Shown in pieces: positions 1-44,220 of a stretch of 44,220 nt of DNA; within the stretch, counting starts at the first letter, position 1; each line of letters opens with the position of its first letter. The translations under genes were made by a program, and so were the position numbers. Source of the stretch: a virus; the IMG/VR virus record IMGVR_UViG_3300005470_000006, positions 1 to 44,220 of that record; one strand, given 5' to 3'. The notes beneath the pieces were generated by a model. It made no database searches, was not told the origin of the DNA, and worked only from the letters and a program-made list of their open reading frames with translations.

Positions 1-2
1 TA

Positions 3-122
3 AGAGATAGTGAGTATGAATTGGAACTTGAAGAATTAAGTTTAAAAGAAAAACTAATTTATACTTTTAGGATTTGGTTTGGTATGAAAGTCACATTAAA
101 AATTAAATGGAGAGAAAGATGA
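3..122 (+). CDS. C-terminal fragment of an unidentified protein, cut by the window edge
   Basis: An open frame enters from the left edge and ends in a TGA that overlaps the ATG of the following glycosyltransferase (ATGA). About 39 residues are visible: a Glu/Leu-rich helix (ELELEELSLKEK) followed by a basic tail ending IKWRER. No domain can be recognised from so little. The tight overlap implies co-transcription and coupled translation with the glycosyltransferase. The start lies outside the window, or across the junction if the genome is circular. Confidence 0.55.
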   Translation, partial: RDSEYELELEELSLKEKLIYTFRIWFGMKVTLKIKWRER

Positions 123-1210
123 AAATAAATCTATATGGTGATATATTCGGTCAGACTGGATACAACAGACACACAAGAAGTCTAGCTAATGCTTTATTTG
201 AACTAGGATTTGATGTTAGATTAGACACAGCAAAACCTCCTCAATGGGAGAGAGAATGTAATGATGCTGAGTTTAATATGTGCACTAAAGAGTTTGACCC
301 GGATTGTATTACTATAATGATAGCACAACCTCAATATTGGAACATAGCATTGGCTGCTAAGCCTAAGAAGTTTTATGGGTTTTGTGTTTGGGAGGGAGAT
401 GTTGTACCTGAATATTGGGTTAAATTTTTAACAGATAGAAGAGTTGATGGTATATTTGTACCTAGCCAACATACAAAAGATGCAATACTGAAAGTATATA
501 AACAATTATCAAAGAAAATCCACATTATCCCACACGGATATAACCCAGCCATATTTTACCCGGAAGAAAAACCTACCAGTAAAGTACTCACTTTTAGTGC
601 TAACAAAGGATGGAGTCAAGGATTATATGACCGTGGTGGTTTGCAATGGCTGATTAAAGCCTTTTCACAAGAGTTTAATAATAAAGATAAAGTAGAGCTC
701 AAGATAAAAATAAACCCAGTATACAACAATCCTGAGTGGAATATAAAAAAAGAAATATCAGCATTAAAGTTAGACAGAATAAACAAAGCTAAGATATATA
801 CCACTTGTAACCTAATAAGTGATGATGCTTTGCGGCATTTTTATAATGAAGGAGATGTTTTTGTTACTACTTCTATGGGTGATGCTTTCAATCTACCAGT
901 TATAGAAGCTATGGCTTGCGGGCTTCCTGTATGTGCTACTTATTTTGGTGGACAGTCTGACATGGTTGATAATAAGAATGGTTGGGTTATCAAACAAGGT
1001 AAACTGGTACATTGGTCAAAAGAACCTGCTTATGAAGAAACTAAATGGTTCAAACCTAACATCTCAGGAATCAGGAAGAAATTAAGATATATCTATGACC
1101 ATCAGGAACAGATAAAAAAGAAAAGAGAAAAGGTATTATCTGAAGCTCCTAATTGGACTTGGTTACAAACAGCTAAAAAAATAAAAAAATTATTGAGCAA
1201 CCTCAATTAA
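119..1210 (+). CDS. GT4-family (GT-B fold) glycosyltransferase
   Basis: Retaining glycosyltransferases of this type transfer a sugar from a nucleotide-sugar donor in the cytosol. The N-terminus (MKINLYGDIFGQTGYNRHTR) is the usual Rossmann strand with a Gly-rich acceptor loop. Residues 255-267 (DAFNLPVIEAMACG) are the C-terminal donor-binding E-x7-E-like motif, with Asp in place of the first Glu. The length of about 363 aa is normal. I chose the second ATG because it overlaps the upstream stop (ATGA) and has GGAGAGAAAG before it; an ATG 12 nt upstream is possible. The last 21 bases overlap a convergent minus-strand gene. The target is unknown: virion glycoprotein, host surface or modified DNA are all possible. 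Confidence 0.85.
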   Translation: MKINLYGDIFGQTGYNRHTRSLANALFELGFDVRLDTAKPPQWERECNDAEFNMCTKEFDPDCITIMIAQPQYWNIALAAKPKKFYGFCVWEGDVVPEYWVKFLTDRRVDGIFVPSQHTKDAILKVYKQLSKKIHIIPHGYNPAIFYPEEKPTSKVLTFSANKGWSQGLYDRGGLQWLIKAFSQEFNNKDKVELKIKINPVYNNPEWNIKKEISALKLDRINKAKIYTTCNLISDDALRHFYNEGDVFVTTSMGDAFNLPVIEAMACGLPVCATYFGGQSDMVDNKNGWVIKQGKLVHWSKEPAYEETKWFKPNISGIRKKLRYIYDHQEQIKKKREKVLSEAPNWTWLQTAKKIKKLLSNLN

Positions 1211-1388
1211 TTGCTCAACTTTTTGGCTCAAAACTTTCTGAGCTATATTCTGCATCTGGTCTTCAACACCTCTGGCTAGATTATCATGGGTTGCATATTC
1301 TGTTAAAGCATTATACAAATCCCATCTGGTGAAAGGTTTACCAGGCACATAATAGAACTTCTTTTACTTCAACAAATAATTTTTTCAT
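1190..1388 (-). pseudogene. Small DUF932-like C-terminal fragment, apparently frameshifted
   Basis: From ATG with a good RBS (AAAGGTGAG) the frame reads MKKLFVEVK and then runs into a stop after 16 codons. One frame over, translation resumes as KKFYYVPGKPFTRWDLYNAL and continues through a Glu/Gln-rich helix to a stop inside the convergent glycosyltransferase 3' end. A single-base change in the short A-rich stretch (GTAAAAGAAG) would join both parts into about 65 residues. The W-x2-YNA-x-TEYATH pattern resembles the C-terminus of DUF932 phage/plasmid proteins. It could be an assembly indel, a real pseudogene, or a frameshift-expressed small protein. It is driven by the left operator/promoter module. 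Confidence 0.45.
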
Positions 1389-1404
1389 TTGACTCACCTT
1401 TATT

Positions 1405-1442
1405 GTTTTCCTAATATTATATAATATAGTGGAGTATATAAA
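1405..1442 (-). promoter_or_regulatory. Archaeal-type promoter for the left small gene
   Basis: On the minus strand a TATA box (TTTATATA, plus positions 1435-1442) is followed about 25 bp later by an AT-rich start region, and then by AAAGGTGAG and the ATG of the frameshifted small gene. The arrangement matches the promoter at 43799-43806 in the opposite orientation, with similar flanking sequence (AACATTTATAT). Confidence 0.6.
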
Positions 1443-1463
1443 TGTTCCTATTTTTCAAGAGTT

Positions 1464-1570
1464 CATTTATAAATGGTTTTCAAAAAAATAGTAGAAAGAT
1501 AGTTCATTTATAAATGAAAATAGAAAAAGAAGAAAAAAATCAAAGGTACAAAAGGTGGTTCTTTATAAAG
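1464..1570 (-). promoter_or_regulatory. Left triple-palindrome operator array
   Basis: Three dyads lie upstream of the promoter: CATTTATAAATG at 1464-1475 and 1505-1516, and a degenerate CTTTATAAAG at 1561-1570. Their centres are 41 and 55 bp apart, and the inner one is 31 bp from the TATA centre. The array at the right end has identical spacings, so these are probably binding sites for a dimeric regulator. The third dyad abuts the 3' end of the holin gene. The stretch 1389-1573 holds no other gene. Confidence 0.65.
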
Positions 1571-1573
1571 GAA

Positions 1574-1786
1574 CTACTTAATATCAACCTTTTTGAAGTA
1601 AAATTCTACAATTGCGAAGGCTGATTCAACAACTCCACCAGCTACAATAGCACTAGGGAAATCACCAGCAACAAAATAACCTATCACTGAAGCAACTACT
1701 GTGATTGCTGTTTTTTTCCTTCCTTTAATAAACTCCCATAATGACCAATAACTAAAACTTTTAGATTTACTTGTCTTTAATTTCAT
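1574..1786 (-). CDS. Holin-like small membrane protein
   Basis: A 70-residue protein: basic N-terminus (KLKTSKSKS), a WSLWEF helix, GRKK, then two hydrophobic segments (about residues 27-42 and 46-62) separated by a short GDFPSA turn, and a charged tail. This two-segment plan is common in phage holins, which permeabilise the membrane at lysis. Its start overlaps the stop of the upstream transglutaminase-like enzyme by ATGA, forming a holin-lysin pair at the end of the late operon. The role is inferred from context and topology, since holins are poorly conserved. Confidence 0.6.
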   Translation of the reverse strand: MKLKTSKSKSFSYWSLWEFIKGRKKTAITVVASVIGYFVAGDFPSAIVAGGVVESAFAIVEFYFKKVDIK

Positions 1787-2514
1787 TTTATATCCTCCTT
1801 AGTAGGTGTTACACCATAACAATATTTCTGATTAACACTAAACCAAATGCCAAAATATTTCTCAGCTTCTTTCCAGAGTTTACTGAAATTCTTAGATTCA
1901 GCATACCAATAACACCAATCTAATATATACCATTGATTATCAAATTCTCTAAGATAAGTCACATAAGCATGACCTCCTCCTTGAACATTACCTGCATTCA
2001 ATCGAATCCTCCAATAAGGAATACCACTATTCAACATCATGACTGCCATTAATATAGCACCATCCTCACAATCACCTTTCTTCCGTTCCCAAGTTTCATA
2101 AGCAAACTGCCAGTTTTCTTTCTCATCAGATGTATATGTAATCTTTCTAGCTACATAATCAAGAATTAATTTAGCTTTATCATCATTATTACCAACAGTT
2201 GGATAATATAAACTATGGTCAAATCCTAAAAACATTCTAGGGTCACTCCAAATCCCTTCCCTTGCTGGGTATGTAATTTTGGTTTTAGATCTAACATTAT
2301 TCCAATAACTTTCAAATTTTTTTTCTTTATGAATGGCATTCAATTCTTCTTGTAATATATTGATATTATTATTAAGCTCTAGCAATTCAGCTTGCCTAAC
2401 CCCTAACTGATGTTTATAATTTTTATTAAGTTTTTTTAATTGTTCAATCACTATATTTTCATCTTTACTAAAATAAACATCAATCTTATCATACAATTCT
2501 TTAAACCAGTTCAT
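1783..2514 (-). CDS. Transglutaminase-fold cysteine peptidase, candidate lysin
   Basis: Residues 1-85 are a predicted coiled coil (KKLNKNYKHQLGV, NNINILQEELN). The C-terminal domain shows a transglutaminase-like triad: Cys149 in KKGDCEDGA, His182 in GGGHAYV, and Asp199 in ILDWCYW. Proteins of this fold cleave or form amide bonds, and archaeal virus lysins such as the pseudomurein endoisopeptidases use a Cys-His-Asp triad. The start is the ATG one base after the upstream stop; an open extension further upstream is only the shadow of that gene. Position beside a holin suggests cell-wall or S-layer attack. An alternative is a tail-tip peptidase used at entry. Confidence 0.7.
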   Translation of the reverse strand: MNWFKELYDKIDVYFSKDENIVIEQLKKLNKNYKHQLGVRQAELLELNNNINILQEELNAIHKEKKFESYWNNVRSKTKITYPAREGIWSDPRMFLGFDHSLYYPTVGNNDDKAKLILDYVARKITYTSDEKENWQFAYETWERKKGDCEDGAILMAVMMLNSGIPYWRIRLNAGNVQGGGHAYVTYLREFDNQWYILDWCYWYAESKNFSKLWKEAEKYFGIWFSVNQKYCYGVTPTKEDIK

Positions 2515-2515
2515 T

Positions 2516-3103
2516 TTAACTAAACTTCCCGCTATTATCTGTAGCAATACCATTATCAAGATAATATACAGTGACATCAATATCATCAATTGTGCAAGTA
2601 TTACCACTTGTACTAAGTATCTGGACATTAATATCATAACTAGCTTCGCCACAAAGAACTCCAGCATTTACTGAAGGTGTAGCTATTGTACCAGCAGTAG
2701 GCATCATCCAACAAGTAGCTGTAACCAAAGTACCACTAGCATCAGTAGTAGAAGTTTGGCTTGTTGTTGTTCTATCAGATTCAGAAGCAGCAAGTGTTCT
2801 AGCTTTTAAATCAACACTAAGTCTCATTGAACCAGTAGTACCTCCTCCAGATAATGCAGCTTCTAATTTAATGCCTAAGATAATATTATTACTAGTTGTT
2901 GGTGTGAATGTTAAAGTCTTTTTAGTTATCCATGCATCACTACTATCAGTCTTAGCTACTGTGTCTGTTGTGCTAGTATCAACAAATAAAGGATATTGAA
3001 TTACTTTAGCATAAGTAGCATCAAATGTATCATTCAAATCTGTTTTGTTAAGACCTTCAATACCCCAATCAGTACCACCATAATTAGTATTTTTGATAGA
3101 CAT
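2516..3103 (-). CDS. Tail-tip or fibre-type structural protein
   Basis: A 195-aa Thr/Ser/Ala-rich protein without recognisable family motifs. Composition and alternating hydrophobic pattern (LTFTPTTSNNIILGIKLEAA, then VTVYYLDN near the end) suggest a beta-sandwich virion protein. It lies downstream of the baseplate hub in the same operon, where receptor-binding or tail-tip proteins are usually found. One base separates it from the lysin gene. Its plan (DTSTTDTVAKTDSSDAWITK, long beta region, short tail) loosely resembles the 148-aa and 131-aa virion proteins further right, but I cannot claim homology. Confidence 0.6.
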   Translation of the reverse strand: MSIKNTNYGGTDWGIEGLNKTDLNDTFDATYAKVIQYPLFVDTSTTDTVAKTDSSDAWITKKTLTFTPTTSNNIILGIKLEAALSGGGTTGSMRLSVDLKARTLAASESDRTTTSQTSTTDASGTLVTATCWMMPTAGTIATPSVNAGVLCGEASYDINVQILSTSGNTCTIDDIDVTVYYLDNGIATDNSGKFS

Positions 3104-3466
3104 TTAAAAAACCTCCCATTCTATTTCAATCCGTAACTCAGCAGTACCATCAAAAGTAACTGCTGTACCTAAATTATAATAAGCATAAATATCACCAGCA
3201 GCAGGACTACCATTAGATAAATCAACTTCATTCAATGCATTACCTGACATAGCAACAGCATCAAAATCAGTTATGAAAGTCATTCGTTTAGTAGTAGAAC
3301 CATTCACTGCTGTGAAAGCTCTTCTATTAAAAGTATTACTTAATCCTGTTACAGTAGGGTCAACTGTCAAACTACCAGTCCCAACACCGCAATATAAAGG
3401 TCTATTGGAAGCTAAACTACCAAGCATAACAGCCACACCACTTAATCCTTGAGTTGTTACTACCAT
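3104..3466 (-). CDS. Small tail-associated protein of unknown function
   Basis: A 120-aa protein starting MVVTTQGLSGVAVM, followed by a Gly/Thr-rich beta pattern and ending RIEIEWEVF. Small proteins of this kind often follow the baseplate hub in siphovirus tail operons and may form part of the tip. Its stop touches the next start directly (TAAATG), so translation is coupled. The function is unknown. Confidence 0.6.
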   Translation of the reverse strand: MVVTTQGLSGVAVMLGSLASNRPLYCGVGTGSLTVDPTVTGLSNTFNRRAFTAVNGSTTKRMTFITDFDAVAMSGNALNEVDLSNGSPAAGDIYAYYNLGTAVTFDGTAELRIEIEWEVF

Positions 3467-3467
3467 T

Positions 3468-3698
3468 TTATAAATTGATAATCCTCCCTTTCAAATGTAA
3501 ATTACCACTCTCATCAAGTGTGGCAATATGAGTAGTACCATCACTGGCATAAAATTTGATACCGTTTGAATCAGGATTTCGTACTGTTAATGGTTTAATA
3601 TCTCTAGTACCATCCTTTAAAGCATCTAAAAACTGGTTCAACTCTGCTGCTGTTAAATTATCTCCTGTTGATTTATCTGGAACACTTATTAATGCCAT
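3468..3698 (-). CDS. Small tail-tip protein with helical N-terminus and beta tail
   Basis: A 76-aa protein. Residues 1-35 form an amphipathic helix (NLTAAELNQFLDALKDG). The rest is a beta-rich stretch (IKFYASDGTTHIATLDESGN) typical of the short repeats seen at the base of phage fibres. It has a good RBS, GGTGATAATAAT before ATG, just after the hub gene. It may be an adaptor or tip fibre; this is inference from position and composition. Confidence 0.55.
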   Translation of the reverse strand: MALISVPDKSTGDNLTAAELNQFLDALKDGTRDIKPLTVRNPDSNGIKFYASDGTTHIATLDESGNLHLKGRIINL

Positions 3699-3705
3699 AT
3701 TATTA

Positions 3706-5262
3706 TCACCCTAGTTTGAAAGGGAATGTCATAGGGAACTGGTCACTCATAACATCTCCTCCACTTGCAACATCATAGAATGACCCTGCATTTAATGAAT
3801 CTAAAACATAACTACCATTCAGCATACTATTAACAGCATGATTCAAATAGAACAAACTACCAATATCACGTTGCTGAGCAGTCACAAACATTTTATTCCC
3901 TACACTACCAGTAAAAAACTCATATCTTGTTAATGAACTGGTATCACCATAATCTTGAGCTTGTACACTTTTAATATCTAAAATAATATCTTTAACAGTA
4001 TCAGTTATGTCTTTAATCCTTTTATTAACTTTAATACTCATTATCTGGTCAGATAATAATTTTGATGGTGATAAATCATATGATACTTCTAACACTTCAT
4101 AAGTCTTAGAACTTATACCATCATTAGGTAGATTAACAACACAAGTTTGACCTGCTATTATAGCAACAGTATTTTCTATATTTAGTTTTCCTTGTATTTT
4201 TGGATTAGCTCCTATATCAAGCTCAGATTTCATCAAAGCTTCAGCTTCATTAGGGTCTTTAATATTATCATCTTTAATAACTTTAGTTTTTGGACCATAT
4301 GCTGTTATTGAAGGGACATCTCTACCAAATTTAACAACAGGCAAATCTCTATCATAATTAACCAACACAGTATCACCAGAAGTAGGTATATCACCATTAT
4401 TAGTTCCTGAAACAAATATAATATTTTTATCATGAAAATCTACCAAATAATTAACACCAGAGCTTGGCGTTGGATTCATTTCTAATATCCCACCAACTTG
4501 TACAACACCTGAATCAAACACTTGAGTATTGTGAGGTTTGTAAGCTAAAGTGAATTCACTACCACCATCAGCAGTGAATGATTCTCTATACCCACTTAAA
4601 TAACGACCACCATAAACCCAAACCCTATTATATATAGCATTCCTAGATTCCACCCAAGAAGCTTTAGTGACATTGGTATTATCAAATGTTAAACCTGTTG
4701 ATGTTGTCCCTTGCTCTTGAAAATATAAGACTTTATTAACATCCACCCAAAACACACAACTACTTTGGTCAGCTAATCTTTTCAAAGCATCATAAATAGA
4801 TATTTGATTAAGTTCCATACGTTTAATATTAATTCCTATTGTAGTTTGAGTGTAAGTAACATCTTCAGCATACTTAGTCATTATATCATTAATAATATAA
4901 CCAACATCTTGATTAGTATAAACTTCAGGTTCGACGGTTAAATCTTGCAACCTTGCTGTATAATCTCTTCCTGATAATACAATAGTATTTTTTGTTTGCC
5001 CGCCTTGTATTTTAATATCTTCAATAAAACCATTAAATATTTTAGTAGCTCCTGTTTTATCAACAGGTATCACAGCAGTACTAATCCAAATTTCAACAGA
5101 ATCATTAATATTAAATATATCAGTATATCGACCTTGATGATTTTCATAATTCAATGTGAACCTGCTAGAAATATTATCAGCACCAGCAGAATTACTAACC
5201 TTACCAATTTTAACTTCAGGTTGTTCAATACCAGCAATTTCATACCTAACATATAATGTCAT
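3706..5262 (-). CDS. Baseplate hub / tail-tip protein (gp27- or gpD-like)
   Basis: A 518-aa protein immediately downstream of the tape measure gene, the standard place for the baseplate hub. The N-terminus is a beta domain (YEIAGIEQPEVKIGKV); the middle contains the 'dALkrLadqs' signature seen in hub proteins (YDALKRLADQSSCVFWVDV), then beta-barrel segments, a helical linker (DTVKDIILDIKSVQ) and a C-terminal beta tail ending FPFKLG. Hub proteins close the tail tube and anchor fibres. The ATG overlaps the tape measure TGA (ATGA). The family assignment rests on position, length and general pattern. Confidence 0.65.
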   Translation of the reverse strand: MTLYVRYEIAGIEQPEVKIGKVSNSAGADNISSRFTLNYENHQGRYTDIFNINDSVEIWISTAVIPVDKTGATKIFNGFIEDIKIQGGQTKNTIVLSGRDYTARLQDLTVEPEVYTNQDVGYIINDIMTKYAEDVTYTQTTIGINIKRMELNQISIYDALKRLADQSSCVFWVDVNKVLYFQEQGTTSTGLTFDNTNVTKASWVESRNAIYNRVWVYGGRYLSGYRESFTADGGSEFTLAYKPHNTQVFDSGVVQVGGILEMNPTPSSGVNYLVDFHDKNIIFVSGTNNGDIPTSGDTVLVNYDRDLPVVKFGRDVPSITAYGPKTKVIKDDNIKDPNEAEALMKSELDIGANPKIQGKLNIENTVAIIAGQTCVVNLPNDGISSKTYEVLEVSYDLSPSKLLSDQIMSIKVNKRIKDITDTVKDIILDIKSVQAQDYGDTSSLTRYEFFTGSVGNKMFVTAQQRDIGSLFYLNHAVNSMLNGSYVLDSLNAGSFYDVASGGDVMSDQFPMTFPFKLG

Positions 5263-7202
5263 GGTGTCACCATATTATTTAATTTAAATTGTAAAGCATC
5301 AGCAATCTCATCAGGGTCAGTACCATAAACATTTTCTATACTGACAGTTATATTAGAACCCATACCACCACTTTTACTTCCCATTATAGTATCTTGAGGG
5401 TGTGTTTTTATTAACTTTCCTTTAGACAATATAAAATCATTAACATTTTCTTCATTACCTTTCAAAAAATTAGTAATACCACCCATAGCAAACTGTCCAA
5501 AATCTTGTGCTTTAGAAATACCACTTATTATAAATTGTCCAAAATCACTCTCAGCTAATTTTTTAATCAAATCAACAACTGTATTAAAAATATCCTTAAT
5601 TATTTTAAACACTTTATTAGCAACAGTTGCCCATAATTCAAACAGACTAATAACAGTATCAATAACACCTACATCAACCAAAAAATTAAATAAATCTTTA
5701 GCTGCATTGAATATATCCCCGAAAAACTTAAACACATTAACCAAATGGTCACGGAACATTTTCATTATATTATTAAATTTTCCTTCATTATTTTTAAACA
5801 CTTCAAACAACCTTTCTACAATTTCTTGCCCACCTGTAAAAATATTATCAAACAATTCTCTAGCAGCATCTACTACAGGTTGTAAAAAAGTCATCAATTT
5901 ATTAAATCCTTCAACTAATTTTGGCCATACATCTATAATAAACTGTAATCCTTTTTTACCCCATTCAATAGTTTGTTGCACAATAGGTGTCAAAAATTCT
6001 CCTACTTTTTCAAAAAAACCAATTATTTTATCTTTATTGGCAGTAACAAATTCTGTTATTAATTGAATACCTTTCTTAAACTTATCAAACACACCAGTAT
6101 TAACAATCAACTCTTGAAATAAATTAGTAAAAGTATTTTTTAATATTTGTATCATAGATGAAGCAGTTGCATATCTTTTCTCAGCTTCTTCTGTTAAAGC
6201 TGTATTTTCTTGCCAAGCTTTATCGCTAATATTTAAACTATCAGTAATCAAATCACCAGCATTTGCTAAAGATAAAAAAGACCTCATCAACCGTTGGTCT
6301 TGCATACCTAAATCTTCAAGTATTCCAAATGCATCATCACCAGCTTTCCCTAATCCTTTAACAAACTGTTCAAACACTTTTGAAGGGTCATCTTTAAACA
6401 GCTGTTGAAATTCTTTACCACTCATGCCTGCAGCACCAGCAAATAATCTTAATTTTTTACCACCTTCAGTAGTAGCTTTAGTCATATTCATTAATATTTT
6501 CTGAACAGCAGTCCCACCAGCCTCAGCTTCTATACCAACAGAACTCATAGCTGCTCCAATTGCCATAATATCAGCTGTTGTTAATCCAGCTATCTTACCA
6601 CCACCAGCAATACGTTGAGCAAAACTACTAATTTCTGATTCAGTTGTTGCTAAATTATTACCCAAATCAACAATAGTAGCACCCATCTTATCAACATTTT
6701 CAATCGGTTCTTGCATTACATTAGCAATCCTAGCAAAATCAGTAGCAGCAGCATCAGCTGTCATGTTAGTAGTAACAGAAATATCAGCAATAGTTTTAGT
6801 AAACTTAGTTATATTATCAACACCACTCACCCCTAACTGCCCAGCCAATTCACCAATACCAGATAACTCTTGAAAAGTTATTGGAGTTGTTGTTGAAATA
6901 TCTTTAAACCTTTGTTCTAAATCAGCAAACCCTTCAGCAGTCAAATCAACAGTTTTTTTAACACCAGTAAAAGCATCTTCAAAACTAAGAGCTGTTTTTA
7001 ATGATGCTATTCCTAAAGCTGTTGTTGCTACTGCTGTGCCTGTTAAAATAGCTGTAGCTCCTCCAATAGCAGCACTTGCAATACCACCAAACTTGCCTAA
7101 CTTGGATGTTGCTTTATTAAGCACATTACTAAATCTATCAACACCGTTTATAACTATTTGAACTGATGCTCCACCAGCAAAAGCTCCACTAAATGCTCCC
7201 AT
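5259..7202 (-). CDS. Tail tape measure protein
   Basis: A 647-aa protein. The N-terminal third is the conserved tape measure region of the TIGR01760/PhageMin_Tail type: an Ala/Gly-rich hydrophobic stretch (residues about 35-75), then ALSFEDAFTGVKKTVD, a GIGELAGQLGVSG helix, SSFAQRIAGGGKIAGL and AGGTAVQKILMNMTKAT. The rest is a long alpha-helical rod with membrane-like helices (FGDIFNAAKDLFNFL). These proteins set tail length and leave the tail during DNA entry. The length would fit a tail of roughly 100 nm by the usual about 1.5 angstrom per residue rule. It lies directly after the frameshifting chaperone pair, as in long-tailed phages. Confidence 0.9.
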   Translation of the reverse strand: MGAFSGAFAGGASVQIVINGVDRFSNVLNKATSKLGKFGGIASAAIGGATAILTGTAVATTALGIASLKTALSFEDAFTGVKKTVDLTAEGFADLEQRFKDISTTTPITFQELSGIGELAGQLGVSGVDNITKFTKTIADISVTTNMTADAAATDFARIANVMQEPIENVDKMGATIVDLGNNLATTESEISSFAQRIAGGGKIAGLTTADIMAIGAAMSSVGIEAEAGGTAVQKILMNMTKATTEGGKKLRLFAGAAGMSGKEFQQLFKDDPSKVFEQFVKGLGKAGDDAFGILEDLGMQDQRLMRSFLSLANAGDLITDSLNISDKAWQENTALTEEAEKRYATASSMIQILKNTFTNLFQELIVNTGVFDKFKKGIQLITEFVTANKDKIIGFFEKVGEFLTPIVQQTIEWGKKGLQFIIDVWPKLVEGFNKLMTFLQPVVDAARELFDNIFTGGQEIVERLFEVFKNNEGKFNNIMKMFRDHLVNVFKFFGDIFNAAKDLFNFLVDVGVIDTVISLFELWATVANKVFKIIKDIFNTVVDLIKKLAESDFGQFIISGISKAQDFGQFAMGGITNFLKGNEENVNDFILSKGKLIKTHPQDTIMGSKSGGMGSNITVSIENVYGTDPDEIADALQFKLNNMVTP

Positions 7203-7393
7203 TATCTTTTACTCCGTCTTTTCATTTTATTTGCTGCTCTCTTTTGAGCTTGTTCTTGTTCTTTCAGTTCTAAATTATGCCCATCAATCAAATCAACAAT
7301 TTCTAAAACTGCTAATTTAGGAATGTTAAATGCATTGTATCCTTTTGAATGTAACCAGTTGTAAAATTTTTTATCTTTTGACGAACTGGTCAC
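7202..7393 (-). CDS. Tail assembly chaperone, downstream frame (GT-like extension)
   Basis: A 63-aa frame beginning at GTG, rich in Lys/Arg/Gln and ending KRRSKR. It is most likely expressed as a -1 frameshift extension of the preceding chaperone: the slippery A AAA AAC is in register and the -1 frame reads directly into this sequence (LDVTSSSKDKKF). In lambda-like phages the equivalent G-GT product links the tape measure to tube subunits. It is followed immediately by the tape measure start. Independent initiation at GTG cannot be excluded. Confidence 0.7.
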   Translation of the reverse strand: MTSSSKDKKFYNWLHSKGYNAFNIPKLAVLEIVDLIDGHNLELKEQEQAQKRAANKMKRRSKR

Positions 7394-7395
7394 AT

Positions 7396-7731
7396 CTAGT
7401 TTTTTGCAGTATCACCTTTATCCTTTTTCATAGCTTTGTCAATATCTTCTCTAGTAGCTCCTGTGGTCATCAATAAGCATTTAACAATTTCATTCTTACT
7501 TATTGCTGGCAAAGCTTTTGCTTCTTCCTTAGTCAATACTGGTTCTTTAAGATACTTAACAATCATTTCTTCATCTTTCAAATTACCAGCATTAGTTTTA
7601 AGTTCATTAAAATCTCCTTCTGTCAAAGGAGTAATTTTAATTGAACCTTTAAACACAACACTTTCAATCTCCATTGGTAAAAGTTTCCCTTCACCATCAC
7701 GCATTGTTATTGCACTTTTATCAACTACCAT
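7396..7731 (-). CDS. Tail assembly chaperone (G-like)
   Basis: A 111-aa acidic/lysine-rich protein between tail tube and tape measure genes. The N-terminus is beta-rich (VVFKGSIKITPLTEGDF) and the rest helical (LTKEEAKALPAISKNEIVKCLLMTTGATREDIDKA). It has a strong RBS (GGAGGAAATTAAAAA). The last sense codons are GCA AAA AAC before TAG, a canonical slippery heptamer. This position, size and frameshift signal define the G/GT chaperone pair, which coats the tape measure protein during tail assembly. Confidence 0.75.
   Translation of the reverse strand: MVVDKSAITMRDGEGKLLPMEIESVVFKGSIKITPLTEGDFNELKTNAGNLKDEEMIVKYLKEPVLTKEEAKALPAISKNEIVKCLLMTTGATREDIDKAMKKDKGDTAKN
7399..7405 (-). promoter_or_regulatory. 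Programmed -1 ribosomal frameshift site (A AAA AAC)
   Basis: The minus strand reads GCA AAA AAC TAG in the chaperone frame. A AAA AAC is an X XXY YYZ heptamer in the correct register, directly before the stop. Slippage by one base continues as CTA GAT GTG ACC into the downstream 63-aa frame. I see no obvious strong downstream pseudoknot by eye. Confidence 0.7.
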
Positions 7732-7749
7732 TTTTTAATTTCCTCCTAT

Positions 7750-8763
7750 CTACCACGCTTTATACTTAACAGTTTCATCCTGAGCTAATACTGTAACAAC
7801 TCTTGGTATTAAAGTTAAAGACCATTCATCAATCCCTTCAACCGGATTAGGTGCATCAAAAGTTTCAATGTCACAACCACTCATAGATATTGATGTTATA
7901 CCAGATGCAGCATTACCATAATTTTGTAATACTAATAAAGCATTCACAGTAGTATCTCCACCAGACTTCCATTTACCATACAAAGCATTTGCTTGACTTG
8001 ATTGACCATCCATAGTTAAGCTAAATTCATAATCACGCTCTGTTGCTGTTGGTGAAGCTATTACTCTACTACCATTAGTCACATGAGCACTATCAACATC
8101 AAAATTGTTATTGACAGTGAAATCCCAAGTTTTAGCTTCAATGAAAGTTCCTGAAGGAATTTGCAATAAACAATCACTTGGCAAATAAGGTCTACGAGTA
8201 GCTGCTGTTGTTATTGCTGTACCATCACCACTATGAAAATCCATATCTTGAGCAACAAAACTCATTGTTTGAGTTAAAGGTTCACTTGAATCTCCTCTAC
8301 TTAATCCATAACTATTAACACAGCATCCTTTATACAATCTTCCTAAATTCAACCCAGTACCAAAATGTTGGATACTTTCAAATTGAAAGCTTGTGAATGG
8401 ATTCCGTGCTCCTGAAGTCATTGGTGCTATATCATCAGCATTAAGTTCACTTAATACATGCGAGTAATATGTTGGACTACCTGTTAAAGTATCACTACCA
8501 TTCCCTAATACAAACATTAAAAACTTAAAATCTTGAGGAAATGCTGTCATCTCTCCACCATAGTCTTGAACACCAGGAGTAAACTTACTAAAATTCCTTG
8601 AATTTGTCCCATGATATCTAATCTTTTGAGGATTTTGTGTGTCTGCTGGTACAAAATCCTGTACTAATCCTGGCCATTGAGCTGCTCCTGATAATGCAGC
8701 ACCATAAGTACCACTTTCATAAGCCCATCCAGTTTTATTGTTTCCTGCTTGATAAATTCCCAT
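7750..8763 (-). CDS. Major tail tube protein
   Basis: A 337-aa protein upstream of the tail chaperones, where the tube subunit normally lies. It starts MGIYQAGNNKTGWAYESGTYG and has the beta-rich, Gly/Ser-rich composition of tube proteins, with conserved-looking segments FTPGVQDYGGEMTAFPQDF and TMDGQSSQANALYGKW, and a C-terminal domain ending VKYKAW. It has the strongest RBS in this part of the operon (GGAAGGTGAATTAATA), consistent with high expression. No sheath gene follows, so the tail is probably non-contractile. Confidence 0.7.
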   Translation of the reverse strand: MGIYQAGNNKTGWAYESGTYGAALSGAAQWPGLVQDFVPADTQNPQKIRYHGTNSRNFSKFTPGVQDYGGEMTAFPQDFKFLMFVLGNGSDTLTGSPTYYSHVLSELNADDIAPMTSGARNPFTSFQFESIQHFGTGLNLGRLYKGCCVNSYGLSRGDSSEPLTQTMSFVAQDMDFHSGDGTAITTAATRRPYLPSDCLLQIPSGTFIEAKTWDFTVNNNFDVDSAHVTNGSRVIASPTATERDYEFSLTMDGQSSQANALYGKWKSGGDTTVNALLVLQNYGNAASGITSISMSGCDIETFDAPNPVEGIDEWSLTLIPRVVTVLAQDETVKYKAW

Positions 8764-8782
8764 TATTAATTCACCTTCCTTG

Positions 8783-9229
8783 TTATGTTATAAAATTATA
8801 TTTATACATACAAACTCTTGATTTAATTCCTTGTTCACCTTCTTCATCTACTTCAACTGCACTTAATAAATCAAAATCATAAAGATTAGCATTATATGAA
8901 GTGCCAGCTCCGGTAAATTGATTTGTTCTCATGTGAGTATAAACACTATCAAACAAATTATTTTTCTCTTTCTCATTCCTTGCCCAAATTCTAACTTCAA
9001 TCTCAAACTCAACCCTCCTTTGTTCTGATTGCTGTCCTAAAGGAACATCAGAAAGATTAACACCTTTCACAGTAATGTTAGGATAAGAAACAGCCCTGCG
9101 AGGATAAGAAGTCATAACCCATTTCTCAGTACTAGGTCTAGTACTTAACAAAGGGTCTGTCACATTAGTTCTTAATGTATTGCGCACAAATAATATTGTG
9201 TCTGATAATAATGTACTCGTTGAAACCAT
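8783..9229 (-). CDS. Tail terminator / tail completion protein
   Basis: A 148-aa protein beginning with an amphipathic helix (SDTILFVRNTLRTNVTDPL), followed by beta strands (YPNITVKGVNLSD, RRVEFEIEVRIWARNEKEKNNL) and a helix, ending in strands. This alpha-beta order is that of tail terminators (gpU/gp17-like), which cap the tube. Its position between the HK97 gp10-like gene and the tube gene is the usual one. RBS ACGAGGTATAAATT. Confidence 0.65.
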   Translation of the reverse strand: MVSTSTLLSDTILFVRNTLRTNVTDPLLSTRPSTEKWVMTSYPRRAVSYPNITVKGVNLSDVPLGQQSEQRRVEFEIEVRIWARNEKEKNNLFDSVYTHMRTNQFTGAGTSYNANLYDFDLLSAVEVDEEGEQGIKSRVCMYKYNFIT

Positions 9230-9264
9230 AATTTATACCTCGTTTGGGCTTTTGACATATCGTT

Positions 9265-9627
9265 CTATGTTAAAGCAGATTGTATATTTTTAATAATCTT
9301 TGGTTTTAATCTATAACCACTATTTTGGAAATGCCTCCTTGGCTTTATTCTACTTGTTCCATACTCTAAATATCTACCATGTTTCACAGCAGTGAAAACT
9401 CGGCTTTGAAATCGTTTTGAATTATCTGTACTAACACTATTCATAAATTGACCAGTATCAACACTCCTAGGCTCAGCTTTTCTACCAGCAATACTGTTCT
9501 TAACTTCTCCTTCAAGCAAAAACCCAGCATTATGAATTGACTGATTCAGTGCTGATAATTTCTTTGCTCGGTTTTTCCCTAAATGTCTTATTGCTTTTCT
9601 TAATCCTTTTACTTGTACATTTAACAT
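9265..9627 (-). CDS. HK97 gp10-like minor tail / head-tail joining protein
   Basis: About 120 aa: MLNVQVKGLRKAIRHLGKN, then a long helix, GRKAEPRSVDTGQFMNSVST, and the typical C-terminal KHGRYLEYGTSRIKPRRHF (family pattern YA.yvEfGT....a.pF). I chose the ATG with GGTGAT eight bases upstream; a longer open frame upstream is the shadow of the overlapping small gene. HK97 gp10-like proteins join tails to heads. The first 98 bases are shared with the upstream gene in a different frame, an unusually long overlap for this virus. Confidence 0.8.
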   Translation of the reverse strand: MLNVQVKGLRKAIRHLGKNRAKKLSALNQSIHNAGFLLEGEVKNSIAGRKAEPRSVDTGQFMNSVSTDNSKRFQSRVFTAVKHGRYLEYGTSRIKPRRHFQNSGYRLKPKIIKNIQSALT

Positions 9628-9733
9628 ATTCAAAATCACCAGATTCCACCATAACAGCAGCTTCTTCCTTATCAACTTCACATATATCACCATACGGTTT
9701 ATGATGACCAACATATTTTATTTCTACTTTCAT
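9530..9733 (-). CDS. Small head-tail module protein overlapping the gp10-like gene
   Basis: A 67-aa protein: MKVEIKYVGHHKPYGDICEVDKEEAAVMVESGDFEYVKC, then a basic/polar tail. The first 38 residues look like the common small phage domain with a KY-G beta start and a 'dveeAe.Li.sGdyeyv' helix, often found in connector modules. RBS GGTGAATACTA. The C-terminal 32 residues are dual-coded with the N-terminus of the gp10-like protein. Confidence 0.6.
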   Translation of the reverse strand: MKVEIKYVGHHKPYGDICEVDKEEAAVMVESGDFEYVKCTSKRIKKSNKTFREKPSKEIISTESVNS

Positions 9734-10158
9734 TAGTATTCACCTATTAATGAACCTGTTTCCAAAGTTCTTATATACATTTTCTTATATACAGCATGTT
9801 CTTCCATTGGATGAGTTATAATACCTTCAGGAATTACTGAATGCTGATGTGTCACTGGTGACCCTATACCTATTTTCATAATAGGTGTTGTCTCAGTATC
9901 ACCAGGTAAAAACAATGATTTGTCAGCTTGAGTAATCTTACCTTGTTCAAGTAATATAGCATCAGTACTTCCTCTAGTTGCTTTGATAGGAAAATACATA
10001 CCACTAACCCAAACATCAGTACCACTCCCAGTTAATGCTTGAGCATCATCCCATTCAGTATTACTAACTGACCCGGTATAATGTTGTATCAATATGGAAG
10101 TACCATATGATTTCACATTATTTGTGAAATCTGTCCGTAAACTATCAAACAATACCAT
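9733..10158 (-). CDS. Head closure / stopper-like protein
   Basis: A 141-aa protein starting with a helix (LFDSLRTDFTNNVKSYG), then a beta-barrel pattern (ILIQHYTGSVS, VSGMYFPIKATRGS, LLEQGKITQADKSLFLPGD, MKIGIGS). The 'gki...d..lylp' stretch is typical of head closure (stopper) proteins, which plug the portal after packaging. Position between the connector and gp10-like genes agrees. Its stop overlaps the start of the next small gene. Confidence 0.6.
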   Translation of the reverse strand: MVLFDSLRTDFTNNVKSYGTSILIQHYTGSVSNTEWDDAQALTGSGTDVWVSGMYFPIKATRGSTDAILLEQGKITQADKSLFLPGDTETTPIMKIGIGSPVTHQHSVIPEGIITHPMEEHAVYKKMYIRTLETGSLIGEY

Positions 10159-10161
10159 TGT

Positions 10162-10545
10162 TTATCCTTGAGCTTTATAATAATTATAATCACCTTTAAG
10201 CTCAGCCAACATCTCCTCAGCTTTTGTTTCCCATTTATCACTTGCTGTCACTGCTGAAGAGCCTTGACCTTTCTTAATAGTAAACTCACCAATCTTAACA
10301 TCAGTAGCATCACTACCTTGAGTTTCTATAATCATCAAAGTATCAGCCATTGTATAAGCCACCATAGTGCCTTGATATTTATCACTGATAGCTGTTGAAC
10401 CTATTGAAGTGCCTAAATATTGATTAACATATGATAACCGTTCAGCAGTAGCTTGCCACATAGGAGCACCACTGAAAGATGTTGGTATATCATCTAATCT
10501 TTGATGTACAATACTTCCTACTGAGCCCAAATTCCAGTCTGCCAT
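10162..10545 (-). CDS. Head-tail connector / adaptor-like protein
   Basis: A 127-aa mostly helical protein (ATAERLSYVNQYLG; DKWETKAEEMLAELKGDYNYYKAQG). The 'W...v..rL..ip' start and the helical C-terminus are what one expects of an adaptor that binds the portal. The evidence is mainly position in the head-completion block; no family motif is decisive. Confidence 0.5.
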   Translation of the reverse strand: MADWNLGSVGSIVHQRLDDIPTSFSGAPMWQATAERLSYVNQYLGTSIGSTAISDKYQGTMVAYTMADTLMIIETQGSDATDVKIGEFTIKKGQGSSAVTASDKWETKAEEMLAELKGDYNYYKAQG

Positions 10546-10550
10546 TTTAT

Positions 10551-10817
10551 CTACCTACCAACTGTACAACCAGCTCCACATTCACATTTATAATCAATCC
10601 CACTAGCACCAGTCCCAACAATTTTCATCACTCTACCACACTTATGACATACTTTTCCGTCTATTATTTCAACTTTAAGTACAGGGTTTGAGTCTAAAAT
10701 CATATCAACTAATACATGTTCTTTAGCCTTCCTTGGAGCTTTAATTTTCCTATCTGATAAGATTTTAAGCTGTGAAGCTCGTTTCATACTAAATAATTGA
10801 GCTTTAGTATAAATCAT
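10551..10817 (-). CDS. Zinc-ribbon protein with a helical DNA-binding-like N-terminus
   Basis: About 88 aa. Residues 1-40 form a HeH/SAP-like helical region (YTKAQLFSMKRASQLKILSDRKIKAPRKAKEHVLVDMIL). The C-terminus holds CHKCGRVMKI and YKCECGAGC, a four-cysteine-plus zinc ribbon. An ATG with AGGAT eight bases upstream is preferred over a TTG six bases earlier that overlaps the previous stop. A zinc-ribbon protein inside the connector block is unusual; it could be a minor virion protein or link transcription or packaging to the head. Confidence 0.6.
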   Translation of the reverse strand: MIYTKAQLFSMKRASQLKILSDRKIKAPRKAKEHVLVDMILDSNPVLKVEIIDGKVCHKCGRVMKIVGTGASGIDYKCECGAGCTVGR

Positions 10818-10819
10818 TT

Positions 10820-11266
10820 TCAAATCCTATAAGTAATCACAAACACCGGGTTTGCTAATGCTGTTGCTGAAGCTGCTTTTGTTGCTGTTAATTTTAACAT
10901 ATCACCTTTAGATAATGTAGCATTCTGCAAATAATTAGTACCTGACCCATTATCACACATACTATTAACAGTATCAGCAGTCAAACTTCTACCGCCATTA
11001 CCACTATTATCATCATCAGTATCAAAATTATCACTCAGCATCTCAGCATCTCCTGTCTGATTAGTGATATTAATAGTCCAATGATTAGTAGCATGAGCTG
11101 CAACTGCTGTTGTGACTGCTAAAGCAATATCAATAATCTGGCATGGTAACGGAGCTACAAATATTAATTGTGAAGTTGTTTCATCAACAGAGGTATGTTC
11201 ACCACTATCTTCAGCAAAATTAACTATATGAAACTGGTCGCCTGATTGTCCTAATCCGCCATACAT
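10820..11266 (-). CDS. Virion protein of unknown function (beta-rich)
   Basis: A 148-aa protein with an even beta pattern (SQLIFVAPLPCQIIDIALAV, HWTINITNQ, MLKLTATKAAS, PVFVITYRI) and acidic loops (NFDTDDDNSGN). Jelly-roll-like organisation suggests a capsid decoration or head fibre protein. It sits in the head block between two small basic or zinc proteins. The N-terminal MYGGLGQSGDQFH is unlike any family I recognise. Confidence 0.55.
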   Translation of the reverse strand: MYGGLGQSGDQFHIVNFAEDSGEHTSVDETTSQLIFVAPLPCQIIDIALAVTTAVAAHATNHWTINITNQTGDAEMLSDNFDTDDDNSGNGGRSLTADTVNSMCDNGSGTNYLQNATLSKGDMLKLTATKAASATALANPVFVITYRI

Positions 11267-11267
11267 T

Positions 11268-11486
11268 TTATTTCTTCCTCCGTTTACTTGATTTCTTCTT
11301 AACTATCTTATTGATTATCTTCTTGACAATAGGTTTTTTCTTTATTGGTTTTAATTTCTTTTTAGATTCAGGTTTTGGCTTAGTGAAATTAAAAGGCATT
11401 TTATCACCTAAAGCATTTTTAAGTTTTTTCCTATCATCATCAGTCATGTGTTTGCCTAATTTAATTCCGCCTTTAATTGTTGGCAT
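11268..11486 (-). CDS. Small very basic protein with lysine-rich tail
   Basis: About 72 aa: MPTIKGGIKLGKHMTDDDRKK, KLKNALGDKMPFNF, then a Lys/Pro-rich and Lys/Arg-rich tail ending KKKSSKRRKK. The ATG with GGAGG upstream (AAGGAGGAATAATAC) fixes the start and excludes a 12-residue extension. The tail could bind encapsidated DNA or an acidic capsid surface. The function is unknown. Confidence 0.6.
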   Translation of the reverse strand: MPTIKGGIKLGKHMTDDDRKKLKNALGDKMPFNFTKPKPESKKKLKPIKKKPIVKKIINKIVKKKSSKRRKK

Positions 11487-11490
11487 TGTA

Positions 11491-11814
11491 TTATTCCTCC
11501 TTACATTGTAAAAAATCTTCAATAGCCTCTGTTATATTAACATTGGTTCCCCATATACTAGGTATATCAGTTTCAATAGTATCTTTTAAGAATTTATAAT
11601 CAGTTTCTTCAAGCTCAAGCATATCTGTTTCTTTAGCCTTATCAAAAGCTTTGGTTATCCTATTAAACAACCTAAATTTATCAAGACCTCTTGGCATATT
11701 TTCAGGTTTTTTATTGGCAATTAATACTCCTAAAACTGTTAATGTACTATCATCAATATCTTTTTTAGTTTCAGGATTTTTTGCTTTCCATTTACTTACT
11801 TTAATTTTTCTCAT
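11491..11814 (-). CDS. Small helical protein of unknown function in the head operon
   Basis: A 107-aa protein starting with a basic stretch (RKIKVSKWKAKNPETKKDIDD) followed by helices (STLTVLGVLIANKK, RLFNRITKAFDKAKETD, EETDYKFLKDTIETDIP) and ending DFLQCKEE. Similar small alpha proteins occur near tail or connector genes, but I do not recognise a family. It is the first gene after the beta-helix gene terminator and has its own promoter-like sequence and an RBS (ACGAGGTAGATAAG). Confidence 0.55.
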   Translation of the reverse strand: MRKIKVSKWKAKNPETKKDIDDSTLTVLGVLIANKKPENMPRGLDKFRLFNRITKAFDKAKETDMLELEETDYKFLKDTIETDIPSIWGTNVNITEAIEDFLQCKEE

Positions 11815-11827
11815 TCTTATCTACCTC

Positions 11828-11862
11828 GTTTGGTTTAATATTTTATATCTCGTTTGATATAA
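11828..11862 (-). promoter_or_regulatory. Likely promoter upstream of the connector block
   Basis: On the minus strand, after the U-rich terminator of the beta-helix gene, GATATAAAATATT is a TATA-like box. Around it lie two copies of AAACGAGRTA, the second acting as RBS. It would restart transcription of the connector and tail genes. The call is by pattern only. Confidence 0.4.
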
Positions 11863-11892
11863 AAAAAATTTATAAAAAAAATAAAAAAATTA
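11858..11892 (-). terminator. U-tract terminator after the beta-helix gene
   Basis: Directly after the TAA the minus strand carries three T-runs of 7 to 8 bases separated by A or AAA. Oligo-U tracts are sufficient for archaeal RNA polymerase termination. Confidence 0.6.
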
Positions 11893-13536
11893 TGTTGCAG
11901 TGTCAAATACTGGAATATATTTTGTTGCTCCACCAACCTCAATAACTAAGCAACTGTTACTGTTCCCGCCATCTGTGTCAACAGTTAATGCTGAATGTGG
12001 TCCATTACCTGAAGTCCCAATATTTAATAAATTGGTTACTGCTGCACTTGAATTCGAGAACTGCATGGCTGAATCAAGAGAACAAGTTTGTGTATCGGTA
12101 TCAAACAATATTCCTGTACCATCATTGTGTCCTGTGGATGTATTAATGTTTATTGCTGCATCACAATATTGTCCTATTTTGTTAAAGATACCGTATATTG
12201 GTGAAGTTGTATCTTTAGCTACGCTTGAACAGTTGGTAAACAAAGCTGTAATAATTCCACCAGTAACATCTGTTACACCTGAATCAACACTTACACCTAT
12301 TTGAGCTCCTACAAGTCCATCATGCAAAGTTAAAGTGAATGCTCCACTTGCACTTGCACTAATTAAACCACCGTAAAATTGGTTTGTTTCTGAATTTGCT
12401 GCCATAGCCATTGTTGCTCCAATCCTAGCACTCCAAACATGGTCAATATTACCTATTGCATTAATATCACATCTAGTACCAGTCATATTGCCTCTGCTAA
12501 GATAAGCTGCTGCTGTTACTGCTGTTTGTGTTGCATCTAAGTCTGCAATATAATAATTAATATCTCCACCAGAATAATCCATATCAACATCTATTGCACA
12601 TGCTGCTACTTGAGTTCCTGTTAATGTAGGTGCTATATGTATTCCTTTAAATGAACCAGCTGCAACACTAGGGGTCATCTTTAAACAACTATCAGTACAA
12701 GCTCCTGTTATTTCAATTCCATTATCTGAACAAGCTCCTGCAATTAAGATACCATCAGTTGCTGCTCCACTAATATTAATACCAGTTGTACAAGCTCCAA
12801 TATCAATACCTGTTGTGATATTATTCAAATCAATACCTACTGGCCAATCATCAATAGTACCACCATCATCAACATAGATAGCTGCACAAGTTCCATTATT
12901 AGTAAGAGTACCAGTGCCAGTTGTTTCAATCTTCAAACCAGCAAATATACCACCAGAATCAACAGTTAATGTTTTACTAGATGCTATTTCAACAGAAATA
13001 TCCATACAAGAAGCTTTAGCTCCTGATTGAATATCAGTATCACCAGCTAATTCTAAATAACCTTGAACCCCAGTATAAACACCAGTTGCTAAATCAACAC
13101 CATCAGCCAGTTTCAACTGCCCCATTAAAGACCTAATAGTACCACCTGACTGGTCAACTGTCAACATTGTTCTTCCTAATACATTTCTAACACTAGTACC
13201 AATATTACTACCAGAATCATCACATAGAAATGAGTTTGGTCTTGTGTTAGTTGAACTTAATATAAGCCCGCCATCAGCTGTACTTTGATAAGTCCCTGTT
13301 TCAATAAACTTAGTTGTTTTTCCTGCTGCTGTAGAAATATAACCTGCAACAGCTAAATCATCAGTAGCAGCATCTCCAAAAGTAAAATTACCCTCACAAG
13401 TAAAATCACCTTCACAAGTTATATCTGTTTCAACAGTTAAATCACCTTCACAGGTTACATCTCCTGTTAAAGTTGAAGTGCTAGCAACATCAAGAGTATT
13501 AACTTTAAAATCTCTCCTTCTTATTCCATCTATCAT
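11890..13536 (-). CDS. Large beta-helical virion protein next to the major capsid gene
   Basis: 548 aa, Gly/Thr/Asp/Ile/Ala-rich, with short repeats typical of right-handed beta-helices: CEGDLTVET/CEGDFTCEG near the N-terminus and GIDIGACTTGINISGA, GILIAGACSDNGIEITGACTD in the middle. No signal peptide is visible. The N-terminal MIDGIRRRDFKVNTLDV could anchor it to the virion. It lies between the major capsid and connector genes and is bounded by U-tract terminators on both sides, so it may have its own expression level. Head fibre, capsid decoration or tail spike are all possible. Confidence 0.6.
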   Translation of the reverse strand: MIDGIRRRDFKVNTLDVASTSTLTGDVTCEGDLTVETDITCEGDFTCEGNFTFGDAATDDLAVAGYISTAAGKTTKFIETGTYQSTADGGLILSSTNTRPNSFLCDDSGSNIGTSVRNVLGRTMLTVDQSGGTIRSLMGQLKLADGVDLATGVYTGVQGYLELAGDTDIQSGAKASCMDISVEIASSKTLTVDSGGIFAGLKIETTGTGTLTNNGTCAAIYVDDGGTIDDWPVGIDLNNITTGIDIGACTTGINISGAATDGILIAGACSDNGIEITGACTDSCLKMTPSVAAGSFKGIHIAPTLTGTQVAACAIDVDMDYSGGDINYYIADLDATQTAVTAAAYLSRGNMTGTRCDINAIGNIDHVWSARIGATMAMAANSETNQFYGGLISASASGAFTLTLHDGLVGAQIGVSVDSGVTDVTGGIITALFTNCSSVAKDTTSPIYGIFNKIGQYCDAAININTSTGHNDGTGILFDTDTQTCSLDSAMQFSNSSAAVTNLLNIGTSGNGPHSALTVDTDGGNSNSCLVIEVGGATKYIPVFDTAT

Positions 13537-13601
13537 TATTATTCACCTACTCATTCATTAATTGAATACTGGCATACTACCAGCCATTCAGTGTTGATTA
13601 T

Positions 13602-13650
13602 GTAAAAAAAATAAAAAAAAAAATAATTATCTACTTATGAAGTAGATAAT
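13602..13650 (-). terminator. Hairpin plus U-tract terminator after the major capsid gene
   Basis: An 11-bp stem (13626-13650, arms ATTATCTACTT/AAGTAGATAAT, 3-base loop) contains the stop codon of the capsid gene and is followed on the minus strand by two long T-runs. This resembles a bacterial intrinsic terminator and is the clearest one in the window. Confidence 0.7.
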
Positions 13651-14495
13651 CTTGCAATAGCACTATCTCTTACCCTAGCAATCGCTATCCTTTGGGTAAC
13701 AGCAGCACCTTCCATATCAAATGTTGGAAGTTTAAAATTCTCAACAGTGATAGGTCGTTTCTCAACAATGCAATAAGCATTATCCCTATCAATTACATAG
13801 GCATACTTGCTATATGTTGAACTAGGTGCTGCATTGGTAGAAAATCTGAAAACATTCATACCATAAATAACACCTTTCCAACCAGTGCTAAGATATTGGG
13901 TGTCACCTGCTTTGTTAGCTTCAACAAAAGTATCAATGTTCCGTAAATCATTCAATACTTCATTACCAACAAACAAACTGGTAGGCTCATAATCAGCATC
14001 TTCAAGATACTGCATAAGTCTTGTTATGTTTGCGATTGTAGCAGCAGCTCCACCACTGACATTATTAGTGCAACCTTGCAACTGAGTTAAAATAAGATTA
14101 GTTTCATTTTCAGCAAACTTCTTCCCGGCTTTCCGAATATTCCTTTCAAGCAGTGGGAATTTGCTATCTTCCTTCATCTCATTTGTTATCCTAATAGCAA
14201 CACCGTACTTTAAAGGTAAAATGTTGGTATTAGTGTACTCATCCTGGTCAAGTACAATCTCTGCACCTTCAGCAACAAGCCTTACAGTCATCTTATTTTC
14301 ACTTTCCAAATCTAAATCGTAACTTGACCCTGGTATCATTGCTGGTCCAACATAAATCATAGCTTCACTTCTAGGCAATAGTGCTTTATCCACTTCTGCA
14401 ATTAATGTGTCATGAATTTTACGTGGGATTAATAGCTGACCTTGAGTTCCAAGTCCGGTTGATAAGAGTTCCTTAACATATTTTTGTTCTGTCAT
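13635..14495 (-). CDS. Major capsid protein (HK97 fold)
   Basis: About 286 aa. Features of HK97-type capsids: an N-terminal arm (TEQKYVKELLSTGLGTQGQLLIP), 'LLPRSEAMIYVGPAMIPGSS', an E-loop-like region with VAEGAEIVLDQDEY, the spine helix region (RITNEMKEDSKFPLLERNIRKAGKKFAENE), and the A-domain/P-loop end with IAIARVRDSAIARL. It follows the protease-scaffold and decoration genes. The ATG after GGTGATACAA was chosen over a GTG three codons earlier. The hairpin terminator at its end fits high, separately controlled expression. Confidence 0.85.
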   Translation of the reverse strand: MTEQKYVKELLSTGLGTQGQLLIPRKIHDTLIAEVDKALLPRSEAMIYVGPAMIPGSSYDLDLESENKMTVRLVAEGAEIVLDQDEYTNTNILPLKYGVAIRITNEMKEDSKFPLLERNIRKAGKKFAENETNLILTQLQGCTNNVSGGAAATIANITRLMQYLEDADYEPTSLFVGNEVLNDLRNIDTFVEANKAGDTQYLSTGWKGVIYGMNVFRFSTNAAPSSTYSKYAYVIDRDNAYCIVEKRPITVENFKLPTFDMEGAAVTQRIAIARVRDSAIARLSTS

Positions 14496-14505
14496 TTGTA
14501 TCACC

Positions 14506-14964
14506 TTATGGAGTTAATTCAATCAATGCATAATTACCTGAAGTTGCATTTGACCATGCTCGACCCATCTTTGCTTTCACAGCAGCAGTCACCATTACTG
14601 GCACATCAGCACCTGATACTGCAGCTAGAGGTAAAACATCATCAGCTCCATTAGCAGCCACTGCATTACCATTCACTATTGTTCCACCAGCTCTAACAAT
14701 TACAAGTCCTCTTGTTTGAACTGCAACTGCATTTCCTGATGTAGTATTATTAACAGCTACTCCATTAAAAGCAGCACCACTACCACCAGTTGCTATTCCT
14801 ATATCTGTTGTTGCTAATGAATTAACACCACTTGAGATATTATCAGCAGCACCAGAAGAAATTACTAATTGTCCACCTGATACTGTTTCAAAAGCAATAC
14901 CAGTTACTATTCGAGGTACACCACCATCATAAGGGCATACTAATCCTAATGTATTTACAGCCAT
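14506..14964 (-). CDS. Capsid decoration-like protein (DUF2190-type)
   Basis: 152 aa, Gly/Ala/Val/Asn-rich and entirely beta in pattern. The order GLVCPYDGGVPRIVTG...TTDIGIATGGSGAAFNGVAV...RGLVIVRAGG...G..V.....G...P resembles DUF2190-like and head-decoration proteins found just before major capsid genes. It probably trimerises on the capsid surface. Family assignment is moderate; position is strong. Confidence 0.65.
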   Translation of the reverse strand: MAVNTLGLVCPYDGGVPRIVTGIAFETVSGGQLVISSGAADNISSGVNSLATTDIGIATGGSGAAFNGVAVNNTTSGNAVAVQTRGLVIVRAGGTIVNGNAVAANGADDVLPLAAVSGADVPVMVTAAVKAKMGRAWSNATSGNYALIELTP

Positions 14965-14978
14965 CTTCCATCACCTTC

Positions 14979-15917
14979 CTAATTATAATGCCCATCAGCA
15001 TTTGGGATTTTATAAATAGATTGACCTTGTCCAAACTCACAATCTTCCATCAGATATTTTTCATCAGCTGTTTCATCAGTTTTATCTTCAGTTTCAACAA
15101 CTTTACCTTTAGTACTAGATTTTTGCTCAGCAGCAATCTTCTCTCTAACATCCTTTTCAATCTGTAGCTTTAAAGCTTCTTCTTTTTTCTCAGCCTCAGC
15201 TTCTTTCTCAGCTTCAGCTTCTTTCTCAGCCTCAACTTCTTTCTCAGCCTCAGCTTCTTTCTCAGCTTCAGCTTCCTTAATCTCAGCTCTAACTTTAGCT
15301 TCAATTTCCTCTCTCAGTTTAGCTTCTTTCAAAGCTGCTTCTTTTTGCTCTTCAAGGATTTCTTTTTTGACTTCCTCTTTAAGCTCATCTTTATCAGGCA
15401 TTTTATCAACAACCTCCATTGTTTCTTTTTCAATATCCTTTATGCTCTCGCTCACAGGTTTAACTGCAAAGGATTTGTTTATCTTATTAACATCAATACT
15501 TTCTAATGATTGTTTTAAACTTGTCCCTGTTACACCAGGTGTTGGTGTCACACTCAGTTCCATTCCTTCCATTTCTGTAGCTATTACAAAATCATCATCT
15601 TCATTCTCTTTAACCATCTTACCAACAAAAGCACCAATACTAACCTCTTTCACTCGTCCATCTTTAATTTTTTCAAGAATACCAGTACCATCTTCTTTAA
15701 TCCAACCATCATAACCAACAACACCTTTCTCATCAGCACCAGTAGTTTCAATCACCCCGATAGTATTATCAACAGATGATTTATGGTCTTTCAAAATAGG
15801 TTTTTGTCGTAAAGTAGGAGTAAACTTAATCAATTCTTCAACAGTGTATTTAATACCATTCTTACTAACACCAGGCTTCACAGCCACACCATGCACCCTC
15901 ATTTGCTCAGCTATCAT
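14979..15917 (-). CDS. Capsid maturation protease fused to scaffold domain (XkdF-like)
   Basis: 312 aa. Residues 1-130 resemble XkdF-type prohead serine proteases: IAEQMRVHGVAVKPGVSKNG, HKSSVDNTIGVIE, GRVKEVSIGAFVGKM, and MELSVTPTPGVTGTSL; the His in LKDHKSS and the Ser in EVSIGAF are the likely catalytic pair. From residue about 175 a long highly charged coiled coil built on EAEAEK repeats forms the scaffold. The C-terminus (CEFGQGQSIYKIPNADG) may bind capsid protein. The ATG overlaps the upstream stop (ATGA). It is cut and expelled during maturation in related systems. Confidence 0.75.
   Translation of the reverse strand: MIAEQMRVHGVAVKPGVSKNGIKYTVEELIKFTPTLRQKPILKDHKSSVDNTIGVIETTGADEKGVVGYDGWIKEDGTGILEKIKDGRVKEVSIGAFVGKMVKENEDDDFVIATEMEGMELSVTPTPGVTGTSLKQSLESIDVNKINKSFAVKPVSESIKDIEKETMEVVDKMPDKDELKEEVKKEILEEQKEAALKEAKLREEIEAKVRAEIKEAEAEKEAEAEKEVEAEKEAEAEKEAEAEKKEEALKLQIEKDVREKIAAEQKSSTKGKVVETEDKTDETADEKYLMEDCEFGQGQSIYKIPNADGHYN
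15181..15275. repeat. 18-bp tandem repeat coding for EAEAEK
   Basis: Five near-identical 18-bp units (CTTTCTCAGCCTCAGCTT with C/T variants) encode the core of the scaffold coiled coil, with one Val substitution. Such microsatellite-like coding can vary in copy number and so alter scaffold length. Confidence 0.75.
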
Positions 15918-16141
15918 TTTTCATCACACTCAATCAATCCTTGAAAAATAACAGGCACATTCTCAGCTATAATTATGCGACCTTTTTCATCATACTTTTT
16001 TTCTTCTTTAGCTTTTTTCCATTGACTAAAACACACTGCTGTACGTTGTGTTTGGTCAGGATATTCTTTCTTCATATCACTATCAGACATACACCTAGAA
16101 ATAAAATCTGCTTGTTTTTCATTCTTGTTTGGTTTGACCAT
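15914..16141 (-). CDS. Small protein preceding the prohead protease
   Basis: About 75 aa: MVKPNKNEKQADFISRCMSDSDMKKEYPDQTQRTAVCFSQWKKAKEEKK, then a short beta tail. The 'P...E....FI.RCM.d..m..eypd..qR.AvC.sqw' signature is common in small phage proteins beside prohead proteases. The role is unknown. ATG was preferred over a GTG five codons earlier; both have GGTG sequences upstream. It is the first gene after the repeated 42-bp promoter element. Confidence 0.65.
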   Translation of the reverse strand: MVKPNKNEKQADFISRCMSDSDMKKEYPDQTQRTAVCFSQWKKAKEEKKYDEKGRIIIAENVPVIFQGLIECDEK

Positions 16142-16168
16142 TGGCACCTTTATCACCTTTAATTATTA

Positions 16169-16210
16169 TTTACTCATATATAAAACCATACCACTATATT
16201 ATATAATTTA
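16169..16210 (-). promoter_or_regulatory. 42-bp promoter element, copy 1 (capsid block)
   Basis: An exact copy of the element at 26813-26854. On the minus strand TTATATAATATAG is followed about 25 bp later by TTTTATATATGAG, then an AAAGGTGAT RBS and the start of the pre-protease gene. Both strands contain TATA-like boxes, so bidirectional activity is possible. Confidence 0.6.
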
Positions 16211-16450
16211 TCCACCTTTAGTAGCAAACACGAAAGTTAATATGACAAATATGACAGTAAGAACTGATAAAGCAAAAGTGAGCATTTGTTTAGTGACATA
16301 CTTCTTATCAGCTGCATTGATAAATTCATCTATCTTTGAAAATAATAACCTATGGGCTTCCTTATTCTCATCCATACCTTTCACTACATTCTTCATCTCT
16401 GTCTCAAGCTTAACCATCCTCTCACCCATCAGTTTATTATTATCAGCCAC
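16208..16450 (-). CDS. Small coiled-coil protein with C-terminal membrane segment
   Basis: 80 aa: an N-terminal coiled coil (KLMGERMVKLETEMKNVVKGMDENKEAHRLLF), then MLTFALSVLTVIFVILTFVF as a single transmembrane helix and a short tail (ATKGG). This plan matches XhlA-like or holin-accessory phage proteins that associate with the membrane. It starts with GTG one base after the upstream stop, with GTGAT before it. It may assist lysis or anchor the neighbouring exported proteins. Confidence 0.6.
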   Translation of the reverse strand: MADNNKLMGERMVKLETEMKNVVKGMDENKEAHRLLFSKIDEFINAADKKYVTKQMLTFALSVLTVIFVILTFVFATKGG

Positions 16451-16451
16451 T

Positions 16452-16874
16452 TTATATCACAACTTCTTTAGTATTACCATAACACTTAGTTAAATCACAC
16501 TTACAATAAGGATTACAATCATCCCTAATCTTATCTAAAGCAATAGCAACCTTCTCTTCATAACTAGGTTCAACTGGTACATCTTCAGTTATTATGATAA
16601 CTTCATGACACCCATACTTACTGTAACTAGCAGTACTCCTAAAACTACTACAATTAGCATAAGTCCAATCCTTAGTTTTGTAAGGACAATGAGCAGAGTA
16701 ATAATCAACACCTTCTATGGTAAGTGTATCATCAATAACCCATCCATCAGGTTTATTAGTACCACAAGTTAATTCTTCACCAGTATCATACACAGTGTAT
16801 AATACAGTACCAATCAACCCAGTAGCAATTACTATAAACCCTATAATCATTTGTTCTTTAGTTAGTTCAACCAT
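16452..16874 (-). CDS. Membrane-anchored cysteine-rich protein
   Basis: About 140 aa. An N-terminal hydrophobic helix (MIIGFIVIATGLIGTVLYTVY) acts as signal anchor; the rest would be outside and carries ten cysteines, including CDLTKCYG and CNPYCKC near the end. Several disulfides or a metal cluster are likely. The ATG two bases after the upstream stop was chosen; the longer frame upstream is the shadow of the preceding gene. No family is recognised. It is co-encoded with two signal-peptide proteins, suggesting a surface role. Confidence 0.55.
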   Translation of the reverse strand: MVELTKEQMIIGFIVIATGLIGTVLYTVYDTGEELTCGTNKPDGWVIDDTLTIEGVDYYSAHCPYKTKDWTYANCSSFRSTASYSKYGCHEVIIITEDVPVEPSYEEKVAIALDKIRDDCNPYCKCDLTKCYGNTKEVVI

Positions 16875-16875
16875 T

Positions 16876-18312
16876 TTAATCACACATCCTCCATACATCA
16901 TTTTCATAATACCAGTAACTGAACCCTTCTTCAACTTCTTCAGGGTCAGGGCAATAAGTTACATCTTTAACAATAACCTTAGTCCTACTTATTTCAATCT
17001 TAGTTGGTTCAGGTTTTGGTAATTGTGCAGTGTCGCAACTGTCATGGATACATACACCTTTGCCTTGATTGTTTTTAATATAATCAGTTTTGTTGTAAGT
17101 AACTTCATAATCACCTTCAACTTCTTTACTTTCAGATACTTGTTCAGCATAAGGTTCATCTTCCTTTTCAACAACAACCTGTACTTTATGATTCTCATAG
17201 AATGGGTCATGTCTGACAGCTTTAATGTCCCAACTAAACTCACATAAATTTTCTGTCACAATAGCAAACTCATTCTTACCAACATCACTAAAATCAAAAT
17301 AACTATCTCCACAGAATCCTTTTAACCCTGATAACATACCTGTATATTCATTATAATTATCTCCTGTAAAAGTTAAATCATCAAACCAACTTGGTAATTG
17401 TATCTTATATTGGTTATTGCCTAAAGGTATGACTGTATAATTCCATCCTTGACCATTGTTATAAGATTCACTTGTACCACGATAATTGACAATAGCTTCA
17501 GGGTTCTCCACATTAACATGGCGTAGTTTCTCATTTAAAGGATTTTCAGGATTATCAATAGTAAATGTTTTAGTTCCTGCTGTGAATTCCCCAACAACAT
17601 TAACAACACCAGTTACGCCATTTAATGTCATTCTTTCATTAAATGTATTTGTATTGGTAATTGAATAAAAATATGTTATCCCGTTATAATTTTCTATTCT
17701 TAAACCATCTGTAATATTTGTTCCAAAGTCTAAAGCCGCAGTGCCACCACTTGGTCGCATACCTATAAATAATGTTGGTTTTGTTGTTCTTGTAGAAGTG
17801 GCAAATGCCCCTGTGCCATGAATTTCTAAAGGACTACTTGGCGAAGTTGTGCCGATACCTACTTTCCCTGCTGAATCTATATTAAAATCTGTTTCATCAC
17901 CAGAAACACCCATACTTATCTTTGAACCTTGTATGTCTAAATGTTTATAAGCAGAACCATTATAATTAACAATCTCCATCTGACCATCGACTCCACCCCT
18001 TGCAACAACATTAAATCTTCCATCTTTACCAGTATCAAGTAATCTTAATATATCATTACCAGTGGTCAGTTGATGTACATCTAATGGAACAGCCGGTGTA
18101 ACTGTACCGATACCTACGTTGCCTTGAGTGCCATTAACATATAAAGTGTTCCCTACAGTACTCCATAACATACCATCAGCACCACCAACCCATACAGTTA
18201 CATCAGTAGTATTACCAAAATCAACAGGGTCATTCTCTCCTGCATTAACCATACCTATCATCATCAAACTCATTATCATTATTAAACATATTATCCTTTT
18301 CATCCTATTCAC
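16876..18312 (-). CDS. Exported fibre-like surface protein with VGIGT repeats
   Basis: 478 aa. An N-terminal Sec signal peptide (KRIICLIMIMSLMMIGMVNA, cleavage near NA|GE) is followed by two 'GNVGIGTVTPAVPLDV/GKVGIGTTSPSSPLEI' repeats. Then comes the fibre domain beginning GTKTFTIDNPENPLNEKLRH, whose KTF-ID-P-P---LRH--VE-PE pattern is widespread in phage and bacterial fibre tips. The C-terminus is Cys-containing (VKDVTYCPDP, WRMCD). Its ATG overlaps the giant fibre gene end. A signal peptide on a fibre protein suggests display on the infected cell or assembly outside the cytoplasm. Confidence 0.7.
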   Translation of the reverse strand: MNRMKRIICLIMIMSLMMIGMVNAGENDPVDFGNTTDVTVWVGGADGMLWSTVGNTLYVNGTQGNVGIGTVTPAVPLDVHQLTTGNDILRLLDTGKDGRFNVVARGGVDGQMEIVNYNGSAYKHLDIQGSKISMGVSGDETDFNIDSAGKVGIGTTSPSSPLEIHGTGAFATSTRTTKPTLFIGMRPSGGTAALDFGTNITDGLRIENYNGITYFYSITNTNTFNERMTLNGVTGVVNVVGEFTAGTKTFTIDNPENPLNEKLRHVNVENPEAIVNYRGTSESYNNGQGWNYTVIPLGNNQYKIQLPSWFDDLTFTGDNYNEYTGMLSGLKGFCGDSYFDFSDVGKNEFAIVTENLCEFSWDIKAVRHDPFYENHKVQVVVEKEDEPYAEQVSESKEVEGDYEVTYNKTDYIKNNQGKGVCIHDSCDTAQLPKPEPTKIEISRTKVIVKDVTYCPDPEEVEEGFSYWYYENDVWRMCD

Positions 18313-21300
18313 CCACTAATTATCCTACCAGTAACAATCATGTTGGTTGTTATGGTACATTTATTAAAAGTAACATCATCATCAGATTGTATATCTTGAT
18401 TCATGTCATAAACTTCAGTAGCACCATTGCCTGTATCAACAGTAGTAAATGTAGCTGCTTCAGTACTATTATAAAACTGTGCATTAGCCCATGATAAAAC
18501 AGTAGCATTATTACTTACAGTATAATCATAAATCTGGTCACCTGTTGATAATGTAGTAGCACCATTAGTAACAGCACCAGTACTGACAGCGAAAGTTAAG
18601 TCTGCATTAGCACCTGGTAATATATCATCAACATTAGTACCCCCATTCACAGTGACAGGAGCTGTAGCAACAACATCTTTCAGTAAGGTTAAAGCTATCT
18701 CAGGAGTAGTTCCTTCAGTGCTTGTGATAGGAGCTGCACCAGTAACGCTTGTTACAGTACCACTTCCTTTCTCATTAAAAGTATCCCAATCAGTAGAACT
18801 TAACCATCCATCAGTATCAGTATCAGCTTGTGCCATAGCTATTGTAATATCTTTATCAGGACCACCAAATATGTTATCAGCAGCACCAGTGATAGGTGCG
18901 GTTGTGACTAAATCACCTAGTGTTTGATTATAAACAGTATCTTGTGCATCAGTGTAGGTTTTCATAGAAGTATTGTAAATGACATCTTGAGCATCTACGT
19001 AAGCCTTCATACTTGTATTTGTGCTGACATCAATAGCATCAACATATACTTTCATACTAGCATTATAAACACCATCTTGTGAATCTATATAAGCTATAAT
19101 TGAACCATTGTTTGATAAAATCTCTGCCAATATATAAGCTTCTACTGTTGCATTATTAGATAATATCTCAGCTAGAGTATAAGCCCTTGCTGAAGCGTTT
19201 ACTGCTGCATCTTGGGTGTCGGTATAAGTCTTATTAATATCTGAACCTGATAATCCATCAACATAAGTTTTATTAACTAATTCAGCATCAAGCACACTAT
19301 TTAATTCACCTTGGGTATCTATATCAGCAGTAGCACCACTTATCATACCATATAAGCCATCACTATAATCATGTACATCAGCTTCAAGACCACCAAACTC
19401 ATGTTTAAGAACACCATCATGTGCTGTGAAAGCCATCACTAAAGCTGGATTAGTACCTTCAGTAATACCTATCACTAAAGTACCAGCAGGAAACTGTGCT
19501 GAAGGTTCAATAGCTCCAGTAGCAGCACCAAACAAGATACTACCGTCAGTAAATGATTGAGTTCCAGTACCACCATTAGCTACTGTTAAAGGTGCTGTTA
19601 ATGTTAAAGCTGTATGAGTTGCAGCTTCAGTACTATTATAAAACTGTGCATTAGCCCATGTTAATACTGTATTATTGTTACTTAATATTTCATCAGTTGT
19701 ATAATCTTTTAGACTATCATTATTGTTACTTACATAACTTAAAGCTTCAGTTTGTGTGGCATAAGTAGCATCTAAAGTGTTATTATTAGATAATATCTCT
19801 GCTAAAATATAAGATGTTATTGTACCATTATTACTCAATATCTCTGCTAAAGTATATGCTGTCAAACTAGCGTTATTGTCACTAACTACATCCAAACTGT
19901 ATTGTTTTAAACTATCATTATTATTCCCTATAGCTGTCAATACTTGAGCATCAGTAGCATAAGTAGAATCTAAAGTGTTATTGTTAGAAAGTATTTCTGC
20001 AAGGATATAAGCCTCTACTGTTGCATTATTATCAGCTATATCAGATAAAACATCAGCTGGTGTTGAATATGTACCATCATCAGTTATATCTGCTGCATTA
20101 ATATCAGCAGGAGTGTCTAAATCATCCCAATAATCACTTTCATTAACATTTAAATTACCTTCAGAAGCTTTAGCTATGAATGTATCATCAACATAAGTTT
20201 TGTTTACATCACTATCTTTAGTATCAATATAAGCTATTAAACTTGCATTATTATTAGTAAACCTAGTATCAACATAACTCTTCATAGAAGTGTTATATAT
20301 GGTGTCTTGACTATCAACATAAGTTTTCATACTAACATTTGTTGCTGTATCTAAAGCAATTATAGTAGCATTATTAGCAAGTATCTCATCATCTGTATAA
20401 TCTGTTAAACTAGCATTATTGTTAGATATAGCATCCAATGTATATTGTGTTAAAGTGCCATTGTTATTAGTAAACCTTGTATCTATATAAAAGGTTATTG
20501 TCCCATTATTAGATAATATTTCTGCTAAGATATAATTTTCAACAGTGGCATTATTGTTAGCTATCTCAGATAAAACATAAGCTTCTACCGTACCATTATT
20601 ACTTAATATCTCTGCCAATATATAAGCCTCTACTGTTGCATTATTAGATAATATCTCTGCTAAAGCATAAGCCCTAGCACTAGCATTAACTGCTGAGTCT
20701 TGTGTATTTATATAATCCAATACAGTTACATTATTGTTACTTATCTTTGTATCAACCTCAGTTTCAGTAGCATAAGTTGCATCTAAAGTATTATTATTTT
20801 TATCAATTTCATTTAATACATAAGATTTCATACTATCATTATTAGTTGAAGCCATGAAACCTGTATGCCCACTTGTTGCATAAGCTAAATTAGCAAGGTT
20901 AGCATGGTCAGAAGCTTCTGATGGTGTGAAAGTTGTTGTGAAAGCTGATTGTACTTCAACAGGTGTGTCTGAACCTTCTTGAGTGATAATCCTACCTATA
21001 ATTATGCCCCCTTTATACCACATAGCAGGGAAAGTTGATGGGATTTCTTCAGCTTCAGCAGTAGCAGAAGTTAGATATTGAGCTTGAGGATACATTATAC
21101 TAATCTTTTGGCTAGCTACATTAACCCAAACCCATAACACTACATATTTATTATTATCAATGGTTTGTAAAATGCCTGAATCATCATCCCATAAGGTTAC
21201 ATTATACTGTGTTTGACCAGTATATTCATTATATCCTCCAGCACCATCACGATAATAAGTATTAAAAGTATCACCGCCACTAGCATCAAAAGCTGATATT

Positions 21301-23426
21301 GGATGTTCTATTAATCTAGCCCATAAAACACCTTCTGTCATTGTGGGATTACGTGTGCCTGTTACACCCAAGATTAATCCACCCACATTTTTATCACGAT
21401 ATAAATAATCTTCAGCTTGGAATCGTTCAATAACATTAGTTAATCCATCTCCAACCCACCATGAATTATTTAAACAATACATCACATCTTTCTGGTTAAT
21501 ACAAGAACCTAACGGGAAAGATGTATCCAAATCAAAATCATCTTCTGTAGTTGTATTGATTACGATAGGACTACCACTATTATAATCAACCCCAAAATAC
21601 ATTATACTATCAGTAACAACTTCTATAGGACTTGAATTGTCCCATCCAATAAATTTTACTTGTGAAACATCATCATCAACTATCCTAGAAATACCTTCTC
21701 CTGCTAAAACCACAACCTTAGTAGAACCATTATCTATTATTTCACCACCACTAATACGACCAGCAGAATTAAACAAATTAAATGCATCATTCAGACTTTC
21801 ATAATCATTATTACCTTTCATAGCAGGAATAATAAAATCTCCTGCGGTAATATTATTAGTTGTTGTGTTCCCTCTTGTTGTAACACTTTGTAAAGTGTCA
21901 TTATCATAAGCAGCATCTTGTGAATCTACATAAAGTTTCATTGAAGTATTAGTAGATGTGTCTAAAGCTATCAGAGTAAGATTATTATTATCAAATCTAG
22001 TATCAACATAATTAATTACAGTGTTATTATTACTCAATATTTGAGCATTAGTATAAGCTATCATGGTATCATTATTTTTATCAATCTCGTTTAATATATA
22101 AGATAATAAAGTAGCATTGTTAGAAATAAACCTAGCATCAACATACGCTTTCATACTAATATTAGTTGCTGTATCTAAATTAATCAACGTTAAATTATTA
22201 CGGGTGAATCTATCATCAACATAATATTTAAGTGATACATTAGCAGCATTAACATAAGTTACCATGCTTTGATTATAAATATCATCTTGTGAGTTTATGT
22301 AAGCTACAACACTATTATTATTATCAAGTATTTTTAAAGTTACATAAGTCACCATAGAATTATTATAAATAACATTTTCAGTATCAATATAATAAACAAC
22401 AGTATCATTATTTTCTTCCATTTCTAAATGGGTAACGTAAGTATCATTCAATGTTTGGTTATGTGTATCAATTTTATTATCTATTGTACTATTCAACAAT
22501 GTTTCATTAAAAGTGAATACATTAGCAATATCAGCAAACCATCTAGTAACAAACCCAGTAACCCCTGCCCATGAAGTTGTTGAATCAGAATGATTAACGT
22601 TTAAATCACCTTCCTGAGTCTTATTTAAAAATGTGGAACCAGTATAATCAATCATACTAGTGTTATAAATTTCATCTTGACTATCAACATAGGATAACAC
22701 AGAAAGATTATTATCCAATATTTGTGCTATAACATACGTAACCATAGATTCATTATATAATATATCTTGTGAGTCTATGTATGCAACAACAGTGATATTA
22801 TTAGATAACTGTTCATCATGGGTCACATAAGTGGCGTTCAATGTGCCATTCACTTTAGATATCTCTGTGTCAACATACCCTTTCATTGAAATGTTGGTTG
22901 AGGTATCTAGCGCAATCAAGGTTACATTATTATCAGTGAATCGTGAGTTTACATAAGATATGACAGTGTTATTATTATCAAGTATCCTACCTAAGATATA
23001 GGTTATCAAACTAGCATTGTTAGTAGTGAATCTTCCGTCTATGTATAGTTTCATGCTATCATTAGCTGAGTCCACATACACCACCATTGAAGAATTATAA
23101 ACAATATCCTGTGCATCTATGTAAGCTATAACAGTACCATTATTAAACAATATCTCTGATAGAGTATAAGCTCTTGCACTAGCATTAACTGCTGCATCTT
23201 GGGTATCAACATAAGATTTATTAACATCAAGTCCTAATGTAGATGTATTCAATCTTAAAAAGCCATTATCACTATAAAACTCAGAAGAAGTTTCATTCAA
23301 CCACCAAACTAAATCTAACTGACTTGAATAAGGATTCCAAACAGGTACTGTTGGGATATTAACTGCATATATAGTAGTAACTAAAAAGAAGAATACAAAT
23401 GTCCATAATATTATTTTGTTTTTCAT
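18309..23426 (-). CDS. Giant exported fibre/adhesin with 15-residue repeats and many N-glycosylation sequons
   Basis: 1705 aa, the largest gene. It begins with a signal peptide (KNKIILWTFVFFFLVTTIYA|VN). Residues about 60-560 and 880-1500 consist of repeats about 15 residues long, such as ILSNNATVEAYILAE and FTNNNGTLTQYTLDA, mixed with YVDSQDxxYNTSMK units. The repeats carry N-x-S/T sequons in dense succession: I count 19 in the first 280 residues. A globular region near 560-860 (PLGSCINQKDVMYCLNNSW) and a C-terminal beta region ending MIVTGRIISG interrupt them. A 15-residue period fits right-handed trimeric coiled coils as in the YadA stalk. Likely a receptor-binding fibre or a displayed adhesin. 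Confidence 0.75.
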   Translation of the reverse strand: MKNKIILWTFVFFFLVTTIYAVNIPTVPVWNPYSSQLDLVWWLNETSSEFYSDNGFLRLNTSTLGLDVNKSYVDTQDAAVNASARAYTLSEILFNNGTVIAYIDAQDIVYNSSMVVYVDSANDSMKLYIDGRFTTNNASLITYILGRILDNNNTVISYVNSRFTDNNVTLIALDTSTNISMKGYVDTEISKVNGTLNATYVTHDEQLSNNITVVAYIDSQDILYNESMVTYVIAQILDNNLSVLSYVDSQDEIYNTSMIDYTGSTFLNKTQEGDLNVNHSDSTTSWAGVTGFVTRWFADIANVFTFNETLLNSTIDNKIDTHNQTLNDTYVTHLEMEENNDTVVYYIDTENVIYNNSMVTYVTLKILDNNNSVVAYINSQDDIYNQSMVTYVNAANVSLKYYVDDRFTRNNLTLINLDTATNISMKAYVDARFISNNATLLSYILNEIDKNNDTMIAYTNAQILSNNNTVINYVDTRFDNNNLTLIALDTSTNTSMKLYVDSQDAAYDNDTLQSVTTRGNTTTNNITAGDFIIPAMKGNNDYESLNDAFNLFNSAGRISGGEIIDNGSTKVVVLAGEGISRIVDDDVSQVKFIGWDNSSPIEVVTDSIMYFGVDYNSGSPIVINTTTEDDFDLDTSFPLGSCINQKDVMYCLNNSWWVGDGLTNVIERFQAEDYLYRDKNVGGLILGVTGTRNPTMTEGVLWARLIEHPISAFDASGGDTFNTYYRDGAGGYNEYTGQTQYNVTLWDDDSGILQTIDNNKYVVLWVWVNVASQKISIMYPQAQYLTSATAEAEEIPSTFPAMWYKGGIIIGRIITQEGSDTPVEVQSAFTTTFTPSEASDHANLANLAYATSGHTGFMASTNNDSMKSYVLNEIDKNNNTLDATYATETEVDTKISNNNVTVLDYINTQDSAVNASARAYALAEILSNNATVEAYILAEILSNNGTVEAYVLSEIANNNATVENYILAEILSNNGTITFYIDTRFTNNNGTLTQYTLDAISNNNASLTDYTDDEILANNATIIALDTATNVSMKTYVDSQDTIYNTSMKSYVDTRFTNNNASLIAYIDTKDSDVNKTYVDDTFIAKASEGNLNVNESDYWDDLDTPADINAADITDDGTYSTPADVLSDIADNNATVEAYILAEILSNNNTLDSTYATDAQVLTAIGNNNDSLKQYSLDVVSDNNASLTAYTLAEILSNNGTITSYILAEILSNNNTLDATYATQTEALSYVSNNNDSLKDYTTDEILSNNNTVLTWANAQFYNSTEAATHTALTLTAPLTVANGGTGTQSFTDGSILFGAATGAIEPSAQFPAGTLVIGITEGTNPALVMAFTAHDGVLKHEFGGLEADVHDYSDGLYGMISGATADIDTQGELNSVLDAELVNKTYVDGLSGSDINKTYTDTQDAAVNASARAYTLAEILSNNATVEAYILAEILSNNGSIIAYIDSQDGVYNASMKVYVDAIDVSTNTSMKAYVDAQDVIYNTSMKTYTDAQDTVYNQTLGDLVTTAPITGAADNIFGGPDKDITIAMAQADTDTDGWLSSTDWDTFNEKGSGTVTSVTGAAPITSTEGTTPEIALTLLKDVVATAPVTVNGGTNVDDILPGANADLTFAVSTGAVTNGATTLSTGDQIYDYTVSNNATVLSWANAQFYNSTEAATFTTVDTGNGATEVYDMNQDIQSDDDVTFNKCTITTNMIVTGRIISG
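18930..23220. repeat. 45-bp degenerate tandem repeats within the giant fibre gene
   Basis: Recurring 45-bp units on the minus strand (core GAGATATTATCTAATAAT, coding E-I-L-S-N-N) are scattered in blocks, especially around 19.1-19.2, 19.7-20.0, 20.4-20.7 and 22.0-23.2 kb. They account for the periodic protein sequence and are likely recombination-prone. Confidence 0.75.
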
Positions 23427-23650
23427 GAATATGAATATGTTGCACGGTCATCCCACACTTTATCAAACATAGAATTACCGCTTGCCAATTCTACTTTTGT
23501 TGCTTGACTATTTGAATATGTATATTTCCTTATACGCCATCCTGACCCATCTTGTGCTGTGCCTGGTGTAGCTTCACCATGATATTTAATAGTTCTATCA
23601 GCGTTATATTCAAATGCATGAGTGTATTGTGGGTCTACATCAACTGGCAT
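23423..23650 (-). CDS. Small virion-associated protein
   Basis: 75 aa with an even beta pattern: THAFEYNADRTIKYHGEATPG, GSGWRIRKYTYSNSQATKVELASG, FDKVWDDRATYSYS. Proteins with the 'W.I.kytYd..g....i..a.g...fd.vWddRatYtY' pattern are frequent beside phage fibre and structural genes and probably form part of the virion. The start overlaps the next gene by about 10 bases and the stop overlaps the giant fibre start (ATGA). Confidence 0.65.
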   Translation of the reverse strand: MPVDVDPQYTHAFEYNADRTIKYHGEATPGTAQDGSGWRIRKYTYSNSQATKVELASGNSMFDKVWDDRATYSYS

Positions 23651-23996
23651 TCTCTATCACCCTTAAAGTTATATTTATAGCAGTTCCTTTAGAACCACTT
23701 ACAGTTATCCTAATCTTATTATTTAATACCCATTTAGAACTGAACACTAAAGATTTTTCTCCACTTTTAGTAATAGTGTTTAATTTCAATGGTAAATATT
23801 TCATACCACTAAAATCTAAATCATGATATAATACTATATTTTCAATCTCAGCAAAATTAACTCTAACCTCACAGTTTTTATTGGAAGAGATAATCAATGC
23901 ACATAATTGACCATTGATTTTAGGAGTATCAGCTACAGCAGTATTATTTTCAATAACTTCTATCCTTTTATCATAATCCACAATTGTCATTTTCAT
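23640..23996 (-). CDS. Small structural protein, beta-rich
   Basis: 118 aa with strand-rich sequence: TIVDYDKRIEVIENN, QLCALIISSNKNCEVRVNFAEIENIVLYHDLDFSGMKYLPLKLN, NKIRITVSGSKGTAINITLRVIE. The pattern of a domain with an 'L.n.nkirItvsGs.gTainit..v.E' end suggests a collagen-like or fibre attachment domain. It overlaps both neighbours by a few bases. No firm family. Confidence 0.55.
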   Translation of the reverse strand: MKMTIVDYDKRIEVIENNTAVADTPKINGQLCALIISSNKNCEVRVNFAEIENIVLYHDLDFSGMKYLPLKLNTITKSGEKSLVFSSKWVLNNKIRITVSGSKGTAINITLRVIENAS

Positions 23997-24388
23997 ATGT
24001 ACTTCACATTAATGTTCAATGTTGATGCTGTACCACTTGTCAAACTACCTGTAGATACTGCTAATATATCATTCACACAAAAATCACTCACTGATGAATA
24101 AGTAGCTCCTGAAATAGCAGTGCCTGCAGTAGTCTCATCAAAATGTTTTGGATAAGATACTGATACATTTGTACCACTAGCTGCATTTTTTACCCATAAT
24201 GTTTGTGCAGGTAACCCTGATGGTGTCATTACTAAACTACCACCTTGATTGAATGAATGTTCAATCTGAACTATCCTACCATTAATCACATAATCTGAGT
24301 AAAAAGTGGAACTAGCAGTATCAGCAGCAATGTTTTGTGCTGCAAATTTATATTCTTTTATTCTGTTTGTTCTTGGAATTTCAATCAC
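23993..24388 (-). CDS. Structural protein, possible minor capsid or fibre base
   Basis: 131 aa. It opens MIEIPRTNRIKEYKFAAQNIAADTASSTFYSD, followed by beta strands (GRIVQIEHSFNQGGSLVMTPSG, TLWVKNAASGTNVSVSYPKHF) and ends LNINVKYI. The 'g.i..i...f..gGs..i..sG....l...n.ag...v.yP' layout recurs in phage virion proteins next to fibres. It overlaps the zinc-ribbon gene upstream and the next gene by ATGA. Confidence 0.55.
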   Translation of the reverse strand: MIEIPRTNRIKEYKFAAQNIAADTASSTFYSDYVINGRIVQIEHSFNQGGSLVMTPSGLPAQTLWVKNAASGTNVSVSYPKHFDETTAGTAISGATYSSVSDFCVNDILAVSTGSLTSGTASTLNINVKYI

Positions 24389-24662
24389 CTTCTAAATTTA
24401 TATATTGATAATGCTGACGAGTGTAATGAGTGCTTAGCACAGCTCCTCTCCTTGTATGATTATGTACTTTAGCACCGTGGATTATAGCTTTTGGACTTGC
24501 TGCATTTTCTATACCTTGCATCTTCCAATTAGGATTTTCAATATTAATTCTATCTTCATTATTTAAAGTAGCATTAGTGGAATCACATCTATGTACAACA
24601 TCACCAGTGTGTTGTTGAACAGGGATTATACGATGACATCTTGGACAAATAATATTACTCAT
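24381..24662 (-). CDS. Zinc-ribbon protein with His-rich C-terminus
   Basis: 93 aa. The N-terminus (SNIICPRCHRIIPVQQ...HRC) is a zinc-ribbon half-knuckle with an additional Cys/His. The remainder is polar and His/Asn-rich (IIHGAKVHNHTRRGAVLSTHYTRQHYQYINLEGD). Located directly after the portal-MuF fusion and another zinc-ribbon gene, with ATG overlapping the previous stop. Possibly a minor capsid or packaging accessory protein; no family known to me. Confidence 0.55.
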   Translation of the reverse strand: MSNIICPRCHRIIPVQQHTGDVVHRCDSTNATLNNEDRINIENPNWKMQGIENAASPKAIIHGAKVHNHTRRGAVLSTHYTRQHYQYINLEGD

Positions 24663-24823
24663 TCCAACATTTCCTCCATTTTAATTCTTTCTTGTTCTTT
24701 CATTTTTTTATCAAACTTAATCAAACAATCACCACATATGAACCGTTTCATAAGCGGTATATAAGTCCTTGCAGGGTTACCACATTTACATAATGGTAAT
24801 TCTTTACCTATATCATTTATCAT
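24659..24823 (-). CDS. Small zinc-ribbon protein coupled to the portal gene
   Basis: 54 aa: CKCGNPARTYIPLMKRFICGDC contains a C-x-C...C-x2-C knuckle pair, followed by a charged helix (FDKKMKEQERIKMEEMLE). Its ATG overlaps the portal stop (ATGA) and has GGTGA six bases upstream, which fixes the start and shows that a longer upstream extension is the portal gene's shadow. The function is unknown. Confidence 0.6.
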   Translation of the reverse strand: MINDIGKELPLCKCGNPARTYIPLMKRFICGDCLIKFDKKMKEQERIKMEEMLE

Positions 24824-26781
24824 TCTTTCACCACAGGAACAAGTGTGCATCTGCACATCATATGCAAAGGTGGTTGTACTCCTGAATCTACTGGATATAC
24901 AATACCATTTTGAGCAGCACAATATTCACAAGTTCTATTGCTAAGTGCTGATACCCACCTCACTTCTTTAATCCCATTCTTTTTATAATTAATTAAAGCA
25001 CCACTATTACTAGCTCTGACAGTTTCAGTCCTAGCAATCATAATAGCTCTTTTACTAGCAGACACAGCCAACACAGGTTTACCGTTTTTTTTTAACATTA
25101 CACCATTCTTCAAAACATACCTATTCTTGAAAGCAATCCTCTTATTCAACATCTGCGATAATTCTTTGATTGATATGTTCCCAATAAAAGCATCATGTAA
25201 ACTTAACCGTAATTGTTCAATATTGTTAGATGATAACAACCCAGCTTTCAACTGTTCTTTAGTAGTAGCTCTCAAATCAGCAAATCTATCTGTATTAACA
25301 AAATCAATCACATCTTGACTATATTCATTATAATCAAAATTAACCCATTCTCTGATAGTCATGTTATCAAGCTTCTCATAATCCTCTTCAGCATAATATT
25401 TTTCATAAGTACATTTTTCTAATGGTAACCCTGTTGCTATACCAGAACCGTGTGGAGATTTACTAGGTTTTACCAATGCTTGTTCTGGTACTTTAGGCAA
25501 AGGTTCTTTTTCCTCTCTTTCCCTTTCTTCACGGTCAGTTTCAAGATTTTCTTGCGGAATATTTAACAATTCAGCAGCTTGTAACTCCAATTCAACTCTA
25601 AAAGATTCATCCAACATAGGATTTTTTAACAATTCAGTAACAATATTCAGCTTATTGTTCTTTTCTTCGTCACTAGGCAAACCCCATATAATCTCCACAT
25701 GAGCATCAATACCATTAGCTTCCAACACTTTACTAAATATTTTAGTTTCAATAACTTTTTCAATTTCTTCACGTAAACTTTCAATCCTAAACATCCAAGC
25801 TCGCATCTGTTCTTTAGCAATACCTTGATTGATATTAGCAACACCCATCAACAAAGCCGGTATTTGAGCTGCCATATACAACATCTCCATATCATTCTCA
25901 ATAACAAACTGAAACTTATCACCAATATTACCAAAATCAAGAGTAGTAGGTTTCACCATATCACTGATGACCCATTCTTGTTTATTATTTAGATATTCTA
26001 ACCTCGACCCTAAATCATCCATCTCACCTTGAGTTGGCATCTTCGGTTGAGGTTTTGCATTTTTATCACCCATAATAAAAATGAAAGGGTTGTTAGCTTT
26101 CCGTTCCATCATAGTATGCATCTCTTTCCTAGAACCAATCAAACTATCTATAATAGTCATCGTTTGATGAATAAGCCCAAAACCATATGCCATATCATTA
26201 AAAACATTTATATTTAATATAGCAACCTCATCAGGATTAAAACTCACAATATCCTCATCAGATTTATTATCATAATTTTTTAACGGTTTAGTATATTGAT
26301 TAACCTGTTCAATCTTCCCATACTCATCACGCTGAATATACATATAATTAGAATTAAGAGTTTTCAACTCATTAATATTTTTAGTATCAGTACCTAATTC
26401 CATAAAACCAACACCTTTCATAAAAGATTCTCTTAACCATGGTCTTATAACAGTGCCAAAATTAACATCTTGTATAAAAGTATTAATAATAGCTTCAGCT
26501 CTTTCATCTTCAGACTTTATATTAATACCAGAAGCCATAATAAAATCAATATGCTTATCAACAATAGAAGAAATCACACCAAACCTTTTTGATAAAGCTT
26601 CCAATTGTTCATAATCAAAAGGATGAGCAACACCAAGTTCTTTAGGAAATTTAACAATATCTTTAGTGTCAACCATCCCTTTAAGAGCTTCAGAATTATA
26701 TGTTGTTCTAGGTTTATAAATTAAAGAACTAGAACTATATGATTCACTCTTTTTATCTTTCCAAAAATTGAATACTGACAT
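24820..26781 (-). CDS. Portal protein fused to MuF-like head morphogenesis domain
   Basis: 653 aa. Residues 1-430 are a portal of the DUF935/SPP1-like type: 'LSKRFGVISSIVDKHIDFIMASG', 'IRPWLRESFMKGVGFMEL', the AQIPALLMGVANINQGIAKEQMR stretch and a helical stem. A Pro/Lys/Glu linker follows. Residues about 520-653 are a MuF domain (PF04233): MIARTETVRASNSGALINY, VRWVSALSNRTCEYCAAQNG, and the C-terminal PPLHMMCRC. The portal forms the dodecameric DNA gate; MuF proteins are packaged minor head proteins. Separate genes are more common than a fusion. It has its own promoter element upstream. Confidence 0.85.
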   Translation of the reverse strand: MSVFNFWKDKKSESYSSSSLIYKPRTTYNSEALKGMVDTKDIVKFPKELGVAHPFDYEQLEALSKRFGVISSIVDKHIDFIMASGINIKSEDERAEAIINTFIQDVNFGTVIRPWLRESFMKGVGFMELGTDTKNINELKTLNSNYMYIQRDEYGKIEQVNQYTKPLKNYDNKSDEDIVSFNPDEVAILNINVFNDMAYGFGLIHQTMTIIDSLIGSRKEMHTMMERKANNPFIFIMGDKNAKPQPKMPTQGEMDDLGSRLEYLNNKQEWVISDMVKPTTLDFGNIGDKFQFVIENDMEMLYMAAQIPALLMGVANINQGIAKEQMRAWMFRIESLREEIEKVIETKIFSKVLEANGIDAHVEIIWGLPSDEEKNNKLNIVTELLKNPMLDESFRVELELQAAELLNIPQENLETDREEREREEKEPLPKVPEQALVKPSKSPHGSGIATGLPLEKCTYEKYYAEEDYEKLDNMTIREWVNFDYNEYSQDVIDFVNTDRFADLRATTKEQLKAGLLSSNNIEQLRLSLHDAFIGNISIKELSQMLNKRIAFKNRYVLKNGVMLKKNGKPVLAVSASKRAIMIARTETVRASNSGALINYKKNGIKEVRWVSALSNRTCEYCAAQNGIVYPVDSGVQPPLHMMCRCTLVPVVKE

Positions 26782-26812
26782 AAATATGATTAGTGATAAA
26801 GAACAATAATAT

Positions 26813-26854
26813 TTTACTCATATATAAAACCATACCACTATATTATATAATTTA
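26813..26854 (-). promoter_or_regulatory. 42-bp promoter element, copy 2 (portal block)
   Basis: Identical over 42 bp to the copy before the capsid block. On the minus strand the TATA-like TTATATAATATAG sits about 65 bp before the portal ATG. The 185-bp gap between terminase and portal (26782-26966) also contains, just upstream on the minus strand, CTTTCTTCTTTTTT as a likely terminator of the terminase transcript; I see no gene in it. Confidence 0.6.
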
Positions 26855-26966
26855 AAAAAGAAGAAAGACCACACTATGAATCACTCACATAATTTGGAAA
26901 TGGTTTTCATAAAAATCATTTATATCAAATATATGATATATAATCATATTTAAGGCTTTCTATTGA

Positions 26967-28337
26967 TTAGCAAGCATAACTCATAGAAGAAGTATCAGCC
27001 TGTTGGTATATCAAACTCCTCAAGGTTAAGATACAACCATCAGCTCTATCTGGAGAAGTTAGACCTCTATGTTTCATATCTTCCTTCTTCTCCAAAGCAT
27101 TCTTACCACCAATAAACTTATGTTTCCTAGTAGACAATTGCCCTATCAAATCATTATCATTAGGTATATCAAGCTCAATTATTTTATCCCTCATAAAAAA
27201 CCACATCTCTGTGCCTAAATTAGAATAAAGAGAACTATCAACAGCAGCAGCTCCATTATTAACACCAACAACTTCACAATAAATCTCTCCAAGCTCAACC
27301 ATTTCTTTCAAACGGTCAGTAACACCACCACCCATACCAGTATCATCAACATTCACAATAACACTCTTAATATTCTGCCAATCTTTAACAACAAGAGCTA
27401 TTCTGTTGGCTATCTCCATAATATCACTCTTTTGTAATATAAATTCTTCTTTAATAGTATTGCCTAACCTACTATAACAAGTACACTCATCATCACCAAA
27501 CCGAGCAACATCCACACCAAGCTCAATAACCTCATGCAAACTTAAATTCCTATCAATCTCTCGCAAAGCAGCAGCTTCCACTTTATCTAAACTTATCAAA
27601 GTATCAGGCTCAGCTTTAGGAAACTCACCCAATACTCTAACACGATAAATATCAGAATCTTTACCATACTTAGCAGCTATCTTTTCATAATAAGCAGGCA
27701 ATACAATCTCACTTGTTTCAGAATTAAATGTGTATGTTAAATAAAATTTCCGTTTACTATTAAAAGCATCATAAAAAGCTCCACTCACTTGAGTTGGGTT
27801 ACCAAATAATAATATTAAAGCTCCTTCCTGTGTTTGTGTCCCTTCAATTACTTCTAGCACCTCAGTAGCAACACCACTAGCTTCATCAACCAAAAATAAT
27901 AAATTTTCTGCATGAAAACCTTGCATATTCTCTGGTTTGTTAGAAGTCCTAGCAACAGCAAACCAGTTCTCAGGAAAAGTCTTATCAGTGAAAGCTGTCT
28001 TTGTCCATGATGTGCTATCTTTAGTAAAACTTTGTTTATGCCATTTAGCAAGCTCAGCCCAAACAACATCATACAACTGATGTTGAGTAGGAGCTGTTGA
28101 TATTATCTTAGGCATAGGCTTAGTATCCATAAACCATTTAATACACCATGCTTGCATAGCAGTCTTACCAGTACCATGACCTGATTTAACAGCAACACCT
28201 TTCCTATCTCTAATAGCAGTTGGTAATATATCTAATACTGCTTTTTGCTGAGTAGTAGGTTTAGTTCCTAACCAATCTACAACATATTCATAAGGATGCT
28301 GTGCATAATATTTAATTGCTTCTTCAATTTCTGTCAT
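26967..28337 (-). CDS. terL: Terminase large subunit
   Basis: 456 aa DNA-packaging motor. Walker A is SGHGTGKT (residues 52-59), Walker B LLFLVDEASG near 150, and a coupling motif ILLFGNPTQ follows. The C-terminal RNase H-fold nuclease has its acidic residues in ELGVDVARFGDD, VIVNVDDTGMGGG and SPDRADGCI. Length and order are normal. The start is the ATG giving TEIEEAIKYYAQHPYEYVVDWL; no strong RBS is visible. The preceding 115 bp (28338-28452) contain no gene I can support, only slightly GC-richer sequence. Confidence 0.92.
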   Translation of the reverse strand: MTEIEEAIKYYAQHPYEYVVDWLGTKPTTQQKAVLDILPTAIRDRKGVAVKSGHGTGKTAMQAWCIKWFMDTKPMPKIISTAPTQHQLYDVVWAELAKWHKQSFTKDSTSWTKTAFTDKTFPENWFAVARTSNKPENMQGFHAENLLFLVDEASGVATEVLEVIEGTQTQEGALILLFGNPTQVSGAFYDAFNSKRKFYLTYTFNSETSEIVLPAYYEKIAAKYGKDSDIYRVRVLGEFPKAEPDTLISLDKVEAAALREIDRNLSLHEVIELGVDVARFGDDECTCYSRLGNTIKEEFILQKSDIMEIANRIALVVKDWQNIKSVIVNVDDTGMGGGVTDRLKEMVELGEIYCEVVGVNNGAAAVDSSLYSNLGTEMWFFMRDKIIELDIPNDNDLIGQLSTRKHKFIGGKNALEKKEDMKHRGLTSPDRADGCILTLRSLIYQQADTSSMSYAC

Positions 28338-28452
28338 TCTAACAAATTTATGGGAGTTTAGGCTTTAAGGCAACAGGTAGAAAACCACACAGTCAAGAGG
28401 GTGTAACCCATGCTTCATTTCTTAAAACAATGCCGTGCTCTTTCCATTTTTA

Positions 28453-28746
28453 TTAAAATTTAATCTTTCTAATATACCCTTTTGTTACATAAAAAAACCA
28501 ATTCCTTACATAAGGATTAGCATACTTATCATGTATCCTACTTAATTGCTTAATAGCTATTTTATAACTTTTATCTGTATGATTGCTTTTTATTTCAAAA
28601 TATAAGTTGTATTTACCTGTTGTAGCATATAAGTCTATTTCTCCTGTTAATTTATGTTTTGGACCGTACTCTAAATTTTTAAATATGTCATACTTATTGC
28701 TTAACCTTTGTTCAAGATTATCGATTATCTGTTGGTGTTTGTTCAT
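28453..28746 (-). CDS. PD-(D/E)XK nuclease-like protein
   Basis: 97 aa. The motif GEIDLYATTGKYNLYFEIKSN has the spacing of PD-(D/E)XK nucleases (Asp, then Glu-x-Lys at the end of a strand), preceded by an N-terminal helix (QQIIDNLEQRLSN) with Glu and followed by a helix with AIKQLSRIHDK. Small enzymes of this type act as Holliday-junction resolvases or repair nucleases and can clear branched DNA before packaging, which suits the position just upstream of the terminase. ATG overlaps the preceding stop. Confidence 0.7.
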   Translation of the reverse strand: MNKHQQIIDNLEQRLSNKYDIFKNLEYGPKHKLTGEIDLYATTGKYNLYFEIKSNHTDKSYKIAIKQLSRIHDKYANPYVRNWFFYVTKGYIRKIKF

Positions 28747-28895
28747 AATAATTCTTTACTGACATACCAAGGATGACATTTATATTCTTTTGTTGTTGGA
28801 TTGTTACAAATAAACTTAATCAAGCCTAAAACATCTGAATATGTTTTATCTTGCTGGACAAACTCTGTGCATTGACAGTTAGGGCATTTATTCAT
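28743..28895 (-). CDS. 50-residue zinc-finger-like protein
   Basis: MNKCPNCQCTEFVQQDKTYS starts a single-knuckle protein, with further Cys at CNN and KCHPW. It overlaps both neighbours: its start lies inside the 3' end of the 60-aa gene, and its TGA overlaps the nuclease ATG (ATGA). AAGGAAACG precedes the start. The four or five cysteines suggest zinc binding; role unknown. Confidence 0.55.
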   Translation of the reverse strand: MNKCPNCQCTEFVQQDKTYSDVLGLIKFICNNPTTKEYKCHPWYVSKELL

Positions 28896-29070
28896 TTTTT
28901 CGTTTCCTTTCACTTGCTTCTGCTCTAAATTGTTTGCCTAACTCAATTTTATTTGAATACCATGTTACAAAATCAAGCACACTATTACTATTAGTTTCAG
29001 ATTGAAATTGTGAAACTGTCGCTTTCAAATTACTTACGCTTCTCATATCCGATACATCCCCAAAATTCAT
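28888..29070 (-). CDS. Small hypothetical protein
   Basis: 60 aa: MNFGDVSDMRSVSNLKATVSQF, SVLDFVTWYSNKIELGKQFRAEASERKRKNE. Helical and charged, no known domain. RBS AGGAGGAAAAGAAAG is strong. Lies between the AAA+ ATPase and the small zinc protein, probably one operon. Confidence 0.5.
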   Translation of the reverse strand: MNFGDVSDMRSVSNLKATVSQFQSETNSNSVLDFVTWYSNKIELGKQFRAEASERKRKNE

Positions 29071-29088
29071 CTTTCTTTTCCTCCTTAA

Positions 29089-31011
29089 TCAAAACCCTAT
29101 GGCTCTGTATTTAGTACCTTGTTTTTGTTCTTGTAATCTATCAATCTGATACAATAACTGTTTCTGGTCAACATAACCCATACCAACAATCATATCTTGT
29201 GGAGCTTCAATGATTTCTCTAACCCTTTGTTTAAGAGATTTTTCTATCACATTATCAATATCAGCATAATTAAACCCTGCACTAGCTTTAGCTAACGCTG
29301 GATATTTGATATGTTTGATAAGTAATCCTTTACAATACTTCTCTTTAAATTCACTGTTTTTCCCAGCAATCTTAGTCCTGTATCCTTGAATTAAACCTTG
29401 TTCATCAGGTAAATCAAACTTTATTATCTTATCAATCCTACCTGACCTAACACTAGCTTCATCAAGAGCTTCAGGGAAATTAGTAGCAAATATTATGTAA
29501 ATCGGTTCAGTGTTATCATGTATCCGTTGTTGGTTTTTCATTAAACAATTAAGTAATTTATCATCCTCTTTATGAGAACTCATCCGATTACCTCTTTTAG
29601 AAAGTAACGAATCAGCTTCATCAAACAATGATAAAACACAATACCCTTGCTTAGCATATTTACCTAACATATCAAAATATTTCTGTAAATTAACAGCACC
29701 CATGTTGATGTAAGCTGTACCATACTGTCCTATATCATAAGGGGCTTCCATTACATTCATACCTGATTTAATAAGTTCGTTCCGTATTGCTGACATTGAG
29801 AAAGTTTTACCTGAATTATGTGATAACACACCATTACTTAAAAAGAAATTATTTGTATCAGGTACAACTAAATCAACCATTTCTTCAATTCTGCCAGTTC
29901 TCCTGATAGATTTGATGGTTTTGTTATGTGTAATTTTGTGTGACATCCTTGACATAACACTATTAAATTGTCTACAGAATTGTTCATAGTATTTTTGTCT
30001 TTGTGATGTACTATCAAATCCATGTTTAATGTTTTCTTTACACCACAAACTGAACATATCCAAGGTTGATTCTGTTTCGCTATCTTCAGATAATTTTTCC
30101 TGTTTACTTTTTGACCCACTTTCTTCCCATGAATGTATTGATGATTTAGTCTCCCCTTGAACTTTTCCGATAATTTCTTCCTGTGTTCTGGTTTTCTTAT
30201 TTCTATTGCTGCTTGTTCTTTGAAACTTCTTAGTTTTATCCCATATATCTTTAACCTGTTTCCTATTACATGATGAGTCACTCCTTTCATCTTTGATATT
30301 TTTGACAGAGACATCTTTTGATTGATGTATAATTCTATCGCTTCTTCTTTTGAGATTACTTCTCCCAGATACATATGATTCTTTTCTCCCTTCTGATTCG
30401 TTGTTACCATCCAACTTGTTTGTTTCTGTCTTAAAATGTGACATTTCCATGAGCAAGTCTTTTTTGTCTTCTCCTGACTTGGAGATACGTTCATCTGTTT
30501 TCCACATATTATACAATTTCTTAATATCATTTTGATTATATAAAATAGAACTAATATTTAAATCTGTTGTTAGGTGTTCTTGGAAGTCTTCTAAAAACCA
30601 TTTATGTTCTTCACTACATTCAATTATTGTATCATCAGATAATGTTATCTCTATAACTTCTTTTTTAGTGAATAATTTTTGACATGGTTTAATTATAAAT
30701 TGCTTTTTATTAATATCAAACGACACTACTTCTTCAACATCTTCTATATTCACAAAACCTATAGGTGTTAGTATTTTTGTTCCTTTAACTAAACAACCTG
30801 GTTCTCCTAACATAAGATAACTTTTATCAGGTCTAGCTAACATCATACCATACAACTCTGCGTGTTTAATATTAAAAACTGCATCTTCTAAATCAGTCTT
30901 TAGCTGTGTACTACCACAAATATCTTCCAGTAAAGGATAATCAGTGTTAGGTGGTTCAGGGACATATTTATCCTGTTCTTTCTCTACAACTACTGGTACT
31001 TTATGATTCAT
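29089..31011 (-). CDS. AAA+ ATPase (CDC48/proteasome-ATPase-like) containing an intein
   Basis: 640 aa precursor; without the intein (residues 73-399) it is 313 aa. The N-extein reads YPLLEDICGSTQLKTDLEDAV and ends YLMLGEPG; the C-extein begins SGKTFSMSAIRNEL, so splicing recreates the P-loop GEPGSGKT. Walker B is VLSLFDEAD, sensor 1 IIFATN, and the arginine finger region SVRSGRIDKII. Such ATPases remodel protein or DNA complexes; here the target may be the portal, capsid or replication machinery. The ATG at 31011 has no RBS; GGTGA stands 6 bases before an in-frame ATA 30 bases upstream, so a near-cognate start is possible. Confidence 0.85.
   Translation of the reverse strand: MNHKVPVVVEKEQDKYVPEPPNTDYPLLEDICGSTQLKTDLEDAVFNIKHAELYGMMLARPDKSYLMLGEPGCLVKGTKILTPIGFVNIEDVEEVVSFDINKKQFIIKPCQKLFTKKEVIEITLSDDTIIECSEEHKWFLEDFQEHLTTDLNISSILYNQNDIKKLYNMWKTDERISKSGEDKKDLLMEMSHFKTETNKLDGNNESEGRKESYVSGRSNLKRRSDRIIHQSKDVSVKNIKDERSDSSCNRKQVKDIWDKTKKFQRTSSNRNKKTRTQEEIIGKVQGETKSSIHSWEESGSKSKQEKLSEDSETESTLDMFSLWCKENIKHGFDSTSQRQKYYEQFCRQFNSVMSRMSHKITHNKTIKSIRRTGRIEEMVDLVVPDTNNFFLSNGVLSHNSGKTFSMSAIRNELIKSGMNVMEAPYDIGQYGTAYINMGAVNLQKYFDMLGKYAKQGYCVLSLFDEADSLLSKRGNRMSSHKEDDKLLNCLMKNQQRIHDNTEPIYIIFATNFPEALDEASVRSGRIDKIIKFDLPDEQGLIQGYRTKIAGKNSEFKEKYCKGLLIKHIKYPALAKASAGFNYADIDNVIEKSLKQRVREIIEAPQDMIVGMGYVDQKQLLYQIDRLQEQKQGTKYRAIGF
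29815..30795 (-). mobile_element. Intein inserted in the AAA+ P-loop
   Basis: 327 codons. Block A: CLVKGTKILTPIGFVNIED with Cys1; block B: DDTIIECSEEHKWFL, the His of the usual TxxH replaced in an S-E-E-H context; blocks F and G: DLVVPDTNNFFLSNGVLSHN with terminal His-Asn followed by Ser+1. All residues for self-splicing are present. The linker (residues about 89-306) is Ser/Lys/Glu/Arg/Thr-rich, without LAGLIDADG or in-frame HNH motifs; its DNA encodes an HNH enzyme in another frame. Confidence 0.88.
29868..30530 (-). CDS. HNH homing endonuclease nested out of frame in the intein
   Basis: 220 aa in the +1 frame relative to the intein. N-terminus: zinc knuckle RNCIICGKQMNVSPSQEKT...CSWKC; then a helix-turn-helix (LYINQKMSLSKISKMKGVTH); a NUMOD3-like RKPEHRKKLSEKFKGRLN; and the HNH core CSVCG...MDLIVHHKDKN..NNSVDNLIVLCQGCHTKLH. 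It has its own ATG and its TAG stop falls inside the codons for block F (Asp-Leu-Val). This is the usual plan of free-standing or intron-borne HNH enzymes. No RBS is visible, but TTTTATATAATC lies just upstream. It would spread the intein to empty alleles. Confidence 0.85.
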   Translation of the reverse strand: MILRNCIICGKQMNVSPSQEKTKKTCSWKCHILRQKQTSWMVTTNQKGEKNHMYLGEVISKEEAIELYINQKMSLSKISKMKGVTHHVIGNRLKIYGIKLRSFKEQAAIEIRKPEHRKKLSEKFKGRLNHQYIHGKKVGQKVNRKNYLKIAKQNQPWICSVCGVKKTLNMDLIVHHKDKNTMNNSVDNLIVLCQGCHTKLHITKPSNLSGELAELKKWLI

Positions 31012-31042
31012 TCCGTTATTTGGTTCTTTTGTTTCTGCTATT

Positions 31043-31384
31043 TTACATCACCTTTTCCTTTAATAATTCTGGATTTTCATATATGTTACCTACTATTTTA
31101 ATTTCATTATTATGATGATGGAATCCTAAATTAAATAAATCATTATTATATTCAATACTGTATTCTCCACCAGAATAGATTATTTGTCCGATACCTTTAC
31201 TAAATTCAACAATATCACCTTCATAAATCTCTTTCCCTGTTTTATCTTTCAAACCTGTGTATAATTCTTTATCTGAATTTTGAACCTTATATCTTATTGA
31301 ATAATCATTGGCATATTCACTTAAAGTAAAATAATAATATCTTTCTTCTGTAAGATACCATGCTCTAAACTTAATATCTCTCAC
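31043..31384 (-). CDS. YopX-like protein
   Basis: 113 aa. The start RDIKFRAWYL, the centre YTGLKDKTGKEIYEGDIVEF and the end IVGNIYENPELL are the three signatures of the YopX family (PF09643), common in phages and of unknown biochemical function. It starts with GTG seven bases after GGTGA and overlaps the previous stop (TGA/GTGA). Its own stop is followed by the AAA+ gene. Confidence 0.85.
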   Translation of the reverse strand: MRDIKFRAWYLTEERYYYFTLSEYANDYSIRYKVQNSDKELYTGLKDKTGKEIYEGDIVEFSKGIGQIIYSGGEYSIEYNNDLFNLGFHHHNNEIKIVGNIYENPELLKEKVM

Positions 31385-31581
31385 AATCTTTCACCTTTCA
31401 AGGGAGTTCTAATCAGACTAACATTTATCAGCTTTTTATCCTCACCATTTTTTTCATAAGAGATGTTAAAATCAACTAAAATTTTATCTAACAACTCTGC
31501 GTATTGTTCTTTTAGTTCTAATACACCTATAACTTCAGATGTAATATTTTCATTTTTTGTAATAGGATATTTTCTAATCAT
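31381..31581 (-). CDS. Hypothetical protein, 66 aa
   Basis: MIRKYPITKNENITSEVIGVLELKEQYAELLDKILVDFNISYEK, ending ISLIRTPLKGERL-like. A short alpha-beta protein; small proteins with the ELKEQYAELLDK helix and a terminal strand appear near YopX genes in phages. Strong RBS (GAGGTGATGA). The start overlaps nothing but lies three bases after the protease stop. Function unknown. Confidence 0.55.
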   Translation of the reverse strand: MIRKYPITKNENITSEVIGVLELKEQYAELLDKILVDFNISYEKNGEDKKLINVSLIRTPLKGERL

Positions 31582-31584
31582 TCA

Positions 31585-32376
31585 TCACCTCAACCACTTC
31601 TCATAAGCTTTCATTTTGACTGCATAACCAACCAATCCACCAAGACAACTTGAATTAATACCTATCACTTTACCTTGTTTATTAACAGTGAAAGTACCAC
31701 TATCACCACCTAATAACGCTTTCCCAAACCCAAACCTATTAGGATTTGAAGGTATATTTTTAACAGTTAAGCCATCAGTATCACTGACATAATCTTTACG
31801 AACATTAACGCCCATTAAAGCTGGATTGCCTACAATGTAAACCTCTTCACCAAACTTAGGTTCATCAAAACATATATCATCAATATTAAACCTATGTTTA
31901 ATCTCAACTTCTTTAGGTATCTGTAACACTGCAACATCATCATCATTATCTTGGTATAATATTTTAAGCTCCATACCATACAACATAGTCTTTTCATCTT
32001 TCATCTTTTCAACCACTTGCATAGTACCATAAGGAGTGTTCATATATCTTCTACTACAATCAACAATATGAGCACAAGTAACATACTTATCATCAACAAC
32101 TATCCCCATACCTCTCTTCTCATGAGTTCTCATCATATCAACATATTTAGCCGTTGAATAACTCATGTGTAAATACTTAGGATATTCATTGTATATCATC
32201 TGTTCAATGTTAGCTTGAACCTGGTCAGCATCAACCTCACCAGATTGTTTAATAGATTCATACACCATCTTACCTGATATAGTGCATAAACCTAATGCAA
32301 TCAAAAAATTTCTACGATTCATTTTTAGTTTACCTCCATCTTGAAAAAACTCCTGTTCAGTCATAGCTTTAGTCAT
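31585..32376 (-). CDS. Exported trypsin-like serine protease with Tat-type signal
   Basis: 264 aa if started at the ATG overlapping the preceding stop (ATGA), or 246 aa from Met19, which has GGAGGT eight bases upstream. Residues 19-35 (MNRRNFLIALGLCTISG) form a twin-arginine signal: RR, F, then a hydrophobic stretch. The catalytic triad is visible: His103 in TCAHIVD, Asp147 in DDDVAVL, Ser226 in GGDSGTF. This is the HtrA/trypsin fold without a PDZ domain. A virus-coded folded, exported protease could process virion or host surface proteins. The second start is my preference, but both may be used. Confidence 0.8.
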   Translation of the reverse strand: MTKAMTEQEFFQDGGKLKMNRRNFLIALGLCTISGKMVYESIKQSGEVDADQVQANIEQMIYNEYPKYLHMSYSTAKYVDMMRTHEKRGMGIVVDDKYVTCAHIVDCSRRYMNTPYGTMQVVEKMKDEKTMLYGMELKILYQDNDDDVAVLQIPKEVEIKHRFNIDDICFDEPKFGEEVYIVGNPALMGVNVRKDYVSDTDGLTVKNIPSNPNRFGFGKALLGGDSGTFTVNKQGKVIGINSSCLGGLVGYAVKMKAYEKWLR

Positions 32377-32444
32377 TGTTCCAATTCCCTATCAATTATA
32401 AAAATATTTCTTAACACATAAGTCGATAAAACCTTATTAATCAT
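32373..32444 (-). CDS. Small leader-like ORF (23 aa) before the protease
   Basis: MINKVLSTYVLRNIFIIDRELEQ has a perfect RBS (AAAGGTGATTAGAA) and its TGA overlaps the protease ATG. The size and coupling suggest a leader peptide controlling protease translation, though a small membrane-interacting peptide is possible. Confidence 0.4.
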   Translation of the reverse strand: MINKVLSTYVLRNIFIIDRELEQ

Positions 32445-32457
32445 TTCTAATCACCTT

Positions 32458-32838
32458 TCAAAACTTTTCTTTAATAAGTTCTAAGATTTCATTAATCCCT
32501 GTATATAATTCATCTTGTGATGCATTAGGATGTTCATGGTTTAACATAATAACAAGTTTGTCAATATTGCAATTCATACTATACATATCACTTACTTCCT
32601 GCAAATCTTGTCTGAAAAAATACTTCTCATCTACTCCTGTAACTTTAAACTCGTTATACATATAACCTTTTTTAATAAAAATATTATCTTGGTAATGCTT
32701 GTACTGTGTGTTGAACTCTTCTTGAGGCATAGCATTACTAGATTTGGTCGCATAATTAGTGTAAGCTACTTGATTATCCTGACCTATGCAAGATAATTCC
32801 CAAACACCATCATAAATTATTGTTACTGGTAGTTTCAT
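32458..32838 (-). CDS. Hypothetical protein, 126 aa
   Basis: MKLPVTIIYDGVWELSCIGQDN, then a beta-alpha mix (YMYNEFKVTGVDEKYFF) and helices (CNIDKLVIMLNHEHPNASQDELYTGINEILELIKEKF). No recognisable domain. Its start overlaps the preceding gene by 29 bases in another frame; no RBS is visible, so translation may be coupled. Confidence 0.5.
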   Translation of the reverse strand: MKLPVTIIYDGVWELSCIGQDNQVAYTNYATKSSNAMPQEEFNTQYKHYQDNIFIKKGYMYNEFKVTGVDEKYFFRQDLQEVSDMYSMNCNIDKLVIMLNHEHPNASQDELYTGINEILELIKEKF

Positions 32839-33295
32839 TTGTGTTAACCCAATTATTTAAAAATATTTCATATTCTAATTTATAATCATCAGAATTAAAA
32901 AAGTTACCATCAAAGAAGTTCAATTCTTTGGCTAAATCTAACCACTTTTTTAATATTTGGTCTGATGTTGCATTATTTGTATTACAATAATTTTTCCTAC
33001 CTGCATCTGTCCATTTATATATCAAATAAAACATTTGACTTACAAAATAATATTTATCGGATTCTTTTATCTTATCTTTAATAAATGTAGGAGAAATTAT
33101 ACTCCAATTTGATAAATCTGTTTTTTTAGATTGCTTAACTAAATCACTCATATTCTTTCTTGCAATCAGATATACAGAATCTAATAATGTAACATCTATT
33201 TCATTTTTCCAGTTTTCTAGTAATTCTAATATGAAATCTTTTTTATCATAAATTTCTATTGTCAATTTTTCAATTATAACTTTGTGTTTTGACAT
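32810..33295 (-). CDS. Hypothetical protein, 161 aa
   Basis: Charged, mostly helical: KVIIEKLTIEIYDKKDFILELLENWKNEIDV, LDSVYLIARKNMSDLVKQSKK, YYFVSQMFYLIYKWTDAGRKNY, KWLDLAKELNFFDG, and a poly-Asn/Thr tail. RBS AGGAGGAAACTAGA is strong. No family known. The Asn-rich end is dual-coded with the next gene's start. Confidence 0.55.
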   Translation of the reverse strand: MSKHKVIIEKLTIEIYDKKDFILELLENWKNEIDVTLLDSVYLIARKNMSDLVKQSKKTDLSNWSIISPTFIKDKIKESDKYYFVSQMFYLIYKWTDAGRKNYCNTNNATSDQILKKWLDLAKELNFFDGNFFNSDDYKLEYEIFLNNWVNTNETTSNNNL

Positions 33296-33387
33296 TCTAG
33301 TTTCCTCCTAAATTTATTGAGATTAAATCCATACTTAAGATAACTAACTCCATAACTTCCTTCTATCCAAGCATTTATTCTTACCAT
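33274..33387 (-). CDS. Small ORF (37 aa) upstream of the 161-aa gene
   Basis: MVRINAWIEGSYGVSYLKYG, then FNLNKFRRKLE and a short tail. The sequence looks protein-like and its 3' end carries the RBS of the following gene. Upstream GAGGGACAAAGAAA could serve as RBS. Codes for an unknown peptide or is chance; the rest of 33388-33425 holds nothing I recognise. Confidence 0.35.
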   Translation of the reverse strand: MVRINAWIEGSYGVSYLKYGFNLNKFRRKLECQNTKL

Positions 33388-33425
33388 TTTCTTTGTCCCT
33401 CAAATTGATTTCTCATAATTATGAA

Positions 33426-33483
33426 GTTAACAGAAGTTTCAGCTTCGCTGAAATTTGGGCGAAGTGAAACGTAGCCTGTTAAC
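33426..33483. repeat. Nested palindromic element with GGCTACG/GCGAAG core
   Basis: Outer arms GTTAACAG/CTGTTAAC enclose an inner perfect stem (TTTCAGC/GCTGAAA, 33437-33453) and the string GGGCGAAGTGAAACGTAGCC. It is markedly more GC-rich than its surroundings and lies at the left border of the methyltransferase island. It may be a REP-like element or an RNA structure. Confidence 0.55.
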
Positions 33484-33488
33484 GTGTA

Positions 33489-33797
33489 TTAGTCGACAGA
33501 ATCTTTTGATTCTGCTTGAGTTTTGTTTTCGGCGTCAATATTATCAATCTCTCCTAATTTTTGAAATGTGTTCTTATCAATTAGATACGCCTTATCTTTT
33601 TCAATTGAATCCTCTATCCATATTTCAATTCCCATAACAGTATGGATTAAAGGTCTCGCTGAACAATATACCTCTGTTCCAGCAATTCTTATTGATGGTG
33701 TATCTGGTTTTGAAATTAACAAAGTGTTAGGAGAGATTCCTTCTATTTTTGCTTTCTTAACCCAATCCATTATTTGTTTAGCAGTAATTTCCATCAT
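33489..33797 (-). CDS. Hypothetical protein, 102 aa
   Basis: MEITAKQIMDWVKKAKIEGISPNTLLI, PDTPSIRIAGTEVYCSARP, MGIEIWIEDSIEKDKAYLI, and an acidic tail. Small alpha-beta domain of unknown function. RBS GGAGGAAATAAG lies in the end of the methyltransferase gene. The C-terminal codons contain a CAGAATC-TTTT-GATTCTG palindrome, part of the hairpin theme of this island. Confidence 0.5.
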   Translation of the reverse strand: MMEITAKQIMDWVKKAKIEGISPNTLLISKPDTPSIRIAGTEVYCSARPLIHTVMGIEIWIEDSIEKDKAYLIDKNTFQKLGEIDNIDAENKTQAESKDSVD

Positions 33798-33799
33798 TC

Positions 33800-34381
33800 T
33801 TATTTCCTCCAGCCGAAAACAAAATTTCGACTAATATCAGGATTTAACGAAGTCTGCGTAGCAACTTGTTGCGTAGCCGTTAAATCCTTATTAAACGAGG
33901 GCGTAGCCCCTTGAGTAAAATTACTGACCGTTGTATTCATCTTCCTTTCAACCGTAATTATTGTATCGTTATGATTCCCACCATGTGCTACAAGCATAAT
34001 TTCTATTATTTCAAATCCTCTGTTTTTTCCTAATCCTTGGGAAGACCAACCAAAAGATAAACATAAACCTCCTGGTCTAATAACTCTTGCTATTTGGTCT
34101 TTCCAATTAGCCCAAACAGAGGATTTAGTATCGTGTAGCACCATTCCCATTGAATCATAACACTCTTTTAATTGTCTTGGGCTGTAAGGTGGGTCAAATA
34201 ACACACCGTCAGCACTTGAATCTTTAAAGGTTGAAAGGTAGTCTATTGCATCTTGTTGATATGGAAAAGGAAATGGTTCTAACCATAATCCTTCATTTTT
34301 ATATTTAGCAATAATTTCAGCTATTGGTTTTATGCTAAATGTTCTCTTGTTAGGCATCGCCCATTTCCTGCTTATTATCAT
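33800..34381 (-). CDS. Putative adenine-type DNA methyltransferase (DPPY), shortened
   Basis: 193 aa. The opening RKWAMPNKRTFSIKPIAEII, the catalytic DPPYSPRQLKECYD, and FGWSSQGLGKNRGFEIIEIMLVAHGGNHNDTIITVERK match phage and plasmid methylases of this sub-family. The usual segment between the N-terminus and DPPY containing a 'DPFa' SAM-binding motif is much reduced here (LEPFPFPYQQDAIDYL), so activity is uncertain. The C-terminal codons include a palindromic insert (ATQQVATQTS). It may protect viral DNA from restriction. Confidence 0.7.
   Translation of the reverse strand: MIISRKWAMPNKRTFSIKPIAEIIAKYKNEGLWLEPFPFPYQQDAIDYLSTFKDSSADGVLFDPPYSPRQLKECYDSMGMVLHDTKSSVWANWKDQIARVIRPGGLCLSFGWSSQGLGKNRGFEIIEIMLVAHGGNHNDTIITVERKMNTTVSNFTQGATPSFNKDLTATQQVATQTSLNPDISRNFVFGWRK
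33840..33909. repeat. Palindromic elements inside the 3' end of the methyltransferase gene
   Basis: Perfect 10-bp arms GGATTTAACG/CGTTAAATCC enclose two GCGTAGC copies around CAACTTGTTG; a second small palindrome GGGCGTAGCCC follows at 33899-33909. Both share the GGCTACG core with the element at 33426-33483, as if short mobile palindromes had inserted in frame. Confidence 0.6.
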
Positions 34382-34415
34382 TTTAGGTCAGTAATTTTAT
34401 TTCGTTTAATATATC

Positions 34416-34455
34416 GGAATTAAGAGGAAACCTCGCAAGGTTTCCTCTTAATTCC
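34416..34455. repeat. 18-bp perfect hairpin over the 3' end of a small gene
   Basis: Arms GGAATTAAGAGGAAACCT and its exact complement, with a 4-base loop, include the stop codon of the 100-aa gene. No U-tract follows directly. It may be a transcript-stabilising structure or a palindromic insertion. A smaller CAGCC-GAA-GGCTG hairpin lies 25 bases further into the gene. Confidence 0.7.
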
Positions 34456-34719
34456 CATTATGTTCTCCGATAGGACAGCCGAAGGCTGAGTAATCCCCCC
34501 TATTGTTAATTGCTTAAACTTGTATGCGTTATTGAATATTGCTAAACCAACTTCTGGCTCAACACAATTTCTTAACATAGTTCTCTTATCTCCAGTATAA
34601 TTAGATAAATCAAAACCAAGTTCTTTTTCTAATCTTTTTATCTGCTCTTGGTCTGTTTCTTTATTTGAACCATTAGTTAAAGTAATCTTTGCTTTTGTAA
34701 GCAAGTTTTTTGCTTTCAT
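34420..34719 (-). CDS. Hypothetical protein, 99 aa
   Basis: MKAKNLLTKAKITLTNGSNKE, EQIKRLEKELGFDLSNYTG, DKRTMLRNCVEPEVGLAIFNNAYKF, then residues encoded by the hairpins. The ATG with GGAGGT eight bases upstream is preferred to one five codons earlier. No known domain. Its C-terminus (KRKPCEVSS) is generated by the palindrome. Confidence 0.5.
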   Translation of the reverse strand: MKAKNLLTKAKITLTNGSNKETDQEQIKRLEKELGFDLSNYTGDKRTMLRNCVEPEVGLAIFNNAYKFKQLTIGGITQPSAVLSENIMGIKRKPCEVSS

Positions 34720-34724
34720 TTGTT

Positions 34725-34802
34725 TTACCTCCATTGAGACTTTGTAGCACCAAAAGCTAATAAAAATAAAATATAATACCTATCCCATAACCCTTTTATC
34801 AT
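34725..34802 (-). CDS. Small membrane peptide (25 aa)
   Basis: MIKGLWDRYYILFLLAFGATKSQ begins with a near-perfect RBS (GGTGATTAAAAA) and contains one short hydrophobic stretch. It ends six bases before the next gene. Upstream, TTTAAATAATATATAAT (34835-34855) is a TATA-like promoter for this island; the remaining bases of 34803-34904 hold nothing else I can support. Confidence 0.4.
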   Translation of the reverse strand: MIKGLWDRYYILFLLAFGATKSQWR

Positions 34803-34904
34803 TTTTTAATCACCATTTTTAATTAAGGAATATTATATATTATTTAAATCTTTTTGTTTTCATGCCAGATTTCGTCTTTATTCATAAAAATTGTTTGCTG
34901 GATA

Positions 34905-35198
34905 CCCATGACTTTAGTCGTGGGAGGAAAGCAAACTTACCTCCTTGAATTTATCTTTAAACTTATCTATAATATCTCTTGAATGTAGTCTAATATATAC
35001 ATAACCCTCTTCTTCTAAATCTTTAAGAGAATATATATCTCCATCATCAAGAATGAAAGTATCAACTCCATCCTTAATCTGATAAAATGTTCCAAAAATA
35101 TAATTCCCTTTATAGATATAATCTTTTACGATAATATTACTCCCTTTTGCTTGAATTGTTTGTTTTTCCATCTTTTGAAAACCCCCGACTTTAGTCGG
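34905..35198 (-). mobile_element. Possible IS200/IS605-related mini-element flanked by CGACTAAAGTC hairpins
   Basis: Two hairpins with the same core, CCCACGACTAAAGTCATGGG at 34905-34924 and CCGACTAAAGTCGG at 35185-35198 (minus-strand sense), bracket one small gene. The left hairpin holds that gene's TAA in its loop. Terminal hairpins of this kind are characteristic of IS200/IS605 ends and derived non-autonomous elements. No transposase or TnpB is present. They could instead be paired terminators. Confidence 0.4.
34914..35171 (-). CDS. Hypothetical protein, 85 aa, between two hairpins
   Basis: MEKQTIQAKGSNIIVKDYIY, GNYIFGTFYQIKDGVDTFILDDGDIYSLKDLEEEGYVYIRL, ending EVSLLSSHD. The pattern suggests a small SH3-like beta barrel followed by a helix. 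The stop is the TAA in the loop of the left hairpin. Start ATG lies 13 bases after the right hairpin. Function unknown. Confidence 0.5.
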   Translation of the reverse strand: MEKQTIQAKGSNIIVKDYIYKGNYIFGTFYQIKDGVDTFILDDGDIYSLKDLEEEGYVYIRLHSRDIIDKFKDKFKEVSLLSSHD

Positions 35199-35200
35199 AT

Positions 35201-35791
35201 TTATTTTGGGAAGGTGTTATTTTTCCTCTTATTATAAGCTCTCAATATAGATTCACTTAGCGATATATTCACATTCAGATTTTTACTTTCAATCTTCTCA
35301 CCATACTTCTGTTTATTAATAGCACTCAATGTGTTGCTGGCAAGTTCTTTAAATTTGTGTGTATAAAATCCTGGTTGGTTAGTCTTCAGCATTTCATTAT
35401 CCTTAGAAAGTTCTGCATCTTCAATGGCTGTGTATGCCAAATACTCCTGCAATGCCACTGTATCCATTTTCTCACCAATCTCATAATAAATCTTTAATTT
35501 CTTAATATGCTCAACAGCAGGGATAACACATTTACCATCTTTTTCAAAATGTGAACACTTAGCAGGTATGCTGACTTCAACATATTTCTTAGTTTTAGGA
35601 TTGTATTTTTTTATAATCCTCTCACCAATAGGACATTTATTACATCTTCTAAACTTTTTATAAACCTTAGACATAGTACCTTTTTTAAGAAAACCACTCA
35701 ACAATAACTGTTTCAATCTACCTTCATCAGTCTTTGGACCAGTTTTAGGTACACCCCTTGCAATGTTTGGGTTACCGCCTTTTTGTCCCAT
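35201..35791 (-). CDS. Possible terminase small subunit
   Basis: About 196 aa. The start MGQKGGNPNIARGVPKTGPKT resembles the polar N-terminus of small terminases; a Cys cluster follows (RRCNKCPIG...AKCSHFEKDGKCV), then helices (LQEYLAYTAIEDAELSKDNEML) and the end KYGEKIESKNLNVNISLSESIL, which is typical of small terminase C-termini. Small terminases recognise the packaging site. It is far from the large subunit, which weakens the call. Starts at TTG or ATG further upstream are possible but would overlap the neighbouring gene. Confidence 0.45.
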   Translation of the reverse strand: MGQKGGNPNIARGVPKTGPKTDEGRLKQLLLSGFLKKGTMSKVYKKFRRCNKCPIGERIIKKYNPKTKKYVEVSIPAKCSHFEKDGKCVIPAVEHIKKLKIYYEIGEKMDTVALQEYLAYTAIEDAELSKDNEMLKTNQPGFYTHKFKELASNTLSAINKQKYGEKIESKNLNVNISLSESILRAYNKRKNNTFPK

Positions 35792-35813
35792 TTTCACAAA
35801 ACTTACCATTAAT

Positions 35814-35945
35814 CTACTTACTTTCTTCAAAAGCTTTACGAATAGCTGTTGTTATCAGTATTCTAAACAACCAAAAACTACCAAATGTTACTACACAACA
35901 GATTGTATACACTATACTATCAACAATACTATTATTTTTTTCCAT
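35814..35945 (-). CDS. Small membrane protein (43 aa)
   Basis: MEKNNSIVDSIVYTICCVVTF begins a single hydrophobic segment (residues 8-33, including GSFWLFRILI), followed by a charged tail (RKAFEESK). GGAGGT lies six bases before the second ATG, which I take as the start. Unknown function; an early membrane-associated peptide. Confidence 0.5.
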   Translation of the reverse strand: MEKNNSIVDSIVYTICCVVTFGSFWLFRILITTAIRKAFEESK

Positions 35946-35956
35946 CTTCATACCTC

Positions 35957-36148
35957 CTATTCATATTCAAAATACTCATCTCTTGGTTTATTCCGTTCTT
36001 CAGCAACCTTCAATACAATAAAATCTTTCAAAGATTTAAAATTTTGTTTAACAAAAACATAATCTTTGAGTTTTAACTTAATAGTTGTCAAATGTTCTTC
36101 ATCATCCTTAATTTTACTTTCATCCAATAAATTCATTATATTTGCCAT
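35957..36148 (-). CDS. Small charged protein, first gene of the leftward unit
   Basis: 63 aa: MANIMNLLDESKIKDDEEHLTTIKLKLKDYVFVKQNFKSLKDFIVLKVAEERNKPRDEYFEYE. The middle resembles a ribbon-helix-helix fold (a strand, then LKDFIVLKVAEE), so a small transcriptional regulator is plausible. RBS AGGATTACA. Lies directly beside the divergent control region. Confidence 0.5.
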   Translation of the reverse strand: MANIMNLLDESKIKDDEEHLTTIKLKLKDYVFVKQNFKSLKDFIVLKVAEERNKPRDEYFEYE

Positions 36149-36167
36149 TGTAATCCTAAGTAATATT

Positions 36168-36184
36168 AAATATTATATAAATAT
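36168..36184 (-). promoter_or_regulatory. Leftward promoter of the divergent region
   Basis: On the minus strand ATTTATATAATATTTAAT provides a TATA box about 30-35 bases before the start of the 63-aa gene. Confidence 0.45.
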
Positions 36185-36195
36185 TTCTATAAATT

Positions 36196-36297
36196 ATTAC
36201 AAATATTACAAAAAATCAACTATATTAAATTTGTATTCTTAGTGTTCTTTTACATGCGTGTAATAAAATATATATGATTTTTTGTAATATTTGTAAT
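36196..36297. repeat. 23-bp perfect inverted repeat in the divergent control region
   Basis: Arms at 36196-36218 and 36275-36297 (ATTACAAATATTACAAAAAA... and its complement) are separated by 56 bp. Each arm has an internal ATTACAAA direct repeat, and the spacer contains a small palindrome TTACATGCGTGTAA (36250-36263). Lying between leftward and rightward units, next to a regulator and the replication genes, it is a candidate origin or regulator-binding site. Confidence 0.7.
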
Positions 36298-36307
36298 TTT
36301 TGGGTAA

Positions 36308-36360
36308 AATTTATATATAAGTTATACTTTTGTATAAAAATAATTAACGAGGTATATAAA
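36308..36360 (+). promoter_or_regulatory. Rightward early promoter
   Basis: AAAATTTATATATAAG provides a TATA box about 45 bases before the AbrB-like start, followed by an RBS (ACGAGGTATATAAAA). Confidence 0.5.
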
Positions 36361-36361
36361 A

Positions 36362-36568
36362 ATGCAGTTCAAAAGACAAATAGTATCGGTTGGCGGAAGT
36401 ATAGGTATCACCGTTCCTCCCGATTTATTGCAATATTTAGAACTTAAACCCAAAGATATTGTAGTAATTCAGGATGAAAATGGTAAAAAGGGCAAATATA
36501 TAACAATTTGGAAAAAAGAAGATGCAAATATTGATACCGAAACAATTACAGAACCAGCGATTTATTAA
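36362..36568 (+). CDS. AbrB/SpoVT-type DNA-binding regulator
   Basis: 68 aa. The swapped-hairpin motif is clear: FKRQIVSVGGSIGITVPPDLLQYLELKPKDIVVIQ. These proteins dimerise and bind DNA as transition-state regulators or antitoxins, and are common in archaea. It is the first gene of the rightward unit and may act on the adjacent inverted repeat. Its 3' end overlaps the primase gene by 47 bases in another frame. Confidence 0.85.
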   Translation: MQFKRQIVSVGGSIGITVPPDLLQYLELKPKDIVVIQDENGKKGKYITIWKKEDANIDTETITEPAIY

Positions 36569-38687
36569 AACTAATACTGATAAAGCTCCAATTGAAAAAA
36601 ACTGGACAACATCAGCTAATTATAATTTTAATGAATTTATGCCTGTTTCAACAACTTATGGCGTGTTATGCGGGTTTAATAAATTAGTAGTTATAGATTG
36701 TGACAAACAACAAATTCAAGATTTGTTAATAACTATCCCTGAGATACGTGAGACTTTCACTGTTAAAACCGCTATAAAAAAATTATACCATTTCTACTTT
36801 TATGTTGATATAGATAACCCTCCAGGATTCAGGATTGATAATAAAAAAGGTGAACGTATATTAGATTTACAAGGTACAGGTACTCAAGTTATAGGTCCTG
36901 AATCAATTATTAATGGTAAAGGCAAATATGAAATAGTAAACCCTCGTTCTATTGCCACTATATCATATCAATATTTGAAAGAAATATTAATTAATATTGA
37001 CGACAACAATAAAATAATTGAAGAACATAAAAAGAAAAACTCAGGCATAGACATAGAATTTGATGAAGTATGTAAAGCTATCAAACAGAAAATTAAACCT
37101 AAAGACCTTCTTCCTCAAGATTCTCGACCAAATAATCCAACCAAATGTCCATTAGGTCATTCTAGTGAAGGTGGTAAATGTTTCCATCATACTAATAATG
37201 TATGGCATTGTTTTCATTGTCGTAAAGCTGGGAACGTATTTCAATTATATCAAGCAATACATAGTTGTAATTTTCAGACAGCTAAAAAAGAATTAGCTAA
37301 ATTAGCAGGTATTGATGATGAGATTAAGATTAATGTGTTACAGTTATACGGAGACCCTAAGACTCGAACTTCTGCTAGCGAGTTATTAGCCGGCGAGTTT
37401 ATTAAACTGAACCAAATTTATACTATACGTAATGATAAAGAGCCTGAGATGTGGATATATAAAAACGGTATTTATATATCAGAAGGCCGTACTTATGTTA
37501 AAGAATATGTTAGAGATATATTAGGTAGATTGTATAATTCTAGATTCACACAAAATGTGGTTGATAAAATTATAGCTGATACTTATATAGAATTGTCTGA
37601 ATTTTTCAAACCTGAAGACATTAATAAAATACCTGTTATGAATGGCATATTAGACATAAAAAAACAAGAATTAGAACCTTTTAATCATACTTTTAGATTT
37701 TTTAATAAATTACCTATAACTTATGACCCATTGATTGAAGCTGAACAAATTCCTGCATTTTTTGATGATATATTAATAGATGAAAAAGATAAATTAGTAT
37801 TACAAGAATTATTCGGATATCTTTTATACAGAGATTATAGGTATGAAAAAGCTTGGATGTTTCTAGGAAAAGGCAGGAACGGTAAAGGTAAAACATTAGA
37901 ACTGATGGAACGGTTTTTAGGATTACCTAATTGCACCAATATTTCATTACAAGCATTAGAAACGAATGCTTTTATAACTAGCGCTCTTTTTAATAAAATG
38001 GCTAATTTAGCTGGTGATTTACCTAAGAAGGGGTTGTTTAATACTGGACGGTTTAAAGAATTAACTGGGCACGATTTTATCACGGCTGACCGTAAATTCC
38101 AGAAATCTATAGAGTTTCGTAATTATGCAAAAATGATATTTTCTGCTAACGATTTACCTAAATCTTATGATACTACAGACGGGTTTTATGATAGATGGAT
38201 TATAATAGATTTCCCTTATAAATTCGTGCCAACTCCACAAGCTGCTAATGAAAAAAAGATTGATACAGAGATTATTGATAAATTATCGACTGATAAAGAA
38301 TTATCAGGATTATTAAACTGGGCATTAATAGGGCTACATAGATTATTAGATAATAATATGTTTAGTAAAAACACCTCTACTGACCAGAACAAACTAAAAT
38401 GGCAACGGCGTGAATCATCTTGTAAATCATTTATAATAGATTGTATAGAATGTGTGTATGATAAAAATGCTTATATTATAATATCTGATTTTGAGAAAGA
38501 ATACTTTAAATATTGCATGGAACATAAGACTAAACCTGAGCAGAAAAAAATGATACGTGAAACAATAGCTGAAATTGGTGGCAGTGCGGGTGTTAAATTA
38601 ATAAACGGTGTTACTACCAGGATTTATCAATGGTTAAAGTTCAAACATATCAATTATGAAGAAGAGGTGGATGAATTTGGTATATAA
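36522..38687 (+). CDS. Prim-pol / SF3 helicase replication protein
   Basis: 721 aa. The N-terminus is an archaeo-eukaryotic primase-polymerase domain: VVIDCDKQ (Asp59 and Asp61 as metal ligands), KLYHFYFYVD with the His, and RILDLQGTGTQVIGPES. A CHC2-like zinc finger follows (CPLGHSSEGGKC...WHCFHC, residues about 209-233). The C-terminus has a D5-like region and an SF3 helicase with Walker A GKGRNGKGKT at 449-458, ANLAGDLPKKG, and KMIFSANDLP. It would unwind DNA and make primers. The chosen ATG lies within the regulator gene; shorter starts would cut the primase fold. Confidence 0.88.
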   Translation: MQILIPKQLQNQRFIKTNTDKAPIEKNWTTSANYNFNEFMPVSTTYGVLCGFNKLVVIDCDKQQIQDLLITIPEIRETFTVKTAIKKLYHFYFYVDIDNPPGFRIDNKKGERILDLQGTGTQVIGPESIINGKGKYEIVNPRSIATISYQYLKEILINIDDNNKIIEEHKKKNSGIDIEFDEVCKAIKQKIKPKDLLPQDSRPNNPTKCPLGHSSEGGKCFHHTNNVWHCFHCRKAGNVFQLYQAIHSCNFQTAKKELAKLAGIDDEIKINVLQLYGDPKTRTSASELLAGEFIKLNQIYTIRNDKEPEMWIYKNGIYISEGRTYVKEYVRDILGRLYNSRFTQNVVDKIIADTYIELSEFFKPEDINKIPVMNGILDIKKQELEPFNHTFRFFNKLPITYDPLIEAEQIPAFFDDILIDEKDKLVLQELFGYLLYRDYRYEKAWMFLGKGRNGKGKTLELMERFLGLPNCTNISLQALETNAFITSALFNKMANLAGDLPKKGLFNTGRFKELTGHDFITADRKFQKSIEFRNYAKMIFSANDLPKSYDTTDGFYDRWIIIDFPYKFVPTPQAANEKKIDTEIIDKLSTDKELSGLLNWALIGLHRLLDNNMFSKNTSTDQNKLKWQRRESSCKSFIIDCIECVYDKNAYIIISDFEKEYFKYCMEHKTKPEQKKMIRETIAEIGGSAGVKLINGVTTRIYQWLKFKHINYEEEVDEFGI

Positions 38688-40626
38688 AGTTATGAAATTC
38701 AAAACTGATAATCAAACTGTATTATCACAACAGTACATAAAAACTTGTTTAGTATTTGATATCGAAACAGATTCTTTACAAACTGCTACAGCGAGTTGTA
38801 AATTTTTTGGCGCGTATAGTTACTTAACAGAGAAATATTATATTATACAGCAGCACGAAACTGATAAAATCCAACAATTAATAGACAAACATAAAGTATT
38901 GATAGGATTTAATAACAACTCTTTTGATATACCTATACTAAACAATGAAACAAATCAAATTAATACTGATTATAAAATCTGTTTTGACTGTTTTAAAGTT
39001 TTATATGATTATGACCGCAAAAGACCAAACCGTGAACAAATCATAAACTGGAAAGGTAAACCGTTGTCTGAACAATTACCTAATAGAAAATTAAAAACTA
39101 TAGCGAAAGTACTAGAATTTGACGTACAAAAAGGTGATATAGACTACAAAATATTCCAAAAAAATATATGGTCAAACGAAGAATTAAAACTAATTGAAAA
39201 ATATTTATATAGTGATGTGAACATAACTAGACAATTATTTGAGTTTTATGTAACCTATTTTGATAATTTTAAACATTATGTTAATGAAGACAATATCAGA
39301 AAATTCAATTATATCAAAAGTAGTCCTGGTAGTTTTGCTTATTCAGCTTTTTGTCATATGGCTGGATTACCTTTTGAATTTGAAGATGATAAATTAAAAA
39401 GAATAATTAAGAAACAAAAATATAAAGGTGGTTTTGTATTAGAACCAAAAAAAGATTATGTTGAAAACTGTTTATATTTAGATTATATATCTTTATATCC
39501 TATGATTTATATGCAATGTAATTTATTTAGTGATGATTGTGATTGTTGTACACTTGACGAAAAGTGGTCAGGTAATAATTTCTTTGATATTGAAGGGAAA
39601 TATTGTAGTAAAAAACGAGGTAAAATAGAAAATTTATTATTAAACATTTTCATGAAACGTAAAGAATATACAAAAAACAAAGATGGTCGAGCTGGGGCAC
39701 TAAAACTTATGCTCAACACGTTGTATGGCATAAGTTCTTCACCAATATTTAAAAGTATTCATAGACAATACTGTGCTAGTGATTGCACAAGTATTGGCAG
39801 AAAAATGATAAAATATACAATCCAGCAGTTTAATTTAAAAGGGTATCCAGTTATTTATGCTGACACAGATAGTTGTTTTGTTGATTTAAACGGCGGTACA
39901 AAAGAAGAAGCTTTAAGAATCGCAAACGATATTGTAAAAAAAATACAATCACATTTACCTTTTCCGTCAGAAGAGTTTTATTTAAAAATAGATGATGAGT
40001 TTGATAAATTATGGTTACATAAAAAAAAGATGTATATTGGCATTAATAAAACCAAAAAATTAGTGATAAAAGGTCATGCAATAAAAAAAACAGACGCTTC
40101 ACAATTAGGTCGATTAATTTTTAAGAAATTAAGAACAGTAATATTATCACGTGACAATATTAAATTTGATAAAGATTATATTAAAAATATGGTTGATGAA
40201 GAAATACATAAAGATATTACATTAGTTGGTCAGTTTTATAATGTTCGGCCAGTTAATAGTTATAAAAATTTAACAGGGTTACATGCACAAATAGCTAATA
40301 AATTAGGTGAAGGATTACATTTATTAATTCCCAATAAAACTTTAGGTAAGATTGGTAAATCAAAAAAATATGCCACTGTTGATGAGGTTAAAGATTTAAC
40401 TGTTAGCGATTTATTATTAGATAAAGTATGGTCAGAACTAAGTCCTTTTGTTGAAGATTACTATTCAGACAAAGATATGAAAAAGGCCATGAAACAGTAT
40501 GAAAAAAATGAAGAGAAAATGTTAAGTGAATATTTTGATAGTGATTTGTTTGATAGTGATGTTGTTGGTGATGATATTAATAACAAAGAATATTTAGAAA
40601 ATGAAAAGTTTTTTGGTATGCAATAG
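38656..40626 (+). CDS. polB: Family B DNA polymerase
   Basis: Up to 656 aa, compact. Exonuclease motifs: FDIETD (Asp35, Glu37), NNNSFDIPIL, and YLYSDVNIT. Polymerase motifs: A, LDYISLYPMIY (Asp276); B, KLMLNTLYGISS (from 350); C, YADTDS (Asp403); and KKKMYIG. The space between motifs A and B is about 70 residues, so the TPR1/TPR2 insertions of protein-primed polymerases are absent, agreeing with the co-encoded primase. Start codons at 38656, 38671 and 38692 are all possible; only the last lies beyond the upstream stop. Confidence 0.9.
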   Translation: MKKRWMNLVYKVMKFKTDNQTVLSQQYIKTCLVFDIETDSLQTATASCKFFGAYSYLTEKYYIIQQHETDKIQQLIDKHKVLIGFNNNSFDIPILNNETNQINTDYKICFDCFKVLYDYDRKRPNREQIINWKGKPLSEQLPNRKLKTIAKVLEFDVQKGDIDYKIFQKNIWSNEELKLIEKYLYSDVNITRQLFEFYVTYFDNFKHYVNEDNIRKFNYIKSSPGSFAYSAFCHMAGLPFEFEDDKLKRIIKKQKYKGGFVLEPKKDYVENCLYLDYISLYPMIYMQCNLFSDDCDCCTLDEKWSGNNFFDIEGKYCSKKRGKIENLLLNIFMKRKEYTKNKDGRAGALKLMLNTLYGISSSPIFKSIHRQYCASDCTSIGRKMIKYTIQQFNLKGYPVIYADTDSCFVDLNGGTKEEALRIANDIVKKIQSHLPFPSEEFYLKIDDEFDKLWLHKKKMYIGINKTKKLVIKGHAIKKTDASQLGRLIFKKLRTVILSRDNIKFDKDYIKNMVDEEIHKDITLVGQFYNVRPVNSYKNLTGLHAQIANKLGEGLHLLIPNKTLGKIGKSKKYATVDEVKDLTVSDLLLDKVWSELSPFVEDYYSDKDMKKAMKQYEKNEEKMLSEYFDSDLFDSDVVGDDINNKEYLENEKFFGMQ

Positions 40627-40627
40627 A

Positions 40628-40698
40628 AAACTTTAAATAATATATAGTATTTTATACTTTATTAACAACCCAAAAAATTAAACATGGAGGAATGTAAA
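40628..40698 (+). promoter_or_regulatory. Promoter and RBS for the small DNA-metabolism genes
   Basis: CTTTAAATAATATATAG is a TATA-like box about 60 bases before the start, and ATGGAGGAATGTAAAC is a strong RBS. This is the only clear gap in the rightward block before 41.9 kb. Confidence 0.45.
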
Positions 40699-40699
40699 C

Positions 40700-41029
40700 A
40701 TGGAGATAGAAAAAATAGATGAATTAATTGTCAAGTGGCAAAAAGAACAACTTGACCAACGCTGGGCTTTGTTTGATGCTCAGGATAAACTAAGTAGGAT
40801 TCAACTTGATACTACATTTGGTATTCAAGAAGAAACAGATGAAAACGGCAAAAGGCTATATTCTAATGAAACTGCTAGGAAGAAAGCACTTAATGAAAAA
40901 TTAGGTCTTAATTCTGAATTTGTAGAGTTGATGAAAAAGATTAAACACACCAAGCATGATTTAGAATTGAGACAGATTGAGATTGATAGCCTAGAAAGAA
41001 AGTTTGTTATATTAAATGGGAGGAAATGA
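40700..41029 (+). CDS. Coiled-coil protein of the replication module
   Basis: 109 aa: an N-terminal helix (IDELIVKWQKEQLDQRWALFDAQDKL), a TDENGKRLYSNETARKKAL segment, and a C-terminal coiled coil (LMKKIKHTKHDLELRQIEIDSLERKF). The 'n...RkkAL.ekL..n.ef.el...i...k.elel..iei..l...f' pattern is common in phage proteins encoded beside single-strand-binding or recombination genes. Precise function not known. Followed four bases later by the next gene. Confidence 0.6.
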   Translation: MEIEKIDELIVKWQKEQLDQRWALFDAQDKLSRIQLDTTFGIQEETDENGKRLYSNETARKKALNEKLGLNSEFVELMKKIKHTKHDLELRQIEIDSLERKFVILNGRK

Positions 41030-41032
41030 AAA

Positions 41033-41509
41033 ATGGTAGACAAAATTGAAGACAAAAAAACATTTGTGGAAGAAGAACAAAATGAATTCTCTGAAGGAGA
41101 AGATTTAACACCAGAGGTATTTATGGAAGGTAGTAATAATTTCATAAAAGCTCCTGCCGTTGGTGATAGTGTTGAATTTGTTCTGAAAGGAGTAAAACAA
41201 CAAAAGGCTAGGAAAGTTAAAAACCCTAAAACTGGTAATATGATGGACATAAAACTAAGTGGTGATGGTGTTGATTATTACTATGATTTTATTGCTGATG
41301 ATGATAAAGTCTTTAGTTGTTCAACGTGGCAGCTTGTAGGCAAAACTAGAGCAATAGTAAAAAAATTAGGCAAGTTCGGTTTTAAATTAAAAATTGAGCA
41401 TGTTGCAGATGGTCGTGAAATTAGTAAAGACCAAGATGCATGGAAAGTTTATGCCGAAGTTGACGGAAAGTTTAAAGAATTAAACAAAGAAACTAATGAA
41501 TGGGCTTAA
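41033..41509 (+). CDS. Possible single-stranded DNA-binding (OB-fold) protein
   Basis: 158 aa. An acidic N-terminal tail (DKIEDKKTFVEEEQNEFSEGE) precedes a beta-rich domain: AVGDSVEFVLKGVKQQ, DIKLSGDGVDYYYDFIADDD, VFSCSTWQLVGKTRAIVKKLG, FGFKLKIEHVADGREI. The pattern of strands fits an OB-fold and the position next to polymerase and primase suggests ssDNA binding. RBS GGGAGGAAATGAAA. No signature motif, so this is inference. Confidence 0.5.
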   Translation: MVDKIEDKKTFVEEEQNEFSEGEDLTPEVFMEGSNNFIKAPAVGDSVEFVLKGVKQQKARKVKNPKTGNMMDIKLSGDGVDYYYDFIADDDKVFSCSTWQLVGKTRAIVKKLGKFGFKLKIEHVADGREISKDQDAWKVYAEVDGKFKELNKETNEWA

Positions 41510-41540
41510 ATGCCTATTTATTTTTTAAGGAGGAATTAAA

Positions 41541-41654
41541 ATGGAAAATGAAAAAGCTATTGTTAAAATACATTTTCCAGAATTATTTCAATTAATAGGG
41601 GCAGATTGTTATCAAGATAAATGCCGGCAAGGGCGATTAAGGTGTAATAAATGA
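41541..41654 (+). CDS. Small cysteine-containing protein (37 aa)
   Basis: MENEKAIVKIHFPELFQLIG, then ADCYQDKCRQGRLRCNK. It has a textbook RBS (AAGGAGGAATTAAA) and its TGA overlaps the next ATG. Three cysteines could bind a metal. Unknown function. Confidence 0.5.
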   Translation: MENEKAIVKIHFPELFQLIGADCYQDKCRQGRLRCNK

Positions 41655-41941
41655 CAAATATAAATATGAAAGAATATAATAAGATTATTACTGAAATAAA
41701 ACAATTATCAATAATAAAAAATAATGATTATGGGTGCAATTCTATACTTAGATTTGGCATTCGCGGGATAACTATTAGATTATATGATAAAATAGAACGA
41801 TTAATAACATTAACAACTAAAAATCATAAACAATTAGTTAATGATGAAAACATCGAAGATACCGCCAAAGACATAGTAAATTATGCAACATATATTATTT
41901 TATTATCACGTGACAAATTTATTAAAAATGACGATACGTAA
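41651..41941 (+). CDS. Nucleotide modification-associated protein (DUF1599/Nmad1-like)
   Basis: 96 aa, all-alpha. The motifs IKNNDYGCNSI, GIRGITIRLYDKIERL and NDENIEDTAKDIVNYATYIILL match the DUF1599/Nmad1 family, related to MazG-type NTP pyrophosphohydrolases, with the Glu/Asp residues for metal binding in DKIE and EDTAKD. Family members accompany systems that alter nucleotides in phage DNA. Coupled to the upstream 37-aa gene by ATGA. Confidence 0.75.
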   Translation: MTNINMKEYNKIITEIKQLSIIKNNDYGCNSILRFGIRGITIRLYDKIERLITLTTKNHKQLVNDENIEDTAKDIVNYATYIILLSRDKFIKNDDT

Positions 41942-42049
41942 ATATTGTACTAGTGAAACTGTATTATAAATTTGAAATAATTAAATAGTTATGTTATAAA
42001 TATCAGCAGAAGAAAGAAAAAACCATACCATTAACAGAGTTTGAGTATA
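41942..42049 (+). other. Intergenic gap before the helicase
   Basis: 108 AT-rich bases without a gene. TTATAAATTTG and TTATAAATATC are weak TATA-like candidates. No RBS precedes the helicase. Confidence 0.35.
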
Positions 42050-43321
42050 ATGTATAAAATAATTAAAAAAGGACATTATGGTTTTATTAGACCTGAACCT
42101 GATGATAAGTTAAAAGTAATACTAAGTAATACTTTATCTTACAAAAACAAATGGTATCCAAACATGCCTGAATGGGCTAAAAGAACTCGATTATACAATA
42201 AACGATTTGGTATGTTCAGGTGGGGGTTGATATATCGGGTAGAAAAAGTTCTTAAACATTATAATATCAAATATCAAGTTTCAGAAGCTCCACAAATATT
42301 ACCCCAATGGCAGTTGAATCCTATATTAAGACCTTATCAAATAAAAGCAATTGACCAATTCAAAAAATACCAACTAGGTATCATACAATTACCTTGTGGT
42401 GCTGGTAAGACTATGATAGCATTAGAAATATTTAAACAATTAGCAAGACCTAAAACTTGTGTGATAGTCCACACCAATGAATTGAAACGACAATGGGAAG
42501 AGCAGAATGGTAATAAATTGTTGGATGTTTGGACATACCAAAAACTATGTAGACCTGAAAATGTTGGTGAGATAGCTAATTATGAATTCATTATTGCTGA
42601 TGAATGTCATCTCTGTAAATGTAAAAGCATTAAAAATATATTCTCTAAATCAAAAGCTAAATATATTCTAGGACTAAGTGCATCACCTACACGTGAAGAT
42701 GGTCATGATATGCAAATTGAAGAGTGTGTTGGGCAGGTTATCTATACAGAAAGTACAGCTGATTTAATTGAACAAGGTTATTTAAGCCAAGCTAAAATAT
42801 TCATGCATAATATTGAATATCATAATGATTACTTTGAAACTTATCCAGAATTGTATGCTGATAATATAGTTTTAAATGATGAAAGAAATCAAACTATACA
42901 AACCATCTGTGATGATAATAAATGTCTTAAAACACTTGTTTTGGTTGATAGGATTGAACATGGCAAGTTGTTGTATGATATGTTGAAAAATAAACATAAG
43001 GTTATATTTTTCCATAGTGGTATGAAACAACGGAAGAAACAATATGAACTTATTAAGAATCAGCATTATGATATTATAATCTCAACCCAAATATTTGACA
43101 CAGGCATAGATTTCCCTTGGTTGCATTCTTTAATCCTAGCAAGTGGTGGTAAAAGTAGTGTCAGGATAATACAACGGACAGGTAGACTGTTACGGACTTT
43201 TGCTGGTAAAGATAAAGCTTTGATACATGATTTTGATGATAAAGCTAAATTGTTGAAAAAACATACTAAGATTAGGATGCAATATTATATAGATAATAAG
43301 TTTGAGGTGAATAAAGATTGA
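42050..43321 (+). CDS. SF2 DNA helicase (UvsW/XPB-like)
   Basis: About 423 aa. An N-terminal accessory domain contains RRWGLIYRVEKVLKHY-like sequence. RecA domain 1: LRPYQIKAIDQF (Q-like motif), PCGAGKT (motif I), HTNELKRQWEEQ (Ia), ADECH (II), LSASPTREDG (III). Domain 2: TLVLVDRIEHGKLL (IV), ISTQIFDTGIDFP (V) and IIQRTGRLLR (VI). UvsW-type helicases process stalled forks and recombination intermediates. ATG chosen; a TTG three codons earlier also fits. It is coupled to the nuclease that follows. Confidence 0.88.
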   Translation: MYKIIKKGHYGFIRPEPDDKLKVILSNTLSYKNKWYPNMPEWAKRTRLYNKRFGMFRWGLIYRVEKVLKHYNIKYQVSEAPQILPQWQLNPILRPYQIKAIDQFKKYQLGIIQLPCGAGKTMIALEIFKQLARPKTCVIVHTNELKRQWEEQNGNKLLDVWTYQKLCRPENVGEIANYEFIIADECHLCKCKSIKNIFSKSKAKYILGLSASPTREDGHDMQIEECVGQVIYTESTADLIEQGYLSQAKIFMHNIEYHNDYFETYPELYADNIVLNDERNQTIQTICDDNKCLKTLVLVDRIEHGKLLYDMLKNKHKVIFFHSGMKQRKKQYELIKNQHYDIIISTQIFDTGIDFPWLHSLILASGGKSSVRIIQRTGRLLRTFAGKDKALIHDFDDKAKLLKKHTKIRMQYYIDNKFEVNKD

Positions 43322-43682
43322 ATCTACTGAAACCAAATTCAGAGCTTTGTTTAAAGGCAAGAATGTATGGGTTAAGAAGCTTAAAGTCACACAAAGCCAA
43401 GAACCTTTCGATTATTTAGTACTAACACCAACAGAGAACATGGCTGTTGAGGTTAAAGAATGGAAATCAAAAGGCAAGTTCTACCCTAAACATAGGATAG
43501 CACCACATCAGATAGCTGGGTTGGAAAGATTCCAAAGTATAGGTAAACATTTCAAATCATATTTCTTTATTAATATAGTAAGATATAACCAGTTTCTAAT
43601 TCCTTACATGACGTTTGATTGTGATAGATCATACACCAAAGATAGTTTTATGGCTGAATATTATGAGTTCCTTTATAAATGA
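43317..43682 (+). CDS. PD-(D/E)XK nuclease, Hjc-like
   Basis: 111 residues from TTG at 43347, or 121 from ATT at 43317. The latter has GAGGTGA exactly six bases upstream, and no ATG exists in the open frame. Motif: EPFDYLVLTPTENMAVEVKEWKSK (Asp, Glu-x-Lys), with PHQIAGLERFQSIGKHFKSYFF after it, as in Holliday-junction resolvase-like enzymes. It follows the SF2 helicase, a sensible pairing for branch processing. Its last 20 codons are repeated in another frame at the right edge. Confidence 0.7.
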   Translation: MESTETKFRALFKGKNVWVKKLKVTQSQEPFDYLVLTPTENMAVEVKEWKSKGKFYPKHRIAPHQIAGLERFQSIGKHFKSYFFINIVRYNQFLIPYMTFDCDRSYTKDSFMAEYYEFLYK

Positions 43683-43742
43683 ATATGATTTTGAAGGGTT
43701 AAATTTTTGGTATTTTTTAAAACCCATTTATAAATGAACTAC
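43620..43742 (+). repeat. 123-bp direct repeat, internal copy
   Basis: Identical over 123 bp to the last bases of the window (44098-44220), 478 bp away. It contains the nuclease C-terminal codons and two of the three operator dyads. Confidence 0.9.
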
Positions 43743-43806
43743 AAAATGCCAAAATTTCTAAAATCCATTTATAAATGAACTCTTGAAAAATAGAAACATT
43801 TATATA
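43670..43806 (+). promoter_or_regulatory. Right triple-palindrome operator array and promoter
   Basis: CCTTTATAAATG (43670-43681), CATTTATAAATG (43725-43736) and CATTTATAAATG (43766-43777) precede a TATA box TTTATATA (43799-43806). Centre distances are 55, 41 and 31 bp, exactly as in the left array. The first dyad lies in the last codons of the nuclease gene. Drives the small zinc-finger gene. Confidence 0.65.
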
Positions 43807-43841
43807 GTAGCATATATTATATATTATTAAGGTGATTTGAA

Positions 43842-44000
43842 ATGGTAAACAAAAAATATTGTCATATTTGTTATCGTATTGTTCCAATGAATAGTAAATT
43901 ATTAGATATGCCAAGATTAAACAGAAATATTAAAAACAAACAATATTGGCATATTTGTAAACATTGTAAAAAAAATTTTTCAATCTGGAAAAAAGAATAA
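43842..44000 (+). CDS. Small zinc-finger protein (52 aa)
   Basis: MVNKKYCHICYRIVPMNSKL, a linker, then QYWHICKHCKKNFSIWKKE: two C-x2-C knuckles make a treble-clef or zinc-ribbon fold. RBS AAGGTGATTTGAA. It is the gene under the right operator array and could be an early regulator, perhaps of the palindromes themselves. No close family known to me. Confidence 0.65.
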   Translation: MVNKKYCHICYRIVPMNSKLLDMPRLNRNIKNKQYWHICKHCKKNFSIWKKE

Positions 44001-44035
44001 TAAAAAAAGTTAGAGGTTTTATTAAAAAAATTAAA

Positions 44036-44215
44036 ATGGCAAAACGATATAAATCAAAACGGGCTAATAAGAAAAGTTTGATTACTAAGATAAGTGATGT
44101 GATAGATCATACACCAAAGATAGTTTTATGGCTGAATATTATGAGTTCCTTTATAAATGAATATGATTTTGAAGGGTTAAATTTTTGGTATTTTTTAAAA
44201 CCCATTTATAAATGA
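44036..44215 (+). CDS. Basic N-terminus fused to repeat-derived sequence, probably chimeric
   Basis: The frame opens MAKRYKSKRANKKSLITKISDV, which looks like a genuine basic protein, and then enters the 123-bp repeat in a different frame from the nuclease, giving IDHTPKIVLWLNIMSSF and ending KPIYK. The second part is most simply the result of an assembly join; the true gene probably continues beyond the window. No RBS is obvious. Confidence 0.35.
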   Translation: MAKRYKSKRANKKSLITKISDVIDHTPKIVLWLNIMSSFINEYDFEGLNFWYFLKPIYK

Positions 44216-44220
44216 ACTAC
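44098..44220 (+). repeat. 123-bp direct repeat, copy at the window end
   Basis: Exact copy of 43620-43742. It runs to the last base, so the true extent is unknown. This is expected when an assembler enters a loop, but a genuine 478-bp tandem duplication cannot be excluded. Confidence 0.9.

Follow-up and report, generated by a model that had tools for sequence, protein, structure and literature searches.

The window, by which we mean the whole 44.2-kb virus record that was analysed, carries tailed-phage genes, among them those for terminase, portal/head morphogenesis, tail fibre, primase and family-B polymerase. It also contains an AAA ATPase gene that is interrupted by an intein, and within the intein DNA lies an open reading frame for an HNH endonuclease in a different frame (Table 1). 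Two small genes upstream of the ATPase gene is a gene for a trypsin-like serine protease (31585–32376, minus strand; PF13365, E 6e-9). A small ORF at 28453–28746 (minus strand) gives a weak, below-cutoff match to the NERD nuclease-related domain (E 0.0027).

Table 1. Features of the interrupted ATPase gene in the window, and loci of P-loop inteins with an antisense HNH.
Feature	Position or locus	Strand	Basis
AAA ATPase precursor, 640 aa, intein-interrupted	29089..31011	-	single open ORF; PF00004 E 2e-13 on C-extein
N-extein, 72 aa, C-terminal GEPG (first half of Walker A)	30796..31011	-	translation
Intein, 327 aa, Cys1 to Asn327, within P-loop	29815..30795	-	PF14890 above cutoff; TIGR01443; intein fold matches
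Intein block B, Ser-Glu-Glu-His	30604..30615	-	translation; intein His64 invariant in P-loop intein alignment
Intein block G, SNGVLSHN, followed by Ser+1	29815..29838	-	TIGR01443; Gly, His, Asn and Ser columns invariant
C-extein from SGKT (second half of Walker A), stop included	29089..29814	-	PF00004
HNH endonuclease ORF, 220 aa, +1 relative to intein frame, ATG to TAG	29868..30530	-	PF01844; phrog_1271; intact HNH and zinc residues
HNH TAG stop, bases from Leu-Val codons of intein block F	29868..29870	-	side-by-side translation
Antisense-HNH P-loop inteins (26)	L175, L177, L181-L183, L187, L188, L190, L195, L199, L203, L204, L206, L207, L213, L215, L217, L218, L220, L221, L232, L235, L237-L239, L241		

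The P-loop intein and its nested reading frame

The intein splits the Walker A motif of the ATPase, so that the coding sequence reads GEPG, then CLVKGT...SNGVLSHN, then SGKT; in a side-by-side translation, taking out the 327 residues restores GEPGSGKT. The initial annotation had described a 327-codon intein with intact splicing blocks, and this assignment was confirmed. The intein scores above the cutoff of the Pfam family PF14890 (Intein_splicing; 36.9 versus 35.8 bits), matches the NCBIfam C-terminal model TIGR01443 with an E-value of 0.0012 and gives a weak match to TIGR01445. Blocks A, B, F and G can all be read, with Cys1, S-E-E-H in block B, VDLVV in block F and NGVLSHN in block G followed by Ser+1. 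In the predicted structure of the intein (mean pLDDT 57), the HINT segments have pLDDT values of ∼75–92, and much of the linker is below 50. The top 22 fold matches of this model in the PDB are all inteins, with modest E-values (best 3.5e-3).

Peptide-pattern searches returned no close relatives of either the ATPase or the HNH protein, and no intein-less allele of the ATPase was found. The closest P-loop intein to that of the window, at 32% identity, is a 149-aa mini-intein (L196:3585-4034, minus strand). Its short linker has an in-frame CxxC...CxxxC stretch resembling a zinc knuckle, perhaps a remnant of an HNH domain.

The endonuclease of the window intein is not fused in the intein frame. 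It is encoded in the +1 frame between blocks B and F, starting at a separate ATG and ending at a separate TAG; the complete out-of-frame HNH gene of the initial annotation is thus present. The TAG does lie within block F, in the Asp-Leu-Val region, as had been stated; the ATG is downstream of block B, at a distance of ∼24 codons past the block B histidine rather than just after it. The 220-aa product scores 22.4 bits against PF01844 (HNH; cutoff 21.4 bits) and matches phrog_1271 with an E-value of 2e-16. It has a zinc knuckle at its N-terminus and a complete HHxD...N...CxxCH...H motif (H175, H176, D178, N188, H197 and H201), and the zinc ligands C159, C162, C193 and C196 are all intact. The other modules previously assigned to this protein, NUMOD3-like and helix-turn-helix, are less distinct: neither has a curated match, and the helix-turn-helix-like matches are weak (E 0.0076–0.07). 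An AlphaFold model of the nested protein by itself was uninformative.

Two open frames in the same DNA

The double opening in the window is not due to chance. When the HNH protein and the codon usage of the phage are held fixed, the intein frame would be expected to contain 25.8 stops, and the probability that it is open is 2.6e-18. When the linker protein is fixed instead, the codon-usage model gives a probability of 4.6e-8 for an open HNH frame. Codon shuffles that keep the gene's own codon usage were run in both directions. Synonymous shuffling of the HNH gene left the intein frame open in 0 of 20,000 trials (mean 10.4 stops, minimum 2), and shuffling of the linker left the HNH frame open in 0 of 20,000 (mean 5.9 stops, minimum 1). 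Among the other window genes tested, the longest same-strand run in an alternative frame is 88 codons.

The wobble positions of the HNH gene carry a corresponding signature. T is found at none of the 77 codons where it would create a stop in the intein frame, compared to 43 of the 142 codons elsewhere. The open-frame statistics and this avoidance of T therefore indicate that selection on silent sites in the HNH gene keeps the intein frame free of stops. The dual-coded element proposed in the initial annotation is supported, at the codon level, by these tests of the window and by comparative data from the similar arrangements described below.

Overprinted nucleases in other phage inteins

A weak HNH match was noticed in the cultured Synechococcus phage S-EIVl, located out of frame within the terminase gene. 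The linker of the S-EIVl terminase intein encodes the HNH in the identical +1 frame to that of the window. To describe the distribution of this layout, viral contigs in IMG/VR were scanned with a frame-neutral DNA pattern consisting of the HNH CHxxxH, a spacer of 50–80 nt and intein block F. The scan gave 66 loci, of which ∼30 are real intein-plus-HNH pairs; the others are chance matches spread across frames. The HNH is at +1 in all of the real pairs except one (L013, in frame), and none is at +2. A scan with longer spacers yielded four recognised pairs (L144, L152, L163 and L168), all in-frame HNHs at one type of site; therefore in-frame inteins exist and are recovered by the method. The same pattern applied to a collection of bacterial and archaeal genomes returned chance matches and one in-frame HNH intein (L117), which serves as a control for the pattern.

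The arrangement of the window thus recurs in ∼30 further viral terminase inteins with an HNH at +1, including those of two cultured phages, S-EIVl and Gordonia phage Clown. The genome of Clown is GC-rich, which makes an open second frame less improbable (59 of 3000 shuffles open). Grouping of the +1 HNHs at 40% identity gives four sets: that of the window, the S-EIVl-like terminase group, a group of L014, L029, L036 and L041, and L068. The terminase inteins share a common insertion site directly before Walker B (C/[LI]IDDP and variants). One of them, L041 (3026-6835), has a 1270-residue terminase frame that appears to hold two inteins, an upstream one with in-frame LAGLIDADG-like motifs and a downstream one with the +1 HNH.

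The initial annotation had called for a comparison of both frames across related viruses, which was possible with 17 distinct S-EIVl-like inteins. Each of these is exactly 337 aa long, and they therefore align without gaps. Within the overlap, divergence at intein codon positions 1, 2 and 3 is 0.417, 0.250 and 0.215, respectively, position 1 being the wobble position of the +1 HNH. The encoded proteins have an identity of 0.69 when read in the HNH frame, against 0.49 for the intein frame and 0.48 for the third frame, which is unused. Upstream of the HNH, the highest conservation is that of the intein frame (0.73). The intein frame has no stops in the overlap of any of the 17 sequences, while the third frame has 17–25. 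Codon shuffles left the intein frame open in 0 of 2000 trials for each of the 16 testable sequences. The frame identities and the absence of intein-frame stops therefore identify the HNH as the selected protein in the overlap, with the linker constrained mainly to stay open. From these alignments, the protein encoded by the linker in the intein frame appears to be largely unconstrained filler that drifts while the HNH is conserved. Since close relatives of the window element were not found, selection on its own HNH frame is judged from one sequence and from distant analogues (24–27% identity).

Relatives with in-frame or lost nucleases, also suggested for study at the outset, were found. In-frame HNHs occur at L013, L173 and L200. 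At L075 a stop lies within the HNH, and at L053 and L077 126 intein codons have been lost in frame; the intein is kept in all three. L033, a 643-residue ORF, is a terminase mini-intein with an apparently internally deleted HNH still at +1, and could be an intermediate of decay. The splicing blocks remain in all four despite the broken or deleted HNH, in keeping with an intein that can do without its nuclease. A broken HNH frame beside a conserved linker sequence, the pattern that had been named as evidence against dual coding, was not seen, because the linker of this family is not conserved as a protein, its identity being that of a meaningless frame.

Nucleases on the opposite strand define another arrangement. 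Among 72 viral loci with the intein junction HN/SGKT, at least 26 have an antisense-strand HNH ORF in the linker (Table 1); L173 and L200 have their in-frame HNHs at the same kind of junction. All 26 antisense HNHs share one antisense phase, and the intein frame is open throughout. They belong to PF13392 (HNH_3), unlike the HNH of the window; the two that were tested both score above cutoff. In codon shuffles of the 21 distinct sequences, the intein frame was open in 0 or 1 of 1000 trials for 16 and in 4 to 25 of 1000 for five. For eight related cases, divergence at the HNH codon positions is.356/.295/.638, and the HNH frame has an identity of 0.57, versus 0.24 for the intein frame. Two cultured phages, Pectobacterium phage Ymer and Pseudoalteromonas phage PHS3, also show this arrangement. 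In Ymer (L246; OP748252.2, 2451-4715), a 754-aa "hypothetical protein" is a terminase-like ORF whose intein contains the antisense HNH. In PHS3 (L247; KX912252.1, ∼18.5–19.3 kb), the antisense HNH is annotated as a gene of its own, while the intein went unrecognised and the annotated terminase large subunit begins at an internal start within it.

The different HNH families at +1 and in antisense imply at least two entries into phage inteins outside the host frame. The +1 frame is a shifted sense frame without forced-stop dipeptides, and a nuclease gene there can therefore fit the intein by silent changes that leave its protein unchanged. We considered whether the genetic code dictates the frame. 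The +1 cases fit this idea. The phase shared by all 26 antisense HNHs, however, is one with forced-stop dipeptides (FI, FM, FT, FN and FK, absent from the 21 distinct ones examined), and the choice of frame may therefore simply be inherited. We consider it likely that HNH genes have repeatedly colonised phage inteins outside the intein protein, at +1 in terminase Walker B-site inteins and the P-loop intein of the window and in antisense in P-loop inteins, in at least two unrelated events involving different HNH families. Such overprinted inteins would form a common type of mobile intein that has gone unrecognised. In these elements, silent constraint on the nuclease gene would keep the host frame open, and expression of the nuclease would not have to depend on the precursor.

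Expression, alternative explanations and known systems

No Shine-Dalgarno sequence is present at the nested ATG; one is recognisable in 17 of the 42 listed ORFs of the phage and lacking in 25. The nested start is located in A/T-rich, weakly structured RNA. A conserved HNH start was not found among the terminase relatives, and a GTG with a Shine-Dalgarno sequence in S-EIVl was rejected as the HNH start since it is not conserved. A TATAAT just upstream of the nested ATG was likewise discounted as a promoter: 11 promoter-like sites were counted, compared to 7.2 in shuffled sequences (sd 2.6).

The lack of a strong signal at the nested start would be consistent with an HNH gene that is a dead passenger, left over from an old insertion and now unexpressed or inactive, such that only the intein matters. 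The decayed HNHs of L075, L053, L077 and L033 could be read in the same way. However, the HNH protein is under purifying selection over a large divergence in the 17 terminase inteins. The window gene, for its part, retains its HNH and zinc residues in a frame that is non-randomly open, and a dead passenger is therefore unlikely. The missing Shine-Dalgarno sequence might also indicate that ribosomes shift from the intein frame into that of the HNH, producing an N-intein-HNH fusion, rather than initiating internally. Such a mechanism would be possible in S-EIVl, where the +1 frame continues without a stop upstream into the N-extein, but frameshifting has little room in the window because the +1 frame is open for only 9 codons upstream of the ATG. 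A canonical ATG is positioned directly before the zinc knuckle, and we regard frameshifting as quite improbable.

HNH genes are common in group I introns, and a self-splicing intron, rather than an intein, could in principle carry the gene as an intron-encoded nuclease. An Rfam scan of 29000–31100 at E-values up to 1 detected no group I intron and gave only a weak match to IS009, far below the gathering score; moreover, the reading frame is uninterrupted and includes intein blocks A, B, F and G, so that an intron is extremely unlikely. It is just as hard to believe that a normal in-frame endonuclease domain of the intein was put out of frame by two compensating indels arising from sequencing or assembly errors. 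The window sequence is a metagenomic contig, and in-frame HNH inteins are known in phages (L013, L144, L163, L168, L173 and L200). However, compensating indels could shift the HNH frame but could not open the other one, and the open-frame statistics therefore effectively rule out paired sequencing errors, in agreement with the initial annotation. The HNH also has its own start and stop, and the identical +1 layout is found in cultured phages.

The element in the window is thus very probably a dual-coded mobile intein, with a splicing domain in the intein frame and a separate HNH homing endonuclease at +1 that is made from its own internal ATG. In the cycle that we envisage, the precursor would be translated from 31011, and the intein would excise itself from the P-loop and restore the ATPase. 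The HNH would be made separately, probably at a low level, from the internal ATG. It would then cleave the P-loop site of ATPase alleles that lack the intein, and the entire element would be copied in during repair (homing). The element may have originated by invasion of a mini-intein, the HNH presumably being derived from an intron or a free-standing gene. The ATPase needs its P-loop, and T would have been purged from the stop-creating wobble positions of the HNH because only copies with an open intein frame survive.

If homing nucleases do exist as separate overprinted genes inside inteins, splicing and homing would be uncoupled, and the nuclease could be made from another start or even from the opposite strand. 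The acquisition or loss of a nuclease by an intein would then require no protein engineering, and some apparently nuclease-free inteins may be mobile. Such elements would offer a natural system for the study of overlapping genes in which the linker frame is constrained mainly to lack stops, and would explain the odd linkers and mis-annotated terminase genes in the cultured phages S-EIVl, Clown, Ymer and PHS3. The open-access literature, to which the search was confined, yielded no description of an intein whose endonuclease is encoded out of frame or on the antisense strand.

In the textbook view, an intein is a two-domain protein that combines splicing with homing. The window element resembles classical mobile inteins (L013, L173 and L200; PI-SceI type) in having a splicing domain with an endonuclease between blocks B and F; in the classical inteins, however, the endonuclease belongs to the intein protein itself, whereas the window encodes it separately, in a different reading frame. 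Dassa et al. reportedly described, in 2009, split inteins whose two halves flank a free-standing endonuclease gene. They are similar in that the endonuclease is encoded apart from the splicing protein at the intein locus, but their host gene is broken in two, while the precursor in the window is one uninterrupted ORF. The zinc-knuckle and HNH layout of the nested protein is shared by gp20 of Geobacillus phage PK5.1 and gp147 of Bacillus phage SP-15 (26–28% identity over ∼91% of the query), which are ordinary free-standing genes between other genes and not located inside an intein. Intron-encoded HNH nucleases of phages, such as I-PfoP3I (PMC3428280), are also nested in a splicing element of a host gene; there the splicing is by RNA, and the window has no intron signature.

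Out-of-frame "hidden" HNH insertions have been described in mycobacteriophage methylases, as the ShiLan domain and the Pacc40 insertion (PMC11855218, 2025). As in the window, the HNH gene lies out of frame in an insertion through which the host reading frame continues, homing is presumed and no clear ribosome-binding site is seen. The authors conclude that the ShiLan-type insertions are neither inteins nor introns, and the insert is presumed to be retained in the protein (PMC11855218). The ShiLan HNH is in the third frame with a GTG start, while that of the window is at +1 with an ATG. Splicing blocks are absent from the ShiLan-type insertions, whereas the window has intact blocks, a PF14890 match above cutoff and a P-loop that requires restoration. 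The window element is best classed as a probable mobile intein and not as a new category.
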